Positions 1 to 53,112 of a stretch of DNA of 53,112 nt are shown here, one piece after another. Location: positions 1 to 53,112 of the forward strand of contig JANLGW010000077.1 in the NCBI GenBank assembly GCA_024653965.1. Reading direction: 5' to 3'. Source of the DNA: Rhodospirillales bacterium (lineage in GTDB: Bacteria > Pseudomonadota > Alphaproteobacteria > Rhodospirillales > Magnetovibrionaceae). Within the stretch, counting starts at the first letter, position 1. The number at the start of each line of letters is the position of its first letter. The notes beneath the pieces are model-generated. The model saw only the letters and a list, made by a program, of their open reading frames with translations, did not search any database and was not told where the DNA came from. The translations under genes were made by a program, and so were the position numbers.

Positions 1-2407
1 CGCCGATGGTCACCGACAAGGTTTCCGAACCGTCCGCATCCGTCTCAGCCGTCGCGATGTTCAACGCAATCGCCGTATCTTCCGCGCCCGAAGCCGCAGC
101 AGCCGTCAACGTCGGTGCATCCGCAACCGGGGTGATGTCCACGCCCATGTTGGCGGAGTTAACGCCGCCCTCGGATGACGTTGCGGTAATCGCCAGATTG
201 AACGATCCGGAGAAATCAGCGGGCGGGGTCATGGTGAGCCCCGTCAACTGACCCGAGTTCAACGTCCATGTGCCGTTGCCATTATCGGTGCCCGCCGACA
301 GGGTCGCGCCTGTAGGCACGCCCGAAATAGTAACAGAAGCGATGGTTTCACCGCCCGACGCGGCGGCAACGATATTCAAGGCTACCGCACTATCTTCGGT
401 GCCGGAAGCAGGCTGCACGGAAATATCGACGGCATCGCCTACCGGAGCGATCGTGACCGTTAAACCGCCACCGGTTGACGCGCTGTCCGTAATAACGCCC
501 AGGGCATCGGTCGAGGTCGAGACGACACTCAAGGTGATATCGCCGTTAAAATTGGCGGGCGGATTCAATTGCAGTCCGACGAGATCACCCGTCGTTAACG
601 TCCAGGTGCCGTCGCCGTTGTTCGTGCCCGCGCTTAAAGAAGCGCCCGCAGGCAAGCCACCGATGGTAACGAATAGAACTTCGGAGCCATCAACGTCAGT
701 TTCAGCCGTACTGATGTTCAAGTCGATAGGTGTATCTTCGAGGCCCGCAGACGGATTGACAACCAAGGACGGCGCATCGGCCACCGGAGTTACATCAACG
801 TGCAGGGAGGCCGTCTTCGTCGCCGTGGCGGTGCCTTCCGTCGAAATGGCCGTTACGGTCAGATCAAACGAACCCGCGTAATCCGCCGGAGGCGTAATGG
901 TCAGGCCCGCCAGATCGGACGGGGCAAGCGTCCACGCGCCCGTGGCCGCATCAAACGTACCGGCGCTCAAGGTCGCGCCCGCAGGCACACCAGAAATGGA
1001 GACGCTGCCCAACGTATCGCCCGTCCCCCCGCTGGCGCCAATGGTCAGCGGGATTCCCCCGGGGGCATCCTCGACGCCAGTAGCAGCCGCAACGTTGAGA
1101 GTCACCTCTGCCGTCGGTGTGGTCGTCGGCGGCGATGTCGGCGGAACCGGCGGAACACCGTCGGGGTTACGTGGAATCTCACCAGTGCCGCCAGTGCCGC
1201 CCGTCGAGGTGTCGTTATTACCCGCCGCGGTACCCGAATTCGTCATCGCAACGCTCAAGACCGCAGCAGCCGCGCCGTCAACCGCCACGGTGACAGCGCC
1301 AAAAGCCTGCCCTTCGGTGCCTGTGGCGCCACCAGCGGTTTCAAACTTACCCAATTCACCACCCGCAGCGGTGTCAAAGTCCGCCAAACCGTCAGCCGTA
1401 AGATTACCCCCGGAGGCGGTTTCGAAATCCGCCAGTCCTCGGTAATCGCTCCCTTGCAGGCCAAAATCGTTGACGTTGGTCATATTCAGAGGCAGGTAAC
1501 GCAACGCGCCGGCAAACATGCCGATCATGTCGTTGAGTTCCATGATCGTCGACATTGACGGCGACATACCAAAACCGGAAATGGTGGAAAACTCGTTGGC
1601 GCCGTTCAACACGCTGACGCCGCCGTCGTTCGTGATCACGACTTCACCGACGAACCCGTCCGCTTCTTCCATCAACGCGACCTTGAGGTTCTGGCCATCG
1701 GACAGGTCCAAGCCCACCTGGGTGCCGCGGATACCGATGGTCGCCACGGGGGTGTTCAACGTCATGGCGTCGGGGTCGGTCTTGGCGACCTGACCGGACA
1801 CAAACGTAAACACGCCATGCATCACCGACAATGACACGGAGCCTTCCTGGGTGCCCGGGTCATAGACCATTTCGTCCAGCACCATGCGGCCATCTTCGGC
1901 CATGGCGAAGGTGGTTTCATCGGCGAGGATCACACCGATGGAGCCATCCGCGCCGGTGGCCAGGATATCGCCTTGATACACCGGATCGCCGACATGCATT
2001 TCGCCCTTCGTGCCGTCGGCATGAATGACCGTCACCGTGCCGACCAATTTTTCAACTTGGCCAATGGGCTGTTCAGCGACGCCAGTGCCTGCCTCGGCCA
2101 CCATGCCGGGGGTGGCGGAACCCGCCAAACGCGCGGCCAAATCGCCGTCAACCTTGGCGCCATCCGCGCCCATCAGATCGGGTTGCGGATCGACCATGAA
2201 ATAATCGGTGACCGTGACCTCGGAACCGTCGGGCCAAGTCATGACCATATCGGGACCGTCATGGGTGAACTCCGCCATTGCGGGGTTCAAACCCTCCGGC
2301 AGGGTCAACGGATTGCTTGCGGCAGCATCCATGCTGAACGCACCCGAACCCTCGCCCGTGGCCGCACCGCCCGTTGCCGTGCCGATGATGGTGTCATTGG
2401 TCGCCAT
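1..2407 (-). CDS. FecR-domain, Ig-repeat giant adhesin-like protein (5' part, runs off window)
   Basis: The frame opens with ATG at 2407 behind a GAGGA ribosome site and stays open to the window edge (802 codons), so the C-terminus is missing. Residues about 117-230 form a FecR-like domain, recognisable by VGTVTV, a DETTFAM segment and ATIGIRGTQVG. From about residue 430 the protein becomes tandem units of roughly 100 residues. Each carries GLPAGASLSAGT, GTWTL, L(T/Q)(I/L)xPPA(D/N)(F/Y) and an EDTPIDLNI-type segment, as in cadherin/VCBS-like stalk repeats. The composition is acidic, rich in Gly, Ala and Thr, and no Cys was seen. Proteins with this layout are usually large calcium-dependent adhesins exported by a type I system through a C-terminal signal. 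That signal would lie outside the window. No Sec signal peptide is visible at the N-terminus, which fits type I export. The role in attachment is inferred. Confidence 0.8.
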   Translation of the reverse strand, partial: MATNDTIIGTATGGAATGEGSGAFSMDAAASNPLTLPEGLNPAMAEFTHDGPDMVMTWPDGSEVTVTDYFMVDPQPDLMGADGAKVDGDLAARLAGSATPGMVAEAGTGVAEQPIGQVEKLVGTVTVIHADGTKGEMHVGDPVYQGDILATGADGSIGVILADETTFAMAEDGRMVLDEMVYDPGTQEGSVSLSVMHGVFTFVSGQVAKTDPDAMTLNTPVATIGIRGTQVGLDLSDGQNLKVALMEEADGFVGEVVITNDGGVSVLNGANEFSTISGFGMSPSMSTIMELNDMIGMFAGALRYLPLNMTNVNDFGLQGSDYRGLADFETASGGNLTADGLADFDTAAGGELGKFETAGGATGTEGQAFGAVTVAVDGAAAAVLSVAMTNSGTAAGNNDTSTGGTGGTGEIPRNPDGVPPVPPTSPPTTTPTAEVTLNVAAATGVEDAPGGIPLTIGASGGTGDTLGSVSISGVPAGATLSAGTFDAATGAWTLAPSDLAGLTITPPADYAGSFDLTVTAISTEGTATATKTASLHVDVTPVADAPSLVVNPSAGLEDTPIDLNISTAETDVDGSEVLFVTIGGLPAGASLSAGTNNGDGTWTLTTGDLVGLQLNPPANFNGDITLSVVSTSTDALGVITDSASTGGGLTVTIAPVGDAVDISVQPASGTEDSAVALNIVAAASGGETIASVTISGVPTGATLSAGTDNGNGTWTLNSGQLTGLTMTPPADFSGSFNLAITATSSEGGVNSANMGVDITPVADAPTLTAAAASGAEDTAIALNIATAETDADGSETLSVTIG

Positions 2408-2744
2408 AATCTTGATCCTCTGTCTACACCCGAACCCAGGCCATAACCTAGGTCATGAAAAAAGCCGCTCAAGACCGAGGTTTCCGCCATGGCGGTCCTC
2501 AACTTGATCTGCGGCGAAAAGATCGGGAAGCCTAAACTTTGAACCACAAACCCACACACGGCGTGGCCTAAACAAGGGCTCCCTATGCACGAATCATAGG
2601 CGCACGGGCTTTCCCCCGTCAACAAGCGCCCCAAAACGTGCGCATTTAAGGAAAAGGGTTGATCTTGGTGTTACGCCTTACGGCGCCTGGGTGTTACGCC
2701 TTACGGCGGTGGGCGTTACGCCTTACGGCGGTGGGCGTAACGCC
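2408..2744. other. Intergenic region between ctpA and the adhesin gene
   Basis: There is no credible gene here. The region holds the terminator at 2458-2515, a small hairpin (CCTATG/CATAGG on the minus strand near 2585-2605) and, at the ctpA side, a run of 22-23 bp tandem repeats. The leader was compared by eye with c-di-GMP riboswitch consensus pieces and did not match. Confidence 0.6.
2458..2515 (-). terminator. Rho-independent terminator or leader attenuator before the adhesin gene
   Basis: Read on the minus strand, GCCGC (2515-2511) pairs with GCGGC (2468-2464), followed at once by six T (2463-2458). Inside are CAAG/CTTG, GAGG/CCTC and the perfect palindrome CCGCCATGGCGG (2484-2495). It ends about 50 nt before the adhesin ATG. 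It could therefore end ctpA transcription or act as an attenuator in the adhesin leader. Confidence 0.7.
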
Positions 2745-2760
2745 CTACAACGTCGGTTGG
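2669..2760. repeat. Tandem 22-23 bp repeats at the 3' end of ctpA
   Basis: Three head-to-tail copies of a unit built on GTTACGCCTTACGGCG start near 2669, 2692 and 2714. A degenerate fourth copy in the last ctpA codons carries GTAACGCCCTAC. The units also form an inverted repeat (2711-2722 against 2734-2745). The ctpA stop codon (2745-2747) lies inside the array. Confidence 0.65.
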
Positions 2761-4274
2761 ACGACGGGCGCGGCCTGTACGGTGGCGGGCACCACATTCA
2801 AAAATGCCGCAAAAGACCCCGCCTGAAGATACACCAACGCGCAGCCCAGCTCAAAATCATCGCCCTTTGGCCCGACCTTGGGGCAGTTTTCACGGGGCAA
2901 CGTGACCAAGGGGGCGCGTTCCGCCATCGCATCGCCATCCAAAGCGCCCGGCAAATCGGCTTCACTGCGCACTTGGTCCGGTTCTTCGGCATCCTCCGGC
3001 ACGGCACGGGTCAGCACGATATCCGGCGGCACGCCGCGGGCCTGGATGGTGTGCCCCGATGGCGCAAAATACCGCGCCGTGGTCAGGCGCAGCGCCCCTT
3101 CCACAGGCAACGGCTGGATGGTCTGCACGCTGCCCTTGCCAAAAGAACGCCGCCCCATAATGAGGGCGCGGTTTTGGTCTTTTAATGCGCCGGCCACGAT
3201 TTCCGACGCCGATGCCGAGCCTTCGTTGATCAAAACCACCATGGGCAGCCCCCGGGACAAATCGCCGGGTTCCGCCATAAATGTACGGTCGCGGCTTGAA
3301 TCACGCTCGCGCACCGAAACGATTTCCCCACCCTCAAGAAATGAATCGGATACGAACAACGACTGATCCAACAATCCGCCGGGATTATTGCGCAAGTCCA
3401 ATACCAGCCCGGTCAGCGGTTTTCCGCTCGTGGCGGCCTGGGCAAACATTGCGTCCATGGCCGAGGTCAGCTTGGCTTCCACCTGTTCCGTAAAACTGGT
3501 GACTTTGACATATCCGATGTTTCCTTCGAGACGCCAACGCACCGAACGCACCTGAATGACGGCGCGGGTGATGGAAACGTCGAAAGATTTAAATCCGGCC
3601 CGATCAAGAGTCAGGCGAATAACCGTTCCCGGACGCCCCCGCATCAACTGCACCGCCTCGGATAGGGTCATATCCTTCACCGGCGCGCCATCTAAATGGG
3701 TAATGATATCGCCCGCCTCGACGCCGGCCCGATACGCGGGGGTGTCTTCGATGGGGGAAACAACCTTAATGGCGCCCTCTTCCATCATGACTTCGATGCC
3801 TAAGCCGCCAAATTCGCCTTTGGTGATAATGTGGGTTTCTTTGTACTCATCAGGATTGAGATAGCTGGAATGCGGGTCCAATTCGGCCATCATCCCATCC
3901 AGGCTGGTTTCAACCAGCATCCGCGGGTCCATCGAGTGGGGTTGCGACTTTGTTTCATCCACGGCCTTGATCGCCGCATCGATCAACACCGCCGGGGCCA
4001 CCTCGGTTACGTAATCCGATTGCACCAAACGAAATGCATCGCGGAAATGCTGGCGCTGGCGTTCGTTGGCGACATCATTGCTATATTGATCATAGGTATC
4101 GTAAAAGCGCTGCAGTTCACGCTCTGCGCCGATATCGAGGCCCTTCACATCAAAGGCGCGCGACGCCTGACCGAGGCCCACTCGACCCTCGGTGCAGGCG
4201 CTCAAACTCTGCAAAAGAGTGAACGCCAACGCCCCGCCAAAGGCGAAAGCGATCAGCTGAGATACGCGGCTCAT
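2745..4274 (-). CDS. ctpA: S41-family carboxyl-terminal processing protease (CtpA type)
   Basis: This 509-residue periplasmic serine protease trims or degrades envelope proteins at their C-termini. The N-terminus is a hydrophobic export signal ending in a possible lipobox LSAC (Cys27), so it may be a lipoprotein. A PDZ domain spans about residues 150-225 (GGLGIEV, AGVEAGDIITHLDG). The S41 core follows, with LRNNPGG (295-300), the serine segment EGSASASEI (351-359) and the catalytic lysine in FGKGSVQ (Lys380). The length and order are usual for bacterial CtpA, and the tail after about 430 is a low-complexity extension. The ATG overlaps the stop of the upstream DHH gene by 4 nt, so the two are probably translationally coupled. 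Confidence 0.92.
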   Translation of the reverse strand: MSRVSQLIAFAFGGALAFTLLQSLSACTEGRVGLGQASRAFDVKGLDIGAERELQRFYDTYDQYSNDVANERQRQHFRDAFRLVQSDYVTEVAPAVLIDAAIKAVDETKSQPHSMDPRMLVETSLDGMMAELDPHSSYLNPDEYKETHIITKGEFGGLGIEVMMEEGAIKVVSPIEDTPAYRAGVEAGDIITHLDGAPVKDMTLSEAVQLMRGRPGTVIRLTLDRAGFKSFDVSITRAVIQVRSVRWRLEGNIGYVKVTSFTEQVEAKLTSAMDAMFAQAATSGKPLTGLVLDLRNNPGGLLDQSLFVSDSFLEGGEIVSVRERDSSRDRTFMAEPGDLSRGLPMVVLINEGSASASEIVAGALKDQNRALIMGRRSFGKGSVQTIQPLPVEGALRLTTARYFAPSGHTIQARGVPPDIVLTRAVPEDAEEPDQVRSEADLPGALDGDAMAERAPLVTLPRENCPKVGPKGDDFELGCALVYLQAGSFAAFLNVVPATVQAAPVVQPTL

Positions 4275-5212
4275 CCGTCTTGATTGATGCGCTTGATCAG
4301 TTCCGCTTGAACGCGATCCGCATCGTCGTTATCGACTTGGCAGGTGCCTGCATTTTTATGCCCGCCCCCACCATATTCCAGCATCAGCGTGCCCACGTCG
4401 GTCTTGGAGGTGCGGTTCAAAATGGATTTACCCGTCGCAAACACGGTGTTGAGCCTATTCAAACCCCACAGCACGTGGATAGAGATGTTGGTTTTCGGGT
4501 ACATGGCGTAGATCATAAAACGGTTGGTGGCGAAGATGGTATCTTCACCGCGCAGATCCAGTATCGCCAAATTGCCGTGCACGGTGGTGCAGCGTTCGAT
4601 CTGGTCGCGGGCCTTGGCCGAATGTTCCATGTAAAGTTCAGCGCGTTCGCGAACGTCCGGAAGTTCCAAAATTTCGTCGATGGTGTGGTCGCGGCAGTAA
4701 TCGATCAATTCCATCATCAATTGATAATTGGAAATGCGAAAATCTTTGAAACGCCCCAGGCCGGTGCGTGAATCCATGATGTAATTCAGCAGCACCCAGC
4801 CATCGGGATGCAGAATTTCCATTTCGGTAAATTGCGCCGAATCCGCCTTATCCACGGCCTCCATCATTTCTGTGGAAACTCTCGTGAATTCGACCTTCCC
4901 GCCGTAATAGTCGTAAACCACGCGCGCCGCAGACGGAGCCTCGGGATCGATAACGTGGTTGGCTGGAATCTCATCTAAGCGCACCATTTCACTGGCATGG
5001 TGGTCAAACGCCAGATGCACGCCGGGAACATACGGCAGATTGGTGGTGATATCGGTGTCGGAAATCAGGATCGTGCCATCCTGCATATCCTTAGGATGAA
5101 CGAACTTGATGTCTTCGATCAAATTCATTTCCTTTAACAAGACCGCACAGACCAAACCGTCAAAGTCGCTTCGTGTCACCAGACGGTATTTGACTTGCTC
5201 TTTGTCACTCAT
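4271..5212 (-). CDS. DHH-family phosphoesterase (exopolyphosphatase-like)
   Basis: This 313-residue protein carries the metal-binding signature of DHH phosphoesterases: DFDG near residue 16, DTD near 50, DHH near 70, and a C-terminal GGGGHKNAGT motif (DHHA1-type substrate domain). Family members hydrolyse polyphosphate, cyclic dinucleotides or nanoRNA. The exact substrate cannot be read from the sequence. The longer frame reaches 5263, but ATG at 5212 has AGGA at a fitting distance, and family homology begins right after it. The gene overlaps ctpA, forming a two-gene unit on the minus strand. Confidence 0.82.
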   Translation of the reverse strand: MSDKEQVKYRLVTRSDFDGLVCAVLLKEMNLIEDIKFVHPKDMQDGTILISDTDITTNLPYVPGVHLAFDHHASEMVRLDEIPANHVIDPEAPSAARVVYDYYGGKVEFTRVSTEMMEAVDKADSAQFTEMEILHPDGWVLLNYIMDSRTGLGRFKDFRISNYQLMMELIDYCRDHTIDEILELPDVRERAELYMEHSAKARDQIERCTTVHGNLAILDLRGEDTIFATNRFMIYAMYPKTNISIHVLWGLNRLNTVFATGKSILNRTSKTDVGTLMLEYGGGGHKNAGTCQVDNDDADRVQAELIKRINQDG

Positions 5213-5645
5213 GAACTGCAATCCTATTTCCAGCACCCGGCGATATCGGCCCGCGTCCGACACGCCTCACCAAACCCAGATCGTCGCATGAGGCCGAAGT
5301 CCGATCCGCACGCACGACTTGCATCGTCCTGGGCATTCTAATGGATTTTTTCTAAAGGGGACAAGGGCTTCGCTTAAGCCTTGCCCAATTGATCGCATAA
5401 CACGCCCTTGCAATGACCCACCTCTCCCACCAATTCAACAAAAATCCGCTGAAACGGCACTGAAATCCTGGATATTTCAACAATTCTAGGCGTTTGACCG
5501 CATCAGTTGACCAAAGTCAAGTGACGCGCCCTGGACCAAGTTCATGATAGCGTGTTATTCGAAATCATCCTCGCCGAATCCATTGTTATTCAAACCGCTC
5601 GACTTGTTGCGCCGATGACTCAACACCCAAACCATGAGGCCTCAC
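5213..5645. other. Divergent intergenic region, DHH gene / chemoreceptor
   Basis: No gene was found in these 433 bp. There is an imperfect hairpin near 5368-5391 (CAAGGGCTT against AAGCCTTG). The region should hold promoters for both divergent genes, but no convincing -35/-10 pair was seen. Confidence 0.5.
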
Positions 5646-7694
5646 ATGCTTTCCAACATGAAAATCGGCTCCCGCATTCTGCTCGCGCTAGCCTTACCCA
5701 TCATCGGTCTGATCTTCTTTTCCGCGACCGTAACCTGGGAAAAGCGCGTCGTATTTTCGGAAATGGGGGCCTTGCAGGAACTCGCCGCAATTGCACCAAG
5801 CATCAGCGGCGTTGTGCATGAACTGCAAAAAGAACGAGGCACGTCAGCAGTTTACATCGGCTCTAAAGGGGAATCGTTCAGCGCTGAATTATCGACGCAA
5901 CACAAAGACACCGACAAAACCATGTCCGCGCTGAACGACGCGCTTGAAACTTTTGACGTCGGCGCGTTCGGCGAAAATCTGAACGCCAAGCTGCAAGCCG
6001 CCAAGAATGATCTGACGAAACTGAGCACAACCCGCGATGGCGTGAAAAACATCGCCCTGGGCGTGCCGCAGATGGCGGGTTACTACACCCCCGCCATCGC
6101 CAAATTGCTCGCCATCGTCGAGGAAATGGCGGTTTTGAGCACCAACGCCAAAGTCACCAGCACCATCACCGCCTACACCAGTTTCCTGCAGGCCAAGGAA
6201 CGTGCGGGCCAAGAACGCGCCATGGGCGGCGCAGGTTTTGGTGCGGGGAAATTCGCCCCACCAGTCTACCGCCGCTTTGTCGAACTGATCGCGGAACAAA
6301 ATGTCTTGCTGGGCACGTTCAACATCTACGCTTCGCCTGAAGAACGGGCCGCCTTAAAAGGCATTGTATCCGGCGCCGATGTGGATGACGTGGAACGCAT
6401 GCGAAAAATCGCCGTAGAAAGCCAATACAGCGGCTCCACCGAAGACATTAAGGGGCCGTACTGGTTTTCCACCATCACCAAGAAAATCGACTTGATGAAA
6501 AAGGTCGAAGATCAAATCGCCGCCGATTTGAAACACCAAGCGCAAACCATCCAAAATGCGGCAAGCGCCAGCTTCTATGCGTTCTTGGTCGCAACCCTCG
6601 TCCTGCTCGTGGTCACGGCGTTGCTGGTCACCATCATCGTCAAAGGCATCACCCGCCCCGTCGTCGGCCTAACGGGAATCATGGGCGTGCTGGCCAAAGG
6701 CGACACATCGGTGGAAATTACCGGCTTGGACCGCGGTGACGAAATCGGTTCCATGAGCCAAGCCGTAGAAGTGTTCAAAGAAAACATGATCGCCAACCAA
6801 AAAATGGCCGCCGAACAGGAAAAAGAAAACAAAGCCAAGGAAGCCAGACGCATCGCCATGGAACAATTGGCCGGTAAATTCGAGACTGGCGTTACAGAGG
6901 TATTGAAGATCGTTGCCAAAGCCTCCCAATCCATGCAGTCCACCGCAGAAAGCATGGCGGCCACTGCGGAAGAAACCGCCACCCAGTCCACCACCGTGGC
7001 GGCGGCGGCGGAACAAGCCTCGGCCAACGTGCAGACGGTGGCCAGTGCGGCGGAAGAACTTTCCAGTTCGATTTCCGAAATCTCGCGCCAAGTCGCCCAA
7101 TCCACACGGATCGCAGGCGCAGCGGTGTCCGAGGTCGAGGGCGCAAACCAAAAGGTCCAAGGCTTGGCCAACGCCGCCAAGAAAATCGGTGAAGTGGTGG
7201 CCCTCATCACCGACATCGCCGATCAAACCAACCTGCTCGCGCTGAACGCCACCATCGAAGCAGCGCGCGCCGGCGACGCCGGCAAAGGCTTCGCCGTGGT
7301 GGCATCGGAAGTGAAGAACTTAGCCAACCAAACCGCGCGCGCGACCGAAGAAATTTCGGCGCAGATCGGCGGCATTCAAACCGCCACCCAAGACGCCGTA
7401 CACGCCATCGGGTCCATCGGCGGCACCATCGGCCAGATGAACGAGATCGCATCGGCCATCGCTGCCGCAGTCGAAGAACAGGGTGCTGCGACCCAGGAAA
7501 TTGCCCGCAACGTCGAACAAGCCGCAACGGGCACCAACGAAGTGACTTCCAATATTTCAGGCGTCAATCAAGCCGCCCGGGAAACCGGTCAGGCGGCGGG
7601 GCAGGTTTTGGAGGCCTCGTCCGAACTCAGCACTCAATCGGACAACATGAGCCACCAAGTCGAAAATTTCCTCAAAGGCTTGAAGGCGATTTAA
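5646..7694 (+). CDS. Methyl-accepting chemotaxis protein with NIT sensor domain
   Basis: This 682-residue transmembrane receptor passes a periplasmic signal to CheA/CheW. TM1 is near residues 10-32. The periplasmic part begins with HELQKERGTSAVYIGSKG, typical of NIT (nitrate/nitrite-responsive type) domains. TM2 is near 305-335, then HAMP (ITRPVVGLTGIMGVLAKG). The signalling hairpin tip reads [20 protein letters not shown]. There is no CheR-tethering pentapeptide; the protein ends ENFLKGLKAI. The start at 5646 is preferred over 5634 because TGAGG lies 6 nt before it. A real nitrate or nitrite ligand is inference. Confidence 0.93.
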   Translation: MLSNMKIGSRILLALALPIIGLIFFSATVTWEKRVVFSEMGALQELAAIAPSISGVVHELQKERGTSAVYIGSKGESFSAELSTQHKDTDKTMSALNDALETFDVGAFGENLNAKLQAAKNDLTKLSTTRDGVKNIALGVPQMAGYYTPAIAKLLAIVEEMAVLSTNAKVTSTITAYTSFLQAKERAGQERAMGGAGFGAGKFAPPVYRRFVELIAEQNVLLGTFNIYASPEERAALKGIVSGADVDDVERMRKIAVESQYSGSTEDIKGPYWFSTITKKIDLMKKVEDQIAADLKHQAQTIQNAASASFYAFLVATLVLLVVTALLVTIIVKGITRPVVGLTGIMGVLAKGDTSVEITGLDRGDEIGSMSQAVEVFKENMIANQKMAAEQEKENKAKEARRIAMEQLAGKFETGVTEVLKIVAKASQSMQSTAESMAATAEETATQSTTVAAAAEQASANVQTVASAAEELSSSISEISRQVAQSTRIAGAAVSEVEGANQKVQGLANAAKKIGEVVALITDIADQTNLLALNATIEAARAGDAGKGFAVVASEVKNLANQTARATEEISAQIGGIQTATQDAVHAIGSIGGTIGQMNEIASAIAAAVEEQGAATQEIARNVEQAATGTNEVTSNISGVNQAARETGQAAGQVLEASSELSTQSDNMSHQVENFLKGLKAI

Positions 7695-7696
7695 CG

Positions 7697-7745
7697 CTGC
7701 GCGCCCCTTAACTCCGCACGGTTAACCGAGTTGAGGGGTGCGCAG
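7697..7745. terminator. Hairpin between convergent chemoreceptor and ctaA genes
   Basis: An 18-bp stem pairs 7697-7714 with 7728-7745 (two G-T wobbles) around a 13-nt loop. It lies just after the chemoreceptor stop and overlaps the last ctaA codons. It lacks a strong T tract but is well placed to stop both convergent transcripts. Confidence 0.55.
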
Positions 7746-8882
7746 TTCGTGTACGCACCACAGTGCCGCACTCATCAACACCACCGCACCGATTTGATGC
7801 AAGCTGGCGAAACTTACGGGCACCGCCATCACCAGCGTCGTGATGCCGAGCAAAACCTGACCCCACGCCGCGATCGCCAAGGCGTTGATGGCGCGGTACG
7901 ATCGTGGATGCAGGTGCCGCCCCCGCGCTTTGAACCAAAACAGCATGACCAAAACGAACGTGGTCTCCGCCAAAGTCCGGTGATTGAACTGCACCGTGAT
8001 GATGTCTTCAAACGGTGCCATGAACCAAGGATCGTAATCGAACAGTCCACCCGGAATTAGCTCATCGCCCATCAGCGGGAACGTGTTGTACGCAAAGCCT
8101 GCGTCGGTTCCCGCAACAAAACCGCCCGATAGCGCCGTGATGAACACCAAGGCGAACAGCCCTTTGATTGCGCCGCTCAAGCCTCCGGCATCCTGGTGAT
8201 GACGATCATAGGGGTCTTTTTGCAGCAGGCTCATGCCCACCCACAACAACGCCCAGATGATGACCAGCGCCAACGCGAAGTGCGCGGTCAATCGGTACTG
8301 GCTGACGTCGGGGCGATCCACCAGACCGCTCATGACCATGTACCAGCCCATCACGCCTTGCATGGCGCCCAACACGAGTAGCCCCATCAGCTTCCAAAAC
8401 AGAGGGGCAGATACCCGCACCCAGCCCCGTATCATGAAAATGACGAACGGCAGGAAAAACGCAAAGCCCAGCAGACGCCCCCACACCCGGTGTATGAACT
8501 CCAGCCAGAAAATGCCCTTAAACCCGTTCACGTCCATATCGGGATTCATTTTGTGAAATTCCGGAGACTGCTGATACTTGGCGAACAAGGTGGCCCAGTC
8601 CGCATCGTTCATCGGCGGAACCCAGCCGGTAAATAATTTCCATTCCGTAATCGACAGGCCCGAATGGGTAAGGCGTGTTACCCCGCCCAGAAACACCATG
8701 AACAAAACCATGCCCGCAATGCCGAACAGCCAATAGGCCATGATCTTCGCGCGCTTCGCATCCAGTGTCGGGTTATAAGTCACCGTCATCGCTCCATTCA
8801 GGGATAATATTTTTATGGTGTGTGTGCCCATCCTTATAGGCCAGAGCGGGGGGGCAAATAAAGCGTTTCGTCGCGATATCAT
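7722..8882 (-). CDS. ctaA: Heme A synthase (COX15/CtaA)
   Basis: This integral membrane enzyme oxidises the methyl group of heme O to the formyl of heme A for aa3-type cytochrome oxidase. The 386-residue frame shows about eight membrane spans. Four expected heme-ligand histidines are visible: EFIHRVWGR, RLTAHFALA, VQFNHRTLAE and SLHQIGAVV. The N-terminal block GGVTRLTHSGLSITEW is also characteristic. The ATG at 8882 overlaps the upstream TGA (ATGA), implying coupling. The first 31 residues are unlike the family, so ATG 8789 (MTVTYNP) is an alternative start. Its GGAG lies only 2 nt away, which argues against it. Confidence 0.93.
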   Translation of the reverse strand: MISRRNALFAPPLWPIRMGTHTIKILSLNGAMTVTYNPTLDAKRAKIMAYWLFGIAGMVLFMVFLGGVTRLTHSGLSITEWKLFTGWVPPMNDADWATLFAKYQQSPEFHKMNPDMDVNGFKGIFWLEFIHRVWGRLLGFAFFLPFVIFMIRGWVRVSAPLFWKLMGLLVLGAMQGVMGWYMVMSGLVDRPDVSQYRLTAHFALALVIIWALLWVGMSLLQKDPYDRHHQDAGGLSGAIKGLFALVFITALSGGFVAGTDAGFAYNTFPLMGDELIPGGLFDYDPWFMAPFEDIITVQFNHRTLAETTFVLVMLFWFKARGRHLHPRSYRAINALAIAAWGQVLLGITTLVMAVPVSFASLHQIGAVVLMSAALWCVHELRTPQLG

Positions 8883-9100
8883 TCATCAGACGTATTACTT
8901 TTTGCCCAATTTCCAATCAGTTGCGCCATATGCATGGCGGTAACGGGATCAAGTTCTAGATCGGTAAAACGCTTACCTTCCTTGATGCGGATGTGCAGCA
9001 TTTTGAAGCCGCCTTCATAGGTAGCTTCGGACACCGTCACTTCCTTGTGCCACGGCGCGTTGACCACCTCGATCTGTTCAATGGATTCATGGCTGCCCAT
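8879..9100 (-). CDS. Small conserved-looking protein, function unknown
   Basis: This is a 73-residue soluble protein of mixed polarity with no Cys, signal peptide or membrane segment. Sequence landmarks are MLHIRIKEGKRFTDLELD and MAQLIGNWAK. It has a strong AGGAG site 7 nt before ATG, and its stop overlaps the ctaA start. The good ribosome site and coupling support a real gene. I do not recognise the family. Context allows, but does not prove, a link to heme A or oxidase assembly. Confidence 0.7.
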   Translation of the reverse strand: MGSHESIEQIEVVNAPWHKEVTVSEATYEGGFKMLHIRIKEGKRFTDLELDPVTAMHMAQLIGNWAKSNTSDE

Positions 9101-9132
9101 GCAAGCTCTCCTGTTTTTTGTTATCTGTCGTT

Positions 9133-9248
9133 AGGGTCGGATCGCTTTAGGGTCGCATCGCTTGTGCGATCCCGGCTAAAGCCCCGATCCATGTATTAGA
9201 GGGCGATTCACGCAATAGGTTTAACCTACCTATTGCGATCGCACTCTA
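9133..9248 (-). repeat. Two-hairpin intergenic repeat, copy A
   Basis: Read on the minus strand, it starts with TAGAGTGCGATCGCAAT and ends AAAGCGATCCGACCCT. It contains hairpin 1 (arms 9211-9220 and 9228-9237) and a second hairpin built on GCTTTAG/CTAAAGC. It is a diverged copy of 21849-21984, in opposite orientation. Its first three bases are the stop codon of the TauD-like gene. Confidence 0.8.
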
Positions 9249-10250
9249 GGCCGTGCCTGAAACGCGGTCCAAATAACGCGCACGCAACATCATACGCTGT
9301 CCCGCCGTTTCTTCGGCATCCTCAAACGCGGTGCGGGTATGCAGGACGTTGTTGCAAATCAGGCCATGCCCAGGCTCCATGCGATGCGTGAAAATATATC
9401 CGGCCGCATCGCCCTCGCCGCTCAACAGCCCTTCCATAAAGGCCACGGCTTTATGCGTAGCATCGCTATCCGCCCACACGATGTTTCGCTTACGCGCAGT
9501 ATAGCGCATATATAACGTGCCGTCGGCGCGGTTCAACGAAAACACTGGCCCGCCGACATCGCCACGCGCCACCCCGTCGTCCATATCGTTGGCGGGAATG
9601 ATCATGGCATCCATAGCGGCAAAGGCGCGCACCATATCGGGGTCGCGCTCGCGCATCAGCAAATAGGCCATTTCCGGATCGAACAGGGTATTGACGCCGC
9701 CTTCGCCTCCAGCCTGGCGCACACAGTGCAAAATCATGCCGCGGATGCGCCGATCGGGAGTGTTGTAATAACCGTCGGTGTGCCAATTGATGGCGCGGTT
9801 GGTATAGGGAATATAGAGTTTGCGCCCCGCTTCCATCCGGTCATTGCCCGCCGCCACATGCAACGGGGTGATGGCGTCTTCATCGGCATACGGGTTTTGG
9901 TCCAGACGGGTGAGGCCAAAATACGCGCCCAAGCCGCGCACCAAGTCCTTGGACGGCTCAATTTCCGCCTGCGCCGGACCGGCATACACCGCCATGCCCG
10001 CGCGCCGGACACGGTCCCGAATGGCTTCGGCCTCGGCGGCGCTGGGGGTCGCCGGATTGCGCATCTCAACCACTAATTCATTGGTGCTGGCCGGGAAATT
10101 CGCCAACTTTCGATCCCGCCACGCCTTGAACGCGTCGTCGTCGCCTAAGGCAAAGGGGCCGCGCAGGTTTTCTGCCGCCTCAGGACATAAAGCGATCGCC
10201 TCGGAATCGAATACGGCGCGCTGAGCGGACTCGAGATTTGTATTATTCAT
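9246..10250 (-). CDS. TauD/TfdA-family Fe(II)/2-oxoglutarate dioxygenase-like protein
   Basis: This 334-residue protein is likely a non-heme iron oxygenase. It has the HxD pair in NWHTDGYYN and the distal His/Arg region in NNVLHTRTAFED, with RARYLDR at the end. TauD relatives release sulfite or other groups from organic substrates with 2-oxoglutarate; the substrate here is unknown. The gene is divergent from dsrA and shares a roughly 490-bp regulatory region with it. The frame extends to 10343. ATG 10250 is chosen because the family-like sequence begins there, but its ribosome site is weak. ATG 10343 (TTAGG upstream) remains possible. The stop codon coincides with the head of repeat copy A. 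Confidence 0.75.
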   Translation of the reverse strand: MNNTNLESAQRAVFDSEAIALCPEAAENLRGPFALGDDDAFKAWRDRKLANFPASTNELVVEMRNPATPSAAEAEAIRDRVRRAGMAVYAGPAQAEIEPSKDLVRGLGAYFGLTRLDQNPYADEDAITPLHVAAGNDRMEAGRKLYIPYTNRAINWHTDGYYNTPDRRIRGMILHCVRQAGGEGGVNTLFDPEMAYLLMRERDPDMVRAFAAMDAMIIPANDMDDGVARGDVGGPVFSLNRADGTLYMRYTARKRNIVWADSDATHKAVAFMEGLLSGEGDAAGYIFTHRMEPGHGLICNNVLHTRTAFEDAEETAGQRMMLRARYLDRVSGTA

Positions 10251-10408
10251 GATCGAAAAACCTGCACTTTTCAGCGTGATTCCACATTTTTTATCCATAT
10301 GAGGGTTATATCGCGGTTTCCAAGCCCTGAATACAGGGCCCATAAAATTACCTAACCAACTGTTTTATATGCACTTATTAACTATGGTGCAGTGCAGCAC
10401 ATTTCATA

Positions 10409-10437
10409 TTGGACATATTAGATTGACGTAATATAAA
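10409..10437 (+). promoter_or_regulatory. Candidate sigma-70-type promoter for the dsr operon
   Basis: TTGGAC (10409-10414) and TATAAA (10432-10437) are 17 bp apart in an AT-rich tract. The -10 is good but the -35 matches in only three positions. A second TTGACG lies at 10423. This is a weak prediction from spacing and composition. Confidence 0.3.
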
Positions 10438-10585
10438 ATATATCGCAAATAAGAACATAACGCGGGGCAACCTGCGAACGCACGGACGGATCAAAAACCG
10501 ACTGGCGACGATAATAAAATAACAGGCAGTGGCTGTATCGGGGAAGTTTCCCCCAATGGCAATACCGCTAACAGACACGTCCTGG

Positions 10586-10710
10586 TGTGTCCTTTTTGAG
10601 GACATGCTGTTTTTTCGCCTACCCCGGCAGTTGCTTGGGGTGGCTGGGAAACGGGGGGACCTTTAGCACCTTGATCGCAAGGCGCGAGGACCCTTTTGTG
10701 TCCTTTTTGG
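10586..10710 (+). promoter_or_regulatory. dsr leader with two terminator-like hairpins
   Basis: Hairpin 1 pairs TGTCCT (10588-10593) with AGGACA (10599-10604) and is followed by six T at 10610-10615. Hairpin 2 pairs AGGAC (10687-10691) with GTCCT (10700-10704) and runs into TTTTT. The 13-mer TGTGTCCTTTTTG occurs at 10586 and again at 10698, so arms can swap partners. That is compatible with attenuation ahead of dsrA, but the stems are short. Confidence 0.4.
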
Positions 10711-10742
10711 GATCGAACGAACTCTGCGGAGGAATAAAGAAA

Positions 10743-11996
10743 ATGGCGACCGAATCACCGAAAACTCCCCTTCTGGACCAACTGGAAGACGGCCCGTGGC
10801 CGAGCTTCGTTAGCGGCCTGAAGCGTCTGGCAAACGACGAGGGCAAATCCTATGCCCCGATCATGAAAAGCCTGCTGGGCCAGCTTGAGCACTCTTATGA
10901 AACCCGCAAGGGTTACTGGAAAGGCGGCACCATCGGTGTTCGTGGTTATGGCGCTGGCGTCATTCCGCGCTTCTCCGAAGTGGGCGACAAGTACAAAGAG
11001 AGCAAGGAATTTCACACCCTGCGCATCATGCCGCCCGCCGGCATGCACTATAACACCGAAACTCTGCGCAAGTTCTGCGACATCTGGGAAAAGTACGGTT
11101 CCGGCCTGATCGCCATGCACGGTCAATCGGGCGACGTCATGTTCCAGGGCGTCAGCAGCGAAAACGTTCAGCCCGCCTTTGACGAACTGAACGAACTGGG
11201 TTTCGACCTAGGCGGCGCCGGCGCCGGCGTACGCACCTCGATGAGCTGCGTTGGCGCAGCACGTTGCGAGCAGTCTTGCTACGACGAAGCCAAGGCATTG
11301 CGCATGGTCATCAACAACATGCTGGACGACATGCACCGCCCAAGCCTGCCCTATAAGTTCAAGGCCAAGTTCTCCGGCTGCGCCAACGATTGCGTCAATG
11401 CATCGCACCGCTCCGACTTCGCCGTGTTGGGCACCTGGGCCGATGACATCAAAGTCGACCAGAGCGAAATCAAGAAAAAGGTGGCCGAACTGGGCCGCAA
11501 GGGCTTCAACGATCAGGTCGTGAACATGTGTCCGACCCGCGCGCTGTCGCTCAACGACGACGACACCTTGGAAATTGACAATGAAAGCTGCGTGAAGTGC
11601 ATGCACTGCATCAACGTCTGCACCAAGGCGCTGTCGGTCGGCGACGAAAAGGGCGTCACCATCCTGATCGGCGGCAAGCGCACCCTGAAGATCGGCGATC
11701 TGATGGGTACCGTGGTCGTTCCGTTCCACAAAATGGAAGACGAAGACGATTACGAGTGGCTGGTTGACCTGTCCGCCAACGTGCTCGACTTCTTCGCCGA
11801 AAACGCGCTCGAACACGAACGCACCGGCGAAATGATCGAGCGTATCGGTCTCGTCAACTTCCTCGAAGGCATCGGCGTGGATGTCGACCCGAACATGGTC
11901 AGCCACCCGCGCACCAGCTCTTACGTCCGCGTGGACGGCTGGGACGAGGAAGTCGAGAAATGGAATGCCCGCAAGGGCGCCAAGGCGGCCGAATAA
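10743..11996 (+). CDS. dsrA: Dissimilatory sulfite reductase alpha subunit (oxidative type)
   Basis: DsrA pairs with DsrB in the cytoplasmic siroheme enzyme that releases sulfite from sulfane sulfur. At 417 residues it has the usual family length. The siroheme/4Fe-4S cysteines are Cys169 and Cys175 (CVGAARCEQSC) plus Cys213 and Cys217 (CANDC). A ferredoxin insert follows (ESCVKCMHCINVCTKAL, preceded by CPTRAL). The frame extends upstream to 10587, but ATG 10743 is chosen for GGAGG 10 nt before it and for the standard start MATESPKTPLLDQLEDGPW. The oxidative direction is inferred from dsrEFH and dsrL downstream. Confidence 0.97.
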   Translation: MATESPKTPLLDQLEDGPWPSFVSGLKRLANDEGKSYAPIMKSLLGQLEHSYETRKGYWKGGTIGVRGYGAGVIPRFSEVGDKYKESKEFHTLRIMPPAGMHYNTETLRKFCDIWEKYGSGLIAMHGQSGDVMFQGVSSENVQPAFDELNELGFDLGGAGAGVRTSMSCVGAARCEQSCYDEAKALRMVINNMLDDMHRPSLPYKFKAKFSGCANDCVNASHRSDFAVLGTWADDIKVDQSEIKKKVAELGRKGFNDQVVNMCPTRALSLNDDDTLEIDNESCVKCMHCINVCTKALSVGDEKGVTILIGGKRTLKIGDLMGTVVVPFHKMEDEDDYEWLVDLSANVLDFFAENALEHERTGEMIERIGLVNFLEGIGVDVDPNMVSHPRTSSYVRVDGWDEEVEKWNARKGAKAAE

Positions 11997-12027
11997 GCCT
12001 TATTACTCGCTGATTTTAATGAGTTAT

Positions 12028-12064
12028 CTTCCGCCGGGGTCTCCACCCGGAATCCCGGCGGAAG
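12028..12064 (+). other. Perfect hairpin between dsrA and dsrB
   Basis: CTTCCGCCGGG (12028-12038) pairs perfectly with 12054-12064 around a 15-nt loop. No T tract follows, so it is more likely an RNA stability or processing element than a terminator. Confidence 0.6.
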
Positions 12065-12094
12065 GTGTCAGACACAAGAATTTGGAGAATTGAC

Positions 12095-13177
12095 ATGAGT
12101 GAAGCGCAAGAAGCTCCGCGCATGCCCGACGAAACTGGCGTTCCGGACCCGATGCTGTACATGCATCCGGCTCTGAAAAAGAACTACGGTAAATGGGCTT
12201 GGCATGATCGTCCGCGTGTTGGTGTTTTGCACCACGTCGCCAAAAGCGGCGATGAAGTTTGGACCGTCAAAGCTGGCACCCAGCGCCAGATGGACGTTCA
12301 CACCATTCGCGAACTCGCCGATATCGCCGACGAACTGGCCAGTGGCCACGTCCGTTTCACCACCCGCTCGAACGTCGAGTTCATGGTGACCAGCGAAGCC
12401 GAAGTCGAGCCGTTGATTGCACGCCTGGAAGCCGCTGGCTATCCGGTGGGCGGCACCGGCAACTCGGTGTCGATGATTTCCCACACCCAGGGCTGGCTGC
12501 ACTGCGACATCCCGGGTACCGACGCCTCGGGCGTGGTGAAATCCCTAATGGACGCCATGTTTCACGAGTTCAAGCACGAAGAAATGCCGAACCGCGTGAA
12601 GATCACAACCTCTTGCTGCCAAATCAACTGCGGCGGCCAGGGCGACATCGCGATCAACATCCAGCACACCAAGCCGCCAGTCATCAATCACGATCTGGTG
12701 TCCAACATGTGCGAACGTCCGGCCGTCGTGGCGCGTTGCCCGGTGGCGGCGATCCGCCCCGCGCTGGTCAACGGCAAGCCGACCCTCGAAGTCGACGAAA
12801 AGAAGTGCGTGTGCTGCGGCGCCTGCTTCCCGCCGTGCCCGCCGATGCAGATCAACGACCCGGTACACTCCAAGATCGCCATTTGGGTTGGTGGCAAGCA
12901 CTCTTCCACCCGTTCCAAGCCGTCCTTCCACAAGCTGGTTGCGGCAGGCATTCCGAACAACGCCCCGCGTTGGCCGGAAGCCACGGAAATCGTTCTCAAG
13001 ATCCTTGCCGCATACAAAGCAGGCGGCAAGCCCTGGGAACGCATGAGCGAGTGGATCGACCGTATTGGCTGGCCGCGCTTCTTCGAAGTCACCGGTCTGC
13101 CGTTCACCAAGTTCCACATCGAAGACTGGCGTGGCGGACGTAACGCGCTTAACGCGTCGTCCCATGTTCACCTCTAA
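12095..13177 (+). CDS. dsrB: Dissimilatory sulfite reductase beta subunit
   Basis: This 360-residue partner of DsrA carries the catalytic siroheme-4Fe4S site. Its cysteines appear in TTSCCQINCGGQGD and in NMCERPAVVARCPVAAI. A ferredoxin-type 4Fe-4S site follows (KKCVCCGACFPPCPPM). ATG 12095 is chosen over the longer frame (12065) because TTTGGAG lies 7 nt before it and homology begins at once. It is co-transcribed with dsrA, with a hairpin in the 98-bp gap. Confidence 0.97.
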   Translation: MSEAQEAPRMPDETGVPDPMLYMHPALKKNYGKWAWHDRPRVGVLHHVAKSGDEVWTVKAGTQRQMDVHTIRELADIADELASGHVRFTTRSNVEFMVTSEAEVEPLIARLEAAGYPVGGTGNSVSMISHTQGWLHCDIPGTDASGVVKSLMDAMFHEFKHEEMPNRVKITTSCCQINCGGQGDIAINIQHTKPPVINHDLVSNMCERPAVVARCPVAAIRPALVNGKPTLEVDEKKCVCCGACFPPCPPMQINDPVHSKIAIWVGGKHSSTRSKPSFHKLVAAGIPNNAPRWPEATEIVLKILAAYKAGGKPWERMSEWIDRIGWPRFFEVTGLPFTKFHIEDWRGGRNALNASSHVHL

Positions 13178-13221
13178 GACGGGACACCTCTAAGGTCATA
13201 AACCTCAGACGTTTTTCTAAA

Positions 13222-13248
13222 CGAGGGCGGCTTATCAAGCCGCCCTCG
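13222..13248 (+). other. Very strong hairpin between dsrB and dsrE
   Basis: CGAGGGCGGCTT (13222-13233) pairs perfectly with 13237-13248 around a 3-nt loop. Outer CGTTTTTC and GAAAAACG can extend the stem across a small internal loop. There is no downstream T tract. It probably stabilises the dsrAB part of the message or partly terminates transcription. Confidence 0.6.
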
Positions 13249-13280
13249 GAAAAACGGGGCTAACGAATAAGGGTTTTTTC

Positions 13281-13640
13281 ATGAAGTTCGGTATTTTGGT
13301 CAACGAAGGACCGTTCACGCACCAGGCGTCCGACACGGCTTATCAATTCGCGAAAGCTGCGCTGGAAAAAGGCCATGATGTGCCGCGCGTGTTCTTCTAT
13401 TACGACGGCGTAAACAACGCCAACAAGTATTCCGCACCGCAAGCCGACGACCGCAATCTGGTCAAGCTGTGGGGCGCACTCGCCGCTGAAAAGAACGTCG
13501 ATCTGGTGGTGTGCGTCGCCGCCGGGATGCGTCGCGGCATCCAAAACGAGTCTCTGGCTCCCGGCTTTCGCATCTCTGGCCTCGGCCAATTGGTCGAAGC
13601 CGGCATGGGCTGCGACCGTCTCATGATGTTTGGAGACTGA
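13281..13640 (+). CDS. dsrE: Sulfurtransferase subunit DsrE
   Basis: This 119-residue subunit of the DsrE2F2H2 complex receives persulfide sulfur and passes it to DsrC. The catalytic cysteine is Cys78 in VVCVAAGMRRG, at the position known for DsrE. The protein begins MKFGILVNEGP as expected for the DsrE/TusD fold. The following dsrF starts 4 nt after the dsrE stop, showing tight coupling. Its presence marks the pathway as sulfur-oxidising rather than sulfate-reducing. Confidence 0.96.
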   Translation: MKFGILVNEGPFTHQASDTAYQFAKAALEKGHDVPRVFFYYDGVNNANKYSAPQADDRNLVKLWGALAAEKNVDLVVCVAAGMRRGIQNESLAPGFRISGLGQLVEAGMGCDRLMMFGD

Positions 13641-13644
13641 TCCC

Positions 13645-14067
13645 ATGGCTGAATTTGAATTTGAAACCGAAGGCGTCAAAAAGACCTTCACCTTCATGAA
13701 CCGCAAGGCGCCTTACGGCACCATCTATGCGCTTGAAGTGCTGGAAACGGTTCTGATCTCGGCGGCTTTCGAGCAGCACGCCAACATCATTTTCGTCGAT
13801 GACGGCGTCTACCAGATCAAAGCTGGGCAGGACACCACCGCCATCAACATGAAAAACTTCTCGCCCACCTATGGTATCATCGAAATGGAAAAAGAAGATG
13901 CCGACGAAGATGACGACATCGATATGGTATGGCGTATCATCGTCGAGAAGGAATCCCTGGACGCCCGCGGGCTGACCGAGGACGACTTCAAGGTCAGCGT
14001 CGAAGTGCTGAGCGCCGCCGAAATCGCCGACATCGTTGACGCATCCGATTGCGTCATCAGCGGCTAA
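13645..14067 (+). CDS. dsrF: Sulfurtransferase complex subunit DsrF
   Basis: This 140-residue DsrF/TusC-type subunit is the structural partner of DsrE and DsrH. ATG 13645 has TTTGGAG 9 nt upstream. The longer frame from 13630 overlaps dsrE and is less likely. The middle contains a very acidic patch (EKEDADEDDDIDM). The only Cys is close to the C-terminus (ASDCVISG), so the protein has no DsrE-like central active-site cysteine, as expected for DsrF. Confidence 0.94.
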   Translation: MAEFEFETEGVKKTFTFMNRKAPYGTIYALEVLETVLISAAFEQHANIIFVDDGVYQIKAGQDTTAINMKNFSPTYGIIEMEKEDADEDDDIDMVWRIIVEKESLDARGLTEDDFKVSVEVLSAAEIADIVDASDCVISG

Positions 14068-14084
14068 CGAAGGAGAGACTGAAA

Positions 14085-14387
14085 ATGCTTCACACCGTGA
14101 ACAAGTCGCCCTTCGAGCGCAATTCGCTGGACACCTGCCTGCGTCTGGCTAAGAAGGGTTCCGCCATTTTGCTCATCGAAGACGGCGTGATCGCTGCCGT
14201 AAAGGGCACCGTGCAGTCCGCCAAAATCGAAGGCGCCGTGGGCAACCACGCCGTCTATGTTCTGGGACCGGACTTAAAGGCCCGTGCCTTCTCCGAAGAC
14301 CAAGTGATTAGCGGCGTTAAAGTCGTGGATTACGCCGGCTTCGTAGACCTTGCAGAGGAACACGGCACGCACAACGCCTGGCTCTAA
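14085..14387 (+). CDS. dsrH: Sulfurtransferase complex subunit DsrH
   Basis: This 100-residue DsrH/TusB-type subunit closes the DsrEFH heterohexamer. A single Cys (Cys18, in SLDTCLRLAKKG) lies close to the conserved cysteine position of DsrH. ATG 14085 is supported by AGGAGAG just upstream. It lies 17 nt after dsrF. Confidence 0.94.
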   Translation: MLHTVNKSPFERNSLDTCLRLAKKGSAILLIEDGVIAAVKGTVQSAKIEGAVGNHAVYVLGPDLKARAFSEDQVISGVKVVDYAGFVDLAEEHGTHNAWL

Positions 14388-14425
14388 GGCAACAATGAAT
14401 CCCCCCCGTGGGGTTTGACTTTAAC

Positions 14426-14454
14426 CGGCACCGCCTAAGGACCGGTTACACATG
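14426..14454 (+). other. Short hairpin between dsrH and dsrC
   Basis: TAACCGG and CCGGTTA can pair with a loop of roughly 13 nt in the 80-bp gap before dsrC. The stem is 7 bp and no T tract follows. It is reported because every longer gap in this operon carries such an element. Confidence 0.35.
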
Positions 14455-14467
14455 AGGAGACTAAAAC

Positions 14468-14803
14468 ATGCCTGCTTATACCGTTAACGGCACCGACTAC
14501 GAACATGACGAAGAAGGCTACATCCTCGACGTCAACAACTGGAACGAAGACCTGGCCAAGGTCATCGCCCAGGAAGAGGGCCTGAACATGACCGAGGAGC
14601 ACTGGCTCGTCGTCAACTTCCTGCGCGAATACTACAACGAATATCAGATCGCTCCGGCCGTGCGCGTCCTCGTGAAGGCCGTGAAGAAGAAATTCGGCGA
14701 AGAAAAAGGTTCGAACAAGTATCTGTACGAACTGTTCCCTTACGGCCCTGCCAAGCAGGCGTGTAAGGTTGCCGGTCTGCCGAAGCCCACGGGCTGCGTC
14801 TAA
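14468..14803 (+). CDS. dsrC: Sulfur carrier protein DsrC
   Basis: This 111-residue protein carries sulfur between DsrEFH, DsrAB and the DsrMKJOP complex. The two essential C-terminal cysteines are present, Cys99 and the penultimate Cys110 (QACKVAGLPKPTGCV). This identifies a true DsrC able to form the trisulfide, not a TusE-type paralogue. A strong GAGGAGA site lies 7 nt before ATG. The gene is followed by a large hairpin and a T-rich tract, so its message may be made or kept in excess over dsrM. Confidence 0.97.
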   Translation: MPAYTVNGTDYEHDEEGYILDVNNWNEDLAKVIAQEEGLNMTEEHWLVVNFLREYYNEYQIAPAVRVLVKAVKKKFGEEKGSNKYLYELFPYGPAKQACKVAGLPKPTGCV

Positions 14804-14816
14804 GGATCTCTGAATT

Positions 14817-14860
14817 CCGGGGACGGAGCAGGCTTTATTCAGCTCGCTGCTCCGCCCCGG
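14817..14860 (+). terminator. Strong hairpin after dsrC (partial terminator candidate)
   Basis: A 15-nt arm (14817-14831) pairs with 14847-14860 with one bulged base, around a 15-nt loop. Only a weak T stretch follows (GATTTTCC). It may cause partial termination or protect the dsrC 3' end. Confidence 0.55.
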
Positions 14861-14883
14861 GCTTCGATTTTCCGAGTATTTAA

Positions 14884-14924
14884 TCGGGCAATTTCCGCCC
14901 GAACGCCCGACCTGTTTTTGTTTT
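14884..14924 (+). terminator. Second terminator-like hairpin before dsrM
   Basis: TCGGGC (14884-14889) can pair with either of two GCCCGA copies (14897-14902 or 14905-14910). The second is followed by CCTG and TTTTTGTTTT. The stem is only 6 bp, but the T tract is good. Confidence 0.4.
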
Positions 14925-14974
14925 GTCGAATTCGTTTTGTATTTTTTGCGTTTTGAACTGAGGACCATATCGAG

Positions 14975-15715
14975 ATGTCGACATTGTCGCTGATCTACGC
15001 GATTCTCTTCTACGCGGCGACCGCATTGCTCGTCGTGGGCTTGGCTTTGCGAATCAAACTGTACGCCACGACGCCAACACCGTTGAAGATTCCCACCATG
15101 CCCGCACCGCTCACCAAAAGCGGCGCGGCCTTCCGCGTGTTCCGAGAAGTCGCCTTCTTCGAAAGCCTGTTCAAATCCAACCGCTGGATCTGGATTTTCG
15201 CCGTGCTGTTTCATGCCGGCTTGGCGCTGGCGCTGCTGCGTCATGTGCGTTATTTCCAGGCCGACGTGTGGCTGATCATCGAACTGGTACAGCCGTTCGG
15301 CATCTATGGCGGTATGGCCATGGTCGCGGGCCTGCTGGGCCTGTGGGCGCGCCGCATCGTGCAAGAGCGCATCCGTTACATCTCCGGCCCATCCGATCAC
15401 CTGATGCTGGCGTTGCTGGTGCTGATCGGCGCCTCGGGCCTGAACATGAAATTTCTGACGCGCACCGACATCATCGAAGTCAAAGCCTACTTCTTAGGGC
15501 TGTTGCGTTTCGACATCCAAAACCTGCCAAGCGATCCGGCGTTGCTGGTTCATCTAGGCGCGGTAGCGGTGCTGATGATCGTGTTCCCGTTCAGCAAGCT
15601 GCTGCATGTGCCGGGCGTGTTCTTCAGCCCATCGCGCAATCAAGTCGATGACGCCCGCGATAAACGTCACCTGGCACCATGGGCAGCACCCATGGACGCC
15701 AATCGTGAAGCCTAA
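14975..15715 (+). CDS. dsrM: DsrM, membrane cytochrome b subunit of DsrMKJOP
   Basis: This 246-residue integral membrane protein belongs to the NarI-like cytochrome b family. About five or six hydrophobic spans are visible (starting TLSLIYAILFYAATALLVVG), with His in LFHAGLALALLRHVRYF. It exchanges electrons between the quinone pool and DsrK. It starts 171 nt after dsrC, behind two hairpins. The assignment rests on both sequence and its fixed position before dsrK. Confidence 0.93.
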   Translation: MSTLSLIYAILFYAATALLVVGLALRIKLYATTPTPLKIPTMPAPLTKSGAAFRVFREVAFFESLFKSNRWIWIFAVLFHAGLALALLRHVRYFQADVWLIIELVQPFGIYGGMAMVAGLLGLWARRIVQERIRYISGPSDHLMLALLVLIGASGLNMKFLTRTDIIEVKAYFLGLLRFDIQNLPSDPALLVHLGAVAVLMIVFPFSKLLHVPGVFFSPSRNQVDDARDKRHLAPWAAPMDANREA

Positions 15716-15737
15716 GCCGAGACCGAGGAGCTAGACT

Positions 15738-17240
15738 GTGGCTGATCAAAAGTTTCAAACTCCGGCCTTTCGCGAGTACCGCGACAATCCCGCCATTCAA
15801 ATCGGCGCGATGAGCCATTCCCAACCGTTCATCGCCAAGCCGGAGCACAATGAACCGCTCGGCTTCCCTGGCGAACTGGTGGAAAACTGGGAACAAAAGG
15901 CCGTCGAAAAGCTGGGCGATTTGCTCGACAAAAACCGCGCTCTGCGGGTCTATCTCGACTCTTGCGTCAAATGCGGCGCATGCACCGACAAGTGCCACTA
16001 TTTCCTCGGCACCGGCGATCCCAAAAACATGCCGGTGGCGCGCCAAGATTTACTGCGCTCGCTTTATCGCCGCCACTTCACGCTTGCGGGCAAGATCTTC
16101 CCGGGCCTCGTCGGTGCGAAAGACATGGACAAGGAGATGCTGGACGACTGGTACAAGTATTTTCACCAGTGTTCCCAGTGCCGCCGTTGCTCGGTGTTCT
16201 GTCCTTACGGCATCGATACTGCTGAAATCTCCATGGCCGCGCGCGAAATCATGGATCACATTGGCGTAGGCCAGAAGTATTCCAACGAAATTCTCGCCAA
16301 GGTCCACAAGATCGGCAACAACTTGGGCCTCCCCAAGCCGGCGCTTGCCGACACCCTTGAAGGCCTGGAAGAAGACGTCGAAGAAGACACCGGCGTCGCG
16401 GTCAAGTTCCCCCTCGATGTTCACGGCGCCGACGTATTGTTGGTGACGCCCTCTGCCGACTTTTTTGCCGAACCCCATGTGGACGGACTGATCGGCTACG
16501 GCAAAGTGTTCCATCAAGCGGGCATCAACTGGACCGTTTCGTCCTACGCATCGGAAGCGGCCAACTTCGCCATGTTCATCGGTTCTTACGAACAGATGCA
16601 CAAGGTGGCGAACCGCATCCGCAAGGCCGCTTTGGATTTGGGCGTCAAACGCATTGTGTTCGGCGAATGCGGCCATGCCTGGCGCGTCGCCTATTCGTTC
16701 TTAAACACACTGGCCGGTCCGTGGGATTTCCTGGACCCCAAGTATCCGGTGCCTCAGCACATCTTGGAAGTGACCAACGGCTTGATCAAATCGGGCGGCA
16801 TCAAACTGGATGCACAAGCCAACGACGACAAGGTGCTGACCTTCCACGACAGCTGCAACGTCGCGCGCGGTTCGCGCATGGGCGACGTCGAAGGCGGCCA
16901 ATTCATCATCCCGCGCGAGGTCATCAAGGCCAGCGTGAATAAATTCGTCGAAATGGACCCGCAAACCACCTGCGAAAAGACGTTCTGCTGCGGTGGCGGT
17001 GGTGGTCTGTTGACCGACGACTTGATGGAGCTGCGCGTCAAGGGCGCGCTGCCCCGCATGGAAGCATTGAAAGAAGTCATCGACAACCACGGCGTTACGC
17101 ACATGGCCGCGATCTGCGCCATCTGCAAAAGCCAGTTTACCAAGGTGATGCCCTACTACGGTTTCTCCATGGACATGGTCGTCAGTATTCACCAGCTGGT
17201 TTCGGATGCGATCCAGCTCGGCGCTAAGGAAGAACTTTGA
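15738..17240 (+). CDS. dsrK: DsrK, catalytic iron-sulfur subunit of DsrMKJOP
   Basis: This 500-residue HdrD-like protein handles oxidation or reduction of the DsrC cysteines at the cytoplasmic face. Two 4Fe-4S motifs are present (Cys76-Cys86 in CVKCGACTDKC, and CSQCRRCSVFCPYG). They are followed by CCG domains that hold the special cubane (HDSCNVARG, TFCCGGGGG). The start is GTG at 15738, with GAGGAG 7 nt upstream. Confidence 0.95.
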   Translation: MADQKFQTPAFREYRDNPAIQIGAMSHSQPFIAKPEHNEPLGFPGELVENWEQKAVEKLGDLLDKNRALRVYLDSCVKCGACTDKCHYFLGTGDPKNMPVARQDLLRSLYRRHFTLAGKIFPGLVGAKDMDKEMLDDWYKYFHQCSQCRRCSVFCPYGIDTAEISMAAREIMDHIGVGQKYSNEILAKVHKIGNNLGLPKPALADTLEGLEEDVEEDTGVAVKFPLDVHGADVLLVTPSADFFAEPHVDGLIGYGKVFHQAGINWTVSSYASEAANFAMFIGSYEQMHKVANRIRKAALDLGVKRIVFGECGHAWRVAYSFLNTLAGPWDFLDPKYPVPQHILEVTNGLIKSGGIKLDAQANDDKVLTFHDSCNVARGSRMGDVEGGQFIIPREVIKASVNKFVEMDPQTTCEKTFCCGGGGGLLTDDLMELRVKGALPRMEALKEVIDNHGVTHMAAICAICKSQFTKVMPYYGFSMDMVVSIHQLVSDAIQLGAKEEL

Positions 17241-17341
17241 GGTAAAGGGTGGAGCACAAGCGCAAGCTCAAGCTCTGGCCACTCCAATAACTGTTCATCA
17301 CAGAGGGGCGCTGCCCCCTTGCGAAGAAGGAAGAAAAGAAA

Positions 17342-19282
17342 ATGACTGCGGAAAAGGCTTTAAACTATCGCCGTTACGAAGAAGGCGAAAGCACGTGGGA
17401 CGACTTCCAGGAAAAGATTTTCCAGGCGGGCTGGTCTCACAAGTGCCCGACCTATGTGCACCGCACTCCGCCGTGCCAGGGTTCGTGCCCTTCCGGCCAC
17501 GACATTCGCGGCTGGCTGGCGATCGCACGCGGCATGGACAAGTCCCCCGTCGAAGGTCAGACGTGGCAGGAATATGCGTTCTCGCGCATGGTCGAAGCCA
17601 ACCCCTTCCCGTCCGTCATGGGCCGCGTTTGCCCGGCGCCGTGCGAAGACGGCTGTAACCGCAACGAAGTCGACGACCACATCGGCATCAACGGCGTTGA
17701 ACAGTACGTCGGCGACTGGGCCATCGAACACAAGCTCGCCCTGCCCAAGCCTGTAAAAGAATCCGGCAAGAAGATCGCCATCATCGGCGGCGGCCCGGGC
17801 GGCCTTTCCGCCGCGTGGCATATGCGCCGCAAAGGCCATGCCGTCACCGTGTTTGAAAAGCAAGCCAAACTGGGCGGCATGATGGCTTTCGGCATTCCCG
17901 GTTATCGCGTTCCGCGCGACATCCTGAATGCAGAAATCCAGCGCATCCTCGACGTGGGCGTGATCGCCAAAACCGGCGTGAAGATCGGCAAAGACATCAC
18001 CATCGCGCAGCTGGAAAAAGATTTCGACGCCATTTTCTGGGCCGTTGGCGCACAGAAAGGCCGCGGCCTGTTCCTCGACGCCTGGAAAGACACCGCAAAC
18101 TGCATTTCCGGCGTGGCTTTCCTCGAAGCCTTCAACCAGGGTCGTCTGCACTATACCACCAAGAAAGTGGTCGTGGTCGGCGGCGGCGATACCTCCATCG
18201 ACGTGGCGTCCGTCGCGCGTCGCTTGGGCCATATCACCACCATGGCCGAAAAAGACCGTCCGGAAGCCATCGTGCTGGGCCACACCGCCCATGACGTGGC
18301 GTCTGCCGCACAGCGCGAAGGCGTCAAGTCGGTGCTGACGTCGCTGTTCCCGCTGGAAAAAATGACCGCATCGGAGCGCGAACGCAACGACGCCACCCGC
18401 GAAGGCGTGGAAATTATGGGCGGCGTAATGCCGGTCGACATCATAAAAGACGCCAAAGGCCGCGCCACTGCGCTGCGCATGTGCAAATGCACCATGAACG
18501 GCATGACTCCGGTTCCCGTCGAAGGCACCGAATTCGACATCGAATGCGATTTGATCGTATCCGCCATCGGTCAGATGGGTGATCTGGCCGACGGCTTGGA
18601 AGCCCTGGACAACGGCAAAGGCTTCATGAACATCACCGGCGTCTATCAGGTGAAGGGCCGTGAAAAGCACTTCGCCGGTGGCGACATCGTGCGTCCGCAC
18701 CTGCTGACCACGGCCATCGGCCACGGCGCCATCGCCGCCGAAAGCATGGATCATATGCTGGCTGGCCACCCGGACGAAAAGCGCCCGAAGGTCGATGGGC
18801 ACCACTTCAACCTGCTCGAAGAACTGCACCAGCGCGGCAAAGACCCGCAGCAGTACTCGAAAGAAGCCGTGCGCGGCACTGCCGAAGCAAAATTCGCGGT
18901 GCATAACTACGAAGACCGTTCCAGCTCTCAGATCATTGCCCATGACGAACTGTTTTTGGGCCACTTCACCTACGATCCGGTGCAAAAGCGCAAAGAAAAG
19001 CACATCGGCGCCGATGAAGTCTTGGGCAACTTTGAAGAACGCCTGGTGGCATTCGACGAAGAACAGGCCAAACACGAAGGCGAACGCTGCATGAGCTGCG
19101 GCATGTGCTTCGAGTGCGACAACTGCGTCATCTTCTGCCCGCAAGACGCCGTATATCGCGTCAAGAAGGACGAAAAGACCGTTGGCCGCTACGTCGCGAC
19201 CGACTACAAAAAGTGCATCGGTTGCCACGTCTGCCGTGACGTGTGCCCGACGGGTTACATCCAGATGGGTCTCGGCGAATAA
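17342..19282 (+). CDS. dsrL: DsrL, NAD(P)H:acceptor oxidoreductase of the dsr pathway
   Basis: This 646-residue iron-sulfur flavoprotein, related to glutamate synthase small subunits, couples DsrAB to NAD(P)+. The N-terminal cysteine-rich adapter spans about 35-110. The FAD site GGGPGG is at residues 149-154, followed by a second nucleotide site VVVVGGGDTSIDVASVARR. The C-terminal part adds two 4Fe-4S motifs (CMSCGMCFECDNCVIFCP, CIGCHVCRDVCPTG). DsrL in this position is typical of sulfur oxidisers. It is preceded by a 101-bp gap with a GAAGGAAG ribosome site. Confidence 0.95.
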   Translation: MTAEKALNYRRYEEGESTWDDFQEKIFQAGWSHKCPTYVHRTPPCQGSCPSGHDIRGWLAIARGMDKSPVEGQTWQEYAFSRMVEANPFPSVMGRVCPAPCEDGCNRNEVDDHIGINGVEQYVGDWAIEHKLALPKPVKESGKKIAIIGGGPGGLSAAWHMRRKGHAVTVFEKQAKLGGMMAFGIPGYRVPRDILNAEIQRILDVGVIAKTGVKIGKDITIAQLEKDFDAIFWAVGAQKGRGLFLDAWKDTANCISGVAFLEAFNQGRLHYTTKKVVVVGGGDTSIDVASVARRLGHITTMAEKDRPEAIVLGHTAHDVASAAQREGVKSVLTSLFPLEKMTASERERNDATREGVEIMGGVMPVDIIKDAKGRATALRMCKCTMNGMTPVPVEGTEFDIECDLIVSAIGQMGDLADGLEALDNGKGFMNITGVYQVKGREKHFAGGDIVRPHLLTTAIGHGAIAAESMDHMLAGHPDEKRPKVDGHHFNLLEELHQRGKDPQQYSKEAVRGTAEAKFAVHNYEDRSSSQIIAHDELFLGHFTYDPVQKRKEKHIGADEVLGNFEERLVAFDEEQAKHEGERCMSCGMCFECDNCVIFCPQDAVYRVKKDEKTVGRYVATDYKKCIGCHVCRDVCPTGYIQMGLGE

Positions 19283-19313
19283 CCGGGCCATAAGGATTAA
19301 GGAGGAACGTCGA

Positions 19314-19781
19314 ATGCGTTCGGCAACCAAATTCCTAAGCCTCGTTGTATTGGGGTTTGCAATTTTGACGGGGGGGCTTGCCTCCCCCGCCAACGCTGGC
19401 GAAGTGCCTCGGCCCAATCCGGCCAAAGCCTTCAAGGGCACCGAGTGCGTCGAACCCGTTGACGTGATGCGCCGCGAACATATGAACTTCCTCAAACACC
19501 AGCGCGATGAAACGCTACGCGAAGGCATTCGCGGCCAGAAGTACAGCTTAAACCAGTGCATCGACTGCCACGCCGTGACGTCACCCGACATCATGGGTGG
19601 CAAGGTACGCACGCTGAAACCCTTCTGCGCCGAATGCCACAACTACGCCGCCGTTTCCATCGATTGTTTCCAGTGCCACACCGGCGCTGCGGTTCCGGGC
19701 ATCGGCCAAACGACGTCGCCCCTGCCGAATGGCCATCCTGCCGTGGCCGTGCCTGCTACCGAGGGGGGAACGGCACAATGA
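19314..19781 (+). CDS. dsrJ: DsrJ, periplasmic triheme cytochrome c
   Basis: The mature protein carries exactly three CxxCH heme sites (CIDCH, CAECH, CFQCH). A Sec signal peptide (VVLGFAILTGGLASPANA) directs it to the periplasmic side of DsrMKJOP. Cys in GTECVEP is a candidate for the unusual cysteine ligand known for DsrJ. ATG 19314 has a near-perfect AAGGAGG site; the longer upstream frame lies inside dsrL. The stop overlaps the dsrO start (ATGA). It has 155 residues, the normal length. Confidence 0.95.
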   Translation: MRSATKFLSLVVLGFAILTGGLASPANAGEVPRPNPAKAFKGTECVEPVDVMRREHMNFLKHQRDETLREGIRGQKYSLNQCIDCHAVTSPDIMGGKVRTLKPFCAECHNYAAVSIDCFQCHTGAAVPGIGQTTSPLPNGHPAVAVPATEGGTAQ

Positions 19782-20548
19782 GCACTAACAATTTGAACAC
19801 CCAGCAGACCGTCGATGCCGCCAAACGCGACTTCTTGAAGGCTGGCGCAAAAGCGACGGCAGCCGTTGCGGTTGTGACGCTCGCACCGGGCGTGACGCTG
19901 TATTCCGTCGGCGCTAAAGCCGCCGTCACCGGCCCCGCCACCAGCGAACGCCGCTGGGGCATGCTGATTGACGCCACCGCCCCCGAAGACATTTGGGACA
20001 TCGCCGTCGATGCCTGCAAGACCGAACAAGGTTGGGGCGGCGGCAATAACCCCGCCACCGATCCCCAGTGGATCCGCAAGGTTTCCGTCAAAGACCCCAA
20101 AACCGGGGCCAAGGCGACCCTACCCGTCATGTGCCAGCACTGTGAAAACCCGCCGTGCGTAGACGTCTGCCCGACCGGGGCCTCCATGCAGCGCGCGGAT
20201 GGCATCGTGTTGGTCGATAAACACATTTGCATCGGCTGTCGTTATTGCATGATGGCGTGCCCGTATGCCTGCCGTTCGTTCGTGCATGAAAATGTGACCG
20301 GGCAAAAACCGCACATGCCGCGCGGCAAGGGCACCGTTGAATCCTGCACCCTGTGCGTTCATCGTATCGACAAGGGCCAGCTTCCGGCCTGCGTCGAAGC
20401 CGTGACCACTGCGGGTTCCGACGCGATGCTGTTTGGCGATCTCAACGATCCCAATTCAGACATTTCCCGCGCCGTGTCGAAATACGTCACGCAACGCATC
20501 CGCCAAGACCTGGGCGTCGAACCCAGCGTCCATTATCGGGGGATTTAA
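19778..20548 (+). CDS. dsrO: DsrO, periplasmic ferredoxin-like subunit of DsrMKJOP
   Basis: This 256-residue protein moves electrons between DsrJ and DsrP. Four 4Fe-4S ligand groups are visible (CQHCENPPCVDVCPTGAS, CIGCRYCMMACPYA, CTLCVHRI and surrounding Cys). The N-terminus looks like a Tat signal with the motif KRDFLKAGAKA, in which the first arginine of the usual RRxFLK is lysine. The hydrophobic stretch AVAVVTLAPGVTLYSVGAKA follows. It is coupled to dsrJ by an ATGA overlap and lies 3 nt before dsrP. Confidence 0.95.
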   Translation: MSTNNLNTQQTVDAAKRDFLKAGAKATAAVAVVTLAPGVTLYSVGAKAAVTGPATSERRWGMLIDATAPEDIWDIAVDACKTEQGWGGGNNPATDPQWIRKVSVKDPKTGAKATLPVMCQHCENPPCVDVCPTGASMQRADGIVLVDKHICIGCRYCMMACPYACRSFVHENVTGQKPHMPRGKGTVESCTLCVHRIDKGQLPACVEAVTTAGSDAMLFGDLNDPNSDISRAVSKYVTQRIRQDLGVEPSVHYRGI

Positions 20549-20551
20549 GAC

Positions 20552-21796
20552 ATGGCTTTAGATACCACCGTCTACAAAGAAATCGAAGGCACGGGCGCAG
20601 ATTACTACGCCTTGGTCGGCTGGCTGGCGGTCTTCGCCGCCGCCGGTCTGGGCGCTTCGTATTACATGGAACACTACGGCCACGTAGTGACCGGCATGAC
20701 CAACGCGATCGTGTGGGGAACGCCGCACGTATTCGCGGTATTCTTGATCGTCGCCGCATCGGGCGTATTGAACGTGTCGTCCATTTCATCGGTATTCAGC
20801 AAACACCACTACAAACCGATGGCGCGCCTGTCTGCGCTCACGGCGCTGGCTTTGCTGGCTGGCGGGTTGATGGTTTTAGTGCTCGACCTTGGCCGCCCGG
20901 ATCGCCTGATCGTAGCCATGACCAAGTACAACTTCAAATCCATCTTCGCGTGGAACATCTATCTGTACACGGGCTTCTTCGTCATCGTTTTGATCTATCT
21001 GTGGATGATGATGGAACGGCGCTTCGCCCCGCATTCCAAAAAAGCCGGGCTGCTGGCCTTTGTGTGGCGTTTGGCGCTGACCACCGGTACCGGCTCCATC
21101 TTTGGTTTCTTGGTGGCGCGCCCCGGTTACGACGCCGCGATCATGGCTCCGATGTTCATCGCCATGTCGTTTGCCTTCGGCTTGGCCATCTTCATCTTGT
21201 TGGTGACCGTAACGTATAAGGCCTCCGAACGCCCCTTGGGCGATCTGATCTTGTTCAAAATGAGAAACCTTTTGGGCGTATTCATTGCGGCGGTGCTGTA
21301 TTTCACCGCTGCGATGCACCTGACCAACCTCTACGCCGCCGAGCATATGGGCGTTGAGCGCTTCATTTTAATGGATGGCGGCATCTACACCTTCCTATTT
21401 TGGGTGGTGCAGATCGGCATTGGCAGCGTTTTCCCGCTGGCGTTGCTGTTCAACCCAGCCACGGGGCGCACCTGTCAGGGCATCTCCATCGCCTCGATGA
21501 TGGTGATTGTCGGCGGTCTGGCGCAGCTTTACGTCATTATCGTCGGGGGCCAGGCGTTCCCGCTGCAGATGTTCCCCGGCATGGAAGTTTCTTCCAGCTT
21601 CTTCGACGGTCAGGTGCATGGCTATGCGCCGAGCCTGCCGGAAGTGGTGCTGGGACTGTCCGGCATTGCCACGGCGCTGCTCATCGTCGCGGTGGCGGTA
21701 AAATACCTACCGCTGCTGCCGGTCAGCCTGTCTGACGCCCATATCCGCATCAGCCGCTCTCTCGACCACCATATCGAAGATGCACCATTTAGCTAA
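20552..21796 (+). CDS. dsrP: DsrP, NrfD-like membrane subunit of DsrMKJOP
   Basis: This 414-residue polytopic protein with about ten hydrophobic spans is the quinone-interacting partner of DsrO/DsrJ. Family landmarks include ALLAGGLMVLVLDLGRPDR and the YNFKSIFAWNIYLY segment. It is the last gene of the core dsr run. A 245-bp gap with repeat copy B separates it from the biosynthetic genes downstream. Confidence 0.95.
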   Translation: MALDTTVYKEIEGTGADYYALVGWLAVFAAAGLGASYYMEHYGHVVTGMTNAIVWGTPHVFAVFLIVAASGVLNVSSISSVFSKHHYKPMARLSALTALALLAGGLMVLVLDLGRPDRLIVAMTKYNFKSIFAWNIYLYTGFFVIVLIYLWMMMERRFAPHSKKAGLLAFVWRLALTTGTGSIFGFLVARPGYDAAIMAPMFIAMSFAFGLAIFILLVTVTYKASERPLGDLILFKMRNLLGVFIAAVLYFTAAMHLTNLYAAEHMGVERFILMDGGIYTFLFWVVQIGIGSVFPLALLFNPATGRTCQGISIASMMVIVGGLAQLYVIIVGGQAFPLQMFPGMEVSSSFFDGQVHGYAPSLPEVVLGLSGIATALLIVAVAVKYLPLLPVSLSDAHIRISRSLDHHIEDAPFS

Positions 21797-21848
21797 TTTG
21801 CCGAATGGTAAATTACTGGTTTTTCGGGGGGACCTAGGCCATATTGCT

Positions 21849-21984
21849 TAGAGTGCGATCGCAATGGGTTGAAGCATTCTTGCTTCAACCCATTGCGTGA
21901 ATCGCCCTCTAGCACATGGATAGGGGCGGATTCACGCTTTAGCTGGAAACGCTAAGGCGGTTTCACCTAAAGCGATCCGACCCT
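21849..21984 (+). repeat. Two-hairpin intergenic repeat, copy B
   Basis: It begins TAGAGTGCGATCGCAAT and ends AAAGCGATCCGACCCT, as copy A does on the other strand. Hairpin 1 has a perfect 16-bp stem (21860-21875 with 21882-21897). Hairpin 2 pairs CGCTTTAG with CTAAAGCG and contains an inner GCTTTAGC/GCTAAGGC arm. The flanks TGAATCGCCCTCTA and ACATGGAT are shared by both copies. Confidence 0.8.
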
Positions 21985-22041
21985 GGCCCCCCGTGCCGTT
22001 TCCGCCCCTGGGGGCAATTAAACTATGGAACCTCATACGCC

Positions 22042-23043
22042 ATGACCGAACATCCCTTCGCCCAATACATCCGCATCATCGGACGCGGCCCCAATCTATC
22101 GAGGCCGCTGGACGAAGAAGAAATGTATGCCGCCGCAAAATTGATCCTTTCCGGCGACGTCGAGCCCCTGCAACTGGGCGCGTTTTTGTGCATCTTGCGG
22201 CTGCGAACCGAAGTGGCAGGCGAAGGTGCGGGTTTCGTGCGCGCCGTACGCGATACCATCCAGGTGCCCGCCAACGCCCCTACCGTAGACCTCGACTGGG
22301 CGACTTACTCGGGCAAAAAACGCCAGTTGCCGTGGTACTTGCTGGCGGCCAATCTGCTGGCGCAAAATGGCGTCACCATCTGCATGCAAGGCACCGAGGG
22401 CCACACCGAAGGCCGTCTGTTTTCGTCCCAAGCGCTGGCCCAGTTGGGCGTGCCGCACGCGGGCTCGTTGAGCGAGGCCGCCGAACAGATCCGCGCCACC
22501 AACTTCGCCTATCTGCCGCTACGCAACTTCGTGCCGCGCCTGCAAGACATCATCGAGCTTAAACCCATCTTGGGCGTGCGCTCGCCGGTCAACACCTTTG
22601 CGCGCATGATCAATCCGTTCAACGCCGCGCACGAACTGCAAACCGTATTTCACCCCGCCTACCGCGATGTCCACAGAGACACCGCGCAATTGCTGGGGCA
22701 AAAGCACATGGCCGTGTTCAAGGGCGAAGGCGGCGAAGCCGAACGCCGCCCGCACAAGCCGGTGGTGGTGCAATATTTGCACAATGGCGAACTGAGCGAA
22801 GAACAGTGGCCGCCCATGATCCCCGATCACGACTACGAAAAGGAAGAAGTAATGGACCTTTCGCGCCTACCCAACATCTGGGCAGGCAAAGAAAGCGACG
22901 AATACGGCATTGCCGCCGTGATCGGCACCGCCGCTTACATACTGCGCCTGATGGGCCGCGCCGCCAGCCCCGATGACGCCATCGCCCAGGCCCAGGCGTT
23001 GTGGGACAAACGCGACACCTCGCGCCTGTTTAAAGCCGCCTAA
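22042..23043 (+). CDS. YbiB/TrpD2-like protein of the anthranilate phosphoribosyltransferase superfamily
   Basis: This 333-residue protein has the helical N-domain and glycosyltransferase-3-like core of the TrpD family (LQLGAFLCILRLRTEVAGE, MQGTEGHTEGR, LGVRSPVNTFARMINP). YbiB-type proteins bind nucleic acids and lack proven phosphoribosyltransferase activity. Between dsrP and dsrN it may be a tRNA- or RNA-linked or cofactor-linked accessory, which is inference only. It ends 21 nt before dsrN and has a weak ribosome site. Confidence 0.8.
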   Translation: MTEHPFAQYIRIIGRGPNLSRPLDEEEMYAAAKLILSGDVEPLQLGAFLCILRLRTEVAGEGAGFVRAVRDTIQVPANAPTVDLDWATYSGKKRQLPWYLLAANLLAQNGVTICMQGTEGHTEGRLFSSQALAQLGVPHAGSLSEAAEQIRATNFAYLPLRNFVPRLQDIIELKPILGVRSPVNTFARMINPFNAAHELQTVFHPAYRDVHRDTAQLLGQKHMAVFKGEGGEAERRPHKPVVVQYLHNGELSEEQWPPMIPDHDYEKEEVMDLSRLPNIWAGKESDEYGIAAVIGTAAYILRLMGRAASPDDAIAQAQALWDKRDTSRLFKAA

Positions 23044-23064
23044 CGAGGATCGAAAAACACCGCC

Positions 23065-24477
23065 ATGGGCCACGTTTTCATTTCCGCCGCGCACAAATCT
23101 TCGGGCAAGACCATGGTTGCGACCGGTCTGGCCCGAGCTTTCGCCGCGCGGGGGCTAAACGTGCAGCCGTTCAAAAAAGGGCCTGACTATATCGATCCAA
23201 AATGGTTGGGCGAAGCGGCTGGAAAACCGTGTTTCAACCTGGACTTCAACACCCAATCCAACGAAGAAATTTTGGCCTTTTTCGCCGCCAAAGCCCAAGG
23301 CGCAGATCTTTCGCTGATTGAAGGCAACAAAGGACTGTATGACGGCGTGGATATCGAAGGCTCCGATTCCAATGGGGCGCTGGCCAAACTGTTGAGTGCG
23401 CCGGTAATCTTGGTCGTTGATGCTTCGGGCATTACGCGCGGAGTAGCGCCGTTGTTAATGGGCTATCGCCTATTCGACCCAGAGGTCAATATCCAAGGCG
23501 TGATCTTAAACAAGGTTTTAGGCCCGCGCCACGAAGACAAATTGATCAAGGCCATCGAACGTTATACCGACATCGAAGTGCTGGGGGCGATCAAACGCGA
23601 CGAACACCTAGGCGTGGATGAGCGTCACATCGGCCTGATCCCCAGCAATGAATACCCCCATGCCCGCGCACGCATCGACTTACTGGCGCGGGCCGTTGAA
23701 GAACAAGTTAACGTCGATCGTATACTGGCGATCGCCAACGCGGCCCCCCCCATAGCCGCCCCAAGTTCCGCACCGGATAATGGGCAACAAATGGACGTCT
23801 GCATCGCCGTCGCCAAGGATGCCGCGTTCGGCTTTTATTATGCCGACGACTTAGAGGCCCTGAAACGCGCGGGCGCGCGCATTATATATTTCAACGCCCT
23901 GAAAGACGTTTACCTGCCCACCTGCGACGGGCTGTTTTTGGGCGGAGGATTCCCCGAAACCCAAATGGATAAGCTATCGGCCAATCAGACCCTGCGCGGA
24001 CGGATCAAAGCCGCCATCGAAGCGGGCCTGCCCACCTATGCCGAATGCGGCGGATTGATGTATCTCAGCCGTTCGATCATCTGGGGCGATGCACAGCGCG
24101 ATATGGTGGGCATCGTTCCCGGTGACGCCTTAATGCATCCACGCCCCCAGGGCCGGGGCTATGTGCGCCTGAAGGCCACCGCCGCCCATCCCTGGCCGGT
24201 GCAGGGAAGCGACGCTCAAGGTAGCCTTCCGGCGCACGAATTTCATCATTCGACCTTGGAAAATCTGCCCGGCGATCTCACATTCGCTTATGACGTCTCG
24301 CGGGGGCGCGGCGTCAATGGCTCCCAGGACGGTATCGTCCTGTACAATTTGGTGGCCGGGTACGCACACCTGCGCGACACCAGCCGGTGCCGCTGGGCGG
24401 AACCGTTCACCGCATTTGTGCGCCGCTTAAAACACGCCCGCAACGGCGCTCCCTCGCCTGCGCAAGTGGCCGGATAA
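23065..24477 (+). CDS. dsrN: DsrN, cobyrinic acid a,c-diamide synthase-like glutamine amidotransferase
   Basis: This 470-residue CbiA/CobB-family enzyme is thought to amidate siroheme to the siroamide used by reverse sulfite reductase. The N-terminal dethiobiotin-synthetase-like domain has the ATP loop AAHKSSGKTM. The C-terminal class I glutaminase-like domain has FLGGGFPE and the nucleophile Cys in YAECGGLMYL. Cobalamin biosynthesis is the alternative role. The position behind dsrP and ahead of siroheme genes supports DsrN. Confidence 0.85.
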   Translation: MGHVFISAAHKSSGKTMVATGLARAFAARGLNVQPFKKGPDYIDPKWLGEAAGKPCFNLDFNTQSNEEILAFFAAKAQGADLSLIEGNKGLYDGVDIEGSDSNGALAKLLSAPVILVVDASGITRGVAPLLMGYRLFDPEVNIQGVILNKVLGPRHEDKLIKAIERYTDIEVLGAIKRDEHLGVDERHIGLIPSNEYPHARARIDLLARAVEEQVNVDRILAIANAAPPIAAPSSAPDNGQQMDVCIAVAKDAAFGFYYADDLEALKRAGARIIYFNALKDVYLPTCDGLFLGGGFPETQMDKLSANQTLRGRIKAAIEAGLPTYAECGGLMYLSRSIIWGDAQRDMVGIVPGDALMHPRPQGRGYVRLKATAAHPWPVQGSDAQGSLPAHEFHHSTLENLPGDLTFAYDVSRGRGVNGSQDGIVLYNLVAGYAHLRDTSRCRWAEPFTAFVRRLKHARNGAPSPAQVAG

Positions 24478-24498
24478 TTGACTTAAAGGATTTTGACC

Positions 24499-25296
24499 TT
24501 GAACGAAGCCCAAAAACCCCCGACCAAACCGCATGTGTTCATCGTTGGCGCAGGCCCCGGCGATCCGGGTTTGCTGACCCTCAAGGCTGCAGAATGCTTG
24601 AAAAAAGCCGACGTGGTGGTCTATGACCGCCTGGTGTCGGACGAAATTTTGGACATGGTTCCCGCCCACGCCGAAAAGATTTTTGCGGGCAAGGCCGCCC
24701 GCGATCATTTCATGCCCCAAGAGGAAATCAACCAAACCTTAGTCGATCTGGCCAAACAAAATAAAGTCGTGGTGCGGCTCAAAGGCGGCGATCCGTTCAT
24801 TTTCGGCCGCGGCAGCGAAGAAGCCATTGTGCTGGCCGAACACGGCATCAATTTTGAAGTCGTGCCCGGCATCACCGCGTCGGCGGGATGTGGAGCGTAT
24901 GCGGGCATTCCGCTGACCCACCGGGGCTTGGTCACGGGCGTGCGTTTTGTCACCGGACATTGCCGCGAAGGCCAACACTTAGACTTGAACTGGCAAAGTT
25001 TGGCCGATCCCAACACCACACTGGTGATCTATATGGGGCTGATCAACATCGAAAAAATTTCCAGCGAACTGATCAAAGCTGGACTGCCTGCCGACACTCC
25101 GGCTGCGGGCATCGAACGCGGCACCACGCCGGAACAGCGCACCATTCTCACCACCTTGGAAAAACTGCCCCAGTGCATCCACCGCGCGGAGCTGAAAGCG
25201 CCGTCGTTGCTGATCATCGGCAAGGTCGTGGACTTGGCCAATACCATCGGCTGGCATACCCAGGCGCATCAATGCGTGCTGGATGATGAAACTTAA
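24499..25296 (+). CDS. cobA: Uroporphyrinogen-III C-methyltransferase (SUMT)
   Basis: This 265-residue enzyme methylates uroporphyrinogen III twice with S-adenosylmethionine to give precorrin-2, the siroheme precursor. Motifs are VGAGPGDPGLLTLKA, VRLKGGDPFIFGRGSEEA and VPGITASAGCGAYAGIPLTH. No ATG fits. Two TTG codons lie at 24493 and 24499, and AAAGGA at 24485-24490 sets the start at 24499 (8 nt spacing). The rare start may hold expression low. There is no CysG dehydrogenase/chelatase domain, so the chelatase comes from the next gene. Confidence 0.92.
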   Translation: MNEAQKPPTKPHVFIVGAGPGDPGLLTLKAAECLKKADVVVYDRLVSDEILDMVPAHAEKIFAGKAARDHFMPQEEINQTLVDLAKQNKVVVRLKGGDPFIFGRGSEEAIVLAEHGINFEVVPGITASAGCGAYAGIPLTHRGLVTGVRFVTGHCREGQHLDLNWQSLADPNTTLVIYMGLINIEKISSELIKAGLPADTPAAGIERGTTPEQRTILTTLEKLPQCIHRAELKAPSLLIIGKVVDLANTIGWHTQAHQCVLDDET

Positions 25297-25302
25297 GCAT
25301 CC

Positions 25303-26145
25303 ATGGTCAAAGATGCGCCACGCCCGCCGGACCTTCGGCATGCAGCACTGCTGATCGCCGCGCATGGATCGCCGAACAGCCGAGGCGGGCGCACCGCAAC
25401 ACGAAAAATTGCCCAGGCCATCACCGCAATGGATATGTTCGCTGAAGTATCCGTGGGATTTTTGACCGAAAAACCGTTTATCGCCGATGTGCTGAATGGC
25501 CTTGATGCACCGGAAATTTACATTGTTCCGAACATGGCGGTCAGCGGATATGTCACCACCCGCAAGCTGCCCGATGCGCTGGGCCTCACCGGGCGGGTGA
25601 CCGAACGCATCGGCCCCAAGGGGCATCAACGCGTTTTTCTAACCGAACCCGTCGGCACGCATCCGCTGGTAGCGCGCATTATCGCCAACCGCGTCAAAGG
25701 CGTGATGTCGTCGCTGGCGCTGGATGAAGATGAGGCGGCACTGATTGTCGTCGGTCACGGCTCCACCAAAAGCCGGGAATCGTTCATCCGCACCGAAGGC
25801 GTCGCCAACGAGCTAAGCACCTTCGGAGTCAACATCTCCACCGTCACCGCCTACTTGGAAGAGGCGCCATTCGTGAAAAACTGGCGCAACCTCACCGATG
25901 CACAAACCATCATCTTTTTGCCATTCCTCATCTCAGACGGCTTTCATGGCAGCCAAGATATTCCGCTCGCCATCGGGTTCAAACCAAACGATGCCAAATT
26001 TCAAGACACCTTAAATCAACGGCTGGTCAATGAGATGGTCCACGGTGGGCAGCGCATCCTTTACATCCCCCCCTTAGGCGACGACTTGGATATGCCCGAC
26101 ATCGTGCTGGCGCGGGTTCGCCAAGCGCAAAAGCTTGCGCAATAA
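25303..26145 (+). CDS. CbiX/SirB-type sirohydrochlorin chelatase, two-domain
   Basis: This 280-residue protein has two related halves. The first opens LLIAAHGSPNSRGG and the second LIVVGHGSTKSRES, both with the metal-binding His of CbiX/SirB proteins. It is likely to insert iron into sirohydrochlorin for siroheme. Cobalt cannot be excluded. It lies 6 nt after cobA and ends the biosynthetic run. A separate precorrin-2 dehydrogenase is not seen in the window. Confidence 0.82.
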   Translation: MVKDAPRPPDLRHAALLIAAHGSPNSRGGRTATRKIAQAITAMDMFAEVSVGFLTEKPFIADVLNGLDAPEIYIVPNMAVSGYVTTRKLPDALGLTGRVTERIGPKGHQRVFLTEPVGTHPLVARIIANRVKGVMSSLALDEDEAALIVVGHGSTKSRESFIRTEGVANELSTFGVNISTVTAYLEEAPFVKNWRNLTDAQTIIFLPFLISDGFHGSQDIPLAIGFKPNDAKFQDTLNQRLVNEMVHGGQRILYIPPLGDDLDMPDIVLARVRQAQKLAQ

Positions 26146-26147
26146 GC

Positions 26148-26180
26148 AAAAAAAGGGCGGAAACCCTAAGGTCTCCGCCC
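26148..26180 (-). terminator. Rho-independent terminator of the coiled-coil repeat gene
   Basis: On the minus strand GGGCGGA pairs with TCCGCCC (26174-26180 with 26155-26161), extended by an inner ACC/GGT. Seven T follow (26154-26148). It faces the minus-strand gene ending at 26240 and is also placed to affect the convergent chelatase message. Confidence 0.8.
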
Positions 26181-26239
26181 AAGATGGGGCCCCCTGATAT
26201 AGGGACCCTCCCCCGAAATAGATCAATCAATAAGCATAC

Positions 26240-29200
26240 TTATAGATCGCGGCCCAGGGCTTTGGCAAGTACCATAAACAACTTACCCGTATCGGACGAA
26301 AGAAACGTGTTTTCCAATATGCCATCGTGATCGCCTTCGCGCGCCCGAGCGAGCATGGCGTCGAACTCACCCACATAACGGCCCACATAATCGCGAAAAT
26401 CGCCGTCGTCCTGATACAGGGCCTTGATTGCGGACAGCACATTCTTTTCCTTAAAGCCCAACATCTTGCGAACGAAGATACCCTTCTCGCCCTTGTTGAA
26501 CCGCCGCCAATCGTCTTCGGTAATGGGCACTTCCGCAACGCGCGCCATGTCCACCGCCAACGACTGCAGCTTTTCCGCAATGAACGCCGCGCGGCGCATG
26601 AAATCTTCGGTATGCGCGCGGCCCAAAGTGGTGTCCAAGACCTGATTGAGTTCTTGGGCTTTTTGCGTTGCGGTGAGCAAACTTTCCGTGTTTTGACTGA
26701 CTTTTGCGCCCACGCCTTCCAATTGGCGCGAAACGATTTCCGAGACCCGCGTCAATTCGTTGACGCGCTCGCGTAGTGTCTTATCCCAACTCACCACACG
26801 CGCCAACGAACGCTCGGTCGATTGGGCGACAATATCGCTTTGCTTTTCCAACGCCTCACCCAGCATACCCGCGCCCTGTTGCGCCTTGTTGTACATGCGG
26901 TTGAGTTCGCTCAACTGGCCACGCACACGCTCATGCGTCGCGCTGATGTTCGCAGACAGTTTTTCTGCTTCGTCCGCACTTTCGGCGGTGTGATGTTGAA
27001 TATTCTTGGCGAATACGCTGATGCGGTCCAAGGAACTGTCGGTAATGCGGCCCAAATCTTCACTCTGCCTACCCAGTGAATCGCTCATCTGGCTAAGTTT
27101 AGAAAGCGCCTCTTCCGATACCGCGATAACTTCACGGCCTTGATAACGCAGCGCGTCGGCCACACCTTCCATCTTGGTCGTGGCCTGCGACGATGCCGCA
27201 CCCAATTCGTTCAAGTGTTGACGCAGGTTCTCTCCAGCAGTCCCTAAGCTGCGCACGGTCAAGTCGGAAACCGTGTTCATATCGGCGGTGGACCGACGCA
27301 CTTGGTCGGTAACCCGTTCCAACTCGGCCGCCGCCTGGGCCGATGCCGCGCTAAGATCCGAGGTCTGGTGATGGAAGGCATGGGTTACCAGATCAATCAG
27401 CTTGGCCGCCTTATCGACAGACTGATTCACGCCGTGGACTTCTTCGTTCAAACGTGCGCCCACCGCGCCCAACTTACTGGCCGCCAAATCCGAGACTTCC
27501 ATTAGGCCCGTAGCTTGGCTGTGCATGTCTTCAGAGAACGTGCGGATATGTTCCGAGGCACGGGTATAAACATTGGTCAAGTCGTCCGTGCGACGCGACA
27601 GCAACCCGCCGATGTCTTCCAACCGCACACTGGCCGTGTCGATCGTCGTATCCAACTTGGAAGTATGGCGCTGGAACGTCTCGGCAATGCCTTCCAATCG
27701 ATCGCTCGCGGAATGCGTGGCGCGAATGGCATCATCGGCCCGTTCTTGCAAGTGGCGCGACAACCCTTCCAATTCACGTTCCGCGGCATCAACCCGTTGG
27801 CTAACGATGCGCTCACCTTCGAGCAAGGTATCCGAGACTTGGCGCACACGCGAAACCGATTCATCGGTCACCGCCTGTAGGCTAAATGCGCTATCCTTTA
27901 ATTTTTCACCGGTATCAAGCAAGCGATCGGTGGCGCGAGTACCCAAATCATCCAAGTCGCGGGCATGTTGTTTTAGGGTTACGCCCATTCCGTCAATGCG
28001 TTCCGCCGCCTGCTTGGAGGCATCCGTAAGACCCGCCGTTTGACGATACAGAGCGTCGGACACCAATGAAATCAAGCGAGCCGCACGATCAGAAGCGGAC
28101 CCCACCTCACGCGAACGATCCATCAACGCGGCGGTGGCTTTGTCGACGTCGGCAACTGCGGCGGAAGTCACGCGCTCCACGCTTTCGGTTTGCCCTTCCA
28201 AGGTACGCGATACGCTGACAAGACGATCCGTCGCGCTGTCTGAACTTTCCATCAGTTCGCTCAAGCGTTGGCGCACGGCGTCACCCAACTGGCGCAACCG
28301 TTCCTCGGCGCGTTCGGCGGTGTCTTCCAACTGGTCGCTACGCTCGGACAGATTTTCAGAGGCAGACGCGATCAGCTTGCCGGTGCGGGCGGCAATGAAA
28401 ATCATATGCTCGGTGCGCTTTTGTAGCCCATCGCCAGCATCTTCAAGGTTTTCGGCGGCGTGCGAAGTGATGCCCTCCAAGATGCGCGAGCGATCTTGAA
28501 CCGTATCGCCCAATTCAGAGATGGAATGCACCGCACGTTCCGAAACGTCCCTGATTTCCGCTAAATTGCGGCGGAAGGCATCCGTAATTTCGCCCGTTCG
28601 GACACTTGACGAGTTAATGCTGTCTAGGCCGTCTTTCATGGTGCGCGCCACCGATGCGATCGCCGTAACGCTGGTTTGCGCGCCAGCGGTCACCCGCTGA
28701 GCGCCATCTTCCATGATACGGGTCGCTTCCAACAACGCCACGCGGGATTTCTCCGATGCGCCATCTACATTTGCGGCCCCGACATGCAAAGCTCCCACGA
28801 CCTTATCTAAGCGCTCGACCGAGCCATCGGCAATTTCACGCAAATCCTTGGCCTGCGTTTTAAGCACTTCGGCCGCAGCCAAGACGCGCGCTTCGCTGGC
28901 GTCGCCAGTGGCGTGCAAGAAAGTGGCACGAGCCTCAAGCGTTTTGGCCACGGTTTCCACCTGATCCAAGGCGCGCATGGAAATATTGCTCAAATCCATC
29001 GAGGTTTGACGTAGAATCTCACGCACATCCGCCGTCTGCCGGGCTGCGCCATCGGCGCTATGCACCAACGACTTGGCCTCGGCCTTAAAGGCTTCACCCG
29101 CGGCTTTCATGCGCAACGCGACCAGATCGGACGCCGCCACCAAATCGGAGGCGTGTTCGCCCATGGTTTGTGATATGTCCTTAACACGCGCGGCAACCTT

Positions 29201-30379
29201 ATCAGCAGTTTCGGTCAATGCCTGCGTCTGACGATGCAAACTGCCTTCCACTTCGTTCGCATGCGACGCAGCATCCAATGCCGCGCGCTCCAAATCGGCT
29301 TGGTGTCTGCGCAAGGATTCACCGATACGGTTGCTTTGGCTTTCCATGCGATCGCCGCGCGCCGCCAATTCCGTACCCATGGCGGAAATCAATTCCGACC
29401 CGGTCTCAAGACGTTCCACCGCCTCCACCGTGGTCGAAGAAATGGTCATGATACGTTCCGCCAAGACCTCGCCGACACCTTCGGCGCGCGCCGCCGTTTC
29501 GGCTGAAATTCGCGCCAAATCCTGGGTGCGTTCATGGTACAGGTCCGCGACATCACGGGCGTGGCGCGTGCTGCTATCCGTGGTTTCGGTCAATTCCAAA
29601 ATACGCCGACCCAACACTTCCGTTAGGTCTTCAGCCCGGGTTGAAGCGCGATCGGTAGCGGTGGCCATGTCGTGGGTGCGCCGGTGCAGCACATCGCTTA
29701 CATCGCGTGCACGGCTTTCGGCTTTTTCCGAAACCTGACGCAGATCTTCGGTCTGACGCGCCAACGCTTCGGATACTGCACGGGCGCGCAAATCCGCGTC
29801 CTGGCTCACCCGCGCCAATTCCAACGCGCGTTCACGCACCTGATCATGCACCGCCTCGGCGCGTGCGGCAGCTTCATCGGAAGCCTTAGACAATTCGCGC
29901 GCCTGACGGCGCAACGTTTCAGATATTTCCTTGGCCCGCGTTTCGGCACGATCGGAGGGGTAGGTCAGCTGATTGATCTGCCAACGCAGGTGCGCGGTTT
30001 CGGCACGCAACTGATGGCCGCGCTCGAACAAAGCCACCACCGTCCACAGTAATGCCAGGGGCGTAATCACGCCCGCCGCCAAACCGCCCAACTCGTGGGG
30101 CAGCAGTTCCAATACAAACGCCCAACCGATGTAAGCCTGGATATACCAGACGCTTGCCGACAACCAACCGGCACTAACCAGTACGCCCAAAGCCGAGGCC
30201 ACCCGGTGACGCAGGAAAAACGGCTGTTTGAATTCGTCAAATTCCAGCGGCGCCGATGGCGTCAATGCAGGCCGAAGCTCGGCTTCCGTCACGCCGAGGT
30301 TAAACGCATCCCCAGCCGTAGCGCCTGACGCCCCGTCTTTGTGGCTCGAGTTCATTTGCCCTTGTCTGTCTTCGGCCAT
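26240..30379 (-). CDS. Membrane-anchored giant coiled-coil protein with 45 tandem helical units
   Basis: The protein has 1379 residues if it starts at ATG 30379 (GGGGG 9 nt upstream; ATG 30427 and 30355 are alternatives). A short N-terminal cytoplasmic segment is followed by two hydrophobic spans (about 60-81 and 97-118). Residues 132-1252 are an unbroken run of helical units, 44 of 25 residues and one of 21, with a pattern like xRxTxDLxxxSDxAxxRxxxVxxxL. Residues 1253-1379 form a different, probably globular domain (starting GRAHTEDFMRRAAF). There are almost no Pro or Gly breaks in the rod. The layout resembles large alphaproteobacterial polarity scaffolds such as TipN or the growth-pole-ring protein, but only by architecture. 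It is a single-gene unit with its own terminator. Confidence 0.85.
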   Translation of the reverse strand: MAEDRQGQMNSSHKDGASGATAGDAFNLGVTEAELRPALTPSAPLEFDEFKQPFFLRHRVASALGVLVSAGWLSASVWYIQAYIGWAFVLELLPHELGGLAAGVITPLALLWTVVALFERGHQLRAETAHLRWQINQLTYPSDRAETRAKEISETLRRQARELSKASDEAAARAEAVHDQVRERALELARVSQDADLRARAVSEALARQTEDLRQVSEKAESRARDVSDVLHRRTHDMATATDRASTRAEDLTEVLGRRILELTETTDSSTRHARDVADLYHERTQDLARISAETAARAEGVGEVLAERIMTISSTTVEAVERLETGSELISAMGTELAARGDRMESQSNRIGESLRRHQADLERAALDAASHANEVEGSLHRQTQALTETADKVAARVKDISQTMGEHASDLVAASDLVALRMKAAGEAFKAEAKSLVHSADGAARQTADVREILRQTSMDLSNISMRALDQVETVAKTLEARATFLHATGDASEARVLAAAEVLKTQAKDLREIADGSVERLDKVVGALHVGAANVDGASEKSRVALLEATRIMEDGAQRVTAGAQTSVTAIASVARTMKDGLDSINSSSVRTGEITDAFRRNLAEIRDVSERAVHSISELGDTVQDRSRILEGITSHAAENLEDAGDGLQKRTEHMIFIAARTGKLIASASENLSERSDQLEDTAERAEERLRQLGDAVRQRLSELMESSDSATDRLVSVSRTLEGQTESVERVTSAAVADVDKATAALMDRSREVGSASDRAARLISLVSDALYRQTAGLTDASKQAAERIDGMGVTLKQHARDLDDLGTRATDRLLDTGEKLKDSAFSLQAVTDESVSRVRQVSDTLLEGERIVSQRVDAAERELEGLSRHLQERADDAIRATHSASDRLEGIAETFQRHTSKLDTTIDTASVRLEDIGGLLSRRTDDLTNVYTRASEHIRTFSEDMHSQATGLMEVSDLAASKLGAVGARLNEEVHGVNQSVDKAAKLIDLVTHAFHHQTSDLSAASAQAAAELERVTDQVRRSTADMNTVSDLTVRSLGTAGENLRQHLNELGAASSQATTKMEGVADALRYQGREVIAVSEEALSKLSQMSDSLGRQSEDLGRITDSSLDRISVFAKNIQHHTAESADEAEKLSANISATHERVRGQLSELNRMYNKAQQGAGMLGEALEKQSDIVAQSTERSLARVVSWDKTLRERVNELTRVSEIVSRQLEGVGAKVSQNTESLLTATQKAQELNQVLDTTLGRAHTEDFMRRAAFIAEKLQSLAVDMARVAEVPITEDDWRRFNKGEKGIFVRKMLGFKEKNVLSAIKALYQDDGDFRDYVGRYVGEFDAMLARAREGDHDGILENTFLSSDTGKLFMVLAKALGRDL
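26624..29986 (-). repeat. Coding tandem array: 45 helical units of 75 bp (one of 63 bp)
   Basis: Dividing the translation from the RWQINQL segment to the DTTL segment gives 1121 residues, which is 44 x 25 + 21. The register (conserved Leu at unit position 7, Ala/Ser/Asp near 11-15, hydrophobic at 21 and 25) holds throughout. The 21-residue unit (KDGLDSINSSSVRTGEITDAF) lies at about residues 582-602. At DNA level the units are well diverged. Confidence 0.9.
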
Positions 30380-30720
30380 GTGTGGCTGCCCCCGGTCAAT
30401 CTTTGTGCAGGAGAATACACCCGTCATATAGGGCGGTAAACAGGAACAATGTACTAGATATTGATATTATTGGGGCTTTTTGGCCTAGTAAAACCCCAAA
30501 ATGTGTATGGTTCGACGCCCATCGTGTGGATAAATGTGGATAACTCAGGCCCCCTGCAGCCTAGCCTTACACGATCATCGATTGTGCTTTCCACATATTA
30601 AACAACTTCGTTTATTTTAAAAGCGATAAGCAATTAATTAGAATCGTGCTAATTTTCGTTTGGGCTTTCAGACACCCATCCCACATTAGGGATGTTTGAT
30701 TCTGTTTTTTTGGAGGAACT
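30380..30720. other. Intergenic region with paired DnaA-box-like sites and AT-rich tract
   Basis: Two copies of TGTGGATAA lie at 30525-30533 and 30535-30543, same orientation, 1 nt apart. An AT-rich tract (30595-30660) follows. The region should hold divergent promoters for the coiled-coil gene and the PAS gene. No gene was found. Confidence 0.6.
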
Positions 30721-31248
30721 ATGGCTACAAGTGCACACCTCACTGGCGTAGAACGTTTTTTTAACGACGATGAAATTATCGTCAGCAAAACTGACACCAA
30801 AGGCCGACTGACCTACGTCAACGACGTTTTCCTGAGACTCGCCGGCTACACCGAAAAAGAATGCCTGGGCCAACCGCATAGCATGATCCGCAACCCCAAC
30901 ATGCCTCGCTGCATCTTCAAATTGTTATGGGATACCATCGAAAGCGGGCGCGAAATCTTCGCCTACGTCGTCAACCGTTCCGCCAATGGCGATCACTATT
31001 GGGTTCTGGCCCACGTCACGCCCAGCCGCGACGCCAATGGCAACATCATCGGGTACCACTCGAATCGGCGCACCCCAAACCGTCAAATTCTCGACAGCAC
31101 GATCACCCCGCTTTACCGGCAACTGCTGGCCGAAGAAAATAAACATTCCAACAGCAAGGACGGCATGGCGGCGTCGATGAAAATATTGACGGGCCTTCTG
31201 GCGCAAAAAGGTGTTGAATACGACGAATTTATTGCCGGTATCCTATAA
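30721..31248 (+). CDS. Aer-like PAS sensor protein (single domain)
   Basis: This 175-residue soluble protein has a PAS fold spanning about residues 15-125. The segments [30 protein letters not shown] and [13 protein letters not shown] match the FAD-binding aerotaxis receptor PAS domain. There is no membrane anchor or signalling domain; the tail after about 130 is helical. GGAGGA lies 4 nt before ATG. The next gene is a receptor without its own sensor, so the two probably act together as a split redox/oxygen receptor. Confidence 0.88.
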
Positions 31249-31313
31249 ACACTACCCACAAGGCGGCCCCCCATTTTCGCCAATCATCGGTGAATCAAAA
31301 GGATCATAAAAAC

Positions 31314-32465
31314 ATGTTTGGTAGCAGTAACTCCAACGCGATCAAAAAAGCTTTGGCCGCTTGCAAGGCCGTGGCCGCAGGCGATTTTGAGGCCCGCGTC
31401 ATCGGCATTACGGAAAAAGGCGAAGCCGGAGAATTGCTTAATGCAATCAATCTGTTGATTGACCGCTGCGACGCTTATGTTCGTGAATCCCAGGCTTGCC
31501 TGGAACATGTGCGCGACAACAAATACTACCGCCGCATTCTCGAAAAGGGCATGACCGGCAGCTTCCTCGGTGCCAGCCGCGTGATCAACAACGCCACGCA
31601 AGCGATGGAAGACAAAGTTGTCCAATTTAAGGGCGTCGCAGAAAACTTTGAAGCCAACATGAAAGGCGTCGTCGACACCGTCGCTTCGGCTTCAACCGAA
31701 CTGCAAGCAACAGCGCAAACGATGGAAAGAACGGCGCAGCAAACCTCTACACAGTCGGTCGCCGTCGCCGCCGCGGCAGAACAAGCATCCGCCAACGTGC
31801 AGACCGTTGCTTCTGCGGCGGAAGAACTGTCCAGCTCGATCTCTGAAATTTCCCGCCAAGTTTCCCAAAGCACGCAAATTGCCGGGGCCGCCGTGATCGA
31901 GGTCGATGGCGCCAATGACAAGGTTCAAGGCCTAGCGCAGGCCGCGCAGAAAATCGGCGAAGTCGTCGCCTTGATTACGGACATCGCCAACCAAACCAAC
32001 CTGCTGGCGCTGAACGCAACCATCGAAGCGGCGCGCGCGGGCGAAGCGGGCAAAGGTTTCGCCGTCGTGGCATCGGAAGTGAAAAACCTAGCCAACGCCA
32101 CCGCCAAGGCGACGGAAGAAATCTCCGACCACATTTCGGGCATTCAAACAGCGACCCATGACGCCGTACAGGCCATCGGTTCCATCGGTGGAACCATCCG
32201 CCAAATGAACGAAATCGCCTCGGCGATTGCCGCCGCCGTCGAAGAACAGGGCGCCGCCACCCAGGAAATCGCCCGCAACGTCGAACAGGCCGCCGCCGGG
32301 ACATCCGAGGTGACGACCAACATCACCCAGGTAACCAGCGCCGCCGGCGAAACGGGGCACGCCGCTGGCGAGGTGCTCACCGCCGCGAGCGAACTGTCCA
32401 AACAGGGCGAACTGCTCGGCCACGAAATGGACGAATTTATCGTCGAATTGAAAAAGGTCGTCTAA
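31314..32465 (+). CDS. Membrane-free methyl-accepting chemotaxis protein
   Basis: This is a 383-residue cytoplasmic receptor. The first 130 residues form HAMP-like helices ([36 protein letters not shown]). The rest is the signalling hairpin with tip [20 protein letters not shown]. No hydrophobic span is present. ATG 31314 is preferred over GTG 31290 because AAAAGGATC precedes it. It lies 65 nt after the PAS gene and is probably co-transcribed. It lacks a CheR pentapeptide. Confidence 0.92.
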
Positions 32466-32493
32466 CCCGTCTCGCCAAACCGGGCGCAAATGA

Positions 32494-32525
32494 AAACCCC
32501 GTCCCTCACGTCAGGGGCGGGGTTT
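32494..32525. terminator. Terminator between convergent chemoreceptor and SDR genes
   Basis: A 13-bp stem (32494-32506 with 32513-32525, one G-T wobble) closes around a 6-nt loop, flanked by AAAA on one side and TTT on the other. It works for the plus-strand receptor. Before the MITE insertion it also lay directly at the SDR stop codon. Confidence 0.7.
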
Positions 32526-32526
32526 A

Positions 32527-32791
32527 GGGTCCGGCCCCATTATTGTGATCGGTTTGGCGGAGACGATTTTTCGCGTGGACGAGGCGGGAAGACCGCCGTA
32601 ATGTAAGCCATTACAAGGGCTTGCCAACAATGTCCAAGCAAAAAATGGTCCCGTCCGAGGGATTTGCGAAAATCGCTCCCCGGACAGCGTCAAAGGCTCT
32701 TGAAAGTGGAACGGCACTTCCGGCGAGCCTTTTCCTTGCCGGAAAACGATTTTCGCAAACCAAACCGGATCAGAATAATGGGGCCGGACCC
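32527..32791. mobile_element. MITE-like element with 31-32 bp inverted ends and TA duplication
   Basis: The ends are GGGTCCGGCCCCATTATT-type inverted repeats (32527-32557 and 32760-32791) differing in about two positions. Each is bordered by TA (32525-32526 and 32792-32793). A perfect 13-bp inner inverted repeat (TTTGCGAAAATCG, 32663-32675 with 32747-32759) and a nested GGCTC/GAGCC hairpin fill the middle. No transposase frame is present. TA borders fit mobilisation by an IS630/Tc1-type transposase, which is inference. Confidence 0.82.
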
Positions 32792-33531
32792 TAATACATA
32801 TGCTGCCCGCCGGTAACCCATATTTCGGTGCCGGTAACGTAGGCGGCATCTTCGCTGCACAAATAATAGACCGTCGAAGCGACATCGCGCGGCTGGCCCA
32901 TACGGTCCAGAGGGATGCGCGGGATTAAGGCTTCATATTCCGGCTGGATCATCGAAGTTTCAATTTCACCCGGGGCCACCGCATTGACGCGCACCCCCAG
33001 CGCCGCGAATTCTCCGGCCAGTTCGCGCGTCATGGCGCTCAACGCCGCCTTGGAAATGGAATATGCCGAACCCGCAAACGGATGAATCTGATGCCCGGCG
33101 ATCGAGGTGATGTTGACGACAGAGCCTTGGCCCTTATGCAACGCCGAGGCAAAGCCCCGCGACAGACGCAACGCCGCAAACATATTGATCTCGAACACTT
33201 CACGCCACGCGCTCAGATCGCCGTTAAGGCAGCCAAGGCGCTCTTTGTAGGGTGTTTTAGGCGACAGGCCCGCATTGTTGACCAACGCATGCAGTGGCCC
33301 GCCATCCAGCAATTCGTTGACACGAGCAATGAAGGCCTTAACGCTTTCGGCATCCGCCAAGTCGGTGGGAATGTGCGCGATCCAATTGGGATTACCTTGA
33401 GAGGCTTCTTCAACATCACCGCGCGCGCAGGTGATGATGCGCCAGCCCCGTTCCAGAAACAACGTGGCCGTGGCAAAGCCGATGCCTCGAGATGCACCGG
33501 TAATGACGACAATCTTGCGCTCTGTGCTCAT
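32791..33531 (-). CDS. Short-chain dehydrogenase/reductase
   Basis: This is a 246-residue classical SDR: TGASRGIG cofactor loop at the N-terminus, NNAG near residue 87, catalytic SAYSISK (Tyr and Lys) and the C-terminal VTGTEIWVTGGQ. It probably uses NAD(P)(H) on a small alcohol or ketone; the substrate is unknown. Its TAG stop is formed by the TA target duplication plus the first base of the MITE. It lies 42 nt after the UspA gene, so the three minus-strand genes may form one unit. Confidence 0.88.
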   Translation of the reverse strand: MSTERKIVVITGASRGIGFATATLFLERGWRIITCARGDVEEASQGNPNWIAHIPTDLADAESVKAFIARVNELLDGGPLHALVNNAGLSPKTPYKERLGCLNGDLSAWREVFEINMFAALRLSRGFASALHKGQGSVVNITSIAGHQIHPFAGSAYSISKAALSAMTRELAGEFAALGVRVNAVAPGEIETSMIQPEYEALIPRIPLDRMGQPRDVASTVYYLCSEDAAYVTGTEIWVTGGQHMY

Positions 33532-33573
33532 GGACCTGACGTTAGAGGAAAGCCGCCCCGCTTTCCAGTGTCA

Positions 33574-34404
33574 TCAATGGCTAAACAGCACCGGCAAGGG
33601 GGCGCCGTCCATCATATGCGTGGTGACGCCGCCCAGTACCGCCTGCATCAGGCGTGCATGGGAATAAGCACCGCACACCACCATGTCCGCGCCTGATTTG
33701 ACGGCTTCGGCCAAAATTGCGGTGCCGACTTCGCCTTCCAAAGGGGGAAAAGCGTGAACCTGGGCGGTAACGCCCCAGCGCTTCAAATAATCCGCCAGTT
33801 CATCCGCCGCCGTCACTTTGGTGCGTGTGCTTTCGCACGTCAGCACATGAACCTGTGTCGCGCGGGTGATGAACGCCATCGCGCCATGAACCGCGCGCGC
33901 CGCCTGGGCGGTGCCGTTCCAAGCGATGGCGATAGTGCGTCCCAATGCTCCGCCGTGATAAGCAGGCGGCAACACCAACACCGGACGGCCCGTCTCAAAC
34001 AGCGCCGCGTTCAAGGTCAACTCGCGCATCGGCGTACCTTCTCCCCCAGAGCGTTGGGTGACGATCAGGTCCGCTAGGCGACCGCGCCAAGCCACGATCT
34101 CATCCTCGCGCCCGTCGAGCGTCAGCCAATGGGCAAAATCGTCCACACCCACCGCTTCGCGAAATAAGGCCTCAACCGCCTTGGCATCGGCATCCACCGC
34201 ACGCTCGGCAGAGGCAATCATTTCTTCCATCATTTGACCCGACATGCCTTCGCCAAACATCGGCGCGATATCGCGGGAATCCGCCCGCACGTGCAGGGCG
34301 TCAAGATGGGCGGAAAACCCCCGCGCCACATCCAAGGCGGTACGCAGCAACTGCAAATTGTCTGGGGCGCCGTCAAGCGACACAAGAATGGAACGAATAG
34401 ACAT
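33574..34404 (-). CDS. Tandem-domain universal stress protein (UspA family)
   Basis: The 276 residues contain two Usp folds. The first begins IRSILVSLDGAPDN and the second TIAIAWNGTAQAARAV. The second ends in the family signature region GADMVVCGAYSHARLMQAVLGGVT. Usp proteins aid survival in stress, often binding ATP. The usual G-2x-G-9x-G(S/T) motif is approximated only in the second domain. It lies downstream of the kinase/ATPase fusion and upstream of the SDR. Confidence 0.88.
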   Translation of the reverse strand: MSIRSILVSLDGAPDNLQLLRTALDVARGFSAHLDALHVRADSRDIAPMFGEGMSGQMMEEMIASAERAVDADAKAVEALFREAVGVDDFAHWLTLDGREDEIVAWRGRLADLIVTQRSGGEGTPMRELTLNAALFETGRPVLVLPPAYHGGALGRTIAIAWNGTAQAARAVHGAMAFITRATQVHVLTCESTRTKVTAADELADYLKRWGVTAQVHAFPPLEGEVGTAILAEAVKSGADMVVCGAYSHARLMQAVLGGVTTHMMDGAPLPVLFSH

Positions 34405-34462
34405 CGGATTCTCCCTGAGGACACCCCCTCATCATATCACGACTACGATACCGATAGGACGA

Positions 34463-36010
34463 TCAATCTTCCAGCCCGATCGCCTTGCGCATCAAAGCGT
34501 CGGTCTGTTGGCGGGTGCCGGAACTGTCGATGCGATTCCAGTTGATCGCGCCCAGATCGTAACCAAGCTGCATTTTCACCACTTCGGCATCCGCATCGGA
34601 AGCATTGTGGGTGCGCGCTTCGACCCGGCTTTGCATGATTTTGGGATCTGCTTCCAGCCACAAACCGATAAAGGGAGCTTCCATCTCGGCGGCCACAGCC
34701 TCGATAGCTGCACGCTCTTCGGGTTTGGAAAAAACGCAGTCGGCGATAACCGAATGCCCGGTGGCGAGCACCGTGCGCGCTTCGTCGAAGACCGCCTGAT
34801 AGGTCTTTTGCGTCATTTGGGCGCTGTAGCCCTCCGGCCCCAGCTTATCCAACGGATGCACCCCCGCGATACGCTTCCTCAGCACATCGGAACGCACCAC
34901 CCTGGCACCCGGATGACCGCCCACATGACAGGCCAATTCACGCGCCGCGCGAGACTTGCCGCTTCCTGATAGCCCGCCCACGGCAATCAGGCGCGGCTCG
35001 GGCACATGCAAATATTCCAACGCCATGTCCAGGTATTCACGCGCTTCAGCGGTCTTGGCCTGCTGCACGGCCACATCATCGATGCTTGCGGCCTGGGTGC
35101 AGGCCACATGCGAACGGATCGCGGCGCGCAGGCTCAAAAACAACGGCAACGCGATTAGTCCCCACGCCGAACCGGTAATATCCATATAGCGGTTCATCAC
35201 CACGGTGGCCAAGGTGCTCAATCCCCGCCGATCCAAATCCATCAACAAGAACGCCAGATCGTACAGCACGTCGATGGTGGCGAAGGCTTCATTGAATTCG
35301 ATGGCGTCGAACAGCACCGGCTCGCCGTCGGCGCGCAAATAGATGTTTCCCAAATGCATATCGCCGTGACAGTGGCGCACACAGCCGCTCATGCGGCGAT
35401 TTTCCAACAGCACCGAGAGCTCGGCCAACTCGGCGTGCTGCATCTCGGTCAAGATCGCCACTTTTCCTTGATCCACCCGGCCCCGACCATTTTCAGCATA
35501 CGCTTTGGCATTGCCTTCGATGGTCATGGCGATGCCCGCCCGCCCGCCGCCATCCTGACGCGCCTGGGCATGAGCATGGAACGTTGCGATATTGTCGGCC
35601 AGATGCTCCATCAGGTGACGGTTCAGCTTGCCCACCTCGCCTAAGCGGTCGAACAACTGGTCTTGTTCAAACCGCGCCATCTCCACCACCCAATCGACCA
35701 CCTGCCCAGCGTGACCGATGTGATAACCGCCCACGTCATCGCAGGTGATAGGCTTGATGCCGAGATACAAATCCGGCGCGGTGCGGCGATTGAGGCGCAC
35801 CTCGGCCTCGCAAAACTTGAGACGCAGATCCTTGGTGGAAAAATCCAGATACGGATACTTCACCGCACGCTTGAGTTTGTAAACACGGGTATCGCCGATA
35901 AAAATTTCCGAAATATGCGTGCTCGCTCGGCCCACGGTTTTGGTCCCGTCGGCAAAGGCCTCGGGGCTCGATAAAAACGTGACAATCGCGGACTGATCTT
36001 CGACTTGCAT
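34463..36010 (-). CDS. Phosphotransferase-ATPase fusion protein (APH-like plus P-loop domain)
   Basis: The 515-residue protein joins an aminoglycoside-phosphotransferase-like kinase domain (catalytic CHGDMHLGNIYL, metal-binding FDAIEFNE) with a C-terminal P-loop kinase domain (VGGLSGSGKSRAARELA). Such fusions are common in proteobacteria, often beside usp genes, and are not known resistance determinants. The substrate is unknown. It begins a probable three-gene unit with uspA and the SDR. Confidence 0.85.
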   Translation of the reverse strand: MQVEDQSAIVTFLSSPEAFADGTKTVGRASTHISEIFIGDTRVYKLKRAVKYPYLDFSTKDLRLKFCEAEVRLNRRTAPDLYLGIKPITCDDVGGYHIGHAGQVVDWVVEMARFEQDQLFDRLGEVGKLNRHLMEHLADNIATFHAHAQARQDGGGRAGIAMTIEGNAKAYAENGRGRVDQGKVAILTEMQHAELAELSVLLENRRMSGCVRHCHGDMHLGNIYLRADGEPVLFDAIEFNEAFATIDVLYDLAFLLMDLDRRGLSTLATVVMNRYMDITGSAWGLIALPLFLSLRAAIRSHVACTQAASIDDVAVQQAKTAEAREYLDMALEYLHVPEPRLIAVGGLSGSGKSRAARELACHVGGHPGARVVRSDVLRKRIAGVHPLDKLGPEGYSAQMTQKTYQAVFDEARTVLATGHSVIADCVFSKPEERAAIEAVAAEMEAPFIGLWLEADPKIMQSRVEARTHNASDADAEVVKMQLGYDLGAINWNRIDSSGTRQQTDALMRKAIGLED

Positions 36011-36040
36011 GAGGCTTATGTTAGCGCCATCGCGCGAAAA

Positions 36041-36067
36041 GAAAAGCCGCCAATATGGCGGCTTTTC
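36041..36067 (-). terminator. Terminator of the RND efflux operon
   Basis: GAAAAGCCGCCA pairs with TGGCGGCTTTTC in a 12-bp stem with a 3-nt loop. On the minus strand it ends in TTTTCTTTTC. It lies 39 nt beyond the RND permease stop. Confidence 0.85.
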
Positions 36068-36105
36068 AGGTTTGTGGCCTATGCGTGCAAGGTCAGCAAG
36101 ATTAC

Positions 36106-39100
36106 TCAGCCCTTAGTCAGCATTTCCCGCCCGTCGTCGCGCAATACGATATAAATAGCGGGGATCACCAGCAGCGTCAGCGCGGTCGAACTGGCAAGGC
36201 CAAATACCATCGAAATGGCCAAGCCCTGGAAAATCGGGTCGGCCAGGATAAATGCCGCACCGATCATCGCCGCCACGGCGGTCAGAAAGATCGGTTTGAA
36301 ACGAATGGTGCCCGCCGCAATCAACACATCGCGCAGCGGCGCGCCCGATGCCTGTTCCTTGCGGATGAAATCCACCAACAGGATCGAATTGCGCACGATG
36401 ATGCCCGCAAGCGCGATGAAGCCGATCATCGAGGTGGCCGAAAATGGCGCGCCGAACAGCCAATGCCCGATCATGATGCCGATCAGCGTCAGCGGCACCG
36501 GGGTCAAAATCACCAACGGCAATTTGAAGCTGCCGAATTGCCCCACCACCAACAGATAGATGCCCACCAGCGCGAAGACGAAGGCCAGCCCCATGTCGCG
36601 GAAGGTGAAATAGGTGACCTCCCACTCGCCGTCCCACAACAAAGTTATGCCGCTTTCATCCTTGGGCTGACCGGCATAAGCAATTTGAATATTATCAAAG
36701 CCGTTCTCGGCAAGTACATCTTCGACTGCAAACATGCCGTAAATCGGCGCTTCGAACCTACCTGCCAGTTCCCCCGTCACCAATTCGGCAAAGTGACCAT
36801 CGCGCCGGAACAAGGCATAAGAAGCCTGTTCGCGCACCACACGCACCACGTCGCCCAGTTCCACCACACGGCCCGTATCGCCCGCCGGACCGGGGGCCGG
36901 GATCGGCGTAGACAACAACCGTTCGGTCATCGCCAAACTTTCCTTAGGCAGACGAATGGCAATTTCAATTGGGTTCACGCCCTCGCCGCGTTGCGAATAA
37001 CCGACCGAGCGCCCGCCCACCAAGGTGGCGATGGTGTCGTAAACATCGCGTTCCTGCACGCCGTGAAATTCAAGGCTTTCCTGATCGATTTCCAGACGCA
37101 CCCGCGTTTCCGGATGGCCCGAGCTATCGTCTACGTCGGTGACAAAATCCACGCTCTCAAATGCAGCGCGCACCTTGCCTGCGGCAGCGCGGCGCGCCTC
37201 GGGATCAGGGCCATAAACTTCGGCCATCAGCGTTGAGAGCACCGGCGGTCCCGGCGGAACCTCCACCACTTTGATCGAAGCGCCTTGCGGCACGGCCATA
37301 TCTGCGAGTAATCGGCGCACGTCCAACGCCACGTCATGGCTCTGACGGTCGCGCTCATCCTTCGGCGCAAGATTGATCTGCAATTCACCCTGCCAGGGTT
37401 CGGAGCGCAGATAATAGTGGCGCACCAATCCGTTGAAGTTGAACGGCATGGCCGTGCCCGCATAGGCCTGCATGGAGACCATTTCTTCAAGCCCCGCCAG
37501 ACGCGTCGCCACGTCGCGCAGCACACGGTCGGTGACTTCCAGGCTGGAGCCTTCCGCCAGATCGACCACCACCTGCAATTCGGATTTGTTGTCGAACGGC
37601 AACAGCTTCACCGTCACCGCCTTAACCGCGAACAGGCCCACCGACAGCGCCGTAGCGATGCCGGTGATGATCAACAGGCGTTTGGAGTTCTGCCGCCCTT
37701 TGAGCATCTTCACCGCTACGCGCTTGTAAAAATCGCCAAACACGCCGGGACCGTGCGTAGCGTCCGACGCCTCGCCATCCTCGATCGGACTAAGGCCGTC
37801 ATCTTGGGGAACAGATTTGCGCCAATAGGTGATTTTGAACAACAGCCACGGCGTGATGATCACCGCAACGAAGAACGAAAACACCATCGCCGCGGAAGCG
37901 TTGGCGGGAATGGGGCTCATATACGGCCCCATCAGGCCGGAAACGAACATCATCGGCAGCAACGCCGCCACGATGGTCAGTGTGGCGACGATGGTGGGAT
38001 TGCCCACTTCGGCTACCGCTTCCACAGTGGAACGCAGCGGATTTTTGTGCCCGCCCATGCGCCAATGGCGCACGATATTTTCCACCACCACGATGGCGTC
38101 GTCGACCAAAATACCGATGGAGAAGATCAATGCAAACAGGCTCACGCGGTTAATGGTGAACCCCATCATGTATGATGCAAACAAGGTCAGCAAAATGGTT
38201 GTCGGCACCACCACCATGACCACCGCACCCTCGCGCCAGCCGAGCGCCCAGCCCACCAGCAATACGATGGAGATCGTGGCCAGCCCTAAATGAAACAGCA
38301 ATTCGTCCGATTTTTCGGTAGCCGTTTCGCCGTAGTTGCGGGTGATCGTCGCAACCACGTCTTGCGGCAGGATCGAGCCCTTGACTTGATCCAAACGCTG
38401 CACGATTTCGTCGGCGACCAACACCGCATTGGCGCCCTTGCGTTTGGCGACGGCAAGCGTCACGGCGGGACGCATATCCAATCCGTCCTTAGATTTTACC
38501 ATGTGCCACACGCGGTGTTCTTCGGGTTTCGCGCCGACCACCACGTTGGCTACGTCTTTGACATAAACCGGACGACCGTCGCGCGCAGTGATCATCAGCA
38601 GACCGATGTCGGGCATGCCCAACAAGGTCTGCCCTGCCATCACGCTCATGGCCTTGCCGCCATCGCGCACCCGACCAACGCGGAACGAACGGTTGGCGTT
38701 TTCCACCTTGTCGATCAACTGGTTCAAGGTTACGCCATACAGCGACAGACGCTCAAGGTCCGGCTCGACCCGAATTTGATCCGCACGCCCGCCGACGATG
38801 AACGTCAGGCCCACGTCTTCGGCTTTGACCAACTCGTGCATCAATTCTTCGGCGACGTTATACAGCCCATTGTCGTCCCAACGATCCGCACCGGCGCCGG
38901 TGGGCGCATCCGTGGGCGCAAGCGTAATGGTGACGATAGGCACATCGTTGATGCCGCGACCGATGATCAACGGATCGGGAATGCCGATGGGAATGTGACG
39001 AATGTTGGCGCGGATTTCGTCATGCACGCGCAAGATCGCGACGTCTTCATCGGTGCCGACGTCAAAGCGCGCGGTAACCATGACACGGTCGTCTTCAGTC

Positions 39101-39366
39101 AATGAATAGACATGCTCGACGTTATTGACGCCCTTGACGATGTCTTCCAAGGGCTTGGTGACCAGTTCCACCACGTCGGAAGCCTTGAGGCCGTTGGCAT
39201 CGACCAAGATGTCGACCATGGGAACCGAAATCTGCGGCTCTTCTTCGCGCGGCAATGCCGACAGCGCCACCAATCCCAACGCCAGCGAAGCCAGCAGCAA
39301 CAACGGCGTCAACGGTGAACGCAGGAAAAATTTGGTCAGATGGCCGGAAATTCCGAGGTTTTTCAT
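36106..39366 (-). CDS. RND-family efflux permease (AcrB/MexB-like)
   Basis: This 1086-residue inner-membrane proton/substrate antiporter is part of a tripartite pump. The N-terminal span is followed by PREEEPQISVPMVDI. The TM4 proton-relay aspartates are present in GILVDDAIVVVENIV, and the C-terminal repeat shows GIIVRNSILLVDFIRK. The sequence is closer to the short-periplasmic-loop, heavy-metal/hydrophobe group with PREEEP than to AcrB itself. The substrate is not predictable. It lies 21 nt after the adaptor gene. No outer-membrane factor is in the window. Confidence 0.92.
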   Translation of the reverse strand: MKNLGISGHLTKFFLRSPLTPLLLLASLALGLVALSALPREEEPQISVPMVDILVDANGLKASDVVELVTKPLEDIVKGVNNVEHVYSLTEDDRVMVTARFDVGTDEDVAILRVHDEIRANIRHIPIGIPDPLIIGRGINDVPIVTITLAPTDAPTGAGADRWDDNGLYNVAEELMHELVKAEDVGLTFIVGGRADQIRVEPDLERLSLYGVTLNQLIDKVENANRSFRVGRVRDGGKAMSVMAGQTLLGMPDIGLLMITARDGRPVYVKDVANVVVGAKPEEHRVWHMVKSKDGLDMRPAVTLAVAKRKGANAVLVADEIVQRLDQVKGSILPQDVVATITRNYGETATEKSDELLFHLGLATISIVLLVGWALGWREGAVVMVVVPTTILLTLFASYMMGFTINRVSLFALIFSIGILVDDAIVVVENIVRHWRMGGHKNPLRSTVEAVAEVGNPTIVATLTIVAALLPMMFVSGLMGPYMSPIPANASAAMVFSFFVAVIITPWLLFKITYWRKSVPQDDGLSPIEDGEASDATHGPGVFGDFYKRVAVKMLKGRQNSKRLLIITGIATALSVGLFAVKAVTVKLLPFDNKSELQVVVDLAEGSSLEVTDRVLRDVATRLAGLEEMVSMQAYAGTAMPFNFNGLVRHYYLRSEPWQGELQINLAPKDERDRQSHDVALDVRRLLADMAVPQGASIKVVEVPPGPPVLSTLMAEVYGPDPEARRAAAGKVRAAFESVDFVTDVDDSSGHPETRVRLEIDQESLEFHGVQERDVYDTIATLVGGRSVGYSQRGEGVNPIEIAIRLPKESLAMTERLLSTPIPAPGPAGDTGRVVELGDVVRVVREQASYALFRRDGHFAELVTGELAGRFEAPIYGMFAVEDVLAENGFDNIQIAYAGQPKDESGITLLWDGEWEVTYFTFRDMGLAFVFALVGIYLLVVGQFGSFKLPLVILTPVPLTLIGIMIGHWLFGAPFSATSMIGFIALAGIIVRNSILLVDFIRKEQASGAPLRDVLIAAGTIRFKPIFLTAVAAMIGAAFILADPIFQGLAISMVFGLASSTALTLLVIPAIYIVLRDDGREMLTKG

Positions 39367-39387
39367 CGGTGCATCCCCTCGCCCACC

Positions 39388-40425
39388 TTAAGGCTTAACC
39401 AAAATGTCGCCAGCTTCCAGACCGGACAACACCTCGATACCGCCTGGATGGGGCAGGCCCGGCTGCACCACGACCTCGTGGCCATCGTCAAGCTTGGCGA
39501 ACGTCACGCCATAGCGTTTATAGAGATAGGCTTCCGGCACCAAAATGGTGGCGCGCTCACCGGCGCCGATCCACACCCGAATGCGTTCACCGACAAAAAA
39601 GTCGCCTAAGTTATCGACTTCCACGTCGGCAGATACACGGCCTTGCTTGATTTCGGGATAAACCTGGATGATGCGCCCGGTGCGCAACTGTTCGCCGCTT
39701 TCCGGCGTCAGCGATTCCAAGCCGCGTTCGGCGACTTGAACCGGATCGCCCTGGCGGATAAAACGAGCGTGGCGTTCGGGCAATTGCAAACGCAAGATGT
39801 ACGCATCCGCAGCCATATTGGCCACCGCCTCGCCCGCCAGCACCACCGAACCCTGAGTAACGTTGACCTTCAACACCCGGCCCTGTGCCGGAGCCAAAAC
39901 ATCACCTTCAACGCGGGTCTGGTCCATGACCTGGGCGTCGGCCTGGGCGGCGCTCAGCGTGCGCTCGGCCACTTCCAGGGCGGTGCGGGATTCGTCTAAC
40001 CGTGCCTTGGGGATCGAACCGGTGGCAAATAATTGTTCCTGACGCGCCAGCGCGGTTCTGGCCAGATCACGCTGCGACGCCGCAGACTGCATGCGCGCCG
40101 TAATGGATTTGGCCTGAAGCGCCAATTTTTCATCCACCACGCGGGCAATGACCTGCCCGGCTTCCACCGGCGAACCTTCATCGACCAGCAATTCCGTCAC
40201 GGTGCCGCCGATGCGCGCGCGGGCGGCAACAACGTCGACGCTTTCCACCGTGGCGAATACGGCCTTTTGATCTTCGACCAAGGTCACGGCGACGGTATGG
40301 ACACCATCCTGAGCCTGAACAGCAGTCGTTCCCAACGCTGCCATAATCCCGGCGGAGATCAAGGCCGCATAAAAGGCCCTATGAAAGGCCAAGGACACGA
40401 AGTTCGCGGATTTTTTAGTCGTCAT
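39388..40425 (-). CDS. RND efflux periplasmic adaptor subunit
   Basis: This is a 345-residue membrane fusion protein. The signal segment (AFYAALISAGIMAALGTTAVQA) is followed by a split lipoyl domain (ARARIGGTVTELLVDEGSPV ... VLAPAQGRVLKVNVTQG), an alpha hairpin between, and beta-barrel regions (VGERIRVWIGAGERATILVP). It links the RND permease to an outer-membrane channel. ATG 40425 is chosen over GTG 40437 because GAGG is 6 nt upstream. Confidence 0.92.
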   Translation of the reverse strand: MTTKKSANFVSLAFHRAFYAALISAGIMAALGTTAVQAQDGVHTVAVTLVEDQKAVFATVESVDVVAARARIGGTVTELLVDEGSPVEAGQVIARVVDEKLALQAKSITARMQSAASQRDLARTALARQEQLFATGSIPKARLDESRTALEVAERTLSAAQADAQVMDQTRVEGDVLAPAQGRVLKVNVTQGSVVLAGEAVANMAADAYILRLQLPERHARFIRQGDPVQVAERGLESLTPESGEQLRTGRIIQVYPEIKQGRVSADVEVDNLGDFFVGERIRVWIGAGERATILVPEAYLYKRYGVTFAKLDDGHEVVVQPGLPHPGGIEVLSGLEAGDILVKP

Positions 40426-40437
40426 GGTGGTCCTCAC

Positions 40438-40712
40438 GGCGTTTGCATCTTTGGATCACGGCATCGTATTTGAGGCAGCTGGACGCAAAATCAATCCATA
40501 ACAATTTGATAGGACACGAATTTAGCGCAATTCCACATTTACTGCTTGCTTTTATATATTAGCAAAAGCTAAATTAGCAACAATTAAAAATAAAGGCAGT
40601 GCGTAACACCCTGCTACCACCACCCGTCACCCGAATCCCGATAGGTTGCATCAACCCAAAATCGGGGAGAAGCGCCTGTGTTGGGCGATGAAGAATTTAA
40701 AGGAGCACATCC
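40438..40712. promoter_or_regulatory. Divergent promoter region, RND adaptor / DUF2892 gene
   Basis: An AT-rich tract (40545-40595) contains TTAGCAAAAGCTAA, a 5-4-5 inverted repeat, followed by another TTAGCAA. It looks like a small repressor operator. No regulator gene is adjacent, so its owner is unknown. Confidence 0.4.
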
Positions 40713-40919
40713 ATGAGCGTTGATCGCGTTGTTTTTGCCTTTGCCGGCACCGTCATCTGGGCAGGCTTGGCCCTGTGGTATGTCACCCAAGAGCCGCTGT
40801 GGCTGATCGTTCCGGCATTCGTCGGCGCCAACATGTTCCAAGCGGCATTTACGAAGTTCTGCCCGCTGGCGATGATCTTAAAGAAAATCGGCGTAAAGCC
40901 GGGCCAAGCCTTCAACTAA
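40713..40919 (+). CDS. DUF2892 (YgaP-type) small membrane protein
   Basis: This 68-residue protein starts MSVDRVVFAFAGTVI and has two hydrophobic spans separated by a short loop. It ends in the family feature FTKFCPLAMILKKIG. DUF2892 domains are often fused to or beside rhodaneses that handle persulfide sulfur. Here it stands alone, with AAAGGAG 7 nt before ATG. A link with the rhodanese at 49241 is only thematic. Confidence 0.88.
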   Translation: MSVDRVVFAFAGTVIWAGLALWYVTQEPLWLIVPAFVGANMFQAAFTKFCPLAMILKKIGVKPGQAFN

Positions 40920-41025
40920 GATTTGACGCCAATAAACATACACATGCGGCCCCGGGGATACCCAGGGCCGCCGCGTTACGTTCGTCTCTCCATCCCTGTG
41001 GAATCAGAGGCGAGAATGCTTTAGC

Positions 41026-42339
41026 ATGGCCGATGCCCTCCCCAGCCCGGCAGGCCACATGGAACATTCTGACTCGACTGAACTGCTGAACCTGCTTACG
41101 GTCGCGCTGAATCGAACCCGCGACGGGTACGTACGCGTTGACGCTCAAGGCCACATCCTCGCCGTCAATCCGGCCATGACCGATATGTTTGCCTACAGCC
41201 CCAAAAGCCTCATCGGGCGCGCAATAACATCACTTTTCGTTGATCATGAACAGGCCGTCGACGAGCGCTCTCTGACCGAGCGAGTGTTTCGCCCACCTTA
41301 TGATCGCGCCCACTACTATTCGTTGACAGCGATGCGCAATGACGACGTGCGCTTTCCCGTCGAAATCCGTTTCGCCGAAGCCGTCCCCAAAACAGGAGGT
41401 AGCCAATGGCTGATCCACAACATCAGCGACCGATTGGAACTGGAGCGCCTGCGCCTGAGCGACGAACGCTATAAAAACAGCCAGGCATTTGCCAACATCG
41501 GCACCTGGGATTGGAGCATCGGCACCGACGAACTGCACTGGTCCGATACCGTCGCGCCGATGTTCGGCCTGCCACCGGGGACCAAGCCGTCATACGCGCT
41601 GTTTTATAACGCCGTGCACCCAGACGACCGCGCCCATGTGCGCGAAAATGAGATCGCCTGTGAAACCCGCAACCAAAAACACGACGTCGAGTATCGCGTG
41701 ACCTGGCCCAACGGTTCAGTGCATTGGCTGCACGAAACAGGTAATCTACTCAGCGATGAATCCGGAAAGGCCCTGCGCATGATCGGCGTGGTGCGCGACG
41801 TCACGGAACGGAAAGAGGCTGAACAGCGCTACCGCCATCTGGCCTTCCACGATCCGCTTACCGGGCTGCCCAACCGGGGTTTATTCGAACAGCGCCTGCA
41901 ACTGGCTATCAAACGCGCGATTCGCCATGGCACTGCCACGGGACTGATCTTCATCGATCTCGGAAAATTCAAGGCCATCAACGACACCTACGGTCATTTA
42001 ATCGGCGACAAGGTGCTGGTCGTGCTTGGCGAACGGCTCAAAGCCGCAGTGCGCTCAACCGACATGGTCGCACGCATCGGCGGCGACGAATTCATCGTGA
42101 TTTTGGAAGGCATCAAGGACGTCAAGGAAATCCGCACCCTGGCGCAAAAATTGATCGAGCGCCTGACTCTGCCCATGACGATCGACAACCATGTGCATAA
42201 CGTCACCGTAAACCTGGGGGCCAGCATCTGCCCCGGCATCGCCCATGACGCCGAAAGTCTCATCCACAGCGCCGACATGGCCATGTACAAAGCCAAGGCT
42301 CAATCCGGCAGCGTCTTCGAAATGGCCGATTGCGGATAG
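41026..42339 (+). CDS. PAS-PAS-GGDEF diguanylate cyclase
   Basis: The 437-residue protein has two PAS regions (about 20-130 and 150-265, the second with a PAC end VRDVTERKEAEQ). A GGDEF domain follows (HDPLTGLPNRGLFEQRL, RIGGDEFIVIL) for making c-di-GMP. The inhibitory I-site RSTD lies five residues before GGDEF. In FIDLGKFKAIND the second Asp of the usual DxD is Gly, while the metal-binding first Asp and the Asn are kept, so activity is likely. There is no EAL domain or membrane span. ATG 41059 (AGG 5 nt upstream) is an alternative start. Confidence 0.9.
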   Translation: MADALPSPAGHMEHSDSTELLNLLTVALNRTRDGYVRVDAQGHILAVNPAMTDMFAYSPKSLIGRAITSLFVDHEQAVDERSLTERVFRPPYDRAHYYSLTAMRNDDVRFPVEIRFAEAVPKTGGSQWLIHNISDRLELERLRLSDERYKNSQAFANIGTWDWSIGTDELHWSDTVAPMFGLPPGTKPSYALFYNAVHPDDRAHVRENEIACETRNQKHDVEYRVTWPNGSVHWLHETGNLLSDESGKALRMIGVVRDVTERKEAEQRYRHLAFHDPLTGLPNRGLFEQRLQLAIKRAIRHGTATGLIFIDLGKFKAINDTYGHLIGDKVLVVLGERLKAAVRSTDMVARIGGDEFIVILEGIKDVKEIRTLAQKLIERLTLPMTIDNHVHNVTVNLGASICPGIAHDAESLIHSADMAMYKAKAQSGSVFEMADCG

Positions 42340-42341
42340 GC

Positions 42342-42364
42342 CCGGCCCACTTTTGACAGGCCGG
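42342..42364. terminator. Weak hairpin between convergent cyclase and CDF genes
   Basis: CCGGCC (42342-42347) pairs with GGCCGG (42359-42364) in the 31-bp gap. There is a short loop and no T tract. Confidence 0.35.
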
Positions 42365-42370
42365 TGCCCG

Positions 42371-43291
42371 TCAATCTTCAAAAGCACGCGGTTCTTCGAT
42401 GCCTTGGGGATCTTGGTGCGTTAACACCTCGGCGCGCGGATAAGCCGCTTTGATTTTAAACATCACTTCGTCCGCCACCTTATGCGCTTCCAGCAAGCTG
42501 AGATCGCGCGACATTTCCAAATGAATTTGGATGAACAGATCCAACCCCGATTGGCGGGTGCGCAGATCATGGGTGTGCAAAACTTTGGGGTGAGCCTGCG
42601 CGATGGCGGTGATCTTGGCGCGGTCTTCGTCGGGCAATTCACGATCCATCAACACATGATAGGCCTGAAGGCCGACTTCATACGCACCATGAAGAATGTA
42701 AAAAGAAATCGCAATGGCGAACAGCGGATCGGCCAGTGTCCAGCCAAACTCATTGGCCAAAAACAATGCCAGAATGACGCTGGCATTCACCAGCACGTCC
42801 ATGCTGTAGTGCGTGCTATCCGCCGCAATGGCGACCGACCCGGTGCGTTTGGCCGCGTACTTTTGAAACATCACCAGCGCGCCGGTGGCAACGATGGCCA
42901 GCACCATGACACCATAACCCACCACCGTATTTTGCACCGGACTGGGGTTGTAAAGGCGCTCACTCGCCTGCAACAACAAAAATACCGCCGAGCCCGAAAT
43001 AAACGCTGCCTGCGCCAGCCCCGCTAGGCTTTCCGCCTTACCGTGACCAAAACGATGTTCTTGATCTGCAGGTTGTAGCGCGTGGCGCACCGCCAACAGG
43101 TTGACCACCGACGCGCCGACGTCCAACAGCGAGTCAATCATCGTCGACATCACACTGACACTATCGGTCACCAGCCATGCCGCAAACTTTACGCCCACCA
43201 GCCCCGTCGCCACGGCCACTGCCGCGTAGGTAGCGAGTGTCATCAAGCGCCGGGCAGCATCCTGATTGAGCGGTTGCGGCTGTACGGTCAT
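42371..43291 (-). CDS. Cation diffusion facilitator (divalent metal efflux)
   Basis: This 306-residue transporter has six spans (from [20 protein letters not shown]). Metal-site residues are visible in [10 protein letters not shown] and in [13 protein letters not shown], the HxxxD/DxxxD patterns of the FieF group. A C-terminal cytoplasmic domain follows ([17 protein letters not shown]). It probably exports Fe2+ or Zn2+. ATG 43291 overlaps the pdxH stop (ATGA), so the two are coupled; the longer start at 43315 lies inside pdxH. Confidence 0.9.
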
Positions 43292-43890
43292 GGGTAAAGC
43301 CGCTCCTTTTCCCATCCGTTTCCATCCACCGTGCGGACATACACAACGCGTTCATGCAGACGGAATGGCCGATCATGCCAAAATTCAATGCGCTTAGGTT
43401 TGATCCGAAAACCGGACCAAAATTCCGGCCGAGGAATATCGCCAATGGCGAACTTGGCGGCGAATTTAGCAACCCGCCCTTCCAACTCGAACATGCCGTC
43501 CAACGGCTGAGATTGTTTGGATGCCCACGCGCCGATGCGGGAATCCCGATGACGCGAAGCGTAATAGGCATCCGCCTCGGCATCCGTTACCGGCTCCACA
43601 TCGCCGACCACGCGGACCTGACGACGCAGGCTTTTCCAATGAAAAACCAACGCCGCAACAGGGTTGGCAAACAATTCCTGCGCCTTCTGGCTGCCTAAAT
43701 TGGTGTAAAAGACGAACCCGCCATGATCCACGCCCTTAAGCAGCACCATGCGCGCCGATGGCACGCCATCCGGCGTTGCAGTCGCCAGCGTCATCGCGTT
43801 GGGATCGTTGGGCTCGGACGCCTCAGCATCCTTCAGCCAATCTTGAAAAAGCCCAATGGGATCAGCGTCGGTAGGAATCGTGGTCATCAA
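43288..43890 (-). CDS. pdxH: Pyridoxine/pyridoxamine 5'-phosphate oxidase
   Basis: This 200-residue FMN enzyme makes pyridoxal phosphate. Motifs are [46 protein letters not shown] and the C-terminal RLYP. ATG codons at 43890 and 43887 are both possible starts. It is the first gene of a pair with the CDF transporter. Confidence 0.95.
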
Positions 43891-44073
43891 AAACCCGTCT
43901 ATTTTACGTGTAATTTCCAGGTGTTAACGGATTCTCACCTGTCGTTAAGGGGTTGTTTACCATGAATGCGTTGAAATCAACATTGCTGATCCACGCTCCC
44001 TTCACTTTTCATATAACGATGCGGACGTCAAACGGCCATCAAAACGGTTCAAAAAAAACGAAAGCACTCACCC

Positions 44074-44616
44074 ATGGGATTGGCGATATTCAAAACTCCG
44101 TTGATCGGCAATATGTTATGCACCCTCGCGGTTGCAAGCTTAACATTTTCCGTCGCGGCGTGCTCGTCCAATGAAAATCAGGCCGAAACCGTAGGCAGCG
44201 TCGTGGGCGGTGTCGTCGGCGCCGTCGCGGGCGCCGTTTTAGGCTCGAACGTCGGCAATGGCATGGGTAAGAGCTTGGCCCAAAGCATGGGGGTCATCCT
44301 CGGCGGCACGCTCGGCTCCATGTGGGGCCAAGACATCGCCAAAGGCATGACCGACGTAGACAAAAACTTTCATGAACGGACCACGACCGACACGCTGGAA
44401 TACGGTAAACCCGGTGAAAAAAGTTCGTGGTCCAACCCCGACAGCGGCAACTCCGGCGCAGTCGAAGCGGGCGAAGCCTTCAAAAATGACACGGGTGAAG
44501 ACTGCCGCAAGTTTGAGACCACCGTCCAAGTCGAAGGCGAAGACCGCACCGCCCAAGGCACCGCATGCCGCACGGCAGACGGCGCTTGGCAGGTGATGGA
44601 GGAACCCGCAGCATGA
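44074..44616 (+). CDS. Glycine-zipper surface-antigen-type lipoprotein
   Basis: The 180-residue protein has a lipoprotein signal ending SVAACSS. It then has a glycine-zipper segment (VGSVVGGVVGAVAGAVLG ... GVILGGTLGSMWGQD) as in 17-kDa surface antigens. The acidic C-terminal half contains CRKFETTVQVEGEDR and ACRTADGAWQVM, a small disulfide-capable domain. It is probably anchored in the outer membrane; the function is unknown. Its stop overlaps the DnaJ-like gene start (ATGA). The ribosome site is weak. Confidence 0.85.
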   Translation: MGLAIFKTPLIGNMLCTLAVASLTFSVAACSSNENQAETVGSVVGGVVGAVAGAVLGSNVGNGMGKSLAQSMGVILGGTLGSMWGQDIAKGMTDVDKNFHERTTTDTLEYGKPGEKSSWSNPDSGNSGAVEAGEAFKNDTGEDCRKFETTVQVEGEDRTAQGTACRTADGAWQVMEEPAA

Positions 44617-45599
44617 CGCCCGATCCGTACCGCACCTTAGGCGTGGCCAAGAACGCCACGCCGGAACAAATCAAATCCGCATACCGCCGCTTGGCGCGCG
44701 AAAACCATCCCGACACCAAGCCCGGCGACAAGGCGGCGGAAAATCGTTTCAAGGATATGGCCAACGCTTATTCCTTGCTGTCCGACCCGGCCAAACGGCG
44801 CAGGTTCGATGCCGGCGAACTCGACGCGAACGGCAATGCGCGCCCAGGCTTTGGAGCGAAAAAACCTAAGGCCAACGAAACTGAAGCGGGCGGCTACGAT
44901 ACCTATAAACGCAACACCTCGTCCGGCGGGTTCGGCTTCGGCTTCGGCGCAGGAAAAACAAACGACGCCAAACCCAGTGGCGACAAAAAAAGCCGCTTCA
45001 ATTCATTCTTCCGCGATAAACCTTCGTTCAAGGCCAAGGGGGCAGATGTCAGCTACACCTTGAAAGTGCCGCTTTCCGATGCGGCCATGGGCACGGAAAA
45101 AACCGTGCGCATGACCACTGGCAAGACGCTCAAAGTCACCATCCCGCCCGGCACCGAAAACGGCAAGGTACTGCGCCTCAAGCACCAAGGCATGGCAGGC
45201 CTTGGCGGTGGCGAAGCTGGCGATGCGCTGGTGGAAATTCTCATCGAACAAGGCGGTGAATTCACCGCCGACGGCCTCGACATCCATTGTGAAGAACCCG
45301 TAACGCTTCCCGAGGCCGTGCTGGGCGCGCGCATCGAAGTGCGGACCGTGCATGGCCCGGTGCTGGTCACCGTGCCCGAAGGTTCCAATACCGGCACCAA
45401 ATTGCGGCTCAAAGGCAAAGGCGTACACCGTCCAAGCGCTACTTCTGGAACGACGGACTGCGGCGATCACTACGTGACGCTGAAAGTGGTACTGCCCAAA
45501 ACCGAAGACGGCACGCTCAAAACGTTCGTCAAAAAATGGGCGGCCAAGAACCCCTACGCGGTGCGCAAAGAAACGCTAAAACGCACGGCGGCGGAATAA
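44613..45599 (+). CDS. DnaJ-class co-chaperone (CbpA-like)
   Basis: The 328-residue protein begins with a J domain containing the HPD tripeptide (RRLARENHPDTKPGDK). It continues with a Gly/Phe-rich linker (SSGGFGFGFGAG) and a two-part DnaJ C-terminal substrate domain (LKVTIPPGTENGKVLRLKHQ). It lacks the four CxxCxGxG zinc repeats, so it is CbpA-type rather than DnaJ. GGAGG lies 10 nt before the ATG, which overlaps the lipoprotein stop. Confidence 0.93.
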   Translation: MTPDPYRTLGVAKNATPEQIKSAYRRLARENHPDTKPGDKAAENRFKDMANAYSLLSDPAKRRRFDAGELDANGNARPGFGAKKPKANETEAGGYDTYKRNTSSGGFGFGFGAGKTNDAKPSGDKKSRFNSFFRDKPSFKAKGADVSYTLKVPLSDAAMGTEKTVRMTTGKTLKVTIPPGTENGKVLRLKHQGMAGLGGGEAGDALVEILIEQGGEFTADGLDIHCEEPVTLPEAVLGARIEVRTVHGPVLVTVPEGSNTGTKLRLKGKGVHRPSATSGTTDCGDHYVTLKVVLPKTEDGTLKTFVKKWAAKNPYAVRKETLKRTAAE

Positions 45600-45601
45600 T
45601 T

Positions 45602-46867
45602 TTACCGCCCGCCTAAAAACAAATCCTTCAACGTGTGCCCCATATCTGCGCCGTCCGAGCCTTCGAGCGCTTGTTTCAGTGCCGCCCGCCATGTGCGCCC
45701 CCCGGATGGATCATCCCCGGACAAGTCGGCTGGGTCGGGGTCCAAGCCTAAGCCATGGGAAAACCCGGCAAGAGTCAACATTTCCGGGTCGCGGGTCAGC
45801 ATCCACTCGCCGCTGTCGCTTAACCCCACAAACCCCTTTTGACGCAAGACCTCCAATGCTTCGACCAATTGATTGGCCTGCTCTTTAGATTGCTCGGGAT
45901 CGACGCCTTGCTCGCCGCGCGCATGACGCCACAAGTTTTCCACTGCCGCCAAGGTGGCTTCCAACCGGCACGCAGGGCGAAGTGCCTCAAAATTTTCCGC
46001 CGCCCGCACCCGGCCCCAATGGGGCAGACAGGCTGCGATCTCGGCCCCGATCAACACGATGGCCCAACTGACGTACATCCAGATCAGGAAAATCGGCACC
46101 ATCGACACCGCGCCATAAATGGTCTGGTAAGCCGGAAATGCCGCGATATACAGCGCAAACAATTTACGCCCGATGCTGAACAACACCCCCGCGACTAAAC
46201 CGCCGATCAAGGCATCGCGCAATTTCACCGGACGATACGGCACGATGGCGTAAAACACCGTAAACGCAAAGACCGCCATCACGCCCGGCACAAACCTAGC
46301 CGCAATGCTCCCCAACCCGGGAACTTTGTCCGCGCCCATCCATTCGCTGACAAACAACAGATACGTGCCCAACGACAACGAACCGCCTAACAGCAACGGC
46401 CCCAACGTCAACACCGCCCAGAACATCAACATGCGCGGCAAAAACGGTCGCTTGGCTTTCACATGAAAAATGCCGTTAAATGCGGCCTCGATGGTCGCCA
46501 GCAACAAGATCGCCGTCACCGCCAACGCTACGATGCCGATGGCCGTCAGATCCTGGGTCTGAGTGATAAATTGCTCGAAATAGGTCTGCACGTCTTCAAC
46601 GGAATCGGGCATGAAATTGCGAAAAACAGCGGATTTTATGATCGCCTGAACATCGTCAAACACTGGAAATGCGCTCAATATGGCGAACGCAATCGCGCCC
46701 AGCGGCACCAGCGCCAGCAATGTCGTATAACTGAGCGCGGCGGCAATGCGCATGCACTGGTCTTCGCCAAACCGCTTTATAACCAGACGCGAAAAAGCCT
46801 GCAATTCAGGCCCGAACGATCGTCGGGCCTGGTCCGGGGGCGGTACAAATTTTACGAAATCGCTCAT
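45602..46867 (-). CDS. YihY/BrkB-family inner membrane protein
   Basis: The 421-residue protein has about six spans with the family features AAALSYTTLLALVPLGAIAF, KLRDALIGGLVAGVLFS and YGAVSMVPIFLIWMYVSW. The C-terminal 130 residues form a soluble winged-helix-like extension. The function of the family is not settled. A longer frame runs to 47332, but the homology starts at ATG 46867, and the extension overlaps fabI on the other strand. It ends 2 nt from the convergent DnaJ-like gene. Confidence 0.9.
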   Translation of the reverse strand: MSDFVKFVPPPDQARRSFGPELQAFSRLVIKRFGEDQCMRIAAALSYTTLLALVPLGAIAFAILSAFPVFDDVQAIIKSAVFRNFMPDSVEDVQTYFEQFITQTQDLTAIGIVALAVTAILLLATIEAAFNGIFHVKAKRPFLPRMLMFWAVLTLGPLLLGGSLSLGTYLLFVSEWMGADKVPGLGSIAARFVPGVMAVFAFTVFYAIVPYRPVKLRDALIGGLVAGVLFSIGRKLFALYIAAFPAYQTIYGAVSMVPIFLIWMYVSWAIVLIGAEIAACLPHWGRVRAAENFEALRPACRLEATLAAVENLWRHARGEQGVDPEQSKEQANQLVEALEVLRQKGFVGLSDSGEWMLTRDPEMLTLAGFSHGLGLDPDPADLSGDDPSGGRTWRAALKQALEGSDGADMGHTLKDLFLGGR

Positions 46868-47053
46868 TTCCCAATAACAACAATCTGTTAACCCGCATAT
46901 ATCATGATACACCCTTACGCTGGCGGCGAGAAATGCTGATGCTCCCGACCCGCAAATAGAGTTGCACGCATGGCTTTTCAGGCCTATGGCGTATCGTGTA
47001 GGATGCGCCGCACAACAAGAACTTTTGGCGACAAGAACAAGGAACTTTAAACG

Positions 47054-47863
47054 ATGAACGCGGCCCCCCTGATGGCAGGAAAAAAAGGCTTGGTTATGGG
47101 CGTGGCGAACAATCGTTCCATCGCCTGGGGCATTGTCCAACAATTGCGCGCCCACGGCGCCGAAATTGCCTTCACCTTCCAAGGCGACGCGCTGAAAAAG
47201 CGTGTTGAACCGCTGGCCGCCGAAGTCGGTTCCGACTTCTTGGTGGAATGCGACGTCACTGACATGGGCAGCGTTGATCGTGTCTTCGATGAAATCAAAA
47301 AGCGTTGGGGTAAATTGGACTTCGTCGTCCACGCTATTGCCTATAGCGACAAAGAAGAGCTCAAGGGCAAGTATCTAGACACCACGCGCGAAAACTTTCT
47401 CAACACCATGGACATCTCGGTCTATTCGCTGACCGCCGTGGCGCAACGCGCAGCCCCGTTGATGACGGACGGCGGCTCCATCATCACGCTCACCTATTAC
47501 GGCGCTGAAAAAGTCATCCCGCACTACAACGTGATGGGCGTGGCCAAAGCGGCGCTGGAAGCCAGTGTGCGCTATCTGGCCGAAGACCTGGGCCGCAGCA
47601 ATATCCGCGTCAACGCTTTGAGCGCCGGGCCGATGAAAACCCTGGCTGCCAGCGGTATCGGCGATTTTCGCTACATCCTCAAATGGAACGAACTCAATTC
47701 CCCGCTGCGCCGCAACGTGACGTTGGAAGACGTCGGCGGCGCGGGGTTGTATCTGTTGTCGTCGCTATCGAGCGGCGTCACCGGCGAACTACACTATGTG
47801 GACTGCGGCTATAACACGGTAGGTATGAAGGCGGTCGACGCGCCTGACATCTCCACCGTTTGA
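47054..47863 (+). CDS. fabI: Enoyl-[acyl-carrier-protein] reductase (NADH)
   Basis: This 269-residue enzyme does the last reduction of each fatty-acid elongation cycle. Features are [16 protein letters not shown] at the NAD site, the catalytic [20 protein letters not shown] (Tyr-x6-Lys) and [14 protein letters not shown]. It is followed after 13 nt by aroC. Confidence 0.96.
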
Positions 47864-47876
47864 CGAAAGTACGACG

Positions 47877-48971
47877 ATGCCCGGCAATACCTTCGGCCAA
47901 TTGTTCCGCCTCACCACCTTCGGCGAATCCCACGGCCCCGCCATAGGCGGCATCGTTGACGGCTGCCCGCCGGGCATCAAGCTCTCGGAAGCCGACATCC
48001 AGCCGTATTTAGACAAACGCCGCCCGGGCCAATCGAAATTCACCACCCAGCGCCAGGAAGCAGACCAGGTGAAAATCCTCTCTGGCGTGTTCGAAGGCAA
48101 AACCACCGGTACGCCGATTGGGCTGTTGATCGAAAACACCGACCAGCGCTCCAAAGACTACGGCGACATCGCCGACAAATTCCGCCCCGGTCATGCCGAT
48201 TTCACCTATCACGCCAAGTACGGCGCACGTGATTATCGTGGCGGCGGACGTTCCAGTGCCCGTGAAACGGCGATGCGCGTGGCGGGCGGCGCAATCGCGC
48301 GGCTGGTGCTGCAGGCGCAAATTTCCAAACGTGTATTGATCCGTGGCGCACTGGTGCAGATGGGGCCGATTGACATCGATTACCGCCGCTGGAAATGGAA
48401 AGACGTGGATGCCAACCCGTTTTTCTGTCCCGACGCCAAAACCGCGCCGGAGTGGGAACAACTGCTCACCACCATCCGCAAACAAGGCTCAAGCGTGGGC
48501 GGCGTGGTCGAGGTTCAGGCGACGGGTATTCCCGCCGGACTGGGCGAACCGGTGTTCGACCGTTTGGATGCCGACATCGCCAAAGCGTTGATGTCGATCC
48601 CCGCCGTAAAGGGCGTGGAGATCGGTGCAGGTTTCGGCGCCGCATGGCTCACGGGCGAAGAAAACGCCGATGAAATCCGCATGGCCAAAGTGGGGGGAAA
48701 AAACGGGCCGGAATTTCAAAGCAACAACGCGGGCGGCACGCTGGGCGGCATCTCCAGCGGCCAAGATTTAATCGCACGCATGGCCGTCAAACCCACCAGT
48801 TCCATTCTGACGCCGCGCCACACCATCACGACCCAAGGTAAAAACGCCGACATCTCCACCAAGGGCCGCCACGACCCGTGTGTCGCCATCCGCGCCGTGC
48901 CGGTGGCCGAAGCCATGCTGGCGCTCACCCTGGCCGACCACTGGCTGCGTTTTAAGGCCCAGTGTCGGTAA
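47877..48971 (+). CDS. aroC: Chorismate synthase
   Basis: This 364-residue FMN-dependent enzyme converts EPSP to chorismate. Signatures are [20 protein letters not shown], the [18 protein letters not shown] block and the C-terminal [17 protein letters not shown]. The length is typical. Confidence 0.97.
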
Positions 48972-49141
48972 CACGCCTATTTTACACAACGGCTGTACAA
49001 CGTGGCCCCGTCGGAGGCAATTCTCATGCAGCCTTTTTCTTCTCTCCCACACCTCATATCAGCTCCTTAAAGCCCATAACGTATTGATAAACAAATAAAC
49101 ATGACCTAATAACACAATAATTTAATGTTAATGCTTTGTTA

Positions 49142-49170
49142 TTGACATATTTTAGTGGAAATTATATATT
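49142..49170 (+). promoter_or_regulatory. Sigma-70-type promoter of the rhodanese gene
   Basis: A perfect TTGACA (49142-49147) is followed after 17 bp by TATATT (49165-49170). The predicted transcript start lies about 64 nt before the ATG. The surrounding 49060-49180 is strongly AT-rich, with AATAACA/TGTTATT in inverted orientation just upstream. Confidence 0.65.
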
Positions 49171-49240
49171 TATCACACAGTCAAAGTGGCGATTGGGAAC
49201 TTCCCTAAACAACCCCCGCCCAGAAAATGGAACCCGAACC

Positions 49241-49591
49241 ATGTCAGCACAGGTTTTGCACATCGAAGACACGAGCGAGCTCATCGAGCACGACCCCCGT
49301 GACGTCTTTGCCCAGCTCAAAGCCGGCGAAGCGGTGTTGGTGGACGTGCGTGAAGTCAACGAGTATGAAAACGAACGCATTCCCGGCGCGTTCCTCATGC
49401 CGCTGAGCTTTTTCGACGCCGCGCACTTCCCCTACATTTCAGAACAGCGCGTGATCTTGATGTGTGCCGTCGGCAAGCGCAGCGCCGCCGCCGCCAAACA
49501 GCTGATGAATGCCGGTTTCACCACCGTTCACCACATGAAAGGCGGCTTGACCGCTTGGAAAGAACACGGCCTGTCTACGGATAAGGAATGA
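49241..49591 (+). CDS. Single-domain rhodanese
   Basis: This is a 116-residue soluble sulfurtransferase domain. Fold markers are VLVDVREVNEYENERIPGA and MKGGLTAWKEHG. The active-site loop is CAVGKRSA with catalytic Cys. It may carry persulfide sulfur toward the Dsr system, but it is 15 kb away and unlinked. ATG 49241 is the family start; the frame is open back to 49136. Confidence 0.9.
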   Translation: MSAQVLHIEDTSELIEHDPRDVFAQLKAGEAVLVDVREVNEYENERIPGAFLMPLSFFDAAHFPYISEQRVILMCAVGKRSAAAAKQLMNAGFTTVHHMKGGLTAWKEHGLSTDKE

Positions 49592-49631
49592 ACTCCCCCT
49601 TGCCTCACTAGACAACAACCAGGCCAAGCTT

Positions 49632-49693
49632 GAACCGCCCTGGACGTTCAGCGCACCCCCTCGCGCATTGCCTTCGAACGTTTGGGGCGGTTC
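49632..49693 (+). other. Long hairpin downstream of the rhodanese gene
   Basis: GAACCGCCC (49632-49640) pairs with 49685-49693, and inside it ACGTTC (49644-49649) pairs with 49676-49681. The arms enclose a 26-nt loop. It directly precedes the terminator at 49712-49737. Confidence 0.45.
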
Positions 49694-49711
49694 ATTCGTT
49701 TTCCCCATAAC

Positions 49712-49737
49712 AAAAGGGCCCCGATTGGGGCTCTTTT
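49712..49737. terminator. Bidirectional Rho-independent terminator
   Basis: AAAAGGGCCCC (49712-49722) pairs with GGGGCTCTTTT (49727-49737), one wobble, loop GATT. A and T tracts on the two sides let it act for both the rhodanese and the convergent DUF1127 gene. Confidence 0.85.
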
Positions 49738-49775
49738 GCATTCAACAAGATTGGGGAAGTCCGCAATGAAGGGCG

Positions 49776-49979
49776 TTATTTCGCCGCCAAACGACCACGC
49801 ACCGCGTTTTTGATTTCACCCCGGCGAATGCCGATATCGGCCAAGCTGCGGTCGTCCATGCTGCGCAATTCGCGCACGGCGGCACGCACCGCCAACTCAC
49901 GGTGAACAAAGCTGACGGCTTTCGCGTATAAAACATGGCCCAGCGGCGCAAGGCTCGCTGTTAAACTTAGGGTCTGCAT
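49776..49979 (-). CDS. DUF1127 (YjiS-like) small basic protein
   Basis: The 67-residue protein ends in the DUF1127 motif RELRSMDDRSLADIGIRRGEI. Such proteins are common small RNA-binding or regulatory candidates in alphaproteobacteria. ATG 49979 has GGAG 8 nt upstream. Another frame over the same DNA (49742-49951) has no such motif and is a shadow. Confidence 0.82.
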   Translation of the reverse strand: MQTLSLTASLAPLGHVLYAKAVSFVHRELAVRAAVRELRSMDDRSLADIGIRRGEIKNAVRGRLAAK

Positions 49980-50111
49980 CGGTGTTGCTCCAATTGGCCG
50001 ACCGCTCACATGGGGCCAGCTCTGAGCCGGGAGAAATACGCCTATTCAGATCAAATGAGCAGTGCCCGTCTCACGCTGGAGACCTGCGCAGCACGCATGG
50101 CTGAGCGCAAT

Positions 50112-50864
50112 CTAGCCCTCAAACCGCGCGCAAATCAAAAACTCTACATTTCCTTCCGGCCCTTTGATAGGGCTTTCGGTGATGCCTTGCACGCGCCAGC
50201 CGGGCAAGGCGTTCAGCCATGCCTCGATGCGTTGGCAGACCTCGGCGTGCAGGTCCGGATCGCGCACCACGCCGCCCTTGCCGACACGGCCCTTGCCCAC
50301 CTCGAACTGCGGTTTGATCAGCGCAATCACGTGCCCGCCCGGTTTGACCAAGGCCAGCGCCGCAGGCAACACGACTTCCAAACCGATAAAACTGGCGTCG
50401 CACACCACCAAATCGATGGGTTCGGCGATGACATCTTTGCTCAGTGTGCGCGCGTTGGTTTTTTCCATCACCACAACACGCGCATCCTGGCGCAGTTTCC
50501 ACGCCAGTTGGCCATGCCCCACATCGACGGCGTAAATCTTGGCGGCGCCGTTCGTCAGCAACACATCGCTAAAACCGCCCGTCGATGCGCCGACGTCGAG
50601 ACATACCGCCCCCTCGACCGATACGCCAAAATGGGCAAGCCCCTTTTCCAGTTTCAGCCCCCCGCGCGACACCCACGGGTGATCTTGACCCTTCAATTCG
50701 ATGGGGATATCGGCTTTGACTTGGCTACCCGCTTTATCCAGCCGCTTGGTGTCGGAATAGACGTTGCCCGCCATGATGAGCGCCTGGGCGCGCGAACGGC
50801 TTTCCGCCAAACCACGATCCACCAGCAACTGATCGAGGCGCAATTTTTGAGGATGTTCGCTCAT
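50112..50864 (-). CDS. tlyA: TlyA-family rRNA 2'-O-methyltransferase
   Basis: The 250-residue protein has an N-terminal S4 RNA-binding domain (LRLDQLLVDRGLAESRSRAQ). An FtsJ-like methyltransferase domain follows, with the SAM site CLDVGASTGGFSDVLL and the KPQFE segment (IALIKPQFEVG). It methylates ribose of rRNA cytidines in known members. It starts 6 nt after the dxs stop and is co-transcribed with it. Confidence 0.93.
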   Translation of the reverse strand: MSEHPQKLRLDQLLVDRGLAESRSRAQALIMAGNVYSDTKRLDKAGSQVKADIPIELKGQDHPWVSRGGLKLEKGLAHFGVSVEGAVCLDVGASTGGFSDVLLTNGAAKIYAVDVGHGQLAWKLRQDARVVVMEKTNARTLSKDVIAEPIDLVVCDASFIGLEVVLPAALALVKPGGHVIALIKPQFEVGKGRVGKGGVVRDPDLHAEVCQRIEAWLNALPGWRVQGITESPIKGPEGNVEFLICARFEG

Positions 50865-50870
50865 GGGACT

Positions 50871-52841
50871 TTAAGCCCGGACGGACTCGGCAAGCGCCAG
50901 AGCACTTTTATCCGCATCCTTGCCCAGGGCGGTAAGCGCAGCGGCGGCGATATCGCGGGCTGTCAAGCCGGCGTTAATCAACTGCTGGGTTTGCGTATCG
51001 TGTTCGATGAAATGATCGGGCAGCGTCAACGTGCGCACCTTAAGCCCACGATCAAGCAGGCCTTCACGCGCCAGGAAATGCAGCACCTGCGAGCCGAAGC
51101 CGCCGGATGCGCCTTCTTCCACCGTGATCAACACTTCATGGTTCAACGCCAAACGGCGCACCAACGCTTCGTCGAGCGGTTTCACAAACCGCGCATCGGC
51201 GACTGTGGTGGATAACCCGCGCGCGGCCAGCAATTCGGCGGCTTCCAAACCAGCAGCCAGCCTTGTACCGATGGTCAACACCGCCACGGCGGAACCTTCC
51301 GCCAGCACCCGGCCACGGCCAATTTCCAACACACTGCCCTTCGCTGGAAGTTCCACGCCGACGCCTTCGCCACGCGGATAACGCAATGCCGACGGGCCTT
51401 CGTCATAGGCCACCGCAGTGGCCATCATATGCTTCAATTCCGCCTCGTCCGCCGGAGCCATGACGACGATGCCGGGCACACAGCCCAAATACGCCAGATC
51501 GAAAGCGCCGTGGTGCGTCGCCCCATCCGCGCCCACCACGCCGGCACGATCCATGGCGAAACGCACCGGCAGACCTTGCAGCGCCACATCGTGGATCAAC
51601 TGATCATAGGCGCGCTGCATAAACGTCGAATAGATCGCGCACACCGGCTTATAACCTTCGGTCGCCAGCCCGGCGGCAAAGGTCACCGCGTGCTGTTCGG
51701 CGATGCCGACGTCGAAAAAGCGTTCCGGATAGGCATTTTTAAACGCGCACAGACCGGTGCCGTCCGGCATCGCGGCGGTGATAGCGCACAGCTTGTCGTC
51801 TTCGCCGCCCAAATGCAGCATCTCGTCGGAAAAAACGTGAGTATAGCTAGGTGCGTTGGAGGATTTTTTCTCTTGCTCGCCGGTGATGACGTCGAAGCGG
51901 CCCACGCCGTGATACTTGTCATCGGCTCTTTCCGCCGGTTCATAACCATGACCCTTTTGCGTCACCACATGCAACAGCACCGCGCCCGTACCTTCGTCGT
52001 CACGGATGTTTTTCAGCACTGGCAACAGATGGTCTAAGTTATGGCCGTCAATGGGGCCGACGTAATAGATGCCCATTTCCTCGAACATAGTGCCGCCGGT
52101 AACCATGCCACGCGCATATTCTTCGGCGCGCCGGGCGGCTTCTTCCAGGGCCTTGGGCAGTTTACGCGAAAGCTGTTTGGCAAAATCGCGAACCGTGCGA
52201 AACGACTTGGACGAAATCAGCCTGGAAAGATAAGCGCTCATCGCCCCCACCGGCGGGGCGATCGACATGTCGTTGTCGTTCAAAATGATGATCATACGCG
52301 AATGCTGCGAACCGGCATGATTCAAGGCTTCGAACACCATGCCCGCGCTCATCGCGCCGTCGCCGATCACGGCGATCACGTTATTGGTGCGGCCAGCCCC
52401 CTTTAAGTTGGCGAGATCGCGCGCCACCGCCATGCCGAGCCCGGCGGAAATCGACGTCGAACTATGCCCCGCACCGAAAGGATCAAATTCGCTTTCCGAA
52501 CGGTTGGTAAAACCCGAAAGCCCGCCACCCTGGCGCAACGTACGCATACGCTCGCGCCTGCCGGTTAAAATTTTGTGCGGATAACATTGATGCCCCACAT
52601 CCCAGAGCAAACGGTCGTCCGGGGTGTTGAACACATGATGCAGGGCCACGGTCAATTCCACCACGCCCAGCGAAGAACCCAAATGGCCGCCAGTGAACGC
52701 AACATTACGCACCGTCTCGTCGCGCACTTCGTCGCACAAGACCCGCAATTGGTCCACGTCCAGCACACGCATGTCCGCGACGCTTTTCAGGCTGTCCAGA
52801 ACTGGCGTTTGCAAACCCGGGTTCATATCAACGGTACTCAC
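50871..52841 (-). CDS. dxs: 1-deoxy-D-xylulose-5-phosphate synthase
   Basis: This 656-residue thiamine-diphosphate enzyme opens the MEP isoprenoid pathway. The ThDP site is [20 protein letters not shown] with LNDNDMSI. The [18 protein letters not shown] block and [13 protein letters not shown] are present. The frame is open to 52997, overlapping ispA. GTG 52841 is chosen because AAGGAA lies about 6 nt before it; ATG 52826 is a second possibility. Confidence 0.96.
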
Positions 52842-52875
52842 GGCTTTTCCTTCGTTTTGCCGTCCTATAGCGCAT

Positions 52876-53112
52876 TTAAGCGACGCGGTTAACCACGAAA
52901 TGCGCCATATCCCGTAAAGGGTCGGCCTTTTCTTCAAAAATTTCAAGGTGCTCAATGGCTTGGTCGCCAAGACGGCGGGCTTGGTCGCGCGCGCCATCCA
53001 CGCCCATCAACGAAACAAACGTCGCTTTGCCCTGGGCCTCGTCCTTGCCGATGCGCTTGCCAACGGCGGACTCATCGCCCACGAGATCAAGCAGATCATC
53101 CACAATCTGGAA
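52876..53112 (-). CDS. ispA: Polyprenyl (farnesyl) diphosphate synthase, C-terminal part, runs off window
   Basis: Only the last 78 codons are inside the window. [14 protein letters not shown] is the second Asp-rich motif of prenyl diphosphate synthases, followed by [20 protein letters not shown]. It lies immediately upstream of dxs, the usual ispA-dxs order. Confidence 0.9.

What the first reader, a model, noticed from the sequence alone, without database searches (positions are those of the whole stretch)
26624..29986. Forty-five consecutive helical units, 44 of exactly 25 residues
The rod of the giant protein divides without remainder into 25-residue units except for one of 21 residues. 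That is 1121 residues = 44 x 25 + 21, and the count matches the full protein length exactly. A 25-residue period is seven turns at 3.57 residues per turn (7+7+11), unlike a plain heptad coil. The exact conservation of length while sequence drifts suggests strong selection on rod pitch. The lone 21-residue unit equals loss of about one helical turn and could be a deliberate kink or skip.
Basis: seen in the sequence. Interest (0 to 1): 0.78.

Follow-up and report, generated by a model that had tools for sequence, protein, structure and literature searches.

The report
Membrane-anchored 25-residue coiled-coil giant protein
A very long rod-shaped bacterial protein, related to the scaffold that organises cell growth at the pole in rhizobia, is built from 25-residue units and has kept exactly the same rod length in many distant relatives although most of its sequence has changed.

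Summary
The 1395-aa minus-strand protein (26240-30427) has a 1121-residue rod with a true 25-residue repeat (autocorrelation z about 18 at lags 25-100; hydrophobic period 3.57). It has 45 units, one of 21 residues. It looks like a distant RgsE/GPR-type protein: two N-terminal TM helices, a helical rod with one proline, and a C-terminal domain homologous to that of S. meliloti RgsE (tblastn E 2e-18). RgsE's rod repeats every 22/11 residues, this one every 25. The new part is length: the conserved ends are exactly 1127 residues apart in 34 of 65 proteins on its side of the tree (identity to the window down to 26% where measured); most differences are multiples of 7, 11, 25, 29 or a 196-residue block. 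Other groups are fixed at 717 (18 of 19), 837 and 848 (5 of 5 each); several vary. SMC is frozen even more often (18 of 21), AddB never (0 of 28). The 21-residue unit is three heptads lacking the 4-residue stutter; the seam continues and the unit is conserved, so a kink is unlikely. Register constraint explains the quantised changes; whether the rod is also a ruler (about 167 nm) is open. Oligomeric state and cell role are inferred.

The parts
26240..30427 (-). Giant coiled-coil protein, 1395 aa from the first ATG; likely start at Met17 (30379), 1379 aa
   Evidence: ORF; matches in 38 of 41 genomes searched, the window's own included; GGGGG site before Met17 and homologue N-termini
30134..30202 (-). 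TM helix 1 (residues 76-98)
   Evidence: Hydropathy; AF2 helix at residues 75-100
30014..30082 (-). TM helix 2 (residues 116-138), conserved LLPHELGGLAAG..TPLALLW..ERG
   Evidence: Alignment; hydropathy; AF2 helix residues 110-155
29951..29962 (-). YPSD helix break (residues 156-159) with the rod's only proline (157)
   Evidence: 1 proline in 1121 residues; break in the AF2 helix
26624..29986 (-). Rod: 45 units, 44 x 25 + 1 x 21 residues; family consensus RRQTEELTRASDRAAARLEEVGEAL, core positions 3, 6, 10, 13, 17, 20, 24
28574..28636 (-). The 21-residue unit (residues 598-618), lacking the 4-residue stutter
29762..29836 (-). Unit 3 (residues 198-222), the most conserved unit of the rod
   Evidence: Mean column entropy 0.83 bits over 33 exact-length rods
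28049..28123 (-). Unit 26 (residues 769-793), a conserved mid-rod landmark, candidate binding site (inference)
   Evidence: Entropy 1.35 against 1.99 and 1.90 in units 25 and 27
26243..26605 (-). C-terminal helical domain (residues 1275-1395)
   Evidence: Alignment A1; found in 152 of 387 sampled class genomes; homologous to the RgsE C-terminus; AF2 best-model pLDDT 84, five models 67-84

Best explanation
The protein is a membrane-anchored cytoplasmic scaffold of the RgsE/GPR type. Two TM helices hold its N-terminus in the inner membrane. A proline break then starts one nearly continuous alpha-helical coiled coil of about 1121 residues (up to about 167 nm if straight), which ends in a small helical docking domain. 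The rod's seam repeats every 25 residues (three heptads plus one 4-residue stutter), giving a long, weakly left-handed supercoil. Helices must stay in register along the whole rod, so small indels are purged and length changes mostly by whole seam-preserving units; this freezes the length within many clades. By homology the protein probably organises a polar or growth-zone assembly. Shown: TM/rod/C-domain anatomy, homology of the C-terminal domain, periodicity, length freezing and mostly quantised changes. Inferred: oligomerisation as a coiled coil, straightness, sidedness, localisation and cell role.
For: 25-residue period and 3.57 seam. Narrow hydrophobic stripe and 1 proline in 1121 residues. 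TM hairpin and an unbroken helix over residues 159-274, block pLDDT 78-97. C-terminal domain shared with S. meliloti RgsE: tblastn over all plasmid records E 2e-18, 36% over 116 aa, and a 4-sequence profile search E 1.9e-35. N-terminal region of the Shinella and S. meliloti proteins by blastp in the same 4 sequences, E 2e-8 and 4e-7 (these stretches include the start of the rod). Exact 1127 in 17 of 29 proteins and 34 of 65 rows; 717 in 18 of the other 19 rows; 837 and 848 in 5 of 5 each. Best window offsets other than zero are all multiples of 25. Of 17 derived differences that I picked, 15 are multiples of 7, 11, 25 or 29 (expected 28%; P 4e-7). Controls: SMC exact in 18 of 21; AddB 3-18 gap events in 28 of 28.
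Against: No test of oligomeric state: AF2 was run on monomers, and a monomer helix would look the same if it did not coil. The N-terminal profile does not hit RgsE or its kin (0 of 4), so homology beyond the C-terminal domain rests on weak blastp and shared topology. Pfam Apolipoprotein is under its cut-off here (26.7 of 90 bits) but far over it in RgsE (257.8). Length is not fixed everywhere: 31 of 65 rows on the window's side differ from 1127; families f54, f61, f80, f91, f112, f133 and f33 vary, some by only 1-2 residues; one relative differs by -1. SMC is more strictly frozen than this rod. The 717, 713 and other short distant rods differ from 1127 by amounts that are no simple multiple (-410, -414, -276). 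The modules of the quantisation test were chosen after seeing the data; on differences under 60 alone the test is weaker (9 of 10, P 0.009). Function was not tested; the literature says the Rhodospirillales homologues may have a different role (PMC7327166, passage).
Confidence: 0.62

Rival explanations
1. Molecular ruler: the rod sets a fixed distance (about 167 nm here, about 106 nm in the Magnetospirillum-type group, if straight) between membrane anchor and C-terminal domain, so length itself is selected, beyond mere register.
For: Exact length kept in 34 of 65 rows although unit-sized gains and losses are possible and do occur (+200, +175, -171); several groups each with its own fixed length; SMC arms, which work only in certain length regimes (PMC5344682, passages), are also frozen in these genomes.
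Against: Close relatives tolerate large unit-sized changes (L058 1127 versus L054 1327; L031 +588, L057 +784); several families vary. Diverged units may recombine rarely (inference), so register alone could freeze length.
Confidence: 0.25
2. Apolipoprotein-like lipid-binding rod: the amphipathic units lie on the membrane rather than on each other.
For: Weak Pfam hits to Apolipoprotein (E 5e-6) and ApoLp-III; GPR is described as an apolipoprotein (PMC8262873).
Against: 26.7 bits against a cut-off of 90; hydrophobic stripe of only about 60-115 degrees and no proline between units; strict 3.57 seam.
Confidence: 0.1
3. ZorA-type tail or phage tape-measure protein.
For: PADLOC ZorA hits, best E 2e-18; PHROG tape-measure hits, best E 2e-8; NCBIfam ZorA E 4e-5, far under its cut-off.
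Against: The best stretches cover the rod (one runs 25 residues past it) and ZorA profile positions from 297 on; Pfam shows no MotA/ExbB domain at E up to 1; the neighbours scanned are cobalamin, PAS and chemotaxis genes; matches in 38 of 41 genomes, with cobalamin-gene synteny in part of the loci, look like a core gene.
Confidence: 0.03

Closest known systems
RgsE (Sinorhizobium meliloti, 2089 aa) / GPR (Agrobacterium, 2115 aa) growth-pole proteins
   Same: Two N-terminal TM helices, giant helical rod, homologous C-terminal domain (tested on the 2089-aa S. meliloti protein). GPR itself was not compared by sequence.
   Different: Rod period 22/11 (3.66) against 25 (3.57); apolipoprotein score over the cut-off only in RgsE; N-terminal profile not shared; total lengths 2089 and 2115 differ between RgsE and GPR (papers)
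SMC coiled-coil arms
   Same: Length frozen in the same genomes; functional arm lengths follow a periodic pattern (PMC5344682, passages and one section)
   Different: ATPase head and hinge in SMC; only a weak, under-cut-off SMC hit here, of the kind coiled coils give
Rod proteins with long non-heptad super-repeats: myosin II (28, stated in PMC5344682); Scy/FilP (51) and giardin/SF-assemblin (29) recalled, not from a call
   Same: Long super-repeat laid over a coiled-coil seam
   Different: Other repeat lengths; the window rod has no strong axial charge band at 25 or 28; sequence homology not tested

Membership tests
RgsE/GPR growth-pole family | Two N-terminal TM helices with the bulk of the protein cytoplasmic | tested here: met
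   TM pair by hydropathy and AF2; sidedness inferred
RgsE/GPR growth-pole family | Homologous C-terminal domain | tested here: met
   tblastn E 2e-18; 36% over 116 aa and profile E 1.9e-35 in a 4-sequence search
RgsE/GPR growth-pole family | Very long, nearly continuous alpha-helical rod | tested here: met
   1121 residues with one proline; AF2 continuous helix, modelled for about the first five units only
RgsE/GPR growth-pole family | Apolipoprotein A1/A4/E (PF01442) match over cut-off and 22/11 repeat | tested here: not met
   26.7 of 90 bits against 257.8 in RgsE; period 25
RgsE/GPR growth-pole family | Localises to the growth pole and shapes the cell | not testable with these tools
   Needs microscopy; homologues in other orders are noted as possibly having a different role (PMC7327166, passage)
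Pfam Apolipoprotein | Score over the gathering cut-off of 90 bits | tested here: not met
   26.7 bits
ZorA (anti-phage) | MotA/TolQ/ExbB membrane domain | tested here: not met
   Best stretches start at ZorA profile position 297 or later and no MotA/ExbB family among the Pfam hits at E up to 1
TipN (Caulobacter polarity protein) | Homology of N-terminal TM pair and C-terminal domain | not tested
   No named Caulobacter sequence was at hand; the resemblance in architecture is recalled

The most novel reading that the evidence does not exclude
Alphaproteobacteria carry a family of membrane-anchored coiled-coil rulers whose gauge (25/7, 29/8 or 11/3 residues per seam step) and, in many clades, length (717, 749, 837, 848, 921, 956, 1127 or 1157 residues between anchors) are fixed clade by clade. 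Length evolves by whole seam-preserving modules, and the rod sets a defined distance between the inner membrane and a C-terminal docking domain that builds the growth-pole ring or an equivalent.
Probability: 0.25. Interest if true: 0.82.

Novelty: new variant of a known kind. Interest (0 to 1): 0.62.

Why it matters
Giant RgsE/GPR proteins help to organise polar growth, by a mechanism that is not settled in the papers I saw, and GPR is classed as an apolipoprotein. This work links them, by a shared C-terminal domain, to proteins in 152 of 387 sampled class genomes. It indicates that the rod is the variable part, with lineage-specific seam periods and lengths fixed in many clades. That turns 'what does the rod do' into a direct test: change its length by 25 residues or by 3. 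It also supplies a natural series of tolerated coiled-coil length changes, comparable to what was assembled for SMC arms (PMC5344682).

Tried and rejected
Family libraries on the whole protein gave matches of the coiled-coil kind, all under the cut-off where one exists: Pfam Apolipoprotein and ApoLp-III; NCBIfam MCE (E 8e-11, 41.7 of 140.5 bits), SMC and ZorA; PHROG tape measure and PADLOC ZorA, which show no cut-off. The C-terminal domain had no Pfam match and no clear PDB sequence relative (best E 0.006, a de novo protein). Its AF2 model had no significant Foldseek match (best E 0.32), and VIA-align gave Z at most 6.8 over mixed helical bundles; this shows neither a new fold nor a known one. 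Own-genome search with PF01442 found only weak hits elsewhere and did not list the window gene, and 13 of 14 control genomes gave hits under the cut-off, so that family says little at low score.

Myosin-like axial charge banding was tested and not seen at 25 or 28 in 7 rods. A full supercoil turn as the reason for the 196-residue block could not be tested: the turn is 166-450 residues depending on the assumed helix. The PAS and MCP genes next to the window gene were matched in 0 and 2 of 67 named loci over 9 kb, the two being Magnetospirillum-type. CcfM of Magnetospirillum and TipN were considered and not compared by sequence.

Rows dropped before counts: 5 of 34 proteins (4 cut by contig ends at the N side, 1 at the C side) were not measured; fragmentary genomes (G014, G030, G032, G039) were not extracted. 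11 of 80 named loci lacked an N anchor. L094 (-121), with a doubtful N anchor, was left out of the tree. The named loci overlap the unnamed relatives; the 84 tree rows are distinct. For the class survey I fetched 60 of the 152 matching genomes, roughly one or a few per family and mostly the longer proteins; 8 of 60 first gave no C-domain and 1 too short a rod, so periods are for 51; a second extraction found the C-domain in 60 of 60, but 10 had no measurable rod. For family replicates 40 more were fetched, families chosen by me from those with several members. Family f35 had no N anchor, 0 of 5 rods measured. SMC was compared in 21 and AddB in 28 genomes, the full-length copies among the loci returned; AddB used G013 as reference because the window genome's copy is cut. 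The conservation profile used 33 of the 34 exact rods. The quantisation test used 17 values that I picked by eye from the tree as separate lineages, one per nested series; -189 (L064), the nested values and the 717 group were left out; the base rate assumes integers 1-250 although one picked value (588) lies above that.
Full report
OBSERVATION. The finding's coordinates are residues 148-1268 of the minus-strand ORF 26240-30427. Cut at 25, then one unit of 21 at residues 598-618, then 25 again, the rod gives 45 units with no remainder. The period is far above chance: autocorrelation z about 18 at lags 25, 50, 75 and 100; hydrophobic Fourier peak 3.57, the nearest listed peak to 3.5 being 3.52 with a thirtieth of its power; cyclic profile score +940 bits against a maximum of -324 in 50 shuffles, with a profile that was trained on this rod among 17. 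Weak points are the end of unit 45 and units 40-41. Three relatives (L008, L009, L010) show a pair of compensating phase jumps near index 990-1027 without net length change. The consensus RRQTEELTRASDRAAARLEEVGEAL has core positions 3, 6, 10, 13, 17, 20, 24, i.e. steps 3-4-3-4-3-4-4: three heptads plus a 4-residue stutter, the same as 7+7+11.

THE 21-RESIDUE UNIT. Dropping 4 residues removes the stutter and leaves three heptads; the seam stays continuous. The profile puts the same +4 jump at index about 450-471 in 17 of 17 exact-length proteins and in 25 of 25 named exact-length loci (8 proteins are in both sets; in two proteins it is split into two jumps that sum to +4). It is therefore an old fixed feature of this rod, and a kink is not needed to explain it; no structure of it was predicted. 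Many relatives have a second +4 jump at the end of the rod. The 717 group lacks the unit and has another irregularity at index 200-209.

WHAT IT IS. Residues 75-100 and 110-155 form a helical hairpin with the TM stretches in the AF2 model; the helix breaks at YPSD and continues unbroken to the end of the modelled stretch, residues 159-274. The rod has one proline and no cysteine in 1121 residues. The last 120 residues are conserved: 25 relatives are 42-83% identical to the window's domain, and it occurs in 152 of 387 sampled class genomes at E up to 1e-5. A tblastn search of plasmid records found the domain in six, among them a 3.7-Mb S. meliloti record with a 2089-aa 'kinesin' next to cytochrome bc1 genes, E 2e-18. 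RgsE is described as 2089 aa (PMC7327166, passages read), so I take this as RgsE; no SMc locus tag confirms it. The domains align at 36% over 116 aa. That paper already says that more distant RgsE homologues exist in Emcibacterales and Rhodospirillales, so the family link is known in outline. I did not find the 25-residue repeat or the length behaviour in print (literature searches; open-licence library only). The GPR paper PMC8262873, of which I read the first two of six parts and passages, has no occurrence of 'repeat' or 'period' in its main text. The nearest named organism among the loci is Magnetovibrio blakemorei (tree).

ROD LENGTH ACROSS RELATIVES. Between fixed anchors (RWQINQLTYPSD and DFMRRAAF) the window protein has 1127 residues. 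Of 29 measurable proteins of 38 genomes with a match, 17 including the window have exactly 1127. Ungapped identity to the window is 67% down to 26%. Sliding 70-residue windows fit best at offset 0 in all 31 windows for 11 of 16 proteins and in 23-28 of 31 for the other five; every exception is at +-25 or +-50, as expected of repeats without indels. Among 80 named loci 69 could be measured: 25 at 1127, 17 at 717, 27 at other values. On an 84-row tree (N-terminal part, first 150 rod residues, last 30 rod residues and C-terminal domain), 34 of the 65 rows on the window's side of a fully supported branch are exact, spread over its depth including early branches; of the 19 rows on the other side 18 have 717 and one 713. 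The least number of length changes is 28. The tree is a quick search with long branches among the 717-type and early rows.

QUANTISED CHANGES. Differences from 1127 are +7 (four, one clade), -7, -22, +11, +22 (four), +44, +55 (two), +66, +88 (two), +110, +121, +220; +116, +174 and +232, which are 4, 6 and 8 x 29, with -4 phase jumps about every 23-36 residues; +175 and +200, 7 and 8 x 25; -171, 6 x 25 + 21, with the 21-residue unit gone; +196, +588 and +784, multiples of a 196-residue block of seven 25s and one 21. In L031 and L057 tandem 196-residue copies are up to 89% identical over 150 residues. Misfits: -1 (L020); -189 (L064, a multiple of 7 without a clear module); -121 (L094, doubtful anchor); and the distant short rods at -410, -414 and -276. 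Some of the listed multiples of 11, such as +220, have messy phase paths (L060).

CLADE-FIXED LENGTHS ELSEWHERE. In the wider class (families chosen by me) 749 (3 of 3 measured), 848 (5 of 5, 37-83% identity), 837 (5 of 5, 31-76%), 1157 (4 of 5), 921 (4 of 5), 956 (3 of 4) and 786 (3 of 4) are fixed within families. Families f54, f61, f80, f91, f112, f133 and f33 are not, or only in pairs; f33 differs by single residues. Rods above about 1300 residues are mostly variable.

SEAM PERIOD BY LINEAGE. Of 51 unnamed class proteins whose rod could be analysed, the strongest lag is a multiple of 25 in 36; five long ones, like RgsE and Shinella, peak at 22/11 with a seam of about 3.66; two peak at 29 with 3.62; the rest are mixed or weak, as is Sphingomonas.

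CONTROLS. SMC, whose arm length is functional (PMC5344682), has exactly 1021 residues from Walker A to signature in 18 of 21 genomes of the same set, window included, at 51-77% identity; the three exceptions differ by -1, -2 and -4. So exact freezing is not unique, and SMC is frozen more often than the giant rod; but the rod does it at lower identity. AddB, of like size, has 3-18 gap events and a net length change in 28 of 28 comparisons at 46-75% identity.

MECHANISM. Shown: anatomy, periodicity, length behaviour, C-terminal homology. Inferred: the narrow seam packs helices in register, so mostly seam-preserving changes survive; the supercoil is long and weakly left-handed (arithmetic); the C-terminal domain docks partners; the protein scaffolds a pole or growth zone as RgsE/GPR do. 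C-terminal deletions of GPR block complementation (PMC8262873, abstract). Register alone explains the quantisation. A ruler role would explain in addition why whole-unit changes are rare in many clades, but large unit-sized changes in close relatives speak against a strict ruler.

VERDICT. A real, well-kept feature of a known but poorly understood protein family, with a new rod variant and an unusual, testable length behaviour.

Noticed in passing
22042-26145: Cobalamin-type genes (CobB/CobQ-like, tetrapyrrole methylase, CbiX) beside the giant gene; the methylase was matched in 30 and CbiX in 17 of 67 named loci over 9 kb.
   Followed up: partly
30721-32465: PAS-domain protein and a protein with MCP signalling domain next to the giant gene; matched in 0 and 2 of 67 loci.
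   Followed up: partly
L123:1602-1970 and L125:6149-6442: An annotated Hpt-domain gene lies divergently just upstream of the family gene in both S. meliloti and Sphingomonas; possible phosphorelay link.
   Followed up: no
L123: RgsE-like protein annotated 'kinesin', in a 3.7-Mb record with cytochrome bc1 genes labelled plasmid pSymB; both labels look wrong to me.
   Followed up: no
2670-2748: Tandem repeat of 22 bases, 3.5 copies.
   Followed up: no
L031 and L057 rods: Tandem 196-residue super-repeats, up to 89% identical, with a +4 phase jump (a 21-residue unit) every 196 residues.
   Followed up: partly
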